The position numbers were made by a program, and so were the translations under genes. 41,834 nucleotides of DNA from Candidatus Methanomethylicus mesodigestus (lineage in GTDB: Archaea > Thermoproteota > Methanomethylicia > Methanomethylicales > Methanomethylicaceae), in the NCBI GenBank assembly GCA_001717005.1, contig MAGS01000039.1:49737-91570 (forward strand), written 5' to 3'. Of this stretch, positions 1 through 41,834 are shown one piece after another. The stretch's first letter is position 1, and every line of letters begins with the position of its first letter. The notes beneath the pieces are model-generated. The model did not search any database, had not been told where the DNA came from, and saw only the letters and a program-made list of their open reading frames with translations.

Positions 1-41
1 ATCATGACTGCTGCTAGTATTCCCACTCCATATTTGTTCAT
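1..41 (-). CDS. Secreted protein, partial (5' end only), paralogue of 266-712
   Basis: Only the first 13 codons lie inside the window. They read MNKYGVGILAAVM, identical to the start of the secreted protein at 266-712. The upstream DNA is also nearly identical, so this is the second member of a tandem pair. A signal peptide is expected by analogy; the mature part is outside the window. It has its own TATA box at 74-84 and a weak purine-rich AAGAGG a few bases before the ATG. Confidence 0.8.
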   Translation of the reverse strand, partial: MNKYGVGILAAVM

Positions 42-73
42 AGAGTATGCCTCTTGCGATATTCTTCGCTACA

Positions 74-84
74 AATATATAAAA
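74..84 (-). promoter_or_regulatory. TATA box of the partial secreted-protein gene
   Basis: On the minus strand the sequence TTTTTATATATTT lies about 35 bp before the ATG at 41, the usual archaeal TATA-box distance for a short leader. The equivalent box is also present in the duplicated copy at 746-755. Confidence 0.6.
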
Positions 85-155
85 AGATTGGCGTAACTTG
101 CACCTTTTTCCATCATCCTTTACCATAATTAACCACCGCTTGTTGATCTTTTATG

Positions 156-187
156 CTGACTGGTTGATCGTACCCCCTATCACGGGG
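156..187 (-). pseudogene. copA remnant (short scar of a duplicated P-type ATPase gene)
   Basis: Bases 156-171 are identical to 2134-2149 inside the intact copA, and 28 of 32 positions match over 156-187. On the minus strand it reads SPVIGGTINQSA then stop, against [12 protein letters not shown] in CopA (the actuator-domain region). It sits directly next to a stretch matching the copA 3' end (about 138-150). It therefore looks like what is left after an internal deletion in a second copA copy. Short length is the main caveat. Confidence 0.6.
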
Positions 188-223
188 GACCCTATTGCTG
201 GAGAAGATCAAGGAGTAGCTTGC

Positions 224-252
224 TAAAAAAAGGAAAATGGCTTTTAGCCATT
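224..252 (-). terminator. Hairpin plus T-run terminator after the secreted-protein gene
   Basis: Perfect 7-bp arms AATGGCT (236-242) and AGCCATT (246-252) enclose a 3-nt loop. On the minus strand they are followed by TTTCCTTTTTTTT. The hairpin begins 14 bp after the stop codon of the gene ending at 266. Confidence 0.75.
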
Positions 253-265
253 ACTTGGTTTTAAC

Positions 266-712
266 CTATGGTATAATCATACCTGCTAGATATGTGCTGT
301 TATACACCCAGAGGTTGTAGTAGAAAGGCGAATCATATGATAGCAGGAGGATTATCTCTGGACTGCTCGGCTCACACCCGAGAGCGTACGCGAAGAGTAG
401 AGCTGGTGAGTATTGATACCCCCAGATATTGTTTCCAAAGTCGTAATAGCCATACATGTCTGTGGTCGTGGTAGCTATGTCAATTTGATTAGACGGTACG
501 TCAGCAGTCCAATACCCATAGAATACCAAGACTACTGTGGCATTCTCAACAGGCGCCCCGGAGTTACTATCATGCACGTAGCCCCTTACATTATTGTACT
601 GTGGACTGAAAAAACTGGTCCTGTCCACCGTTGCCTGTCCTGCTGCCACTGCCGGCATGACGAGCGCTGCAATCATGACTGCTGCTAGTATTCCCACTCC
701 ATATTTGTTCAT
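266..712 (-). CDS. Small secreted protein with carboxypeptidase-regulatory-like domain
   Basis: A 148-residue protein with a Sec signal peptide (residues 1-24, MNKYGVGILAAVMIAALVMP then AVAAG). The mature part begins with a beta-sandwich signature, VRGYVHDSNSGAPVENATVV, typical of carboxypeptidase-regulatory-like (CNA-B-like) domains, followed by a DMYGYYDFG strand pair. The mature part is rich in Tyr, Asn and Ser. No catalytic residues are evident; a surface or extracellular role is inferred. It has its own TATA box (746-755) and a strong terminator (224-252). It is the intact member of a tandem pair whose other copy is cut by the window edge, and it lies just downstream of copA on the same strand. 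No specific function can be assigned. Confidence 0.75.
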   Translation of the reverse strand: MNKYGVGILAAVMIAALVMPAVAAGQATVDRTSFFSPQYNNVRGYVHDSNSGAPVENATVVLVFYGYWTADVPSNQIDIATTTTDMYGYYDFGNNIWGYQYSPALLFAYALGCEPSSPEIILLLSYDSPFYYNLWVYNSTYLAGMIIP

Positions 713-822
713 AGATTATGCCTCTTGCGATACTGTTACGTACAAAAGTATAAATGGATTGGTGTAACTTGTACCTTTTTCCATCACCATTTCTTAAACA
801 AATATCGCTTATTGATCTCTTT
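672..822. repeat. Tandem duplication, copy B (pairs with 1-152)
   Basis: This covers the 5' end and promoter of the intact secreted gene plus the last codons of copA. It is nearly identical to 1-152 over the coding start and diverges gradually upstream. Pairing with copy A shows that the duplication once included at least part of copA. Confidence 0.85.
746..755 (-). promoter_or_regulatory. TATA box of the secreted-protein gene
   Basis: The minus strand reads CCATTTATACTTTTG about 35-40 bp before the ATG at 712. A GAGG Shine-Dalgarno-like run lies 8 bases before the ATG. Confidence 0.5.
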
Positions 823-3181
823 TGTAGTTTGTACGACCAAAATCGGACCTCTTCAGGAGCAGGGAATTGGTCACCACCGACACAGAGCTCATCGCCATCG
901 CGAGCGATGCTATCTCCGGCCTCAGCACCAGCGCGGGGTAAAGTATGCCCGCCGCTATCGGGATCCCCGCCGAGTTGTAGACCATCGCCCAGAACATGTT
1001 CTGCCTGATCTTGCTCACCGTCTTCCTGCTCAACCTTATCGCAGACGAGACGCCGCTCAGGTCGCCCCTCGTCAGGACGATCCCGCCCGCCTCCTTGGCT
1101 ATCTCTGTCCCGCTCCCTATCGCTATTCCGACGTCCGCCTGGGTGAGCGCCGGCGCATCGTTTATGCCGTCCCCGACCATTGCGACCACCTCACCCTGCT
1201 CCTGGAGCTTCGCTATCGCGCCCGCCTTCTCGTTGGGGGGGACGCCTGCCAGATAACTGTCGATGCCTATCTCCCCTGCAACCGCCTTTGCCACCCTCTC
1301 GTTGTCCCCCGTCAGCATCACCGTCCTGAGCCCCTGCGCCTTCAGGTCCGCAACCGCCTCAGCCGCATCCGCCTTCGGCACATCCGTGATTCCGACGATC
1401 CCAACCGCCCTGCCTCCGACCGCCAGCACCGACGACGTCTTGCCCTCCGCTTCCATCCTGGAGAGCTCCTCATTTGCATCCCCAATCGCGACCCCGAACC
1501 TCTCCATCATCCTCCTGTTGCCGAGGGCTGCCAAGCTGCCGGCAACCGTCCCCGCGACCCCCTCGCCCGGATAGGCCTCGAACCCCTCGACGCTGTGGAG
1601 CGGCACCGTTCCTGCCCCCTCGACCACAGCCTTCGCCAGCGGGTGCTCGGAGCCCTTCTCGAGCGACGCGGCGATCCTGATCACCTCTGAATCCGCCGTG
1701 CCCCCGATCCCCCTCACCTCGACGACCTTTGGCTTTCCGGCCGTCAACGTCCCAGTCTTATCGAAGACCACCGTCGTGAGCCGCCTCACGTTCTCAAGCA
1801 CCTCGCCTCCCTTGATCAGTATGCCCATCTCTGCCCCCTTCCCCAGCCCGACCATGATTGCAGTGGGCGTAGCGAGGCCTAGTGCGCAGGGGCAGGCTAT
1901 GACCAGCACCGAGACTGCCATTATCATGGCAAAGCTGAACGGCATCCCCGCCAAGGTCCATGCCAGGAATGTGGCAAGGGCGATTGACAGCACCGCCGGC
2001 ACGAACCTCGATGCGACCCTGTCAGCAAACCTCTGTATCGGCGCCTTCCTGGCCTGGGCCTCCTCGACGAACCTGACGATCTGGGCCAGGAGCGTGTCCT
2101 TCCCTACCCTGCCCGCCTCCACCTCGATGAGCCCTGACTGGTTGATCGTGCCGCTTATCACTGGGTCGCCGGCCTTCTTGTCGACCGGCATGCTCTCCCC
2201 TGTGACCATCGACTCGTCGACCGAGGTAGAGCCCGCAACCACTGCGCCGTCGACCGGCATCTTCTCGCCCGGTCTTACCCGAAGCCTGTCGCCGACCTCT
2301 ATCTCGTCTATCGGAACGTTCACCTCCTCGCCGTCCCTGAGCAGGGCTGCAAACCTTGGCTGCAGTTCGATGAGCCTCCTGATTGCGGAGGATGCCCTCG
2401 ATTTGGCGGCGTCCTCCAGGTACCTGCCGAGGAGCACGAACGTGATGAGCAGCGCTGCCGCCTCATAGTAAAGGTCTCCGCTCGCGAAGAAGGTGTTATA
2501 GACGCTATATGCGTAAGCGGCGGTGGTCCCAAGAGCCACCAGCACATTCATGTCGGGCATCAGGCGCCTGAGGGATTTGTAGGCGCCTATGTAAAACCCC
2601 CTGCCTCCTACTATCTGTACAGGGGTAGTGAGCGCGAATAGGACCAGGTGGTGGTATGGGATCATCCCCATGAACACCATGCTTATCAGCAGTATCGGCA
2701 CCGAGAGCGCGAGGCTAAAGAGGAAGTCGAACCTGCTCTCCCTGCCCGCACCAGCAAGCTCCTCCTTGAGGACCGGGGTGAATCCCGCATCCCTGATGGC
2801 CTGCTTTATCTCCTGCAGAGTGACCGCAGCCGGGTTATATTCGACTGTAACCAGCTTCGTGGCAAGATTGGCATTGGCGGAGACCACGCCGTCGAGCCTC
2901 CTTAAACTCTCCTCGATGGCGCCAATGCATGTGGCGCACCTGATGTCCTCTACGGCGATCACCGCGGTCTCATTCACGACCTTGTACCCCGCCTCCGCGA
3001 CCGTCTTCGAGATCGTGCTGAACCCCGAAACCGACGGATCATACTCTAGGATGGCACTGTTGGCGCTCAGGCTTACGTCTGCCCTGTCGACGCCCTTCAG
3101 ATTCCTCAATGATTCCTCTATGGACAACGCACACGTTGCGCAGTGCATCCCCTCTATCTTCACGGAAGCCTTCTTCTTCAT
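809..3181 (-). CDS. copA: Copper(I)-exporting P1B-type ATPase CopA
   Basis: A 790-residue membrane pump that exports Cu(I) (or Ag(I)) from the cytoplasm using ATP. Two N-terminal heavy-metal-binding domains carry GMHCATC (about residues 11-17) and DIRCATC (about 79-85). Then come the transmembrane region with the CPC ion-binding motif in ACPCALG (about 428), actuator TGES (about 326), phosphorylation site DKTGTLT (about 473), SEHP (about 514) and hinge GDGINDAP (about 669). The last helices carry YN and MSS ([15 protein letters not shown]), which mark the Cu+ (P1B-1) subgroup. Length is normal. A TATA box at 3203-3212 lies about 27 bp before the ATG, so the transcript is leaderless or nearly so. 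The next gene upstream encodes a YHS/TRASH metal-binding protein, which supports a copper-handling locus. Confidence 0.97.
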
Positions 3182-3202
3182 GGCTGAACCTCTGCGCGGT
3201 CC

Positions 3203-3212
3203 GATTATAAAC
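3203..3212 (-). promoter_or_regulatory. TATA box of copA
   Basis: The minus strand reads GAGTTTATAATC, centred about 27 bp before the copA ATG at 3181. GAGGT lies 7 bases before the ATG and could act as ribosome-binding site if the transcript has a short leader. Confidence 0.6.
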
Positions 3213-3234
3213 TCTTACCCCGCCGGCAGCAGGG

Positions 3235-3322
3235 CCCGCATGCGCGTGCGGGGATGCGGGATGAGTGCGGTTGCTTGCAACACTCGTGCCGTTACCGTTA
3301 ACGTTACCTGCCGATGCATCGG
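3235..3322. promoter_or_regulatory. Cluster of palindromes and tandem hexamers upstream of copA
   Basis: The gap between the YHS gene and copA holds several ordered elements: CCCGCA/TGCGGG arms at 3235-3252, three tandem hexamers GTTACC-GTTAAC-GTTACC at 3291-3308 (with the palindrome CGTTAACG inside), and a perfect 12-bp palindrome CCGATGCATCGG at 3311-3322. They lie 25-115 bp upstream of the copA TATA box. A copper-responsive operator is an inference; the 3235-3252 hairpin could instead end the YHS transcript. Confidence 0.4.
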
Positions 3323-3395
3323 GTCTGCGAAGCCTGCGGTCGAGAGGGTCTCATTTGCGGGTATGGCCAGCCGGCTACACGGCGCAGGCTCCCCG

Positions 3396-3539
3396 TCACT
3401 TGGTGTACTTCTTCGGGTCCCTGTCGAACATCTTCTTGCAGCCGGGGGCGCAGAAGTAGTACTTCCTGCCTTCGTATACCGAAACCCATTTTGCCGTCTT
3501 CTCGTCGACCTCCATCTTGCAGATCGGGTCTATTGCCAT
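3396..3539 (-). CDS. 47-residue YHS/TRASH-domain metal-binding protein (CopM-like)
   Basis: The start is ATG at 3539 with the ribosome-binding run GGTGGAGAGA just upstream, and the stop is at 3396. The protein begins MAIDPICKMEVDEKTA and contains YYFCAPGCKKMF and DPKKYTK. The three cysteines (C7, C30, C34) fit the C-X22-C-X3-C TRASH spacing, and DPICKMEV is the classic YHS-domain opening. Such small proteins bind copper or other soft metals, and in Sulfolobales a TRASH protein (CopM) is encoded with the copper ATPase. Here it lies 214 bp upstream of copA on the same strand, so a copper chaperone or metal-buffer role is likely but inferred. The whole protein is one domain. Confidence 0.88.
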   Translation of the reverse strand: MAIDPICKMEVDEKTAKWVSVYEGRKYYFCAPGCKKMFDRDPKKYTK

Positions 3540-3603
3540 TTCTCTCCACCCTGCTGAACCGTCTTGTGCTTCCTGTATATTATTAATGCGCCCTGGCCCC
3601 CAC

Positions 3604-4485
3604 TCACCCGCCTTTGTGGAGCTCTCTCCTCCTGGCCTCCAGCAGGTCGTCCTCCATGCCCATCAGCTCCGCGGCCGTCCCGATCTTGGCGTCCCTGTAA
3701 TCTTCCCTGAGCTCGTTCAGGTACTTCTCGAACGTCAGGTCCCTCGCGAAGTGGTGGTCCAGCACGACATTCTTGGTGCCGCCGGCGAGTATTGCCCGAA
3801 TGTTGCTTAGGGATGCCTCAAGGTCCCCCTGAGAGTAGGCATATCCAAGCATGTATATCATCGGGCCGTCGATGATCGCGGTGTTGGGGCGGTTCCTCAG
3901 GATGAACTCTGCCTGGTCCTGCCTGGAGGGCCCTTGGACATCCGATGTGTGCACGATCTTCTCGTCCCCCCTCCTAACCATCGTCTGGATGACGTATCCC
4001 ATCGCGCTATTCGGTCCGTGGCAGACCGCGTCGGAGAACTCGATCTCGGTGCCCCCGAAGCTGAACCTCCTGCCATCGGCGACCTCTATCTGCTTGGCCC
4101 TGCCCTTTATCATGGCCAAGAAGAGCGGCGCCCTGTAGTTCCCTTGGCTTGAATTGATCCTGTTCTTTGGGTCCTTGATCAGGACCGTCTTTCCTCCGTA
4201 GATGTCCAGCGGCACGGCGTCCCCCGGATCATGGTGGTCATAATGGTAGTGCGTGACGATTATGACGTCCGACCCCATCGCCCTCCTCCTGATCCTCTCC
4301 GCCAGCTGCCCCATCCTCTCAACCTCCGTGGCGTGGGGCCCCAGGTTGAACCTCTTCTCCGCAAGGGCCACCGCAGGATCTATGGTGATCCTGACGTCCT
4401 TAGTTTCAATATACGTGCACATCGACCTTGCCCCCATGCTGTCGAATGCCACCAGATCAACCGCCATCTCCGGCGTCTCTATCAC
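3604..4485 (-). CDS. UPF0282 family metallo-beta-lactamase-fold hydrolase
   Basis: About 293 residues. The metal-binding motif THYHYDHHDPGD (about residues 80-90), HGPNSAMGYVI, HTSDVQGP and VLDHHFARD are spaced as in the archaeal UPF0282 family of predicted metallohydrolases. The region after the start, AFDSMGARSMCTYIETKDV then ITIDPAVAL, also matches that family. The substrate is unknown. Start choice: GTG at 4485 is preceded by AGGAG at good spacing and a TATA-like GGATAAAG near 4521-4528. TTG at 4494 and ATG at 4467 are alternatives, the latter best matching the usual family start. It is a separate unit upstream of the YHS gene, with only about 60 bp between them, so co-transcription is possible. 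Confidence 0.88.
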   Translation of the reverse strand: MIETPEMAVDLVAFDSMGARSMCTYIETKDVRITIDPAVALAEKRFNLGPHATEVERMGQLAERIRRRAMGSDVIIVTHYHYDHHDPGDAVPLDIYGGKTVLIKDPKNRINSSQGNYRAPLFLAMIKGRAKQIEVADGRRFSFGGTEIEFSDAVCHGPNSAMGYVIQTMVRRGDEKIVHTSDVQGPSRQDQAEFILRNRPNTAIIDGPMIYMLGYAYSQGDLEASLSNIRAILAGGTKNVVLDHHFARDLTFEKYLNELREDYRDAKIGTAAELMGMEDDLLEARRRELHKGG

Positions 4486-4646
4486 CGCAGTCAACTCCTG
4501 TTCTCAACGTGGCTGTCTGCCTCTTTATCCGTTCCTGAGGCTTATCCCCAGCGTTTATGATGAACTGCATGATGCCGTATTGCCCTGAACCATGGGACAG
4601 CTTTGCTTTTATCCCGCCTTACCTCGTGTATTAGCAGTGCCTGGCG

Positions 4647-5951
4647 ATGAGCAAGTGGTATGCTTCGATGCTTCAGGGCGGAACACCTCAATCAAAGGTC
4701 AGCGTCAGCACACGGAACGCCAACCTCTGCATCCTCTGCAGGGGAGGTCGGAACCTCTGCGGGAAGGCCGTCTGCCCAATCCAGCTTAAGGCGAACGCTT
4801 ACATGAAGAGCATCAAGATGGATTACGGCCGCGAGATAATCGGCTCATCTCCCCCCTCCGTCTTCGTGGGGAAATACGGCTACCCGTTCGTCTCCGTCGG
4901 CCCGATGGTCCCTCCGGTCTCCGGCGCCACCGAGGTGATGGATATGCCCGAGGAATGGATGGGGCTAACGGTAGATCGCATACTGGGCTACCGCTACTCG
5001 TTGGTGAGGGGGAGCACAAAGATGCCCATAGACGCAGTCAGGAGGGGCAACCGGACCGTTGATGCCCTTCAGGAGCTGTCCATGGGCATAACGGCCGCCG
5101 AGACGGAGATCGAGTTCACAAAGCGGCCTGCCGAGAGGATCACGCTGGATGACCACTCGCAGCCCTTCGGTCCATCCGCCCCGTTCAGGAAGTTCGACAT
5201 CGCCTCAGTGAAGGTCGACCACAGAATAGAGAAGGCCTACTATGACCGCGACCTGAAGGCGGGGGACGCCATCTTCGACCTGTACGGCTCTGGGACACAG
5301 GTCTCGCGCCTCCAGAGGGCCTTCAGCATGGGCGTATTCGGCATGCAGAAGAACCGCAGGATGGTCCCGACCCGTTGGAGCATCACTGCCGTCGACAGCA
5401 CGCTCTCGCAGCGGCTCATCGACGAGGTCAAGGAGCACGAGACGATTGACCGGTATCAGGTGTTCATGCACAAATACCAGCACAACACATTCGCCGCCAT
5501 CCTGATGCCGCGGTCATGGTCATACGAATGGATGGAGGCCTGGTTCCCGGGCACCTTCTGGAACCAAGATGGGGGCAACGCCGCCGTAATGGGCGACAGC
5601 GAGGGGTGGTACGGGCGGAGAACATATCCCGGCATAGGCGGATGCTACTTCTCTACACGCCTGGGCGTGGCAGAGTACCTGAAGAAGATTCGGCGGCAGG
5701 CTACCGCCCTGGTCATCAGAGAGATACTGCCTGAGTTTCCGTTGCCCCTCGGCGTCTGGTTCGTCAGGGAGAACATCAGGAGCATGCTGCGCAAGAAGCC
5801 TGCGGAGTTCGAAGACCTTCGGTCATGCCTCCAGCACCTCAAGGGGGACCTGAGGGTCCCGCTAAAGACTTGGCTGGAGAAGAGTGCTCTGCTGAGAGAC
5901 GCGGTGCTGCAGAGGCGGATTACCGATTACTTCAGGAGGTCGGAACTATGA
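4647..5951 (+). CDS. nreA: DNA repair protein NreA with C-terminal PCNA-binding motif
   Basis: A 434-residue archaeal Nre-family protein. The N-terminal zinc finger CILCRGGRNLCGKAVCP (about residues 27-43) and the following GSSPPSVFVGKYGYP and GPMVPP segments are diagnostic. The C-terminus ends QRRITDYFRRSEL. QRRITDYF fits the PIP-box pattern Q-x-x-hydrophobic-x-x-aromatic-aromatic, as known for NreA/NreB proteins that bind the sliding clamp PCNA. NreA is implicated in repair of DNA damage, including mitomycin C damage in Haloferax; the biochemical activity is unclear. The stop codon overlaps the ATG of the radical SAM gene (ATGA), so the two are translationally coupled. A TATA-like GCTTTTATC lies about 40 bp before the ATG. 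Confidence 0.95.
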   Translation: MSKWYASMLQGGTPQSKVSVSTRNANLCILCRGGRNLCGKAVCPIQLKANAYMKSIKMDYGREIIGSSPPSVFVGKYGYPFVSVGPMVPPVSGATEVMDMPEEWMGLTVDRILGYRYSLVRGSTKMPIDAVRRGNRTVDALQELSMGITAAETEIEFTKRPAERITLDDHSQPFGPSAPFRKFDIASVKVDHRIEKAYYDRDLKAGDAIFDLYGSGTQVSRLQRAFSMGVFGMQKNRRMVPTRWSITAVDSTLSQRLIDEVKEHETIDRYQVFMHKYQHNTFAAILMPRSWSYEWMEAWFPGTFWNQDGGNAAVMGDSEGWYGRRTYPGIGGCYFSTRLGVAEYLKKIRRQATALVIREILPEFPLPLGVWFVRENIRSMLRKKPAEFEDLRSCLQHLKGDLRVPLKTWLEKSALLRDAVLQRRITDYFRRSEL

Positions 5952-6739
5952 TGAGGTGGGCAGTTTCGACGGTTCCGTGCAAATGTGCCGTCTCAAAGAG
6001 CCGTCTCCCGGGGCTGGAATACACCTTCAATCCGTACCGCGGCTGCACGCACGGCTGCCTCTACTGCTATGTGCCGGACATAATGCGCAACCCTTCACTA
6101 TCGTCAACTTGGGGCAGGTCTGCGGCAGTCAAAGAAGACATTCTTTGCAAGCTGAAGGATGACCTGAGGCGCCTGAAACCCGGCGTCGTAGGTGTCAGCA
6201 CGGTGACCGACCCGTACCAGCCGTTGGAAGGAAGCCTCCAGATCACCCGCCAGGCGATATCCGTCCTTTCCGAAATGTCGTTTCCCGTCTCGATACAGAC
6301 AAAATCCGCGCTGGTGGCCAGGGACGCCGACATAATTCGCGGGGGAGACGTTGAGGTCGGCATCACTATCACCTCGAGCGGCGAATCCTTCAGAGCCAGG
6401 TTTGAGCCGGGCGCATCCCCAATCGCTGATCGTGCAAGGGCACTGAATGAGCTGAGTTCGATGGGCGTCAAAACATGGATCTTCTACGGCCCCATAATCC
6501 CCGGGTCGAACGACCTTCCCGCGGATATCGAATTTATTGTGAGGCTTGCAGGCGAGACCGGGAGCAGGGTCCTTTACGACGGTCTGAATGTCAAGCCGAT
6601 GCTGCATAAACGCTTGCTTTCTGTATTTACAGAAGGCGAAATGGAGCGCATAACAAAATTCAACTTCAATGCTTTCTATGGTGCATTCGAGTCAGAGTGC
6701 AGGGCTGGCGGCGTCAAGTGTCGCCATGCCTTTGCGTAA
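5948..6739 (+). CDS. Radical SAM protein, spore photoproduct lyase-like (SplB/COG1533) family
   Basis: 263 residues. The radical SAM cluster motif is in NPYRGCTHGCLYCYVP (CxxxCxxC, about residues 33-40), preceded by SRLPGLEY, which together define the COG1533 SplB-like family. GVSTVTDPYQPLE and SIQTKSALVARD are further family blocks. The enzyme is expected to bind a [4Fe-4S] cluster and S-adenosylmethionine. The substrate is unknown, and family membership does not prove photoproduct lyase activity. The start ATG at 5948 overlaps the nreA stop and has AGGAGGT seven bases upstream; longer readings into nreA are not supported. Coupling to nreA suggests a role in DNA damage handling (inference). 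Confidence 0.9.
   Translation: MMRWAVSTVPCKCAVSKSRLPGLEYTFNPYRGCTHGCLYCYVPDIMRNPSLSSTWGRSAAVKEDILCKLKDDLRRLKPGVVGVSTVTDPYQPLEGSLQITRQAISVLSEMSFPVSIQTKSALVARDADIIRGGDVEVGITITSSGESFRARFEPGASPIADRARALNELSSMGVKTWIFYGPIIPGSNDLPADIEFIVRLAGETGSRVLYDGLNVKPMLHKRLLSVFTEGEMERITKFNFNAFYGAFESECRAGGVKCRHAFA
6619..6634. promoter_or_regulatory. Inverted repeat TTCTGT-N4-ACAGAA (distal)
   Basis: A perfect 16-bp interrupted palindrome, TTCTGTATTTACAGAA, inside the 3' part of the radical SAM gene, about 210 bp before the pilin ATG. A close relative lies at 6761-6777, beside the pilin TATA box. A distal operator is possible, but it may be chance because it is within coding sequence. Confidence 0.35.
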
Positions 6740-6777
6740 CTGTATTTTTGCACAACTGTTTTTCTGAAGTACAGAAA
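6738..6777. promoter_or_regulatory. Pilus operon upstream region: direct repeats and inverted repeat
   Basis: A direct repeat AACTGTATTTTT / AACTGTTTTTCT (about 6738-6765) is followed by the perfect inverted repeat TTTCTG-AAGTA-CAGAAA (6761-6777). The inverted repeat ends 6 bp before the TATA box, where a regulator would block or recruit the transcription machinery. The half-site matches that near the winged-helix gene at 19475-19541. Confidence 0.5.
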
Positions 6778-6782
6778 TAACA

Positions 6783-6792
6783 ATTCATATAA
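6783..6792 (+). promoter_or_regulatory. TATA box of the pilus operon
   Basis: ATTCATATAAG lies about 40 bp before the ATG at 6829. The first transcribed base would fall near 6813, leaving a short leader that contains GTGGGGTT as a possible ribosome-binding site. Confidence 0.6.
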
Positions 6793-6828
6793 GTGATTTG
6801 GCGAAGTATCTCTGTGGGGTTATGGGCA

Positions 6829-7266
6829 ATGAGGGTACATTATCGTAGGTCACGCAGTGGCGTCTCCCCGATCATCGCCACGATGATGCTATGCGTCATC
6901 GTATTGGCCGTGGTGGCCGTGATGTACCCTATAGTGTCTGCGACCATGAACAAGCCCACCTACGCTGCTTCGATATCGCAGGCCAACCTGCTTAAACAAG
7001 GGTCTTACGTGCTGATGACCGCGAACGTGAAGAACATAGGCAGCGGCGACCTCAACGCATACTGCGTCATCATGGATGAGGCGCTCAACGAATATCCGTG
7101 TCAGGGCGAATCCCGGTTCCTTATGCCAGGCGAGCATGCCGCTTTCGTCTTCGAGAGCAAGACTGACGGCTCATCATTCATGGTTGGCATGAGCTACAAG
7201 ATCCGTGTCTATGACACACAACGCGGTTTGCTTAATGAGGTGACCATATTTTGCAACGGAAGATGA
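6829..7266 (+). CDS. Archaeal type IV pilin (class III signal peptide)
   Basis: 145 residues. The N-terminus MRVHYRRSRSG then VSPIIATMMLCVIVLAVVAV is a class III signal peptide: a basic leader, cleavage after Gly by a prepilin peptidase, then a hydrophobic helix that packs in the filament core. It belongs to the archaeal type IV pilin N-terminal domain family. The exposed domain has LMTANVKNIGSGDLNAYC, a beta-sandwich found in many archaeal pilins, and three cysteines (one in the helix). ATG at 6829 is chosen because the in-frame GTG at 6793 would lie on the TATA box. It is the first gene of a six-gene pilus operon, and its stop overlaps the next start. Confidence 0.88.
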   Translation: MRVHYRRSRSGVSPIIATMMLCVIVLAVVAVMYPIVSATMNKPTYAASISQANLLKQGSYVLMTANVKNIGSGDLNAYCVIMDEALNEYPCQGESRFLMPGEHAAFVFESKTDGSSFMVGMSYKIRVYDTQRGLLNEVTIFCNGR

Positions 7267-8987
7267 CCTCAAAGAGGGGAATAATACCAATTATCGCCGT
7301 GCTGCTGATGGCAGCATTGTCCATTGCAGCCTCCGGAGTCTACTATGCCGAAATGACCAAGGTCGTGTCCAATCCTACCCCACAGGACGTTGTGGTTACT
7401 GATATCCTGCTCTCCAAGCACTATGGATATGCATACTTCAGCTTATGCATGGTCAGCAACGTGCAATCCGACCTCGCCTTCCAGATCTCCATCATTGGAG
7501 AGGACGGCGTCGTAGCATGGAAAATGTGCGATGTCCTGCTCCCTGCCATGGGCGAGATCGTTGCCACCGAATCCGGTTCCTGCGGCAGCGAATTCTTCGT
7601 TGGCAAGACCTACGTCATTAAGATCGAGGGGGACATCGACATGGCATACACCGTTGAGTGCACTGGGGTCGAGGTCTCATCAGGCAAGGTCTTTCTTTTG
7701 GCCATCAATGGTATAACCGGCAACTTTACTGAGGGAATGCCAAGTTCAATCGTGCCGGTGCATATACAAAGTGATACAAACCTCAATGCGATAGTAGATG
7801 ACACGCTCTGGTTTGCCGGCTCCACGAAGTCCAAATCGGACAGTCTGATAGATTTGTCCAACAAACGCGGCGACGATGTTAATTCCACATCATACTCATG
7901 GCAGAGCGGCGTCCCTGTCAGTTTTAACCTAACATACGACTCTTCGCAGAATCTGCTTTACTACACCGTTGGCAACGAGACCATAACCACCACTCCGGAT
8001 GCCTGCTCTACCGACCTGTTCATCAAGGGGATGGTCACTGGGAACGGTCCGATGTCGATCGCCGTAGATGATCTCATGTTCAACGGCGAGGCATTGGACG
8101 GAGAAATCAACACGACCAACTACGACGTTCTCTGGTTAAAGGGGGCCGACATGTCCGGCGACTTCACCTTGACCGGAAGCGTAACTCTGGCATGGGACGG
8201 TCCCAATGGAAACTGGGGCATGTTCTTGGACGTGATCGGGGGCACAGTGGTCGAGGGGGACGAGTACGTAGTTGATACGTCGATAAACCCCCTCCAGTCC
8301 ATGCAGGGGATCCTCGACACCGCCGACCATCTCGGTTGCCCGGTTACCCTGATCACGACGATGGCACAGTGGGAATCGGTACTCGCGAACCCGCCCCTTG
8401 GAGCTATAATCGTGAATCCTTTTGGAGGCGCAGTTCCTGCTCCGGCATGGGCAGTTCAGGATGAGGCTTCAGCTGAGGCTTACATACGCCTGCTTAGCGA
8501 GATGGTCAGCACATACAGCTGGACCTGGCTGCACCTCGGCGGATATCCGTTCTCATCTGTAACCAATGGAACCGCCACCGTAGACATAGGCAACGACGGC
8601 GCAGAGTGGTTCTTCGACGTCAGCCGCATAAAGGCCCATGGCCGAGGGATCGAATCGCTTGATGAGAACCTGCTCACGGAGGACGACGGAGTGAGCCTGA
8701 ATCATTTCCTTAGCGTTACAGGCAACGACGCGCTCCCCAGCAACCTCTGGTTCGACTATGGCATAATCCTTCCCGCTTCAGATCCCCTCGAAACAAAGTT
8801 CACATTCTACATCAACCCAAGCGGCGTAAGCCAGACCGGCGCGATGAGCTTCTATCTGGGCGCGGGCTACTATGTCCATTGGGGCGCACCGATCTATACC
8901 CAAGGCCACAGCGAGAGCTCTCGGCTGAGCGACTACGAGAGCGCATCGTATGCCCTCATGGTGGCTCTCTACACCATGATGAGATGA
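7263..8987 (+). CDS. Large pilin-like modular surface protein
   Basis: 574 residues, about four times a normal pilin. The N-terminus MTSKRG then IIPIIAVLLMAALSIAASGV is a class III signal peptide, so it should be processed and inserted like a pilin. A pilin-like beta domain follows (about residues 30-150). The segment from about 155 to 310, with FNLTYDSSQNLLYYTVGN, TDLFIKGMV and LWLKGADMSGDFTLTG, resembles beta-sandwich choice-of-anchor-type surface domains. The C-terminal half, with GAIIVNPFGGAVPAP, WTWLHLGGYPF and YYVHWGAPI, resembles a glutamine-amidotransferase/ThuA-like fold seen in archaeal surface proteins. These domain calls are pattern resemblance only. A tip adhesin or minor pilin role is inferred. 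ATG at 7263 overlaps the previous stop. Confidence 0.75.
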   Translation: MTSKRGIIPIIAVLLMAALSIAASGVYYAEMTKVVSNPTPQDVVVTDILLSKHYGYAYFSLCMVSNVQSDLAFQISIIGEDGVVAWKMCDVLLPAMGEIVATESGSCGSEFFVGKTYVIKIEGDIDMAYTVECTGVEVSSGKVFLLAINGITGNFTEGMPSSIVPVHIQSDTNLNAIVDDTLWFAGSTKSKSDSLIDLSNKRGDDVNSTSYSWQSGVPVSFNLTYDSSQNLLYYTVGNETITTTPDACSTDLFIKGMVTGNGPMSIAVDDLMFNGEALDGEINTTNYDVLWLKGADMSGDFTLTGSVTLAWDGPNGNWGMFLDVIGGTVVEGDEYVVDTSINPLQSMQGILDTADHLGCPVTLITTMAQWESVLANPPLGAIIVNPFGGAVPAPAWAVQDEASAEAYIRLLSEMVSTYSWTWLHLGGYPFSSVTNGTATVDIGNDGAEWFFDVSRIKAHGRGIESLDENLLTEDDGVSLNHFLSVTGNDALPSNLWFDYGIILPASDPLETKFTFYINPSGVSQTGAMSFYLGAGYYVHWGAPIYTQGHSESSRLSDYESASYALMVALYTMMR

Positions 8988-9427
8988 TGTCGATGCGGCA
9001 GGGGCGGCGGGGAGTATCCGAGGTAGTGGCGACGCTTGCACTGGTCGCCATAACCCTCGCAGCGATGGCAATCTACGTGCAGGCCTTCAACACCTACTTT
9101 GCGGGAGAGACCGGTCTCCTGACCGGCATATTCCGCATGGGCGCCGAGCAGAACTATGAGCGGCTCTCGATTATCTACCTCTTCCAGAATGATACCCAGT
9201 TGGAGGATGCCCGCCTCTACATCTCGGTCTACAATTATGGCGCAAGGAGTGCGACTATCGTCAAGGTAGTCATAGACACCTCCACTTTAGAATATACCCC
9301 TTCGATGGTGCGCACAGGCGAAATGGCTGTGCTGAAGCTCAATCAGACTGTATCCCTCAATACCGTTCACGTCATCTCCATCATAACCGAGAGGAATAAC
9401 GTCGTTTCAACGCAGTTCAGGCTGTGA
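8984..9427 (+). CDS. Archaeal type IV pilin-like protein
   Basis: 147 residues from the first ATG, which overlaps the previous stop (ATGAGATGA region); ATG at 8987 and 8993 are equally possible. The class III signal is MRQGRRG then VSEVVATLALVAITLAAMAI, with a Glu at position 3 of the mature protein. The remainder, including LEDARLYISVYNYGARSATIVK, is a compact beta domain like that of FlaF/FlaG-like or minor pilins. No cysteine is present. It is third in the pilus operon and a probable structural or minor pilin. Confidence 0.85.
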   Translation: MMSMRQGRRGVSEVVATLALVAITLAAMAIYVQAFNTYFAGETGLLTGIFRMGAEQNYERLSIIYLFQNDTQLEDARLYISVYNYGARSATIVKVVIDTSTLEYTPSMVRTGEMAVLKLNQTVSLNTVHVISIITERNNVVSTQFRL

Positions 9428-9431
9428 TACC

Positions 9432-9938
9432 ATGACCTATCTCCGCTCCCTGTCCAAGAAGAGGCGCCAAAGGAGGGGCATAACAAACGTGCTTGGCGCC
9501 ATCCTCTTCGTCTTTGCCATAGTTGCGCTGACCTCGATCATCGCAGTCGTCTCGATAGAGTATGGTGGGTATATTCGCAGTGCAGATTACCTTAGCACAG
9601 TCGAGCGGGAGCGGTCGCAGGAGGACATCCTCTTCACCCACGCATCGGATATCGATGGGCAACTCAAGCTTAACATAACCAACATCGGCAGCGAGACAAT
9701 CACGCTGAACAACATCCTCGTCCACAACAAATCGGATGCCGGCTCGATCGACGTTACCCGCATGGCCGCCTTGCCCATCACTCTGAATCCCGGCATGGTT
9801 CAGGTCAATTACCGCATCCCTGGAATGATAGTGACTCCCACGACAAACTGCACGATCGCCTTCGTCTCGTCGCGCGGGAACGTCTTCATAATCGTAATTC
9901 AGGGGCTCGAGATTTACCCTCCTAACCCATACCATTGA
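9432..9938 (+). CDS. Archaeal type IV pilin-like protein
   Basis: 168 residues. A long basic leader (LSKKRRQRRG) precedes ITNVLGAILFVFAIVALTSI, a class III signal peptide and core helix. The exposed part includes GQLKLNITNIGSETITLNNI, a beta-sandwich repeat found in FlaG/pilin-like proteins, plus several N-glycosylation sequons (NIT, NKS, NCT). It starts only 4 bp after the previous stop and is followed 12 bp later by the secretion ATPase. Probable pilus subunit. Confidence 0.85.
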   Translation: MTYLRSLSKKRRQRRGITNVLGAILFVFAIVALTSIIAVVSIEYGGYIRSADYLSTVERERSQEDILFTHASDIDGQLKLNITNIGSETITLNNILVHNKSDAGSIDVTRMAALPITLNPGMVQVNYRIPGMIVTPTTNCTIAFVSSRGNVFIIVIQGLEIYPPNPYH

Positions 9939-9950
9939 GAGGATTGCTAT

Positions 9951-11534
9951 ATGGCGCTAAAGTTTAGGTTTGGCAAAAGCCCGACTGGCAACAAAACCAC
10001 CGACAGGAAGGGCATTGACAAGAAATACCTGGGGAAGACGTTCTCATTGCACATCGCCGGCTCCAATGTGCCGCCACTCACGCCTGAGGCGTCTCTCCTG
10101 GAAGAGTACTCTGTGGGCGCAGCCAAAGTCAGCATATGCGAGCATGGCGGCGACGGCTACTACTGGATAACCGAGCCTCCAATGGGCGAATCAGACCTTG
10201 AACTGTACAACATACTGATGAACGCGATCTACTACACTATCCCGCCTAGCGAAGAGAAGGACCCGATGAAGATCATCGATGAGCGGCTGAACCATGCTGT
10301 AACCGAGCTGAAGCTCGCCCTCGCCCCGGAGCAGCTCAACAAGATAAGGTACTATGTCAAGCGCGATGTCTTGGGTTATGGCATATTCGACCCACTCATC
10401 AATGATGGGCGCATAGAGGACCTGTCGATGGCAGGCGTAGGGCGTCCCGTCTGGATCTTCCACAGGGATTATTCCCACTTCGACTGGCTGACGACCAACA
10501 TAGCCTTCAACGACGAGAGGGCGCTGGAATCCGGCATCATGCTGCTGGCACACAAGTCGAAGCGGCACATATCGACCGCCTTCCCCATCTCAGAAGGGTC
10601 CCTTCCTGAGCGCCACCGGTGCGCCTTGACGTTCGCAAACGAAGTATCTCCGTTCGGATCTAGCCTGACCATAAGGAAGTTCAGGTCAGATCCGCTAACC
10701 CTCTGCCACTTGGTCAAGTTCGGCAGCATATCCCCGCTCATGGCCGCATACTGGTGGCTCATACTGGAGAACCGCGGCTCGGCATTCGTAATAGGCGAGA
10801 TGGCAAGCGGCAAGACCACCCTCCTGAATGCGCTGGCATCGCTGCTGCCGCCCCACTGGAAGGTAGTCACTATCGAGGACACTCCCGAACTCAGGCTGCC
10901 CCACATGGGGTGGAAGCCGCTGGTTGCCCGCCACACTTACTCGATCGCGGAGTCGAAGACCGAGATCCGGCTGTACGATCTTGTCAAGCTCTCCCTCAGG
11001 GAGCGTGCTCAGTTCATAATCGTGGGCGAGATACGCGGCGAGGAGGCATACGTCTTCATACAGGCGCTGGCGACCGGCCACGGGGGCGGCTGCACATTCC
11101 ACGGCGACTCCGTGGAGTCTATGGTCATGCGCCTCACGACTGCCCCGATCAACGCCTCGCCCTCCTTCCTCCCCCTCATCAGCAGCGTCATAATCAGCCG
11201 GATGCTGAAGCTACCCGGCAGGAAGCCAATGAGGCGAGTCGTGGAGGCCAACGAGATAACCGGAGTCATCGGTCCCCAGTCTGTCGCGAGCAACAGGATA
11301 TTCGAGTGGAACGTTAACGACGACAAGCACTACCCTCTGGAGCCTGCAGAGGTCGTCAAGAGAAGCAGGAAGCTGGAGAAGCTGAGGACGATGCTCGGCC
11401 TTACACAGGACGAATTGACTGCGGAGCTCGGTCGCAGGAGGGACTTCGTGGATGCCATGGTAAGGAACGGTATATTGGAGTACGATGCAGTCTCGAACGA
11501 GATAAAGAAGTATTACTCCGGCAAGGTGCCTTAG
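9951..11534 (+). CDS. Type II/IV secretion system ATPase (ArlI/PilB-like) of the pilus operon
   Basis: 527 residues. A hexameric ATPase that powers pilus assembly at the cytoplasmic face of the membrane. Motifs in order are Walker A in GEMASGKTTLLN (about residues 282-293), the Asp box TIEDTPELRLPH (about 306-317), Walker B IIVGEIRGEEA (about 354-364) and the His box HGGGCTFHGDS (about 377-387). The N-terminal domain (RYYVKRDVLGYGIFDPLIND, LSMAGVGRPVWIFHRDY) is that of archaeal GspE/VirB11-type ATPases. An acidic-basic C-terminal extension of about 70 residues follows, as in many archaeal homologues. The four upstream pilin-like genes and the platform gene that follows directly argue for a dedicated pilus. 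No archaellum-specific genes (arlC/D/E, arlH) are present. Confidence 0.95.
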   Translation: MALKFRFGKSPTGNKTTDRKGIDKKYLGKTFSLHIAGSNVPPLTPEASLLEEYSVGAAKVSICEHGGDGYYWITEPPMGESDLELYNILMNAIYYTIPPSEEKDPMKIIDERLNHAVTELKLALAPEQLNKIRYYVKRDVLGYGIFDPLINDGRIEDLSMAGVGRPVWIFHRDYSHFDWLTTNIAFNDERALESGIMLLAHKSKRHISTAFPISEGSLPERHRCALTFANEVSPFGSSLTIRKFRSDPLTLCHLVKFGSISPLMAAYWWLILENRGSAFVIGEMASGKTTLLNALASLLPPHWKVVTIEDTPELRLPHMGWKPLVARHTYSIAESKTEIRLYDLVKLSLRERAQFIIVGEIRGEEAYVFIQALATGHGGGCTFHGDSVESMVMRLTTAPINASPSFLPLISSVIISRMLKLPGRKPMRRVVEANEITGVIGPQSVASNRIFEWNVNDDKHYPLEPAEVVKRSRKLEKLRTMLGLTQDELTAELGRRRDFVDAMVRNGILEYDAVSNEIKKYYSGKVP

Positions 11535-13448
11535 ATGGCCAAGCCCAAGCTTACCGTGCAGACGATCCTCGGCGCCATAGCCATCGTCATGTCATTCGGT
11601 ACCTTGATCGCCGAGCTGTTGCTTGACACCGCAATCACGATCATTGTGGCAACAATCGTCGTTCTGATGATCGCCATCTCGCTCACCATGATCATTGTGC
11701 TGAGGGGGGGCCTCTACTTCTCCCTCTCTAAGCGATACTATCCCGTGCAGGCCGCAGGCGAGGGCAACGAAAAACGGCAAGAGGCGGCTGCCAAGAAGCA
11801 GGAGCGTAAGTACGCCTCTACGGTCTCCTCATTCATGGGCGATCACGCTCTCATCAAGTACATCTCGAACTTCATGGCGAACAGCATAAAGGACGAGATT
11901 CCGAAGGCCATGATATACCTGCACCCAACAGTCTATTCCAAGTTCTACAGCACCGTCTTCCTGATCGTTCTGGCAGCGGTCATGCCCGCCGGTTTGGTGC
12001 TCCTCGCCCTCCTCCGGAACCCGCTTGCGCTGATCCCTGTCTTCGCGCCGATGATCATTGTGCTCATCCCTCTGATGGAGGTGAAGGTGAAGATATCGAA
12101 CAGGAAGAGCGATACCGCCAACGAGTTCCCCTTCTTCATGGTGTACGCCGCGGCGCTCCAGGCGGCGGGCCTCTCGCTCTACACCGCTCTTGACCGTCTC
12201 GCAGAGTGGCGGATCCTTCCGAAGATAAAGAGGGAGGCGCTCATCGTGAAGAGGGACTACCTCTTCTTCTCCCACAACCCGCTGCTCGCCATCGAGAATA
12301 TCGCACGTGACCACCCTGACGAGAACATAAAGACGATCTTCTTGGGGTACACATCAGTCCTCAGGAGCGGCGGAGACATGGTCGTATACCTCAACTCGAA
12401 GGTCGCTGACGGCCTTGAATCCGTAATAGGGCGCTGGCGGCGGTACGCCGAGTCGGCAAGCACGCTCGGGGAGATCTCCATCTCCGTCTTTCTCATGTTT
12501 CCCTCGTTGCTCATTGCGATGTCGATCGCATTCTCAAGCAATATGAGCCTTGCGATGATGCAGATCTATGGGTACATGATCCTGCCTCTGATGGGGGCTG
12601 TTCTGGTCATGGGCGTCCACATATCGCAGCCGCGGTTCTATGACCTATATAACATGAACCGGGCGCTGCTCATCGCGTTAGGCGCCTCCGCCGCATTCGG
12701 CGCCGCGACATACTTCTTCATCCCGTCTATGACATACTGGCTAACCTCGACGCTCTTGGTCTTCTCGATAATTGTTGGGACGGAGTACATCCGGGAGCAG
12801 AGCGACATCGGGAGGGTCGAGAAGGCGCTGCCATTCTTTCTAAGGGACATCACTGAGATGATGAAGATAGGCTACGACATCAACCAGACCATCATAAACC
12901 TGCCAAAGCAGAGGCAATACAACAGGACTTTCGACAGGCTCCTCAACCGTGTTGCTGAGCACCTTGAGATGAACATGCCCCTCCGCCGGGTCTCGGAGAC
13001 GATGATGGTCCGGAGCTGGCTCTGCAGGTACACTTTCTTCATACTGAGCGAGATCGTCGACACCGGCGGCGGCACGCCCCAGGTGCTGGAGAGCCTCACG
13101 CACTTCGTCAATGGGGTCGTCATTGAGAAGCAGAAGACCAAGAGCACGACCAGGGTCTACTCGTTCCTGGGATACGCGACCCCCGCCTTCCTCTCGGGCG
13201 TCATAATGTTCATGAGCAACATGCTGTTCCCGTCGCTGAGCAACCTTCCTGGAGGCCTGCTGCCGATCTCGATACTCCCCAACGCCGCAACGCTCTCCCT
13301 GATCGCATCTACCGGATCGTTCGTGGTCGTCCTCACCGCGTTCGTTGTCGGGCTGCTCATCGCCAAGATCGTCGACATGAGCGTATGTGCGACCCACCAC
13401 GCCGCGATCTGCCTGGCCATATGCATCGTCTCCTTCACGTTCCTCTGA
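11535..13448 (+). CDS. Type II/IV secretion platform protein (ArlJ/TadC-like), two T2SF domains
   Basis: 637 residues, starting at the base after the ATPase stop. A polytopic membrane platform that receives pilin subunits. Hydrophobic segments occur near residues 8-60, 135-180, 315-365, 378-420 and 540-637. Two cytoplasmic T2SF-type domains are recognisable: the first around FPFFMVYAAALQAAGLSLYT (about 195-215), the second around LPFFLRDITEMMKIGYDINQ (about 434-453). The domain-doubled layout is usual for archaeal ArlJ/PilC-like proteins. It is the last gene of the operon. A prepilin peptidase gene is not in the window and must lie elsewhere. Confidence 0.93.
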   Translation: MAKPKLTVQTILGAIAIVMSFGTLIAELLLDTAITIIVATIVVLMIAISLTMIIVLRGGLYFSLSKRYYPVQAAGEGNEKRQEAAAKKQERKYASTVSSFMGDHALIKYISNFMANSIKDEIPKAMIYLHPTVYSKFYSTVFLIVLAAVMPAGLVLLALLRNPLALIPVFAPMIIVLIPLMEVKVKISNRKSDTANEFPFFMVYAAALQAAGLSLYTALDRLAEWRILPKIKREALIVKRDYLFFSHNPLLAIENIARDHPDENIKTIFLGYTSVLRSGGDMVVYLNSKVADGLESVIGRWRRYAESASTLGEISISVFLMFPSLLIAMSIAFSSNMSLAMMQIYGYMILPLMGAVLVMGVHISQPRFYDLYNMNRALLIALGASAAFGAATYFFIPSMTYWLTSTLLVFSIIVGTEYIREQSDIGRVEKALPFFLRDITEMMKIGYDINQTIINLPKQRQYNRTFDRLLNRVAEHLEMNMPLRRVSETMMVRSWLCRYTFFILSEIVDTGGGTPQVLESLTHFVNGVVIEKQKTKSTTRVYSFLGYATPAFLSGVIMFMSNMLFPSLSNLPGGLLPISILPNAATLSLIASTGSFVVVLTAFVVGLLIAKIVDMSVCATHHAAICLAICIVSFTFL

Positions 13449-13572
13449 CTTGACCCTCTGGCAAAGAGATAAATCCACGCAGTGAGGAAGCCCTCTACAA
13501 CGTCTAGTGGCATGCTCTGATCACATCCTGGTGTTCGTTTTGCCGGAACCACCGCTTAGGACTCGCCCTGTA

Positions 13573-14700
13573 ATGAGCTCGGTAACGTTCTTCTTCGTCA
13601 CCGTTGCTGTCTTCTCGACCGGCTTCGGCATAATGACGCCTGCCGTTCCTATATATGCGGGCGCGATTGCATCAGCGAACGCCCTGGAGCTGGGCCTTCT
13701 GGGGGCATTCACCGCCGTGCCGTATATATTCATGCCCGCCGTCTTCGGCAAGATATCCGACCGCATAGGCCGGAAGCCGCCGCTTATCGGAGGGCTGCTG
13801 CTCTACGCCGCAGCATGCGTCATGTACGCCCAGTCTACCACATTCCTCCAGCTCTCGATCCTGAGGGTGCTGGAGGGCGTGTGCTTCTCTGCGGTATGGC
13901 CCTCCGCCGAGGCATTTGTGGGCGACAAGAGCGACGGCATCAGCCGCTCGGCATTGGTCGGCATGTACAGCGTATCGTGGAGTTTCGGATACATGGCAGG
14001 CCCCATCGTGCTGGGTGCGGTCATACCCTATACCGATATCCACAACGCCTTCTACGGCGTCGCGCTCTTCATGGCGGCCGGAGCCTCGATGGTGGCCGCC
14101 ATCAAGATGCCTCAGGTGCCCAAGCAGCCATCAGAGGCCACCGCCCCGACAGGGGTCAGCGGGCTGCCGCTCATCATATATGTGATGATAATGTGGGGCT
14201 TCGCCACGCTCTCCTTCCTCTTCCTCTTCCCCTCCTACGCTGCGATAGCAGGGCTCAACGCCTCACTGATCAGCTACCTCGTCGGCATCACGTCTCTTGT
14301 CAGGACGCTGGTCTTCGTATTCTACAGGCGCATCCTCTCGATTCTGGGGAGGTCGACAATTGGGCTTGGGATGATCGCGCTCTCCGCATCCATGTTCTTC
14401 TCATGGGCAGCGCCCTCCGCCGCGGGCTTTGCGGCTTCTGTGGCACTCCTCGGGCTTGCCCTCGGGCTCCTATATGCGCACTCCCTCGCATTCGTGCTCA
14501 ACAAGCCTGCCAAGGGGTTCTATGCCGGCCTCTTCGAGTCCGCTATCGGCATAGGCGAGCTCATAGGGCCGATGCTTATGGGGTACATAGGCTTCATATC
14601 CGCACCGTCGTCGCCCTACCTCTTGCTGGCCATTCTGGCTGCGATATCCGCCGTGCTTACCCTGAGGGCTATGCGCGGCTTCTATCGTATAAGCTCTTGA
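13573..14700 (+). CDS. Major facilitator superfamily transporter
   Basis: 375 residues with about 12 hydrophobic helices. The MFS loop 2-3 signature is GKISDRIGRKPPLIGG (about residues 60-75), and a second conserved block is LRVLEGVCFSAVWPSAEAF (about 99-117). The substrate cannot be read from sequence; the fold resembles drug or sugar/H+ antiporters. ATG at 13573 (MSSVTFFFVTV) gives a normal first helix; the upstream in-frame GTG at 13507 would add a poorly conserved leader. Its last 32 bp overlap the 3' end of the convergent thioredoxin gene. It follows the pilus operon by about 120 bp with its own promoter not clearly visible. Confidence 0.88.
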   Translation: MSSVTFFFVTVAVFSTGFGIMTPAVPIYAGAIASANALELGLLGAFTAVPYIFMPAVFGKISDRIGRKPPLIGGLLLYAAACVMYAQSTTFLQLSILRVLEGVCFSAVWPSAEAFVGDKSDGISRSALVGMYSVSWSFGYMAGPIVLGAVIPYTDIHNAFYGVALFMAAGASMVAAIKMPQVPKQPSEATAPTGVSGLPLIIYVMIMWGFATLSFLFLFPSYAAIAGLNASLISYLVGITSLVRTLVFVFYRRILSILGRSTIGLGMIALSASMFFSWAAPSAAGFAASVALLGLALGLLYAHSLAFVLNKPAKGFYAGLFESAIGIGELIGPMLMGYIGFISAPSSPYLLLAILAAISAVLTLRAMRGFYRISS

Positions 14701-14989
14701 GGTCCCTCACTCTAAGCCCATCGTATCCTGGGCGTTTCCTGGAGACCTCGCGGCCTGAACTGAAGAGGACCGCCGTCGGGACAGTGCTTACCCCGAACCC
14801 GTCCCACGCCGGGTCGTCATCGGAAGATATGTCAACCTCAACCGCAACGAAATCCGCTTGAGACCTTTCGAGTTCGCTCATAAGCGCCCTGCAGAATCCG
14901 CACCATTTTGTGCTGAAGACTGCGACGAACTCTCCTCCCGAATCAATTCTATCCCTGAGCTTCTCGCTGGATATGCACTCTATTTTCAT
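14669..14989 (-). CDS. Thioredoxin-fold protein (WCGFC active site)
   Basis: 106 residues. The redox motif is in FSTKWCGFCRALMSEL (Cys at about 27 and 30), with the cis-proline block VSTVPTAVLF. This is a single-domain thioredoxin-like disulfide oxidoreductase of the cytoplasm (no signal peptide). ATG at 14989 has a G-rich ribosome-binding run just upstream (GGGGGGCAATCT); a longer ATG start at 15019 is possible. It lies directly downstream of the hydrogenase large subunit on the same strand and is probably the last gene of that operon. Its role may be redox or sulfur handling linked to the sulfhydrogenase (inference). Its 3' end overlaps the MFS gene. Confidence 0.88.
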   Translation of the reverse strand: MKIECISSEKLRDRIDSGGEFVAVFSTKWCGFCRALMSELERSQADFVAVEVDISSDDDPAWDGFGVSTVPTAVLFSSGREVSRKRPGYDGLRVRDLKSLYDRSRA

Positions 14990-15005
14990 AGATTGCCCCC
15001 CTTTT

Positions 15006-16328
15006 TTAGTAGATGTCAAGGCTCACCGCACATGAGAGGCATGGATCATACGCGCGCGTCATGTCCTCAAGAATGTACCTCATCTTCTCGACCCCCAGCG
15101 GCCTGAACTTCTTGACGAACTCCGCTGCGTCCAGCTCTATGCTCTTCGAGTTGACCGCCGTCGGGGTGTAGACCTTGTAGCTCTTTATCTTGCCATTCTC
15201 CACCTCGCACGCATGGCAGAGTGCACCGCGTGGCGCTTCGGCCACGAAGAATCCCCTCCCTGTGCCCTGACAGTCAGGGATCTCGCCCTGAGTGGCGCTG
15301 CAGTTAACGCCCGATGCAGCCCCCTCTTTGCTCGGCTCGACCATTATGTCCCCCAGCCTCTGCCCTGCCGCTATCAGCTCCTCCATATAGTGGACGACCT
15401 CGACCGCCTGTGCCTTTATTATCAGGAACGGGTTCATGCGCCACTCGACCCGCTCGGCGAACGCCTTCGCCTCGGGCTTCAGGTGCCTCCTGTTGAGGAT
15501 GACACGTGACAGCGCACCGACCGTCAGCTCCGAGTTTCTGAAGTATGCGTGTTTGGAAGTTGAGTAGTACTTCGTCACCTCGGTGATGCTGTCGTAATAC
15601 TCGTCGCTGGTGAGCAGCGAGCCATCGTTCAAAACCATCGACGCGTCCTCGGCATACGTAGGGTAATGCCCCGGATTCCTGAGCGATCCTAAGGGCCGGT
15701 ACCTCTCCAGCTCAGGCAGATCCAGCTCAATAGCATAATCCGCAAACTTCCTCGCATCATTCATCAGCCCCTCGAGTTCATGCACCGAGCTTACGAGCTG
15801 CCTGCCATTCATGACTGCCCCGAAGCCGCCCACGACGACATTCGGGACGTGGACCGACCTGCCGCCCCATACCTCGATGAGCTCCGTCGACTTCGTGAGG
15901 AGCCTCGTTCCAGCCTCGTAAAGGTCCTTGTCGCGGAGCCTGAGGACGCTGATGACGCCCTTTATCGAGGGCAGGGTGAGGTATAGCAGGTGCATTACGT
16001 GGCTCCTCAGGTTGTTTGCAAGGTAAAGCACGTTGCGGAGCTCCCTGACCTCCTTGGAGACCTTGATGCCGAGCGCCCTCTCGATGGCCTCTGCCGCGTT
16101 TATCGAGTGCGCGGTGTAGCAGAGGCCGCATATCCTGGATGCTACCATCGGAGCCATCTCGATGGGCTTTCCCACAAGGTACTTTGTGAGGAACCTCGGC
16201 CCCTCCAAATTCTGGAACTCCGCCACTGTGTCGCCCCCTGCCATCCTGACCTGGAGGCGCGCATGCCCCTCGATAAACCTCAGCTCGTTTGTATCTACTA
16301 TGACGTCTCCCTTGCTGCTACCGCCCAT
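15006..16328 (-). CDS. hydA: [NiFe] hydrogenase group 3b, large (alpha) subunit
   Basis: 440 residues. The catalytic subunit holds the NiFe centre. The proximal L1 motif is RICGLCYTAHS (Cys67 and Cys70); the C-terminal L2 motif is DPCLSC (Cys430 and Cys433). Blocks EGHARL and EGPRFL are also conserved. In most homologues the L2 motif ends with His (or Arg), after which a protease removes the C-terminal tail. Here Ser436 occupies that position and a four-residue tail LDIY follows. This is unusual and is read directly from the DNA (AGC). It is the fourth gene of an operon in the order beta, gamma, delta, alpha, as in the Pyrococcus sulfhydrogenase. It overlaps the delta gene by 11 bp. The maturation genes are not in the window. 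Confidence 0.95.
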   Translation of the reverse strand: MGGSSKGDVIVDTNELRFIEGHARLQVRMAGGDTVAEFQNLEGPRFLTKYLVGKPIEMAPMVASRICGLCYTAHSINAAEAIERALGIKVSKEVRELRNVLYLANNLRSHVMHLLYLTLPSIKGVISVLRLRDKDLYEAGTRLLTKSTELIEVWGGRSVHVPNVVVGGFGAVMNGRQLVSSVHELEGLMNDARKFADYAIELDLPELERYRPLGSLRNPGHYPTYAEDASMVLNDGSLLTSDEYYDSITEVTKYYSTSKHAYFRNSELTVGALSRVILNRRHLKPEAKAFAERVEWRMNPFLIIKAQAVEVVHYMEELIAAGQRLGDIMVEPSKEGAASGVNCSATQGEIPDCQGTGRGFFVAEAPRGALCHACEVENGKIKSYKVYTPTAVNSKSIELDAAEFVKKFRPLGVEKMRYILEDMTRAYDPCLSCAVSLDIY

Positions 16329-17061
16329 CCTTCAACAACTCCTTTGCCTTCTTCCCCGTGAACATCCTCAGCATCATCAGCGCCTTCTCCTTCCCTATCC
16401 CCTTCTTCTCGAGGGTTAGCAGGTATGCCTTCAGGTCGGCCTCCATGGCCGGGCCCCGACAGCTGTAGCACGCCGAGCCGACCGTGGGGCATGCCGCGCC
16501 GCAGCCTCCCATAGCGAGCGGGCCAAGGCAGACCTTCTTCGCATCGAGGAGGCACGGATTTCCCTTGCTCTTGCACTCATAGCAGACCGAAAAATCGGGC
16601 TGTATGGGCTCTATGCTGTTGATGAGCCTCAGAAGCGCCTCCGTGAACTCCTCTGCGCTGACCGGACAGCCGCTCAGCTCAAAGTCTACTGCCACCAACG
16701 ATGAGAGCGGCTCGGCAGGGGATATCTCCAGGTCCCTTAGGTGCTTCGCCTCGAAATCGACATCCCTAGACGCGGCGTATGCGATATTTCCGCTCGAGGC
16801 GCAGGTCCCAAGCGCCACGACGAAGCTGGAGTTCTTCCTTATTTCGGTCAGGGTCCTCCGGTCGCGATCCGTGACGACCGCCCCCTCCACAAACGCTATG
16901 TCCGCCTTAGGTATTCTGGTGCCGCCAACCGGCTCCCTCACCAGCTTAAAGTAGTCTATGTCGAACATCTTCCAGAGCACCTCTACGTTGGGCCCGAGGT
17001 TGGTTATCAGCGTAGTCAGGCAGCCCTCGCAGGAGGTGAGTGCGTAGAATGCGAGCCTCAT
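16318..17061 (-). CDS. hydD: [NiFe] hydrogenase group 3b, small (delta) subunit
   Basis: 247 residues. It carries the iron-sulfur clusters that pass electrons from the NiFe site. Proximal-cluster cysteines are in SCEGC (Cys11, Cys14), GTCASSG and SGCPVS. The C-terminal part holds CYECKSKGNPC, KKVCLGPLAMGGCGAACP and SACYSC for two more [4Fe-4S] clusters. No Tat signal is present, so the enzyme is cytoplasmic, as expected for group 3b. The length is slightly shorter than the roughly 260-residue Pyrococcus subunit. The start is 4 bp after the gamma stop, with AGGGG upstream. Confidence 0.95.
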   Translation of the reverse strand: MRLAFYALTSCEGCLTTLITNLGPNVEVLWKMFDIDYFKLVREPVGGTRIPKADIAFVEGAVVTDRDRRTLTEIRKNSSFVVALGTCASSGNIAYAASRDVDFEAKHLRDLEISPAEPLSSLVAVDFELSGCPVSAEEFTEALLRLINSIEPIQPDFSVCYECKSKGNPCLLDAKKVCLGPLAMGGCGAACPTVGSACYSCRGPAMEADLKAYLLTLEKKGIGKEKALMMLRMFTGKKAKELLKDGR

Positions 17062-17065
17062 ACGA

Positions 17066-17899
17066 TCATTCCCCTATGGCCCCTATGCTGATGTCCGCGA
17101 CCCTGAAGACCGGGCCGTCAATGCAGACGTGTTTTCCGCCCGGGATTATGCACCTGGCGCACTTCCCTATCCCGCACTTCATGTGCCTCTCGAGAGAGAC
17201 GTATATGTCGCCGCTGGATATGCCGTGCTTCACGAGCGCGTCCGCTATGCTCGACATGACCGCGGGCGAGCCGCAGACCGCCGCGACCGTTCCCTTGCCC
17301 AGCCTCAGCGAGCCCAGGTGGTCGGTGACCCTGCCCCTCAGCCCGCGCCACTCCGGAGGCGCCTTGCTCAGGGTGATGACCACATTGATCGACTTCTCCC
17401 ACTCCTTCAGTTCATCGCGATATACTATGTCCTCTAGGAACCTGGCCCCATAGAGCAGCGTCACATCGTTGAACTTCTTGCGGTTCTCGATCGCATATAT
17501 TATCAGCGACTTGAGGGCGGCAATGCCTATGCCCGTGGCTACGATAAGGAGGTCCTTGCCCACAAACGCGTCTAATGGGAATGGTTTGCCCAATGGCCCC
17601 CTGATTCCAACCGCATCCCCCGGACGGAGGTAGTGGACGGACGTCGTGAGGATGCCCCTCCTTATTATCGTGAGATCGATGTGCTTCTGGTCCAATTGGG
17701 ACGATGCGATGCAGAACGGCGCCTCCCCAACACCCGGGAGCAGAAGCTGGACGAACTGCCCCGGCACAAAGCTGAGCCTCCAGTTGTAGAGCTTCAGCCG
17801 GAGCGTCTTGGTCTCGAGGCTCTCGTTCTTGACAGTGATTATCGTCACTGGCTTCGGGATATACGGGTTCACATCCCCTGCCACCGCCTTTGCCATCAT
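17066..17899 (-). CDS. hydG: Sulfhydrogenase gamma subunit (FAD/NAD(P)-binding)
   Basis: 277 residues of the ferredoxin-NADP reductase fold. The FAD domain has VPGQFVQLLLPG and PFCIASS, and the nucleotide-binding domain has LLIVATGIGIAALKSL and VCGSPAVM. A C-terminal [2Fe-2S] cluster motif is in CGIGKCARC plus a later Cys (GKHVC). This flavoprotein lets the group 3b hydrogenase exchange electrons with NAD(P)H. Its ATG overlaps the beta stop by 4 bp. Order and spacing support one operon with the neighbours. Confidence 0.95.
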   Translation of the reverse strand: MMAKAVAGDVNPYIPKPVTIITVKNESLETKTLRLKLYNWRLSFVPGQFVQLLLPGVGEAPFCIASSQLDQKHIDLTIIRRGILTTSVHYLRPGDAVGIRGPLGKPFPLDAFVGKDLLIVATGIGIAALKSLIIYAIENRKKFNDVTLLYGARFLEDIVYRDELKEWEKSINVVITLSKAPPEWRGLRGRVTDHLGSLRLGKGTVAAVCGSPAVMSSIADALVKHGISSGDIYVSLERHMKCGIGKCARCIIPGGKHVCIDGPVFRVADISIGAIGE

Positions 17900-18936
17900 G
17901 CGACCCTCCTACCGACGAACTCTCGGAAGTCAACGCCTGCCGGGCAGTAAGCGACGCAGTTGCCGCATCCGGTGCACCCGACCAGCTTGAATGCATTGAT
18001 TGAGAACGGGAACTTGTGCTTAACCCGCCACTTAAACCTCTCCTCCTTTGCATGCAGGAACGCGGTCCCCCCGGCGATGGCGCTGTAGCATTTTCGTTGA
18101 CACGACATCCTCGTCCGCATCCTGCTTACATTGGACGGATCGACGAGGCTGAACTTGTCCTCGATGTCCATGCAGTAGCAGGTGGGGCAGGTTACGGTGC
18201 ATGCCGCGCAGAGCGTGCAAGCCTCCAATGACTTCGGAGCCCCTTTGGCGTCTATTTCCTGTTCATCCCTTGCCACGAGCTCAAAGTCGTTGACCATCTT
18301 CGGAACCGGCTTCGGATACGCCCCTTGGGCATCCTGCTTCTTTAGCCGTGAGAGCAGCTCTTTACCCGCCTCCGATGCCGCGTTGACGAGGTAGCCGCTG
18401 CTGCTCTTCCTCATCTGGATGTCCGCATAGCCCGCCGGTATCTTGTAAGTGCCGAGCGTCCTACACATGCAGTATTCGTCTCCTTCATCGCAGTCCAGTT
18501 CAGCAATGAACATGCCCTCCCGCCGGTTCTTGTAATACGGGTCCGCTGGATCACTCATCATAACCTTGTCCAGATATCTTACCGAACTTACCATGCACTG
18601 GTGAATGCCGAAGAACGCCAGCCTCTCTCTGATCGGGAGGTATTCTGGAAGAATGGTAACGGGGCAAGGCCCCTCTGCAGTTGGGAACCTGATCTTGAGG
18701 CCGTACGACGTTATCGTAGCTGTGCTCCTGTACCGGAAGAGCGACTCATCGTCAGGCAAAAGGAACTTCTTCGGAGAATTGATGATTCTGATATATTCCA
18801 CCTCAGGCTGGTCGTCGGGACCGAGGGGAGCGAGCTTTACGACCCCGCCGGCCCTGATCGGCGCTATGACCCTGTAGCCCATTGCCGAAAGCAGAGATGG
18901 AATCTGAAGCAGCTCCTGCTTGGATATCTTTATCAT
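17896..18936 (-). CDS. hydB: Sulfhydrogenase beta subunit (4Fe-4S)
   Basis: 346 residues from ATG at 18936. Two C-terminal [4Fe-4S] motifs are CTLCAACTVTCPTCYC (about residues 233-248) and CTGCGNCVAYCPAG (about 326-339). This is a ferredoxin-like electron-transfer subunit, and the first half matches the sulfhydrogenase beta family. The start at 18936 is chosen because GGTGAG lies just upstream, whereas an in-frame ATG at 18975 lies inside the TATA box. It is the first gene of the hydrogenase operon. Confidence 0.93.
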   Translation of the reverse strand: MIKISKQELLQIPSLLSAMGYRVIAPIRAGGVVKLAPLGPDDQPEVEYIRIINSPKKFLLPDDESLFRYRSTATITSYGLKIRFPTAEGPCPVTILPEYLPIRERLAFFGIHQCMVSSVRYLDKVMMSDPADPYYKNRREGMFIAELDCDEGDEYCMCRTLGTYKIPAGYADIQMRKSSSGYLVNAASEAGKELLSRLKKQDAQGAYPKPVPKMVNDFELVARDEQEIDAKGAPKSLEACTLCAACTVTCPTCYCMDIEDKFSLVDPSNVSRMRTRMSCQRKCYSAIAGGTAFLHAKEERFKWRVKHKFPFSINAFKLVGCTGCGNCVAYCPAGVDFREFVGRRVA

Positions 18937-18971
18937 CGTCTCACCGGCTAGACAACAAAACAACGCCTTCC

Positions 18972-18980
18972 GCATATATT
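18972..18980 (-). promoter_or_regulatory. TATA box of the hydrogenase operon
   Basis: The minus strand reads AAGTAATATATGCGG, about 40 bp before the ATG at 18936, giving a leader of roughly 15 nt that contains GGTGAG. Confidence 0.6.
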
Positions 18981-19067
18981 ACTTCTCGCACAGGTTGGCG
19001 GTCCCTTCAATGCCGCTGATCAGCTACCATTGCCATTTGGCTGCACTCTGCATCCAACTGCCATCTA

Positions 19068-19107
19068 AGGCAGGGGCGGGGGACGGTTGCCCCCTGTGCG
19101 CCTGCCT
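19068..19107 (-). terminator. Long hairpin downstream of the winged-helix gene
   Basis: Outer 7-bp arms AGGCAGG (19068-19074) and CCTGCCT (19101-19107), plus inner GGGGG (19078-19082) and CCCCC (19090-19094), form an extended imperfect hairpin. It begins 4 nt after the stop codon of the winged-helix gene, before the hydrogenase promoter. There is no T-run, so a terminator, attenuator or small RNA structure are all possible. Confidence 0.4.
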
Positions 19108-19111
19108 GCAA

Positions 19112-19492
19112 TCAGGTGAGCTCCCCGATCTCCACGATCGTCCCTCTGGCATTGATCTTCTCGGCAATCACCGCGCCCGGTCTGGTTATCCTAAGTGGAG
19201 TTCCCCTGTCCTGCATGGAGCCGCACTCGAGCAGGAGGCTATCCCGCAGGTTGTTCAGGCTCCATTTGGCGGTTGATTCCGGCATGCCGAGCCCTTTTAC
19301 TATCTCCCTCACGTGCCAAGAGTACGTCTTGCCCACCGCCGAGCCGCTCCTCTGACATGAATATACGTACAGGAGAACGCGCTTCTGCATGTCTGTCATG
19401 CTCTTCTCGGCCAACTTCACAAGGGCATCTTCAATGGTCGCAGAGGGTCTGGTATTTACAAGGCATTGAGCCTTAACAGAAAAGTCGAGCAC
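19112..19492 (-). CDS. Winged-helix transcriptional regulator
   Basis: 126 residues. The central part MQKRVLLYVYSCQRSG, WHVREIVKGLGMPESTAKWS then LNNLRDSLLLECG, followed by TPLRITRPGAVIAEKI, is a winged-helix DNA-binding fold of the archaeal type. The recognition helix is STAKWSLNNLR. A single-domain cytoplasmic regulator is expected. The annotated GTG start at 19492 is uncertain; GTG at 19420 or ATG at 19399 would also keep the whole DNA-binding domain. It lies upstream of and in the same direction as the hydrogenase operon, but a strong hairpin and a separate promoter lie between. AACAGAA half-sites surround its TATA box, which suggests autoregulation (see findings). Confidence 0.8.
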   Translation of the reverse strand: MLDFSVKAQCLVNTRPSATIEDALVKLAEKSMTDMQKRVLLYVYSCQRSGSAVGKTYSWHVREIVKGLGMPESTAKWSLNNLRDSLLLECGSMQDRGTPLRITRPGAVIAEKINARGTIVEIGELT

Positions 19493-19541
19493 CTTTGTTC
19501 ATTTTATACCCTCCAGGTACAACAGAATCACTTCTTCTGTT
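19475..19541 (-). promoter_or_regulatory. Winged-helix gene promoter with ACAGAA half-sites
   Basis: A TATA box (minus strand GGTATAAAATG, 19501-19511) is flanked by AACAGAA at 19475-19481 (within the 5' coding region) and a perfect inverted repeat AACAGAA-N7-TTCTGTT at 19521-19541. A second AT-rich box is at 19543-19552. The arrangement fits an autoregulatory operator. Confidence 0.5.
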
Positions 19542-19681
19542 CGATATTTAAATGTATTGCAGGCTCTTGCACCCTGCCGCAGATCCCTCTCCCGTCATCC
19601 GCGTCCACCCCTTTCATCAAGGCGTCTTTCGCCGCCGGCCTTCGAAAGCGGCAGGCGCTGACCCGGCGGTCGGCCGCTAGG

Positions 19682-19689
19682 GATATATC
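19682..19689 (+). promoter_or_regulatory. TATA box of the Cys-rich secreted protein gene
   Basis: GGGATATATCC lies about 28 bp before the TTG at 19714. The box is itself a short palindrome. Confidence 0.5.
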
Positions 19690-19713
19690 CGCGGCCGGTA
19701 CTCGGGGCTCCTT

Positions 19714-20532
19714 TTGCATGCTCGCACTGCAGCGATTATGCTGCTCTCTATAGCCGCATTCTCCGTCGCAGCCTTTGCACTGACCTGCCTCCCCGCGATG
19801 CTCTCCGCTTCTGCCGAAGAGGGCACTTCCGTTCCACAGGACCTTCTGGATCTGACGATTGTCCGCGCGCCGGCATCCGGATCCGCGTGCTGGAACTCCA
19901 CCCTGGACGCTGGCTCCCCCCTTAAGCCGCTCCCATCGCCTGTATGCGCCGCGACATTCAGTGCTACAGTCAGCAAAGTCCTGGACAGCGTACCCGAGGG
20001 CGCGCCCAAGGATACTCTGGCCCTCGGCATCAGGGTGGACGACCCTGAGGGCAGGAGCTGCTGGCTGATCTGTTCTGTCTCCCCCTCGCAGCACCCCGCG
20101 CATAGGCCCTCCGCGCTTCTGGGCGACTACTTCCTCTGCGGCACGAATAAGAGCATGAATGATCTGCCGGGGGACCCTGCCAAAGCCAGCGTCGTGATCT
20201 GGTTTCCTGACTTCTTCCCCGCGCTGGCGCTAGCCGCCCGGGCCGGCCGCATAAGCGCGGACCTCCCCTCTCTCTGGATAGGGTGCATCTACCCTTTCTC
20301 TGAAACTTCGGTCTGCAGCGAGGACGCCGCCGTCATATGCGCAAACCTCAAGTCATCTGCTAGGTTCGAGCTCTCCTCTATCTCAGTCGATGGTGAAGAA
20401 CTGGCATTCGTGGGCAACTGCGCATGCGTGCCCCCCTCCAACGGACCCCACGATGTTTCCGTCTCAGGGGTTTCATACGCTGCCCTCTTTCCTGCCCGCA
20501 TCACGCAGACCTTCTACGGCTTGCGCCTATGA
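19714..20532 (+). CDS. Cys-rich secreted protein of unknown function
   Basis: 272 residues from TTG at 19714. The signal peptide is MHARTAAIMLLSIAAFSVAA plus FALTCLPAMLSASA. The TTG is preferred because it supplies the basic residue of the signal peptide and sits about 28 bp after a TATA box; ATG at 19738 is the alternative. The mature part has about ten cysteines (for example SACWNST, SPVCAA, SCWLIC, VICANL, GNCACVP), which suggests several disulfides outside the cell. LGDYFLCGTNKSMNDL and ASVVIWFPDFF are the longest distinctive segments. No known domain is recognised. It is followed by a separate promoter and a giant surface protein. Confidence 0.65.
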   Translation: MHARTAAIMLLSIAAFSVAAFALTCLPAMLSASAEEGTSVPQDLLDLTIVRAPASGSACWNSTLDAGSPLKPLPSPVCAATFSATVSKVLDSVPEGAPKDTLALGIRVDDPEGRSCWLICSVSPSQHPAHRPSALLGDYFLCGTNKSMNDLPGDPAKASVVIWFPDFFPALALAARAGRISADLPSLWIGCIYPFSETSVCSEDAAVICANLKSSARFELSSISVDGEELAFVGNCACVPPSNGPHDVSVSGVSYAALFPARITQTFYGLRL

Positions 20533-20552
20533 CCCCATCATCAGCCAAAGCC

Positions 20553-20560
20553 TTTTTTAT
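20553..20560 (+). promoter_or_regulatory. TATA box of the giant surface protein gene
   Basis: The sequence CCTTTTTTATG centres about 30 bp before the ATG at 20587, consistent with a leaderless transcript. Confidence 0.55.
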
Positions 20561-20586
20561 GCCTGCTTTGCCTCGGGGAAAGCCTG

Positions 20587-23500
20587 ATGCCTCATTTAGG
20601 TGATGCCCTCGGTCTGACGCTGGGTCAGCGCGTTTCGCTCACGCTTGCGCTATGCGCTCTGGTATTCTTCTTCAGCACGCAGGCATGCACGCTTGGTTAC
20701 TCCGAGACGGTCAACATGCCTGCTGGTGCGCTCTCATTCGGCGCCTCGTTCTCGCCGGCAGGGACATCGTTCGATCAGGTCTTGGGCTTCCACAACGGCG
20801 ACCCGATCATAGCTAGGTACTCTGTGGCACTCCAAGACGGCATAGAGGTCTACGCTTCCGCCTCAACACCCACCTCTCTCGGAGGGCGGCCAAACGTGAA
20901 CTCCTCTGGCTCGTTCACTGCCACCGTTGCTGGCGCATTGCCCTTCTCTTATATAGAATGGGCCCTTCTGGGTGCGTCGCAGTCCATCGTCAGCGCCCAT
21001 GCCCCTGATGTGACAATGGGGAGCATCGCATACGCATTCACCACGTCCGGAAGGCAGGATGCTGGGGGCACATCATGTACGTTCCTTGGTCCCTGCGTCT
21101 GGGCTGCCGCCGATTTCTGGTACCCGAATTCGGAGATATTCACTGACTGCTCGCTGATCAAGGTCAGGCTGACCTTTGCCTACATGCAGGTCAAGCTGTA
21201 TAGAACGGAGATTTCCGTGAGCTATGCCCCCGCCTCAGGTGTGGCTCCCCTGCAGGTCGCCTTCTCGGCATCTGTGAAGGACGGCGTTGCGCCCTATACC
21301 TTCTCGTGGGATTTCGCCGGTCTTGGCGCCTCGAGCCAGCAGAACCCCTCCTTCACCTTCGAGTCTCCTGGCACATACACCGTCCTGTGCACTGCCACTG
21401 ACTCGCTGGGCGTCTCAGACACGAAATCCACCACGGTCTGCGTCTCGTCGCTCTGGCTCGAGATCTCTTCCCAGGGAAGCGGTAACACCTCTCCCCCCTC
21501 GGGCACCTATGGCGTGAAACAGGGGGAGCAGGCGATCATAAGCGCGACCCCCTCCTCAGGCTACGTGCATGACGGCTGGATTCTCGACGGGTCTTGGGGA
21601 GGTGCGGCGAACCCGATCACTGTGGTGATGAACTCGAACCACATCCTTAAGGCCATCTTCGTAGAGGCAGTCAGCGTCTCCGCATGGGCATCGCCACAAT
21701 CCGGAGCTGCACCTTTGACCGTTGCATTCCTTAGCCGTGCAAGCGGGGGAACGCCCCCATACTCATATTCTTGGTCATTCGGTGACGGCGGAACCTCCGG
21801 TCAGCAGAACTGCAGCCATACCTATTCGCAGCCCGGCTCCTACGCCGCCGTGTTGCGTGTAACGGACTCTGCCGGACGGGCCGGGCAGGCGCAGCTTGGA
21901 ATCGAAGCTGCCCGCGGTGAACAGCCCCCCTCGATCTGGTTGACCAAGTCAAACGACATATCCGTGGCGCAGGGTGGCTCAGAATCCTCGACAATTGGGG
22001 TCTACTCCAGCTCCCCAGTGACTGCCACTATCGCGCTTCAGTGGGTGGGCACCGTGCCAGCCTCATCCAGCCTCTCCCTTTCGAGGCAATCCGGCGCGAC
22101 AAACTACTCCTCCGCCTTGGTGTTCTCTGCAGGCGCAGGAACTCCTGCGGGGGTCTTTACGCTCAGGGTCACCGCGAGCGCCGGAGGCGTCTCGGGGCAC
22201 ATCGATGTAACCATCACCGTATCGCAGGCATACTGCACTCTCACCATATCCGCTGAGCCCGGAGGGACGACGCGCCCGTCGCCCGGGGCCCGCCTCTGCT
22301 CGATCGGCTCCGTGCAGCAGGCGGTTGCCGTACCTTCCCAAGAGTATGCCTTCGATCATTGGGCATTGGACGGCTATTACTACTCTTCCGCGCCGCAAAT
22401 CTCCATATTTATGGATAAGAACCATTACCTTAGGGCATACTTCTCCGCAACGCCCCCTGCTTTGGAGGAGACCTTAGTCTTCGAGGCAATGGTCTGGAAC
22501 GGCACCGGCTGGGATCGTGGGGACTTCTCGGAATGGGGGACCGTCGTTATAACCGGCGGGGCGCCTTCCCAATCCTTCTCAGATTCGCCGCACAACATTC
22601 TGCTGGCATCGGCGACAGTTGTCGCCTTCCAGTTCTTGCCTGTCTGCAACGATGGATCGCTGCTCAACGAAAGCGGGGGCCCGCCCGTGTCGCTGCTCTT
22701 CGCACTCGACGTGATCAACTCGAGCGGGACTATCCCTGTGGCGCCTTCCTCTGCCTCATACCCGCAGTCCTGCAGCGTCTATGCCGGCGCAGAGCCCGTG
22801 ACCGTAATGCTCTATCTTAAGAGCTTCGACTTTGCTGTCAGCGTCTCCTCCCCGACACCCGACTGGGGGGCGGTAGACGTCTCGTCAGACTCCCCCTGTT
22901 GGCCGATATACTATGCCGCATATAGCGCCTACACGAATGGCTACGGTGCGTATACGGTCGACACAGGCTATCACATATCCGTGAAGGCAGAGCCGTTCAG
23001 CGGATACTACTTCGACAGGATCGTCGTTGGCGGCCGGACATTCTACTCGCCTGAGGTTACATTGGGTCCGGTCGTATCCAACGGGTCTGTAGAGGTGTAC
23101 TTCTCTGCCACGCCGCCGACGTTCGACCTCCAGATATCATCAACCGCCGGCGGCTCGACGCTGCCATCGCCGGGGCTGTACCGCCTGCCACGCCATTCGA
23201 TCCAGGATGTTGCGGTCTATCAGATCGTTGACGGCTACTCCTTCGCGGGATGGTTTTTGGACGGGGAATACGCCGGCGGAGGCTCCTCGATATCTGTAAT
23301 GATGGACACTGACCACTCCCTCCTCGCCAAGTTCGAGGATGACTATTGGAACCCCGACCGGATCAACGTAAGGCCATGCGACCTAGAGACCGGCGTCATG
23401 TACCGAAGACTCATTGGTGGAGAATGCATCGGAGTAAACGTCTCCGGGCGAATAAGCGGCATAACCGCACCAACACCCGTCTCTATAACGGTCTGGTTCA

Positions 23501-24504
23501 GCGCCGGCAGCGCATCTTACTTGGGCTCTACGATAGGCATCATCGCCGACGGATCATGCCTCGCCAAGTCCGAGGCGATAACCGACGGGTCCGGATCCTT
23601 CTCGACTGTGATAGGCAACCTCACAGGTTGCTGGGTCACAAGCAATCTCGACCCGGGCTCCATCCACCTCGTATTCGCAGAGGTGACCGCCGGCGGAGCG
23701 ACCTACTCTGCAAACGGCTCATGGACTGCCGAATACATCGCCGCGCATTCCGCCTTCAGCTACAACCTGTCCGGCGCACTGGCCGCCGTCCACCTGACCT
23801 ACTCCGACGGAAGTCCGCTTGAGGGGCGCGTGGGGTCATATGTCATATCCATCAACGAGATCGGCGCAGGCTTCTCCTCTCCGAACGACCGATCAGGCGA
23901 CTGCCTCCTATGGATCCCCTACGCTGCCATGGAACGCGTCGACTACATCGCCAGCAACTGGTCCCTTTCCATCTTCTCCAATCTCAGCGGCTCCCCCTCC
24001 GCAATACCGTCGTTCCTCCCGTCTCAGATCCGTTTCACGACGCTCTCAGGTCAATTCCTCACGCATAACGATACGCATCTCGCGATACAGGCGTTCGATT
24101 GGGGATCTGACGGCCTCGAACCGGTCGAGGGGGCATCTGCAATCCTCTGGTGGGGCGATGAGCGCATCTGGGGCAGCTCAGCGGCGGAGATCATCGATAT
24201 CCGCCTCTCCGCCCCTTCAGAATGCGTGCTTCTTCAGGGATACGCTGGCAGCGTCCTGATCTCGCCCGACCAGCTGAGGTGGCATATCGACGCCTCGCTG
24301 AGCATAGATCTAGAGGGTGATTTCCTGAGGGGCGCGATACTCGTCACGCACCCGAGCATCTCCGCGGCAATCGCCGGCAGGCCCTCCGGATGCAGGCTGT
24401 ATCTTATGCTGCTGCCCCCCGACTCGAGCAATGTTCTGTACTGTCCGACGAGGTCTGGCGTCTTCCTCCTCGCGTCGTCGGTGGCTCCGCCTCAGGGCTG
24501 GTGA
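20587..24504 (+). CDS. Giant secreted surface protein with PKD and InlB-type repeats
   Basis: 1305 residues. A signal peptide (about residues 14-34, VSLTLALCALVFFFSTQAC) is followed by a modular extracellular chain. PKD domains lie at about 210-285 and 361-440 (TFSWDFAGLGASSQQNPSFT and YSWSFGDGGTSGQQN are the typical cores). InlB B-repeat-like modules with the pattern G-x-T-x-PSPG ... F-x-W-LDG ... H-LxAxF occur at about 290-358, 549-621 and 843-918, with a degenerate one at about 750-841. Ig-like segments occupy about 445-545 and 919-1305. Many cysteines are scattered between domains. No transmembrane anchor is seen at the C-terminus, so it may be released or held by partners. The next two genes encode small membrane-anchored proteins and may be part of the same system (inference). 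Confidence 0.85.
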   Translation: MPHLGDALGLTLGQRVSLTLALCALVFFFSTQACTLGYSETVNMPAGALSFGASFSPAGTSFDQVLGFHNGDPIIARYSVALQDGIEVYASASTPTSLGGRPNVNSSGSFTATVAGALPFSYIEWALLGASQSIVSAHAPDVTMGSIAYAFTTSGRQDAGGTSCTFLGPCVWAAADFWYPNSEIFTDCSLIKVRLTFAYMQVKLYRTEISVSYAPASGVAPLQVAFSASVKDGVAPYTFSWDFAGLGASSQQNPSFTFESPGTYTVLCTATDSLGVSDTKSTTVCVSSLWLEISSQGSGNTSPPSGTYGVKQGEQAIISATPSSGYVHDGWILDGSWGGAANPITVVMNSNHILKAIFVEAVSVSAWASPQSGAAPLTVAFLSRASGGTPPYSYSWSFGDGGTSGQQNCSHTYSQPGSYAAVLRVTDSAGRAGQAQLGIEAARGEQPPSIWLTKSNDISVAQGGSESSTIGVYSSSPVTATIALQWVGTVPASSSLSLSRQSGATNYSSALVFSAGAGTPAGVFTLRVTASAGGVSGHIDVTITVSQAYCTLTISAEPGGTTRPSPGARLCSIGSVQQAVAVPSQEYAFDHWALDGYYYSSAPQISIFMDKNHYLRAYFSATPPALEETLVFEAMVWNGTGWDRGDFSEWGTVVITGGAPSQSFSDSPHNILLASATVVAFQFLPVCNDGSLLNESGGPPVSLLFALDVINSSGTIPVAPSSASYPQSCSVYAGAEPVTVMLYLKSFDFAVSVSSPTPDWGAVDVSSDSPCWPIYYAAYSAYTNGYGAYTVDTGYHISVKAEPFSGYYFDRIVVGGRTFYSPEVTLGPVVSNGSVEVYFSATPPTFDLQISSTAGGSTLPSPGLYRLPRHSIQDVAVYQIVDGYSFAGWFLDGEYAGGGSSISVMMDTDHSLLAKFEDDYWNPDRINVRPCDLETGVMYRRLIGGECIGVNVSGRISGITAPTPVSITVWFSAGSASYLGSTIGIIADGSCLAKSEAITDGSGSFSTVIGNLTGCWVTSNLDPGSIHLVFAEVTAGGATYSANGSWTAEYIAAHSAFSYNLSGALAAVHLTYSDGSPLEGRVGSYVISINEIGAGFSSPNDRSGDCLLWIPYAAMERVDYIASNWSLSIFSNLSGSPSAIPSFLPSQIRFTTLSGQFLTHNDTHLAIQAFDWGSDGLEPVEGASAILWWGDERIWGSSAAEIIDIRLSAPSECVLLQGYAGSVLISPDQLRWHIDASLSIDLEGDFLRGAILVTHPSISAAIAGRPSGCRLYLMLLPPDSSNVLYCPTRSGVFLLASSVAPPQGW

Positions 24505-24538
24505 TGGGGGTATCATAACGCACCATGGTTTGGTTCGC

Positions 24539-25216
24539 ATGATGGTGGCGCTTGCCGTCATTTTTGCGGTCTGCTACTCCGTTGTCATGGCTGGCTACTA
24601 CATACAGGGGGCATGGAGCATGGGGGAGGCGTCCATCATCGATAAGGGGCTGGAGCTGGGCGATGCGCTCTTCGAGAATGGCACCATTGTGATAAGGGGC
24701 GTCTCTACCGGCCCGCACCAGATGGCCACCTTCCACCTCGGAACTGGAAACGTCTCAATCAGCCTCTCTGGGGACTCGGTGTTCTGGTCCTTCCCAGTGA
24801 ATGCGCTGATCGTCCGAAACCTCTCGCTGAACCGCGATGTGGATGCCGGCATCGTTTCTGTCGCCCCCGCGCCCCCAATCGCGATGTTCGAGGCCAACGG
24901 CTCCTTCGTGATGCGGCCGCAGGCATGCCTCTCCTACGAGGTGGATGAGGGCGGCATCGGCGGAAGGATTCTGCACAAGCTCTCCATCTCTTCGTGCTAC
25001 CTTTCCGACTTCTGCGCATCCGGTCGCTTCGACATTCTCAAGGAGACCTCGGATATAATCAGGAACCAGTACAGGCGGGAGTGCCTCTATGACTGCGTGG
25101 TGGTTGTCTACATAGACGCCGTCGAGGCGGCGTCATTCCACGTCTGCTCCGGCGAGCAGATATTGGTCCAATCCACACACTACAACATCCGGCTGGAGCC
25201 GCTGCCGCGCCAATGA
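24539..25216 (+). CDS. Membrane-anchored extracellular protein, unknown function
   Basis: 225 residues from ATG at 24539 (TTG at 24530 is the alternative). One N-terminal hydrophobic segment (MMVALAVIFAVCYSVVMAGY) acts as signal anchor. The exposed part has beta-rich segments (HLGTGNVSISLSGDSVFW, NALIVRNLSLNRD) and Cys pairs (SISSCYLSDFCASG, ECLYDC, HVCSG). No domain is recognised. The start lies about 35 bp after the stop of the giant surface protein and the next gene starts 11 bp after its stop, so the three look like one transcript. A minor-pilin-like or partner protein is possible but not proved. Confidence 0.6.
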   Translation: MMVALAVIFAVCYSVVMAGYYIQGAWSMGEASIIDKGLELGDALFENGTIVIRGVSTGPHQMATFHLGTGNVSISLSGDSVFWSFPVNALIVRNLSLNRDVDAGIVSVAPAPPIAMFEANGSFVMRPQACLSYEVDEGGIGGRILHKLSISSCYLSDFCASGRFDILKETSDIIRNQYRRECLYDCVVVVYIDAVEAASFHVCSGEQILVQSTHYNIRLEPLPRQ

Positions 25217-25226
25217 GGTGATGATC

Positions 25227-25610
25227 ATGGATCGGGCACTCGTAGAGATCATGCTTACCGCGTCCATCATGTGCATCATGGCATTTGCCGTCGCCTCTGC
25301 ATCCGCCCAGTACGGCTGCTTGGCTGCAGCCATGACCGGCGCGTCCTCTAACGAGATGCACTACTCGGTCGTGCGTGCGATAATTGACGCCGCCTCGGAG
25401 GCTAAGGCAGGCGGCTCGTCGGTGTCCGTCGTTCTGCTGCTGCCTTCGAAAATCGCAATCAATGCAGAGGCGGGCAACATAACCACGGCATTCCTCGGAG
25501 AGGCCCACTCTTACGCCTCCTTCCTGTGCGTCTCAGGCGCAGGCTTCTCGAATGCCTTTAATGTGACCGGCATGCCCGATGGCACCGTCACGATCTCCCC
25601 TCTGCAGTGA
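25227..25610 (+). CDS. Small signal-anchored protein, unknown function
   Basis: 127 residues from ATG at 25227, which has GAGGTGA six bases upstream. The N-terminus MDRALVEIMLTASIMCIMAF then AVASASA is a hydrophobic anchor carrying a Glu at position 7. The exposed part (about residues 30-127) is Ala/Ser/Gly-rich with SVSVVLLLPSKIAINAEAGN and ASFLCVSGAGFSN. No family is recognised. The hydrophobic start after a short basic leader resembles a pilin-like arrangement, but the usual Arg-Gly cleavage site is missing. It is the last of a three-gene surface cluster, convergent with the next gene. Confidence 0.55.
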   Translation: MDRALVEIMLTASIMCIMAFAVASASAQYGCLAAAMTGASSNEMHYSVVRAIIDAASEAKAGGSSVSVVLLLPSKIAINAEAGNITTAFLGEAHSYASFLCVSGAGFSNAFNVTGMPDGTVTISPLQ

Positions 25611-25626
25611 CCGCCGCAGGAGGCAA

Positions 25627-26112
25627 TCATCTGCCAAAGAGGTAGCTGTAGCCAAGCACTATGGCGCTTCTTATGATCATCGAGGCGCCTATGCTCGCCA
25701 GGAAGTAGCCCATTACCATAAGCACGTTCGCACTGCCGGCCACCATCATGCTGGCGATTCCTGCAGCACATGCCCAGAAGACCGCGTCGCCTAACGACTC
25801 GGCCCCCATCTTTATCGGTTGCCTGGCTGAGAGCCTTATGGCCAGTATCGCTACGCTTACGGCGAACATGCCGATGCAGATCTGGAGCAGCGCGTTGTAT
25901 ATGATGGGAAAACTTGACTGCGGCGCCGGGAAGAATATGCCCGGATAGAGCTCTTCCAGCCTGAGATCGAGGATCATCTCCCGTATCTCGTCCACGAGGT
26001 TGGGCTTAGCCGCGAATGTTGAGCCCAAGATGATCAGGAATGCGCCGAAACCTGCCAGCCCCAAGATGTCCGTCTTGTTTCTGCCCTTCTGCTCGCCGTC
26101 CGTACCCGTCAC
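25627..26112 (-). CDS. Small multi-helix membrane protein, unknown function
   Basis: 161 residues from GTG at 26112, which overlaps the previous stop (GTGA) and has GGAGG about nine bases upstream, so it is translationally coupled. About four hydrophobic helices are visible: LGLAGFGAFLIILGSTFAA, IYNALLQICIGMFAVSVAIL, VFWACAAGIASMMVAGSANV and MGYFLASIGASMIIRSAIVL. No catalytic motif or family is recognised. It forms a pair with the zinc-ribbon membrane protein upstream. Confidence 0.7.
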   Translation of the reverse strand: MTGTDGEQKGRNKTDILGLAGFGAFLIILGSTFAAKPNLVDEIREMILDLRLEELYPGIFFPAPQSSFPIIYNALLQICIGMFAVSVAILAIRLSARQPIKMGAESLGDAVFWACAAGIASMMVAGSANVLMVMGYFLASIGASMIIRSAIVLGYSYLFGR

Positions 26113-26390
26113 TTCATCCCCCTCCTCAGGCCGACAAGAGCCCCTGCCAAGATTGCCGCTCCTATACCAATCATGATTATCGCCCCTATGCTTTGCCATA
26201 CGTTGACACCCGAGGCGATCGCAAGGCCAAGCAGTAAAAGGAAGATGCCGAACGCCAGCCCCCACACGTTGCCGCTTCGTTCCCACCCGTTGCTGATGTG
26301 CTGCTTCTCATCGCCAAGGAGCCGCGCCCCGCAGGACTTGCAGTAGGCGTCCCCTTCGCTGTTGAGTGCCCCGCATGTTCGACAATACAC
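26109..26390 (-). CDS. Zinc-ribbon membrane protein
   Basis: 93 residues from GTG at 26390. The N-terminal zinc ribbon YCRTCGALNSEGDAYCKSCG (CxxC...CxxC, residues 3-22) is followed by two transmembrane helices, VWGLAFGIFLLLLGLAIASG and IGAIIMIGIGAAILAGALVG. The GTG start is supported by an AT-rich TATA-like box (AAAAATTAAT, about 26428-26437) about 40 bp upstream; longer in-frame starts would include that box. Such small zinc-ribbon plus two-helix proteins are widespread in archaea with unknown function. It is coupled to the multi-helix gene 25627-26112. Confidence 0.75.
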   Translation of the reverse strand: MYCRTCGALNSEGDAYCKSCGARLLGDEKQHISNGWERSGNVWGLAFGIFLLLLGLAIASGVNVWQSIGAIIMIGIGAAILAGALVGLRRGMK

Positions 26391-26626
26391 TATCTCTTGC
26401 CCCCTCCACTTTTTCCCCGTTACCAATCTATTAATTTTTCTCCACGGCAGAACCATTTCTTCGGCCCAGCGCCTCTGCCTATGCTGATTGGAGGCCTTGA
26501 TCCCTGCCTCCCGAATGGGATCATGGCCGTCATTATTCGCTCGGTGCTGAATGCCTCTGCTGCAGGACAGAGCGTAGCGAAATGAAAGCCGCCATGCGTG
26601 CAAGGCCGATGAGGATGGCTCCGTAG

Positions 26627-27919
26627 TTACCCGTGAAGAGCGCCTGATAACTTCTTTACTGCGATATAGAACACAGCCGTCGCCAGGAACGTCGGCAGCA
26701 TAACGCCCACGGGCTCGAGCACCCCCTTGGTCAGGAAGTAGAAGAGCATGCCGAACAACCACGACACTATCGCCGGAATGCTGAATCCTCTCATCAGGCC
26801 GCGGGTTCTCGGCTCATAGATCTCCCCCATCACTAGCCGGCGCCTGCGGATTACAAAGTAGTCTGCGATGACTATAGCGAAGGACGGCGCAAAGACCGCA
26901 CCAATTATGTAGAGGAACTCTACAAATGCTGACAGCCATGGCATGAGCGCCAGCGCCGTCCCGAGTATCCCTGTGATGACGCTGCCCTGCCACTCCTTCA
27001 GCTTGGGGAAGACGTTGATCGCGGAAATATTCGCAGAATATATGTCGAGGAAAGTAGTTGTAAGCGTCCCTGCCCAGATCACAAAGAGCGCAACCACGCC
27101 GAAGAGCGGTCCCCCGATCTGCGTGACATAGACGGTTGGATCGAGCGTCCCAATAATCAGCGCGCAGGCGAGTCCTGTGGCAAAGAACCATGCGTTTGCC
27201 GTTCCTTGTCCAAAGAGCGAACCGAGGAACGCCCCTTTCGTCGATTTGGCAAATCTGCTGTAATCAGACGCGAGCGGTGCCCACGACAGCGGGATGATTA
27301 GTGCGAGATCAAACCCGACCCCTAATGGCATTCCTTGGTAAGGTGCCGCAGCGAGCGCCTCAAGCCCGGACGACGCTATCAGCAAGGCATTGATAGCTAT
27401 CGTTGTTACGATGAGCGCAACCACGATCGCCCTTGAGAACCACCTCCAGCCATCTGCACCAAGGAGCGCCATCGCCGTGCAGGCCGCACCGCAAACGAAT
27501 ATCCAGACATAGAACCCCTGAAACCCGAAGAGGATCTGCCCTATCATGTCCGCCGCCGAGGCGTTGATGTTGATCATCCACGCCGTCCAGCCCACTAATG
27601 TAAGATAATTGATGGCACTGAGGATGTACGACCCCCTGATGCCATAAGCCAGCCTGCTCGATACCATTGATGGGATGCCGTGGTCGCTTCCAATAACTCC
27701 AGCGGCAGCCAATATGGCACTCCCTGCGAATGAGCCGAGCAATATCATTGCAATGCCGCTCGACCATCCGATGCCCCCCATGGCGCCCCCGCTGTACCAG
27801 ACGTCTACTGCTATGGCCGACCCTGCCCACAGCAGGAAGAGGTCAGTACCCGAGAGCACCCTGCCCCTCTTTGCTGTGGGGCGTATGGCCGAGTAACGTT
27901 CTCGCAGGCATATCACCAT
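26627..27919 (-). CDS. NCS1-family nucleobase:cation symporter (cytosine permease-like)
   Basis: 430 residues with about 12 transmembrane helices. Typical NCS1 features are LFLLWAGSAIAVDVWYSGG in helix 1, GIPSMVSSRLAYGIRGSYI in helix 3 and the loop SWAPLASDYSRFAKS. The family imports cytosine, purines, allantoin, hydantoin or thiamine precursors with Na+ or H+; the substrate cannot be chosen here and no catabolic genes adjoin. ATG at 27919 is preferred because a TATA box (27941-27950) lies 26 bp before it; the in-frame ATG at 27970 is upstream of that box. Confidence 0.93.
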   Translation of the reverse strand: MVICLRERYSAIRPTAKRGRVLSGTDLFLLWAGSAIAVDVWYSGGAMGGIGWSSGIAMILLGSFAGSAILAAAGVIGSDHGIPSMVSSRLAYGIRGSYILSAINYLTLVGWTAWMININASAADMIGQILFGFQGFYVWIFVCGAACTAMALLGADGWRWFSRAIVVALIVTTIAINALLIASSGLEALAAAPYQGMPLGVGFDLALIIPLSWAPLASDYSRFAKSTKGAFLGSLFGQGTANAWFFATGLACALIIGTLDPTVYVTQIGGPLFGVVALFVIWAGTLTTTFLDIYSANISAINVFPKLKEWQGSVITGILGTALALMPWLSAFVEFLYIIGAVFAPSFAIVIADYFVIRRRRLVMGEIYEPRTRGLMRGFSIPAIVSWLFGMLFYFLTKGVLEPVGVMLPTFLATAVFYIAVKKLSGALHG

Positions 27920-27940
27920 GCATGAATTATTTTCAAGGCG

Positions 27941-27950
27941 ATATAAAATT
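27941..27950 (-). promoter_or_regulatory. TATA box of the NCS1 transporter gene
   Basis: The minus strand reads AATTTTATATCGCC, 26 bp before the ATG at 27919. This predicts a leaderless transcript. Confidence 0.65.
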
Positions 27951-28128
27951 ATGTATAACTGCATTATCATGGCGATGCGGTCGCCGGCTCATCTTGGGCA
28001 TACGCTTGGTCTGTAACTGCTGGACCCGAACGAAAAGCTCAATGGAAAAAATCCGTTTTATGTGCCGCTTTTTGTCCAACGCACCGGCAGGTATCGCGCC
28101 TCACAAAATCAGCATGCCGTGGCTCAAT

Positions 28129-28150
28129 AAAAAAAGGGGATATGTGCCCC
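28129..28150 (-). terminator. Hairpin plus T-run terminator after the zinc-ribbon/PH-like gene
   Basis: GGGG (28136-28139) and CCCC (28147-28150) pair around a 7-nt loop, followed on the minus strand by seven Ts (28129-28135). It begins 8 nt after the stop of the gene ending at 28158. Confidence 0.65.
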
Positions 28151-28157
28151 GTTTCGC

Positions 28158-28904
28158 CTAAAATCCGAACTTGATCTTGACCGGCCCCTTAGAGAAATAC
28201 CCGAACGGCATCTTCACGCGCTCGCCGTAGACCTGCTTCAGCAGCTTGGTGTAGTTGTCGTTATCGTCGGTGCGATACGTGTATGTGCCAGAAGGTGTCT
28301 GTATGTGAAGTTCAAAGTCTTTCGGGGTGACGTTGGTGCCCCTGTATTCCTTCTTGATGTCCACCTTGATCTCTGATATGGCGTTATTCTCCAAGGCGAA
28401 ATTACCCGGGGTCTCCGCGACTATGCTGTCGGGAGGCATCTCAAGGTACTTGCCACTATACGTGAATGCAGTCTTCAGCTGCGCCCCCCATGCCGCAAAA
28501 AATCCCTTGCCTTCGCTCTTGGCATTCTCCCGCGCATCGTTCGCTGCCTTCGTGAGCATCTCCGAAGTCAGCTGTGCAACAATCATCCGCCGTGTCGTTA
28601 CGACCAGCGCAAAGGAGTCATACCTTCCCATCGACTTCATCCTCTTCGCGTGGGGTATCACTCCCACTGTCTGCTCCCCATCGCCCGACATGGGCTGGGC
28701 CCCGGCCGGCGGTGGTGGTTCCGTCTGGGCCTGCGGTGCAGCGGCACCCCCCTCGACCGGAGCCACATAATCCGGCGGCGGAGGCGGCAGCGGCAGCTCC
28801 CCAGATGCTTGTGGCGCTGCTGCGGGCTTCATCTGCGCGCCGCAAGAGATGCAGAAGTTTGCGTCAGGTTCGATCTGCTTGCCGCAGTTTGGACAGTATG
28901 GCAT
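28158..28904 (-). CDS. Zinc-ribbon protein with proline-rich linker and PH-like C-terminal domain
   Basis: 248 residues from ATG at 28904, with GGTGA six bases upstream and a TATA box (TTAAATATAATAAATT) about 40 bp upstream. An N-terminal zinc ribbon YCPNCGKQIEPDANFCISCG (residues 3-22) precedes a Pro/Ala-rich linker (about 30-80, LPLPPPPPDYVAPVEGG). The C-terminal region (about 85-248), with SFALVVTTRRMIVAQLTSEM and ELHIQTPSGTYTYRTDDND, looks like a PH-like beta-sandwich found in many archaeal and bacterial small zinc-ribbon proteins. No membrane helix is seen. Function unknown. Confidence 0.8.
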   Translation of the reverse strand: MPYCPNCGKQIEPDANFCISCGAQMKPAAAPQASGELPLPPPPPDYVAPVEGGAAAPQAQTEPPPPAGAQPMSGDGEQTVGVIPHAKRMKSMGRYDSFALVVTTRRMIVAQLTSEMLTKAANDARENAKSEGKGFFAAWGAQLKTAFTYSGKYLEMPPDSIVAETPGNFALENNAISEIKVDIKKEYRGTNVTPKDFELHIQTPSGTYTYRTDDNDNYTKLLKQVYGERVKMPFGYFSKGPVKIKFGF

Positions 28905-28987
28905 AAACAATCACCGATTACTTGCTATCCGAGCCGAATTTATTATATTTAACCTTTCCTTTCCAGCACCCTCTCAAGCTCATCCGA

Positions 28988-29881
28988 TCAGAGGGCGATC
29001 TCCATGCCTGCGCTTCCTGGCTGCACGCATTTACCTAGCCCTTCCCTCAGCGCGAACATCGCCTCAATTCCAGTGCAGTGGCATGGCATCAGGATCGCGG
29101 GCCGCCGTTCCCTGAGCGCCTCTATGGTCCTCTTCATCTTGCCTGCAGAGTAGTCCACCATGTGGAATCCGCCGATGACTGCATACACATCCTGCACTCC
29201 CGTAGCCCTCCTTGCGTGGTCTATTATGTTGATTATGCCTGAATGCGCGCAACCCGTGATTATGACTAGGCCCTTCCCCTCGAGATTCATGAATACCGAC
29301 TGGTCGTCCAGGAACGGATCCTTCTCGATGCCGTCCCCCCTGTCTATGAAGAACTCTGTCTCGGGGACCTCAAACGCATTAGAGCGCGCAACCTCGCCGC
29401 TCAACATCGCCCACTCCTTGAGCAGGGTCTGTCCTCTAGACTCGGCAACCTCTGCTACTTCTAGGAGTTTCTCTTTGGGGTACGGCATGCTGATGTCGAC
29501 AACCTTCTCCTTGGACTTCTTGTATCTCCTGCAGAACGCATCTGGGTGGGCATGAACCGTGCACCTGTAGCGCCCGCAACTCGCGAGACCCAACAAGCCA
29601 CCGCTGTGGTCGAAATGGCCATGGCTCAATGCCACTGTGAGGCGGCTCGACCCATTCGCATCCTCTTTCCGATTAACCGTTCCATTGTCCATGTTGCCCT
29701 TCTTCATTGCCATGTTGTTAAGTATGACCGTTGCGGACTGCCCTGTGTCCAAAAGCGTCATGTCCTCCCCGTGCGCGATCATTGCCGCGAATCCATGCTC
29801 CCCGAGTACCCCCCTAGAGCCGACGCGCACCATGTTGTCGCACATTATCTTCAGCTTGATCCCCTTTACCTGTTTCAGCAA
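28988..29881 (-). CDS. Metallo-beta-lactamase-fold enzyme, DHPMP synthase (MJ0301/COG1237) family
   Basis: 297 residues. Metal ligands are in ALSHGHFDHSGG (HxHxDH, about residues 85-96), GCAHSGIINI (about 207-216) and GGFHM, with a C-terminal PCHCTG. This layout matches COG1237, which includes the archaeal 7,8-dihydropterin-6-methyl-4-(beta-D-ribofuranosyl)aminobenzene-5'-phosphate synthase of methanopterin-type cofactor synthesis; other members have unknown roles. Start: TTG at 29881 has GGAGG seven bases upstream. TTG at 29980 would sit ahead of a TATA-like AAAAGTATATGAC (29943-29955). Pterin-related genes follow nearby on the opposite strand, which fits a cofactor role. Confidence 0.82.
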   Translation of the reverse strand: MLKQVKGIKLKIMCDNMVRVGSRGVLGEHGFAAMIAHGEDMTLLDTGQSATVILNNMAMKKGNMDNGTVNRKEDANGSSRLTVALSHGHFDHSGGLLGLASCGRYRCTVHAHPDAFCRRYKKSKEKVVDISMPYPKEKLLEVAEVAESRGQTLLKEWAMLSGEVARSNAFEVPETEFFIDRGDGIEKDPFLDDQSVFMNLEGKGLVIITGCAHSGIINIIDHARRATGVQDVYAVIGGFHMVDYSAGKMKRTIEALRERRPAILMPCHCTGIEAMFALREGLGKCVQPGSAGMEIAL

Positions 29882-30063
29882 ACCTGTCCCTCCACAGTTC
29901 AATGGGAGCCGGTGCTCCCCCTCTATCCTCCTCCCTCTCTTGTCATATACTTTTGCCAAGGTCGCAAAATTCGACCTCAACTACTGCTGATCATCGAAAC
30001 CTTCCCTCGGCTTTACTTCGGTGAACAAAAAAGTAATATCGCTACGTGTGTCTATCCTCTCTC

Positions 30064-30630
30064 ATGGGCAATATGGATGTCTTCGTTGCGGTCAAGTCAA
30101 GGCGCTCCGTGAGATCCTACTTGCCGGACCCTGTGCCCAAGGAGAAGCTCGACAGGATCTTGGAGTCCGCCCGCCTCTCCCCTTCAGCCATGAACCGGCA
30201 GCCGTGGCATTTCGTGGTGGTCACTGACAGTGCGAAACGGAAGGCCCTCTCAGGCGGCCATTTTGCGCACTTCCTCGAAGAGGCGCCGGTAGTCATAGTC
30301 GGATGCGGTGACAAGGACGCCTCTCCCAAGTGGTACGCCGTGGACACTGCGATAGCGATGCAGACGATGGTCTTGGTGGCAACAGATGAAGGCCTGGGAA
30401 CCTGCTGGATCGGGAGCTTCAATGAGGGCGACGTGAAGGCACTGCTGGGCATACCCCCATCCTACGCCGTTGTTGCCCTCCTTGCCATAGGCTATCCGCA
30501 TGACAAACCCTCTCTGACCGGGACCGTCAGATCGATGCTCCTCAGGCGGAGGGGAATGGAGAGCATAGCAAGTTACGAGATATTCGGAAATGGTTACAAG
30601 AGCGATGCGCCGCAGATCGGCGAAGCTTGA
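30064..30630 (+). CDS. Nitroreductase-family flavoprotein
   Basis: 188 residues. The FMN-binding and dimer motifs are typical: SRRSVRSYLPDPVPKEKLDR then ILESARLSPSAMNRQPWHF at the N-terminus, and GLGTCWIGSFNE (about residues 109-120). These NAD(P)H-dependent FMN enzymes reduce nitro compounds, quinones or other acceptors; the physiological substrate is unknown. ATG at 30064 (or 30073) is preferred; a TATA-like GTAATATCG lies about 33 bp upstream. Confidence 0.92.
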   Translation: MGNMDVFVAVKSRRSVRSYLPDPVPKEKLDRILESARLSPSAMNRQPWHFVVVTDSAKRKALSGGHFAHFLEEAPVVIVGCGDKDASPKWYAVDTAIAMQTMVLVATDEGLGTCWIGSFNEGDVKALLGIPPSYAVVALLAIGYPHDKPSLTGTVRSMLLRRRGMESIASYEIFGNGYKSDAPQIGEA

Positions 30631-30670
30631 GGTACATGCCAAATACAGTGCGATCGGAAGTGATTACACT

Positions 30671-31147
30671 ATGGAGAAGAACGAAGCGACAGTCTACGTC
30701 CAGGCGAGCTTTGACTACTCTCATTTCCTACCTGAACATGATCGCTGCTTCCCGCTTCACGGCCACACATCCCTGGCGCGGATGGAGGTCTGTGGCAGCA
30801 TAGGCGCGGGAGGGATGGTCATCGACTTCGGGGATGCGAAGAGGGTCCTCAGCGAGGTTCTGTCAGCATTCGACCACAAGCTCGTTACGAACAGACGGTA
30901 CTGCAAGGCTGAAGGCGGGCGCATCATAGTGAGTCATGGGGATTACGCCTTCGCCCTTCCGGCGGACCAGGTCTGCATCCTCGATGGCGAAGGGACATGC
31001 GAGAACATCAACGATGCGCTGCTGGGGCTGCTGGTGGCAAGGATGCCTGACAACGCAACCTCCGTATCGCTAGAGATATCAGAAGGCGCAAACAAAGGGT
31101 CGCGCCGGACCAGGCGCCTAAGGTCGCCGCGGTGGGCCGAGCTGTGA
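30671..31147 (+). CDS. queD: 6-carboxytetrahydropterin synthase / PTPS family protein QueD
   Basis: 158 residues. Zinc ligands are in FDYSHFLP (His) and CFPLHGHTS (HxH), with the catalytic Cys in CFPLHGH spaced as in QueD. FDHKLV supplies the Asp-His pair and EGTCENI the conserved Glu. QueD converts dihydroneopterin triphosphate to 6-carboxytetrahydropterin on the route to preQ0 and archaeosine in tRNA; some archaeal relatives make other pterins. ATG at 30671 is preferred; the first in-frame start at 30590 would overlap the previous gene. The next gene encodes the enzyme for the preceding step, supporting this role. Confidence 0.9.
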   Translation: MEKNEATVYVQASFDYSHFLPEHDRCFPLHGHTSLARMEVCGSIGAGGMVIDFGDAKRVLSEVLSAFDHKLVTNRRYCKAEGGRIIVSHGDYAFALPADQVCILDGEGTCENINDALLGLLVARMPDNATSVSLEISEGANKGSRRTRRLRSPRWAEL

Positions 31148-31231
31148 TGCCGCGTCGCCAGGTCGGTCAGGCACGATTGGGCGCAGAATGAATCGCCCGT
31201 CTGATAAGACAAAACCCTACAGGTGATCAAT

Positions 31232-31915
31232 GTGCAAAAGGCTGAGCTGCAGGACGAGCCGGCGGACGGCATAGTGAATGCGGGGATATGCGGGCTGAAG
31301 ACCATCTACAAGTGCGGCGGGCTGTCCTTCCCAATCTCCCTCACGGTCACGGTTCCGACGCGCAGGAGGGGCGTCCACATGAGCCGTTTGGTCGGTGCAG
31401 TACTCCGGAACACCGGGGGCCGGAACATCGAGGACGCACTCAGGGCGATCTGTAGGGAGGTCAACCGGACTCAGGCCGGCTGCACAGTCCTCTGCAGATT
31501 CGACTATCCCATCACCGACCAGTTTATGCGGGTCTCTGTTGAACTGAATGATGCTGGCCCCATCAATTACTCCTTCAAAAAGCACGGCATAACCTCCTGC
31601 CCATGCAGTAAAGACCTCTGCGGCATAGGGCACATGCAGAGGGCGCAGCTGGTAGTCAGGATCTCGTCCGAGGAGGTACTCGACTTTATAGATGTTGGGA
31701 GGAGGCTGGACGCATGCTTCTCCGCGACGCTCTCAGAGCACCTGAAGCGGGACGAGGAGGTCTCGAAGATTTTGGCTGCACAGGAGCGGCCCCGGTTCGT
31801 CGAGGATCTCGTAAGGGACTGCAGGGAGGCATTCCCTGGGGCAGGCTACATCGAGGCGAGGAGCCTGGAGTCGATCCACTCGCACGACGCCATTGCCTTC
31901 TGGAAGAGGGCATAG
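31232..31915 (+). CDS. mptA: GTP cyclohydrolase type IB (MptA/FolE2 family)
   Basis: About 227 residues. Family signatures are TVPTRRRGVHMSRLV (about residues 40-54), the Cys block GITSCPCSKDLCG (about 118-130) and LESIHSHDA near the C-terminus. The enzyme opens GTP to a dihydroneopterin product; archaeal MptA uses Fe(II) and makes the cyclic phosphate used for methanopterin, whereas FolE2 makes the triphosphate for folate or queuosine/archaeosine. Sequence alone does not separate these here. GTG at 31232 is preferred because AGGTGAT lies a few bases upstream; GTG at 31223 is the alternative. Adjacent to queD in the same direction with 84 bp between. Confidence 0.92.
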   Translation: MQKAELQDEPADGIVNAGICGLKTIYKCGGLSFPISLTVTVPTRRRGVHMSRLVGAVLRNTGGRNIEDALRAICREVNRTQAGCTVLCRFDYPITDQFMRVSVELNDAGPINYSFKKHGITSCPCSKDLCGIGHMQRAQLVVRISSEEVLDFIDVGRRLDACFSATLSEHLKRDEEVSKILAAQERPRFVEDLVRDCREAFPGAGYIEARSLESIHSHDAIAFWKRA

Positions 31916-31944
31916 CAGAATCGGATCGTAGCTGACCCATTCGC

Positions 31945-32571
31945 GTGGTGCGCGGTTTGATCGAACCTCTCTTAATCGTCGCGGTCGGAGTCGGTCTCGG
32001 CCTATCCATATCTGCACCCCCGGGGCCCGTCAACGTGCTCATAGCGGTCCAGGCCGCCTCAGGGTCGAGGAAGAACGGCTTCCTCGTGGGCTTGGGCGCA
32101 TTGACCGCAGATGCAACCTTCCTAGTGGTAACTTACTGCCTGGGGTGCCTCTTGGTCTTTGACAGTCTGATGCAGGCCGCATTCTCGCTGGCGAGCTCCG
32201 CGTTGCTCGCCTATCTCGCATTCCTGACCTACCGATCCGCGAGGCGGCTCGGCAGCATCTCAGGTGCCGCAAACGTCCGCGTGAGGTACCCTTATGTCGC
32301 CGGGCTGACGATGGGGCTGACGAACCCCTTCCAGATAACATGGTGGGTGAGCGTTGGGCTGCTTTTGATCTCTAGCATAGGCCCCCTCATAATCGCCGGC
32401 TTCTTCATAGGGATACTCGCTTGGATCACATCGTTCCCCATCATCATATCGTGGCTGAGCCAGCGGGTCTCTTCGCTCTACCGCGTCGTTGTTTATGTCT
32501 CGTTTGCGCTCCTAGCTGCCTTCTCCCTGTATTTCCTCACAAACGCACTGCTGCTGATCCCGTCGCTTTAA
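31945..32571 (+). CDS. LysE/RhtB-family amino-acid exporter
   Basis: 208 residues with about six transmembrane helices. The N-terminal signature SISAPPGPVNVLIAVQAASG and NGFLVGLGALTADATFLVV is typical of the LysE superfamily, and GLTNPFQITWWVSVG marks the middle helices. Members export amino acids or related metabolites; the substrate here is unknown. Two adjacent GTG codons (31945 and 31948) are equally likely starts. It lies 30 bp after the GTP cyclohydrolase gene, so co-transcription is possible. Confidence 0.88.
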   Translation: MVRGLIEPLLIVAVGVGLGLSISAPPGPVNVLIAVQAASGSRKNGFLVGLGALTADATFLVVTYCLGCLLVFDSLMQAAFSLASSALLAYLAFLTYRSARRLGSISGAANVRVRYPYVAGLTMGLTNPFQITWWVSVGLLLISSIGPLIIAGFFIGILAWITSFPIIISWLSQRVSSLYRVVVYVSFALLAAFSLYFLTNALLLIPSL

Positions 32572-32646
32572 AATAGGTGTCGCTGGTATTTGCAGAAGTC
32601 AGCGGGCAGTCCTCACAGCGCGGACGGGGCCGCTGCTGCGCATGAG

Positions 32647-33129
32647 ATGGCGGTGAGATTGGTGCCTGAATGCTTGATCCTTAACTTCGACGGGCTCTGC
32701 GAGCCAAAGAACCCCGGAGGCGTTGCCACATACGGCTATGCGATATACCGTGGCTCAAGGAAGCTCTGCGACGGGTTCGGCACGGTCGGCGCCGGAATGT
32801 TTGGCAACGACGTGTCCAACAACGTCGCCGAGTACACCGCGATGATCAGGGGCATGGAACGGCTGCTCTCGGCGGGATATTCCGGTTGTCTCACAGTAAG
32901 GGGAGACAGTCAGCTGACAATAAGGCAGATGCAGGGGCGATACGCCGTTAGGGCAAAGAGGCTGGCGCCGCTGCATGAGGAGGCCATGCGCCTTGCACGG
33001 ACCTTCGAGCGGGTCGAGTTCGAGTGGGTCCCCAGAGAGCAGAACGAGGAGGCCGACGCGCTCAGCAGGCGGGGCTTCGAGGCATTCCTCTCCGATCATG
33101 GCGCGGAGTACCGGTCATACTACCTGTGA
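32647..33129 (+). CDS. rnhA: Ribonuclease HI, Sulfolobus tokodaii-type
   Basis: 160 residues. It cuts the RNA strand of RNA-DNA hybrids. The catalytic residues are visible: Asp in ILNFDGLCEPKNPGG, Glu in NNVAEYTAM, Asp in VRGDSQLTIRQM and Asp in EEADALSRRG. FDGLCEPKNPGG and GDSQLTIRQMQGRYAVRAKR are very close to the Sulfolobus tokodaii RNase HI. ATG at 32647 is preferred because an upstream TTG at 32590 falls between the TATA-like TTTAAAATAG (32569-32578) and the predicted transcription start. Confidence 0.95.
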   Translation: MAVRLVPECLILNFDGLCEPKNPGGVATYGYAIYRGSRKLCDGFGTVGAGMFGNDVSNNVAEYTAMIRGMERLLSAGYSGCLTVRGDSQLTIRQMQGRYAVRAKRLAPLHEEAMRLARTFERVEFEWVPREQNEEADALSRRGFEAFLSDHGAEYRSYYL

Positions 33130-33175
33130 GCGCGATCCCAAGCAGGCTTGCGCCTTCGCGCATCCCCTCTGGAAA

Positions 33176-33214
33176 AGATTAAATCAACATTATCATAATA
33201 GGAGACCGTGGTCT
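33176..33214 (+). promoter_or_regulatory. Promoter with AGACC-GT-GGTCT palindrome ahead of surface protein gene
   Basis: A TATA-like GATTAAATC (33176-33184) lies about 40 bp before the ATG. A perfect interrupted palindrome, AGACC-GT-GGTCT (33203-33214), sits between the TATA box and the start codon (33221), where a bound protein would block transcription. Confidence 0.4.
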
Positions 33215-33220
33215 TTAATA

Positions 33221-35659
33221 ATGCGCTCAATCTGGATCATATTCACTCTGTTTATGCTAGCCTCCTCCTTTGCTTCTGCCGCTGCGTCACCCTCCGTTTC
33301 CCTTGTACACTCTATGCAGGCGCAGTCGGTTCCCGGCGCAGTTGTAGTTGCTGAGAGCACCGATGGGTATGGCACGGCTACCGCCTCTTCTGACGGCTCA
33401 TTCGTCATCTCGGAGGGGCTGCCTGACGGCATCTATTCGATCGAAGTATTTTCCATTGGGTATCTCAGCGCATTGCTAGAGAACATAGCAGTGTCAAACG
33501 GGAACGTCACTGACATAGGTGACCTCTTCCTGAACGCCTCTGCAGTGCTGAAAGGCACCGTGATAGGGCCTGCCGGGGAGCCCGTGGCAAACACGCTCGT
33601 CACCTTGGTGAGCTTGGAGACCAACTTGACCGTCGCCGAGACCCTCTCAGACGCCAGCGGAGCCTTTACGTTCAACACCGACATACGCAACGGCACTTAC
33701 AACATAAGCGCAATCCCGTTCAGGTCCCCATACACGTTCTCGCCCGGGTACGCGGGGAACACCACCGGCGGAATACTTGCAGTCGAGGGGATGACCTCTT
33801 CCGGCATAATCGTGCGGATGGGGCGATCCTGCAGCGTATCTGGCACAGTGACCGAGAGCCCCTCCGGCGACCCCTTGGAGGGCATCTCGATTGTTGCGGT
33901 GAAGGCTGGCACCATAGTCGGATACGCCAAGACGGGGCAGGACGGGAAATACAACATCTCCTCCAACCTGCCTGAGGGCACCTACAACGTTACGGTCACT
34001 TCTCCAGTCGGCTTCATATACCGCACATCCACCGGCATGCGGACCCTGGCCCTCACCCTCCAACAGGGTGCGACTGTTGACTACTCCCTCTCCCGATCGG
34101 CCACCCTCTCCGGATATGTGACCTACAGCAACGGCATGCCTGCACCCGGGATCTCCGTATTCTGCTTCTCCACCGACTACAGCTATGCTGGCAGTGCTTA
34201 CACGAACGGATCGGGCTACTACCAGATCAACTCCGGGCTCGGAACAGGCACTTATGGCGTGGTTGCCAACAACGATGTCTCCAACCGAAAGGAGATCAAC
34301 CTCGTTCAGAACCACGAATCATCGATGAACTTCACGCTAGCCACGTCGGGCGCCACGAGGGGATACGTGGCGGGCGTCGTCTCGAGCGATTCCGGCAGCC
34401 CGATAGCGGGGGCCAACGTAAGCCACAGCTCCGGATGGGCGACATCCGATGGCAACGGCAGCTACCTCATCGAGCTGGTCATCCCTGAAGGACAATCCAA
34501 CGCTACGCTCAGTTTGACATGCTCAGCTAAGGGCTACCTCGCAACATCCGTAGACGTTACGGTCTATGCGGGTCTCTGCTCACGTGCCGACTTCTCCCTC
34601 CAGCGGCGCCCCAGCGGGGCAATAGCCGGCCGTGTGCTCTCCGCGGGCGCATCGCCGATAAAGGAGAATGCATCCCTGACGCTGGAGGTTGCGCCTGCCA
34701 CGGTCAACTTGGGCGCCAGTTTGGATATCAGCGGAGCTCTCTCCGTGCCCGTGGCTGGCACGATCACCGTTTGGTGGTCCATCAACGGCTCGGGATTCGA
34801 AGACTCAATGATATGCCAGATGGTCGGCGGCGCATATTCCTGCCCGCTCATTCCGTCAGCGACGGGGGAGTACTCGTTCAAGGCCGAGTGGGCCGGGGAC
34901 GCATCATACAACCCTGCCGAATCGCCTGAGGCGCACGCAAGCGTTCTAGCGCCTGCAACAAAGCAGAACTCGTCGCTATCCATCGCCGCCACGCCAAGTA
35001 ACGTCACCGTGGGATCGAACGCCACGATTAGCGGCTCGATCTCCCCCGCCGTCGCCGCCACTGTCAGCATCTACATGTCGATCAACGGATCGGCAATGGC
35101 GCATCTCCAAGACGCCGATGCCACCGACGGGGCATTCTCCATCCAGGTCAACCTGACGCAGGTCGGCACCTATGCATTCAAGGCATCCTGGCTAGGCAAC
35201 GATGATTACGAGGGGGCAGAGTCCGGGACCGCTGCCGTCTCCTCCGTTCAGGTGCCGCAGAAGGTGACGCCGGAGGTCGTCATAGGCTCATCGAAGTATG
35301 CCGTGACTATCGCCTCCGGAGGCTCGGTAACAGTTACCATCAACGGCACGGTTCTGCCATTCGAGCAGACTGCGGTTCTCCTGTGGGTGAGCGACCCTCA
35401 GAACTCGTCGACTGCCATTACCATAAGCGCGACCTCATACAGCTTTGGCACGACCGTCTCGCTAGACAAGGCTGGCACATGGGTCCTGCATGCTGAAGTC
35501 CCCGAGGGCGATTACTACGCTAGGACCATGTCCGACAACATAACGATAAGCGTCACGGTCCAGCCGGCGACCGGCGACTCAACTACACTCATAGTGATAG
35601 CCGCAGCGGTCGCGGTCAGCGCCGTCCTCCTCTTTGCATACATGCGCAGGAAGAGGTAG
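33221..35659 (+). CDS. Modular cell-surface protein with C-terminal membrane anchor
   Basis: 812 residues. A signal peptide (MRSIWIIFTLFMLASSFASA) is followed by about five carboxypeptidase-regulatory-like beta modules (residues about 25-465; repeated pattern SGxVxxxxGxPxxGxxVxxx ... DGxYxIxxxLPxGxYxV), then three Ig-like domains (about 480-780; GTITVWWSINGSGF and TVSIYMSINGSAM). The C-terminus is a transmembrane helix, TLIVIAAAVAVSAVLLFAY, plus the basic stop MRRKR, so the protein is anchored in the cell membrane. Many N-glycosylation sequons are present. An adhesive or scaffold role is inferred. Its upstream neighbour, RNase HI, is unrelated. Confidence 0.85.
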   Translation: MRSIWIIFTLFMLASSFASAAASPSVSLVHSMQAQSVPGAVVVAESTDGYGTATASSDGSFVISEGLPDGIYSIEVFSIGYLSALLENIAVSNGNVTDIGDLFLNASAVLKGTVIGPAGEPVANTLVTLVSLETNLTVAETLSDASGAFTFNTDIRNGTYNISAIPFRSPYTFSPGYAGNTTGGILAVEGMTSSGIIVRMGRSCSVSGTVTESPSGDPLEGISIVAVKAGTIVGYAKTGQDGKYNISSNLPEGTYNVTVTSPVGFIYRTSTGMRTLALTLQQGATVDYSLSRSATLSGYVTYSNGMPAPGISVFCFSTDYSYAGSAYTNGSGYYQINSGLGTGTYGVVANNDVSNRKEINLVQNHESSMNFTLATSGATRGYVAGVVSSDSGSPIAGANVSHSSGWATSDGNGSYLIELVIPEGQSNATLSLTCSAKGYLATSVDVTVYAGLCSRADFSLQRRPSGAIAGRVLSAGASPIKENASLTLEVAPATVNLGASLDISGALSVPVAGTITVWWSINGSGFEDSMICQMVGGAYSCPLIPSATGEYSFKAEWAGDASYNPAESPEAHASVLAPATKQNSSLSIAATPSNVTVGSNATISGSISPAVAATVSIYMSINGSAMAHLQDADATDGAFSIQVNLTQVGTYAFKASWLGNDDYEGAESGTAAVSSVQVPQKVTPEVVIGSSKYAVTIASGGSVTVTINGTVLPFEQTAVLLWVSDPQNSSTAITISATSYSFGTTVSLDKAGTWVLHAEVPEGDYYARTMSDNITISVTVQPATGDSTTLIVIAAAVAVSAVLLFAYMRRKR

Positions 35660-35678
35660 CGGCGCTCCCGCCCCCTCC

Positions 35679-36299
35679 CTACTTTTTATCATCCTTTCTT
35701 CCGTATACCCTCCTGTAGAATCCTTCCGAGCCGTATATCGCTGCTACCGGGTTGTGGCCCAGCACCCTGTCCTTCACGACGAGCGTCGTCACGGGCGCTC
35801 TTGACCTCTGCGAGAATATGATGTCATGCCCCACGCATAGCCCCATGATGATGTTCAGGTCGGTGCCCGCGGCGTTCAGCAGCCTCGCTTGGGCGACCGG
35901 GTTGCACATCGCCTCGAAACCCTCCTTCCTCAGCATCTTGTCTCTGCTCAGCCCTATCCTCTCCTTGTGGACTCCTCCGACCTTGCAGAAGACGCCTTCG
36001 ACCTCGAATCCCCTCGACTCTAGGATGCGCGCCAGCGATATCGACTCCTTCTTCAGCCCAATGCAGCTGGCGATCCCGATCCTCTTGAAGCCCATCCTCC
36101 TCGAGAACTCCATGAGCTCCTCCAGCCTCGTCCACCTCATGTACCCCTCTGCCTCGACCTCGGCCGCCACCTGCGCCATCCTTAGGCAGTCGCCCTCGTA
36201 CTCCTTCATAACGTCGTCCGTGGATGCCGATACGCTCGGGCAGTCGTTCGGCCTATCCTCCGTTTTGCCCGAGAAGCATCCATAAATTCCGCACTTCAC
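35679..36299 (-). CDS. DUF1847 family metal-binding protein
   Basis: 206 residues with the conserved blocks of DUF1847: N-terminal Cys cluster (MKCGIYGCFSG then DCPS), IGIASCIGLKKESIS (about residues 74-88), VEGVFCKVGG, MCNPVAQARLLNAAGTDLN (about 130-148), IIMGLCVGHDIIF and VVKDRVLGHNPVAAIYG. The function of the family is unknown; the conserved Cys and His suggest metal binding. The start is GTG at 36299, with a TATA-like TTTTAAACC about 34 bp upstream. It is divergent from the FAH gene and convergent with the surface protein. Confidence 0.9.
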   Translation of the reverse strand: MKCGIYGCFSGKTEDRPNDCPSVSASTDDVMKEYEGDCLRMAQVAAEVEAEGYMRWTRLEELMEFSRRMGFKRIGIASCIGLKKESISLARILESRGFEVEGVFCKVGGVHKERIGLSRDKMLRKEGFEAMCNPVAQARLLNAAGTDLNIIMGLCVGHDIIFSQRSRAPVTTLVVKDRVLGHNPVAAIYGSEGFYRRVYGRKDDKK

Positions 36300-36328
36300 A
36301 CAGCGAATAGTTTACACCCTCTTGGAAA

Positions 36329-36370
36329 GGTTTAAAATGTTTTAAGGACTATTTCGATTCGTATATTTAA
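36329..36370. promoter_or_regulatory. Divergent promoter pair between DUF1847 and FAH genes
   Basis: On the minus strand, CATTTTAAACCTTTCC (36326-36341) is a TATA box for the gene starting at 36299. On the plus strand, GTATATTTAAAGG (36361-36373) lies about 21 bp before the ATG at 36387. Confidence 0.55.
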
Positions 36371-36386
36371 AGGCGAAGGTGCCATT

Positions 36387-37286
36387 ATGAAGCTTGTAAC
36401 TTTTGAACAAAACGGTAACATATTCCCCGGTGTCATGAAAGGGGATTACATAATTAAGCTTGCTTCGTTCGTCTCGCTGCGGGACCTGAACTTCAGCTGC
36501 CACAAGTGCCTGCTTCCGCTCATCGAAGCCTCCGACGAGAGGCGGTTGGGGCTACTGAGGGATGAGCTGGGGTCGATATCCGACGAGACGCTCAAGAAGC
36601 TCGCGGGCGACGGCCAGGCATTCCCCGCTGGCAGCGTCAAACTCAGGGCGCCGATACTGCGCCCTCCTGCAGTCTTCTGCCTTGGGTTCAACTTCAGGTC
36701 CCATGCGCCTGAGCTGAAGCGCCCGGTGCCCGAGGTCCCAGTCATATTCATGAAGCCTTCCAAGGCGGTCGTGGGTCCCGATGACAACATTGTGCTCCCG
36801 AAGGTCGCAACTAGGGTGGACTACGAGGTCGAGCTTACGGTGGTCGTCGGGAAGGGCGGCAAGAAGATCCCGAAGGCAGATGCATACTCGCACGTCTTCG
36901 GCTACACTGTGCTCAACGACATCACCGCTCGAGACATCCAGCAGAGGGACTTTGCTCTTATGCGCCCGTGGCTCAGGTCCAAGGGATTCGACTCATTTGC
37001 CCCCATAGGCCCATGCATAACTACTTCAGACGAGCTCACAAACCCTATGGACCTTGAGTTGAAGCTGACTGTGAACGGGGAGCAGAGGCAGAAATCAAGG
37101 ACTACAGACATGGTCTTCGACATACCCTCCGTCATCGAGTACATCTCGTCGTTCACGACGCTCGAGCCTGGCGCAATCATCGCACTGGGGACCCCTGAGA
37201 AGATTGGCCAGCTGCACGATGGCGACGTCGTCGAGGCGACCGTCGAGGGGATCGGCACTCTGAGGAACCGTGCGGTCCTCGAGTAA
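36387..37286 (+). CDS. Fumarylacetoacetate hydrolase-family protein
   Basis: 299 residues. The FAH core is recognisable: AVFCLGFNFRSHAPELKR, VPVIFMKPSKAVVGPDDNIV, then the metal site DYEVELTVVVG (EVE pattern), YTVLNDITARDIQQRD and GFDSFAPIGPCITT. The family comprises divalent-metal-dependent C-C-bond hydrolases, acylpyruvate hydrolases and related hydratases or isomerases; the substrate cannot be read here. ATG at 36387 has a TATA box 21 bp upstream. A cupin of DUF985 follows closely on the same strand. Confidence 0.92.
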   Translation: MKLVTFEQNGNIFPGVMKGDYIIKLASFVSLRDLNFSCHKCLLPLIEASDERRLGLLRDELGSISDETLKKLAGDGQAFPAGSVKLRAPILRPPAVFCLGFNFRSHAPELKRPVPEVPVIFMKPSKAVVGPDDNIVLPKVATRVDYEVELTVVVGKGGKKIPKADAYSHVFGYTVLNDITARDIQQRDFALMRPWLRSKGFDSFAPIGPCITTSDELTNPMDLELKLTVNGEQRQKSRTTDMVFDIPSVIEYISSFTTLEPGAIIALGTPEKIGQLHDGDVVEATVEGIGTLRNRAVLE

Positions 37287-37329
37287 CCGTCCTGCGCCAT
37301 GCTCTCCCACTGCAAAGAGGTTGTCCCTG

Positions 37330-37899
37330 TTGAGGCTGAACGCCGAGGACGTCATCAGGATCTTGGGGCTGGAACCCCACCCCTCTGAGGGCGGATACTA
37401 CCGCGAGACCTACCGCTCCGACGAAGTTATGGGTGCGGGGTGCCTGCCGTCGAGGTATCCGGGAGAACGGTCCGCATGCACCGCGATATACTACCTGGTC
37501 ACTCCGTCTAGCCCATCCAGGCTGCACCGCCTCAGGACCGACGAGATATTCCACTTCTACATGGGCGACCCGGTGCTGATGCTCCAGCTGGATCCGGACG
37601 GAGGCGGCAAAACCGTTCTCGTGGGGAGCGACCTGCGGTCCGGCCAGGTCCCTCAGGTCGTCGTCCCGAGGGGTCACTGGCAGGGGATCCTCCTTGCCGA
37701 TGGCGGCTCCTTTGCGCTCCTCGGAACAACCGTCGCCCCGGGATTCAGCTTCGACGACTACGGGGAGGGGGACGCAACGGCACTCTCCGCCAAGTACCCC
37801 GCGTTCAAGGACCTCATAGGGCGGCTTGCGCATGGCGTGCCATCTGTCCATGGCATCCCGATTGGGGCCGACAGGAAGCGGCAAAAAAAGGATATATGA
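37330..37899 (+). CDS. DUF985 cupin-family protein
   Basis: 189 residues from TTG at 37330, which has AGAGGT eight bases upstream (an earlier ATG at 37270 would overlap the FAH gene and lacks such a site). Signatures of the cupin_5/DUF985 family are LGLEPHPSEGGYYRETYRSD, CTAIYYLVTPSSPSRLHRLR, DEIFHFYMGDPVLML and VPRGHWQGILLADGG. Family members bind a small ligand in a beta-barrel; the function is unknown. Likely in one transcript with the FAH gene, 43 bp upstream. Confidence 0.88.
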   Translation: MRLNAEDVIRILGLEPHPSEGGYYRETYRSDEVMGAGCLPSRYPGERSACTAIYYLVTPSSPSRLHRLRTDEIFHFYMGDPVLMLQLDPDGGGKTVLVGSDLRSGQVPQVVVPRGHWQGILLADGGSFALLGTTVAPGFSFDDYGEGDATALSAKYPAFKDLIGRLAHGVPSVHGIPIGADRKRQKKDI

Positions 37900-37934
37900 C
37901 CCGCTGAATCAAGATAGTGAGATGCTGGCGCGAA

Positions 37935-37951
37935 ATAGCCGCCGGCTATAA
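37935..37951 (+). promoter_or_regulatory. TATA box overlapped by ATAGCC-GCC-GGCTAT palindrome
   Basis: A perfect inverted repeat ATAGCC-GCC-GGCTAT (37935-37949) overlaps a TATA-like CTATAACG (37946-37953) about 26 bp before the ATG at 37974. A regulator bound here would compete with TBP. Confidence 0.4.
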
Positions 37952-37973
37952 CGATCAACTGAGATGAACCACA

Positions 37974-39143
37974 ATGGCAGCGAGATATGATGCAGTCGTG
38001 GTGGGCGCGGGCCCCGCCGGGCTCATGGCAGCCCGCAAGATCGCAAAGAGGGGCTTCACCGTACTGATGCTGGAGAAGGACCGCGACTTCGGGGTGAGGA
38101 CATGCGCCGAGGCCGTCTCCGAGACCGCGTTCAAGACCGCCGAAATCCCGGTCACGCAGTCGCTGATATCGAACACCGTTGAGGGGGCACTCGTCTTCCC
38201 GCCCAACGAGTCGAAGGGAGTGCGTATTGCCGGCGAGCACTACCGGGGCTACATCCTGAACAAGCCGCTCTTCCTGAGCGCCCTTGCTAAGGAGGCTGTC
38301 GCTGCCGGCGCCGACCTCCAGATGCGGAGCGAGGTCAAGGCCATAACGATGGACGGAGGGAATGCCACAAAGATCACATACGAGCAGAAGGGCGAGCTGA
38401 AGGACGCCGAGTTCAAGGTCCTGGTGGGCGCCGACGGCGTGGGCTCAATCGTAGCGAAGAGCTGCGGCTTCGACCTCTCCGGATATGCGCTCATACCGAC
38501 TATGCAGTATGTCATGGTGAACTGCAACGTGCCTGAGGGGCACATGATCAGGATCTATATGGGCAGGGAGGTCGCCCCGCTGGGATACGCCTGGGTATTC
38601 TCTAAGAACGAGTTCATGGCCAATGTGGGCATAGGCGTCAGGGGGAGGCCCGCGAAGCCATACCTCGACAAGTTCATAGCCTCGCACCCCGAGTTCTTCG
38701 GCAAGGCGAAGGCCGTCAAGGAGGGGGGCGGGGGCGTACCGTGCGGCGGGCAGATAAGGGAGGTCGTGAGGTCAAACGTAGTCCTGTGCGGCGACTCTGC
38801 AGGTCAGGTCATCCCCATAACCGGGGGCGGAATACGAACGAGCATGGCCGCTGGCAGCGTATCCGGCGACTTCGTCGCCAAGGCTTTAGAGGCTGGCGAC
38901 ATGTCCGCGATGAGCGGCTACCCTTCGAGCTACTCCGACTACTGGGGGTCGAGGATATCTAAGAGCCTGAAGGTGCTCCGTGCGATAGAGGAGATGAGCG
39001 ACGACGACCTGAACACGCTGGGCTCGGTCCTATCCGGGGAGGATGTCGTGGACCTTGCAAACGGGCTGGACTTCAAGAGGGTCGCCTCAAAACTTATGAT
39101 GCACCCCGTTCTTGCAATGAAGCTAGCCTCGAAGCTCATCTGA
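37974..39143 (+). CDS. Geranylgeranyl reductase-family flavoprotein
   Basis: 389 residues. N-terminal FAD-binding VVVGAGPAGLMAARKIAKRG (residues 8-27), the glycine-rich VLVGADGVGSIVAKSCGFD (about 144-162) and NVVLCGDSAGQVIPITGGGI (about 266-285) are typical of geranylgeranyl reductases. In archaea such enzymes saturate the isoprenoid chains of membrane ether lipids (digeranylgeranylglycerophospholipid reductase); which paralogue this is cannot be told without a tree. A TATA-like CTATAACG lies about 26 bp before the ATG. Confidence 0.9.
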   Translation: MAARYDAVVVGAGPAGLMAARKIAKRGFTVLMLEKDRDFGVRTCAEAVSETAFKTAEIPVTQSLISNTVEGALVFPPNESKGVRIAGEHYRGYILNKPLFLSALAKEAVAAGADLQMRSEVKAITMDGGNATKITYEQKGELKDAEFKVLVGADGVGSIVAKSCGFDLSGYALIPTMQYVMVNCNVPEGHMIRIYMGREVAPLGYAWVFSKNEFMANVGIGVRGRPAKPYLDKFIASHPEFFGKAKAVKEGGGGVPCGGQIREVVRSNVVLCGDSAGQVIPITGGGIRTSMAAGSVSGDFVAKALEAGDMSAMSGYPSSYSDYWGSRISKSLKVLRAIEEMSDDDLNTLGSVLSGEDVVDLANGLDFKRVASKLMMHPVLAMKLASKLI

Positions 39144-39267
39144 GCAATGGGCTCTTCCCCTGCCTTTTTCCTTTCCTTGCCCGCCTCTCATCCCATCCCG
39201 AGGCAAAGTAAAGGTATTATAGCACTGCATGAGTATCTCAATTTAGAAGATTTGGTGGTGTGACTGG

Positions 39268-40710
39268 TTGCCCCTCTTCAAGGTCTTCTCCGCGCCTAAG
39301 GCTACAGTTACGATCACGCCCTCCAAGGGCAGCTACGTGCTGGGCGAGACGATAGGCGGCACGATAAGCATATCTCCCCAGGAGGCATTCGACTGCGACG
39401 AGGTACGCGCCGAGCTGATCGGGGTTGAGCGCATAAGGGGGCGCCTGCAGGACTTCGGAGGCTCCGCAGAGACCCGGATATACGGGCCCGTAAGCTCCGG
39501 AACCGCGGGGCCCAGTCGGTCGCAGACCGAGCTGGTTATGGTCAACAAACCGGTGAAGGTGTCCGGCGCCGTCAGAATGGAGAGCGGGCAGCGTAAAGAC
39601 ATGCAGTTCACCATGCCCTTACCCTCCAACCTTGGTCCCTCCTACCAAGGAGCAAGGGAGGACGGCTCATGGATGGAACGCCTCTGGACCATCCGGGCTG
39701 TAGTGGCCGTTGCGGGGAGGCCTGACCTCGAATCGAGGACAGACGTGAGCGTTGCGATGCTCCCCCCTCCGCCGAGCGAATCCAACTCAATGCAGGGCGC
39801 AGCGTCTGCGGGTGCGGCGGCTGCCGGTGCGACGGCAGAGAGTGCCGTACCTACTCAGTGCCCCAAGTGCGGTGCGCCCATTGCCATCACCCAAGAAGAC
39901 CTCTTCTTCACGTGCAAGTACTGCGGCAACTCGATCACCCTCGGCTCTAGGTCGCAGATAAAGAAGCACAGCATGCTCCTGAATAGGCTCTTCACCCAGC
40001 AGATCGTGGAGGCCGCGAGGAAGTATATGGACAAGGGCATCTTTCGCATGAACGTCGCCCGGGACGCCGTAATCACGGACGTCAAGCTCAGGTACCTCCC
40101 CTTCTGGGTCTTCCCGGTCGACGTGACGACCTCGTTCCGGGGAACGACCGGCGGCTCCGGCGCGCCCGCTGGCATCGGCGGAGGCAGCGGCTCCTCAGCA
40201 GAGACGATAGGAAAGCTGATCCTCGTAGGCGCCGACATGTACATGCGGTCTCAGGGGAGGGGCCGCAGAGGGATGGGATACCAGTCGGGTTACACCCCTC
40301 CAAGGACCGTCGCCCAGACCTTCTCCAACCACTACGTCTGGCCCATGATGGCCAGGGAGTCGATGATAAAGGAGATCAAATCCTTCGACGTGCCTGTGGA
40401 CCAGAAGGTGCCGTTCGACCAAGGCAAAATTCCCCAAGAGGCAGAGTACCTCAGCTCGGAGTATCAGGAGGAGGACGCCAAGTCCCGTGTGAGGGCGGAG
40501 GTGGATGCCAAGCAGAGGCAGGTTGCCGCCTCGCGCGTGCAGGTGCTCGAGACGGTAACTTCGAACATGACAGTCGGAGACGGGGAGCTGATACATGCGC
40601 CGGTCTGGTTCGTCTACTATACCCTCAAGGGCGAGAGCTACGTGATAGCGGTAGACGGGAGCGTGGGAAAGATTCTAGGCGGAGGGCGCCCGTTGATAAA
40701 GCTGCGGTGA
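39268..40710 (+). CDS. Arrestin-like/zinc-ribbon protein
   Basis: 480 residues. An N-terminal beta-sandwich, TVTITPSKGSYVLGETIGGT with VRAELIGVERIRG, resembles arrestin-like or SpoOM-type domains (about residues 1-165). A Gly/Ala-rich linker precedes a zinc ribbon CPKCGAPIAITQEDLF then FTCKYCGNSI (about 198-223). The C-terminal region (about 230-480) has RYLPFWVFPVDV and APVWFVYYTLKGESYVIAVD, a pair of beta domains seen behind zinc ribbons in archaeal and bacterial proteins. No membrane helix. The start is TTG at 39268 with GGTGGTG upstream. The TPR gene begins 5 bp after its stop, with the ribosome-binding site GGTGA inside this gene's end, so the two are coupled. Function unknown; a scaffold role is inferred. 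Confidence 0.78.
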   Translation: MPLFKVFSAPKATVTITPSKGSYVLGETIGGTISISPQEAFDCDEVRAELIGVERIRGRLQDFGGSAETRIYGPVSSGTAGPSRSQTELVMVNKPVKVSGAVRMESGQRKDMQFTMPLPSNLGPSYQGAREDGSWMERLWTIRAVVAVAGRPDLESRTDVSVAMLPPPPSESNSMQGAASAGAAAAGATAESAVPTQCPKCGAPIAITQEDLFFTCKYCGNSITLGSRSQIKKHSMLLNRLFTQQIVEAARKYMDKGIFRMNVARDAVITDVKLRYLPFWVFPVDVTTSFRGTTGGSGAPAGIGGGSGSSAETIGKLILVGADMYMRSQGRGRRGMGYQSGYTPPRTVAQTFSNHYVWPMMARESMIKEIKSFDVPVDQKVPFDQGKIPQEAEYLSSEYQEEDAKSRVRAEVDAKQRQVAASRVQVLETVTSNMTVGDGELIHAPVWFVYYTLKGESYVIAVDGSVGKILGGGRPLIKLR

Positions 40711-40715
40711 TTGCC

Positions 40716-41180
40716 ATGCAGGGCAACGGTGACAGCGAGAACGCGACGGCAGCCAGCGCCTCAGCGGCGGCGAAGGAGATGCTGACGCGGGGCAGGATCC
40801 ACTTGGAGCTGGGAAAGACACAGGACGCGCTCACTTATCTGGACAGGGCGATCGAGCTGGACCCGAAGAGCGCCATCGCATGGGCCGCAAAGGGGGTTGC
40901 AATGGTGAACCTAGGCAGATACGACGAGGCGATCGAGTTCTTCGACAAGGCCATAAAGATGGATGCCGAGATCCCCTTTGCATGGGAAGGGAAGGCCATC
41001 GCACTGCACAAGCAGGGGAGGCCAGAGGCTGCCGTGCCATTCTTTGAGATGGCGCTCAACCTGAACCCGCAGTTCGCCCGTGCTTGGGGCGGTCTAGCTG
41101 ACGCATTCGAGGCGGCCGGCAGGGCGGACGCTGCAAAGCTCTGCCGTGAGCGGGCGCAGAATCTAGAGAAGCGCGACTGA
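40716..41180 (+). CDS. TPR-repeat protein
   Basis: 154 residues from ATG at 40716, with GGTGA five bases upstream. About three tetratricopeptide repeats are visible: GRIHLELGKTQDALTYLDRA, GVAMVNLGRYDEAIEFFDKA and GKAIALHKQGRPEAAVPFFE, followed by a partial fourth. TPR domains mediate protein-protein contacts. Coupled to the arrestin-like/zinc-ribbon gene, so the two proteins probably work together (inference). Confidence 0.9.
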   Translation: MQGNGDSENATAASASAAAKEMLTRGRIHLELGKTQDALTYLDRAIELDPKSAIAWAAKGVAMVNLGRYDEAIEFFDKAIKMDAEIPFAWEGKAIALHKQGRPEAAVPFFEMALNLNPQFARAWGGLADAFEAAGRADAAKLCRERAQNLEKRD

Positions 41181-41230
41181 ACGCGCGACCGCAACGTCGC
41201 TAGGCATTCATCCCTCGGCGGGCTATTCGG

Positions 41231-41635
41231 TCAAACCTTGGATGCCGCCTCGGACACCTGCCTCTGCACGTCCGAGAAGTCTGTCTCCCCCTGTTTCACA
41301 CCCTTCTTTGCGACGCTGAGCACCGTTTGGAATCCCTTCTTCGAGAGTTCCCGCTCCAGCACCTTCAGCGTGCTCCCCTTGAACATCGCATATGTGCAGA
41401 ATACCACTGACTTCTTCCCGGGGCACTGCGGGATGGTCGCTATGTAGGGCATTGCCTCAGCTGCTGGCCGCGCCCCATTGACTGGGGTGCCGAGGACGAG
41501 CAGGTCGTAGCTTCCGACCGCCGCGATGTCCGCCGCCGTTAGATCCATCGCCGGAGCGTTTAGCGCGCTGGCAATAGCCTCCGCCATGAGCCTGGTCTTC
41601 CCTGTCTTCGAGTAGTATAAGACAACGGGTTTCAT
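41231..41635 (-). CDS. Flavodoxin-like protein
   Basis: 134 residues. MKPVVLYYSKTGKTRLMAEA is the flavodoxin FMN-phosphate loop; DLLVLGTPVNGARPAAEAMP and SVVFCTYAMFKGST are the later conserved strands. A small FMN electron carrier is expected. ATG at 41635 is preferred because a TATA-like TCATAAAAAC (41657-41666) lies about 26 bp upstream; an in-frame start at 41674 lies before that box. Confidence 0.88.
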   Translation of the reverse strand: MKPVVLYYSKTGKTRLMAEAIASALNAPAMDLTAADIAAVGSYDLLVLGTPVNGARPAAEAMPYIATIPQCPGKKSVVFCTYAMFKGSTLKVLERELSKKGFQTVLSVAKKGVKQGETDFSDVQRQVSEAASKV

Positions 41636-41656
41636 GATTTCTGATGCATCTTGGTA

Positions 41657-41666
41657 GTTTTTATGA
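41657..41666 (-). promoter_or_regulatory. TATA box of the flavodoxin gene
   Basis: The minus strand reads AATCATAAAAACTACC about 26 bp before the ATG at 41635, which predicts a leaderless transcript. Confidence 0.5.
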
Positions 41667-41691
41667 TTTTTCACTCCGATTGCATCCTATA

Positions 41692-41834
41692 TTATGTCTT
41701 ATTGAAGATGGTCTTGACTATCTGCTCTATCCTTCCCGCCAAAAGAGGGGCCTGCACTGGCTTGCTGAACACGACGATCCTTGCCGACAAGTCGCTGTTC
41801 AGCTCCAACTCGATATGAGTCCGCTCCCTATTCG
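41692..41834 (-). CDS. Partial gene, C-terminal 46 residues, unidentified
   Basis: An open frame runs from the window edge to a TAA stop at 41692. It ends SARIVVFSKPVQAPLLAGRI and then EQIVKTIFNKT. The length and helix-like end resemble the C-terminus of START/SRPBCC-type proteins, but too little is present to assign a family. It precedes the flavodoxin gene on the same strand by about 57 bp. Confidence 0.5.
   Translation of the reverse strand, partial: NRERTHIELELNSDLSARIVVFSKPVQAPLLAGRIEQIVKTIFNKT

Follow-up and report, generated by a model that had tools for sequence, protein, structure and literature searches.

A serine-type, group-3b-like [NiFe] hydrogenase clade centred on Methanomethylicaceae with a possibly dismantled C-terminal metal site

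The terminal His or Arg of the large subunit and the Glu of its L1 motif are among the motifs that define [NiFe] hydrogenases, Arg being a known alternative to the terminal His; hydrogenase maturation is widely taken to include the C-terminal ion and an endoproteolytic check. Five consensus motifs have been published for the large subunit, including L1 RGxE and L5 DPCx2Cx2H/R (PMC3325256). In FrhA, the ligands of the C-terminal ion are Glu44, the main-chain O of Ala347 and the C-terminal His386 (PMC3930138), the role of Glu44 being also covered in a further paper (PMC3591093). Maturation without cleavage is known for groups 2b, 2d, 4c, 4e and 4g (PMC7294309, PMC12134894). In P. furiosus SHI, the nearest characterised enzyme to the one described here, the uncut form with the 4-residue tail VVRL is inactive until FrxA removes the tail (PMC2865534); a tail of four residues can therefore matter, and retaining one would require structural adaptation.

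The stretch of DNA analysed here (the window, 41,834 nucleotides) belongs to a metagenome bin of Candidatus Methanomethylicus and carries on its minus strand an operon in the order beta, gamma, delta and alpha, the last being the final hydrogenase gene, followed by a thioredoxin-like gene. The beta subunit (17896..18975, 359 aa) was identified as a 4Fe-4S electron-transfer protein (ShyB, 3.5e-38; PF17179), the gamma subunit (17066..17899, 277 aa) as an FAD/NAD(P)-binding reductase with an Fe-S domain (HydG, 4.9e-61; PF00970, PF00175 and PF10418), and the delta subunit (16318..17061, 247 aa) as a hydrogenase small subunit (ShyD/HydD, 1.1e-39; PF01058). The ORF at 15006-16328 encodes the large (alpha) subunit of 440 aa, the C-terminus of which reads RAYDPCLSCAVSLDIY upon translation; internal stops are met when the same segment is read on the plus strand. 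By the alpha subunit, the nearest named relative is M. oleisabuli (87% identical). The gene for the thioredoxin/glutaredoxin-like protein (14669..15019, minus strand; TIGR01068, 1e-7; PF13098) overlaps the 3' end of the alpha gene and adjoins the operon in most of the genomes of the family Methanomethylicaceae inspected.

Upstream of beta, a conserved protein of 126 aa (19112..19492, minus strand) had zero matches in family searches; counterparts lie upstream of the operon at loci L009 and L088, the latter (genome G005) encoding a protein with 51% identity to it, and a regulator is one possible function. Several other genes were noticed in the surroundings. A 1305-aa protein encoded at 20587-24504 is apparently a repeat-containing surface protein, with PKD-like stretches judged by eye, and a long protein upstream of the operon in genome G006 (L090, 1014-4853) resembles it at the C-terminal end. 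The region 9951-13448 is predicted from its sequence to encode a secretion-type ATPase and a large membrane protein that resemble those of an archaellum or type IV pilus; near the operons L087, L094 and L096 there is likewise a long membrane protein with a C-terminus (SFTF) similar to that of the one in the window. On the contig of the window and about 45 kb from it, a protein of 567 aa was found in which complex I 30-kDa- and 49-kDa-like domains are fused (L097; G000:C33:3991-5694), with a weak match to hydrogenases.

Four Ni-binding cysteines are kept in the alpha subunit, Cys67 and Cys70 in RICGLC (residues 65-70) and Cys430 and Cys433 in DPCLSC (residues 428-433), and alignment revealed them in every clade member covering these motifs; the sequence-only reading of this ORF, which had counted all four as present, was right on this point. 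A complex I 49-kDa-like non-hydrogenase, for which loss of Ni-binding cysteines would be expected, was rejected since all four are there. The L4 motif (Gx4PRGx3H) is represented by APRG (residues 365-368), containing the active-site Arg367, with a nearly invariant His372, and the L0 Glu is kept along with the conserved PTA and the histidines of SHxxH. As the pocket is intact and a HypD gene is present, insertion of the cofactor by Hyp proteins is likely.

The make-up of a group 3b operon is found here in the FAD/NAD(P)-binding gamma, the Fe-S beta and the small delta subunits, and P. furiosus SHI provides the nearest solved structures both by sequence and by fold (Foldseek, TM 0.86 to 9nf0). 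The best NCBIfam models for the alpha subunit were HydA/ShyA (9.8e-55), which describe the alpha subunits of P. furiosus-type hydrogenases I and II, with scores of 186 and 183 bits relative to curated cut-offs of 880 and 700 bits, respectively, these being narrow equivalog models. Two of the five published consensus motifs are missed, as L1 RGxE reads PRFLT and L5 DPCx2Cx2(H/R) reads DPCLSCAVS (residues 428-436; 15021..15047). The architecture would thus be that of group 3b, whereas the defining motifs and family cut-offs were failed, and the enzyme is probably best called a serine-type, group-3b-like variant. Phylogenetic analysis placed the serine-type sequences in a monophyletic clade (support 100/100) on a stem of 0.96 changes per site, the position of which relative to the canonical 3b enzymes depends on deeper forks that are weak or affected by long branches. 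We propose that the complex is a cytosolic [NiFe] hydrogenase, group-3b-like and linked to NAD(P), and that it belongs to a distinct clade with its centre in Methanomethylicaceae. A search of open-access papers found no description of a serine-type variant.

Minus-strand translation bears out that the L5 motif ends in Ser436, encoded by AGC (15021-15023; two changes from CAC) in place of His/Arg, and that a tail LDIY (residues 437-440; 15009..15020) follows, as the sequence-only reading had it. That reading had also taken non-His residues in most close relatives, together with normal processing, as a reason to drop the point, and had left room for a sequencing error. All close relatives indeed carry Ser, so that the finding is not explained away but becomes a trait that defines the clade. 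Of the Methanomethylicaceae orthologues, 16 have a C-terminus that can be read; all of these (61-87% identical) carry Ser436 and end in DPCLSCAVSLD followed by 2-7 residues. A sequence from another class of Thermoproteota (G358, 43% identical) has Ser too, with the C-terminus YDPCTSCAVSLDHTVKI and the same beta-gamma-delta-alpha order. The DNA of 398 Thermoproteota genomes was scanned for the pattern Y-D-P-C-x-x-C-x-x-Ser, separately with AGY and TCN codons. With AGY it matched in the 16 family members, in G358 and once in G049, and with TCN there were zero matches; the G049 match (YDPCACCGKS) was taken as chance from its sequence alone. An error of sequencing or assembly is refuted, and together with a private mutation it is left with a practically negligible probability, by the same residue in 17 genomes and by synonymous variation at its codon (AGC/AGT).

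The conservation extends beyond the serine. Ser-Leu-Asp (residues 436-438) was invariant in 17 of 17 sequences, while two synonymous codons were used for Ser (AGC/AGT), five for Leu and two for Asp (GAC/GAT), and the tail beyond Asp438 was variable. An acidic residue at +2 occurred in all 17 serine-type tails vs none of the 22 His-type tails, in which the +1 and +2 residues vary freely. Judging from these sequences, Leu437 and Asp438 appear to be under strict purifying selection. Another kind of C-terminus was seen in two further Thermoproteota families, f34 and f57 (L109, L110, L111, L112, L114, L115 and L116), where hydrogenase large subunits end at the motif His without extension (DPCLPC[AS]VH, then stop), with P-x-V-A-G for R-x-E-G (L0 Glu to Ala) and QNNxxHV for xSHxLHL; read-through of an in-frame TAG in the distant homologues L110 and L111 was considered and rejected, these being ordinary stops directly after the terminal His.

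The second altered motif concerns residue 48 (codon at 16185..16187), the Glu of R-x-x-E in L1, which was equated with the metal-binding FrhA Glu44 (PMC3930138, PMC3591093) by motif and by spacing to RxC rather than by direct alignment with FrhA. It is Glu in 34 of 34 aligned His/Arg homologues and in none of the 17 serine-type members covering the position, among them G022, which has the same operon order but has lost the alpha C-terminus at a contig end. In the family, Thr is found in 14 of the 15 members covering it and Ser in M. oleisabuli; G358 has Pro and G022 has Thr. In a column scan, only residues 48, 374, 384 and 436 told all clade members apart from the His/Arg homologues: residue 374 (15207..15209) is Cys in the clade vs Tyr in 32 of 34 homologues, and residue 384 (15177..15179) is Tyr vs Ala in 31 of 34. 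Both side-chain ligands of the ion site, Glu48 and the terminal His, thus appear to have been lost together. Since the clade is monophyletic on its long stem, the two losses are best explained by a single event, after which residue 48 drifted between Thr, Ser and Pro; the co-occurrence of the replacements does not amount to many independent events, because all trace to one ancestral branch.

The AlphaFold model supports the fold, its tail being of low confidence (pLDDT 58 over the last ten residues), and its secondary structure places residues 374 and 384 on the strands 368-377 and 380-387. By analogy with FrhA, this strand pair may supply the third, main-chain ligand, carried by the second strand, and from the modelled secondary structure Cys374 and Tyr384 would then lie near the ion site. 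What the present analysis adds to the sequence-only reading is that Ser is fixed throughout the clade, that the L1 Glu48 is gone (Thr in the window) and that the whole Ser-Leu-Asp is invariant; that the L1 Glu has gone along with the His is a stronger sign of a rebuilt C-terminal metal site than Ser436.

A look through the genome for the maturation protease gene, a check proposed in that reading, yielded one HycI homologue away from the operon, in a block of non-hydrogenase genes conserved in G004, G009 and G012. One HycI was found in all more complete family genomes, with or without the serine-type enzyme, and it is present in G008, G009, G012, G013 and G021 even though the enzyme is absent there. 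No HycI gene lay beside the ten serine-type operon regions inspected (L086-L091, L094-L096 and L009), L091 being the G022 operon cut within alpha. Among the family genomes, only G005 carries a canonical His-type 3b operon as well, and a second HycI adjoins that operon; in G026 HycI is located directly downstream of a canonical 3b operon. The protease is hence decoupled from the serine-type enzyme at the genomic level. Three assemblies (G011, G019 and G020; 73-85% complete) contain the serine-type enzyme and no HycI, which is uninformative because the usual flanking gene of HycI is missing there too. The group 4 large subunit EhbN has Arg and a tail of about 23-25 residues in 10 of 10 genomes read (EhbN-like L098, 6257-7438, and relatives L132-L140; motif DPCL[TA]CCTR, with the tail conserved); as it keeps both, EhbN is a likely substrate of the single HycI shared by the family. 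The sequence-only reading had suggested that processing might be altered, might be absent or might fall to a divergent protease. This was reasonable, and of the three the evidence leans to absent, given no adjoining HycI, its decoupling and EhbN as a likely alternative substrate.

Taken together, the reading to which we lean, with modest confidence, is that of a Hyp-matured, group-3b-like hydrogenase whose C-terminal metal site has been dismantled and whose active site is closed with the short tail kept. The NiFe(CN)2CO pocket would be canonical, with the usual Hyp proteins inserting the cofactor. The ion site, formed by the L1 Glu, the terminal His and a main-chain carbonyl, would have lost its two side-chain ligands, Glu48 (to Thr/Ser/Pro) and His436 (to Ser), possibly compensated for in the adjacent strand pair by Tyr374 to Cys and Ala384 to Tyr. 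The active site would close with no peptide removed, the short tail Ser-Leu-Asp-x staying on and Leu437 and Asp438 helping to hold the C-terminus in place. We infer that the site holds no metal, that the tail is retained and that the serine-type enzyme is active on H2. The adaptations that tail retention would demand may lie in the 48/436 pair, in Cys374/Tyr384 and in the invariant SLD. A fuller version, which we put forward tentatively and hold somewhat short of probable, is a protease-free lineage of group 3 in which the SLD end, Cys374/Tyr384 and a small residue 48 replace the Glu/His ion site and lock the active site while the tail stays on, Asp438 or Cys374 perhaps serving as new ligands.

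Alternatively, the one HycI-type protease of the genome could act on both EhbN and the serine-type enzyme, cutting after Ser436 to leave a terminal Ser, the ion then being absent or coordinated by water and the backbone. The presence of one HycI in all more complete family genomes agrees with this, as do the weak processing of SHI by P. furiosus HycI (PMC2865534) and the very existence of a short tail whose extreme end varies, like that of cleaved tails. The distribution of HycI, however, does not follow that of the serine-type enzyme, EhbN is a second likely substrate that is conserved, and Leu437 and Asp438 are strictly conserved vs the variable +1 and +2 of His-type tails, an observation that protease recognition could explain as well; on balance such cleavage seems unlikely, although it carries more weight than the other alternatives. 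Were processing to take place elsewhere, for example after Asp438, a C-terminal carboxylate or Asp could become a new ligand, and the invariant Ser-Leu-Asp with variation starting right after Asp438 would fit; but no protease of such specificity was identified and merely 2-7 residues lie beyond the Asp, so that we regard this as very improbable.

A departure from hydrogenase function altogether is only slightly less improbable. The complex might bind the cofactor or another metal and carry out another redox reaction among NAD(P)H, the thioredoxin-like partner and Fe-S proteins, in keeping with the depth of the clade (stem 0.96 changes per site), the alteration of two of five consensus motifs and the thioredoxin-like gene that closes the operon in most genomes. 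Retention of the four Cys, Arg367, the L0 Glu, PTA and the SHxxH histidines, with HypD present, argues against it.

Our preferred reading, that of a hydrogenase matured with its tail retained, suggests that the serine-type enzyme is finished and closed differently from known hydrogenases. A natural lineage in which both ligands are replaced, the pocket is kept and no dedicated protease is seen offers a test of the purpose of the ion site and of cleavage. If tail retention is true, easier production in foreign hosts might follow, as SHI from P. furiosus depends on its own protease when made in E. coli. The serine-type sequences also mark a clade of H2 enzymes, poorly scored by standard models, in uncultured archaea proposed as methanogens.

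Compared with described systems, the serine-type enzyme shares with the group 3b enzymes P. furiosus SHI (HydBGDA) and SHII (ShyBCDA) and T. kodakarensis HyhL the beta-gamma-delta-alpha operon, the FAD/NAD(P) gamma, the four Cys, the fold and about 30% identity, but differs from them in the terminal Ser, the L1 Thr, Cys374/Tyr384, the invariant SLD, the lack of a protease gene in the operon and a score of 186 vs 880 bits. Arg-type, group-3-like enzymes of other Thermoproteota (L104-L108) similarly have the terminal His replaced and a short tail, whereas they carry Arg at the motif end, keep the L1 Glu and form a separate clade (100/99). FrhA, of the F420-reducing hydrogenase (group 3a), is a homologous large subunit, but it keeps both side-chain ion ligands and has a 19-residue tail removed, probably by FrhD, unlike the tail retention proposed here. 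Groups 2b, 2d, 4c, 4e and 4g resemble the serine-type enzyme in that no cleavage takes place, as we propose for the latter; however, they are without extension (PMC7294309), whereas the serine-type enzyme, which is group-3b-like, has a short tail starting with the invariant SLD.
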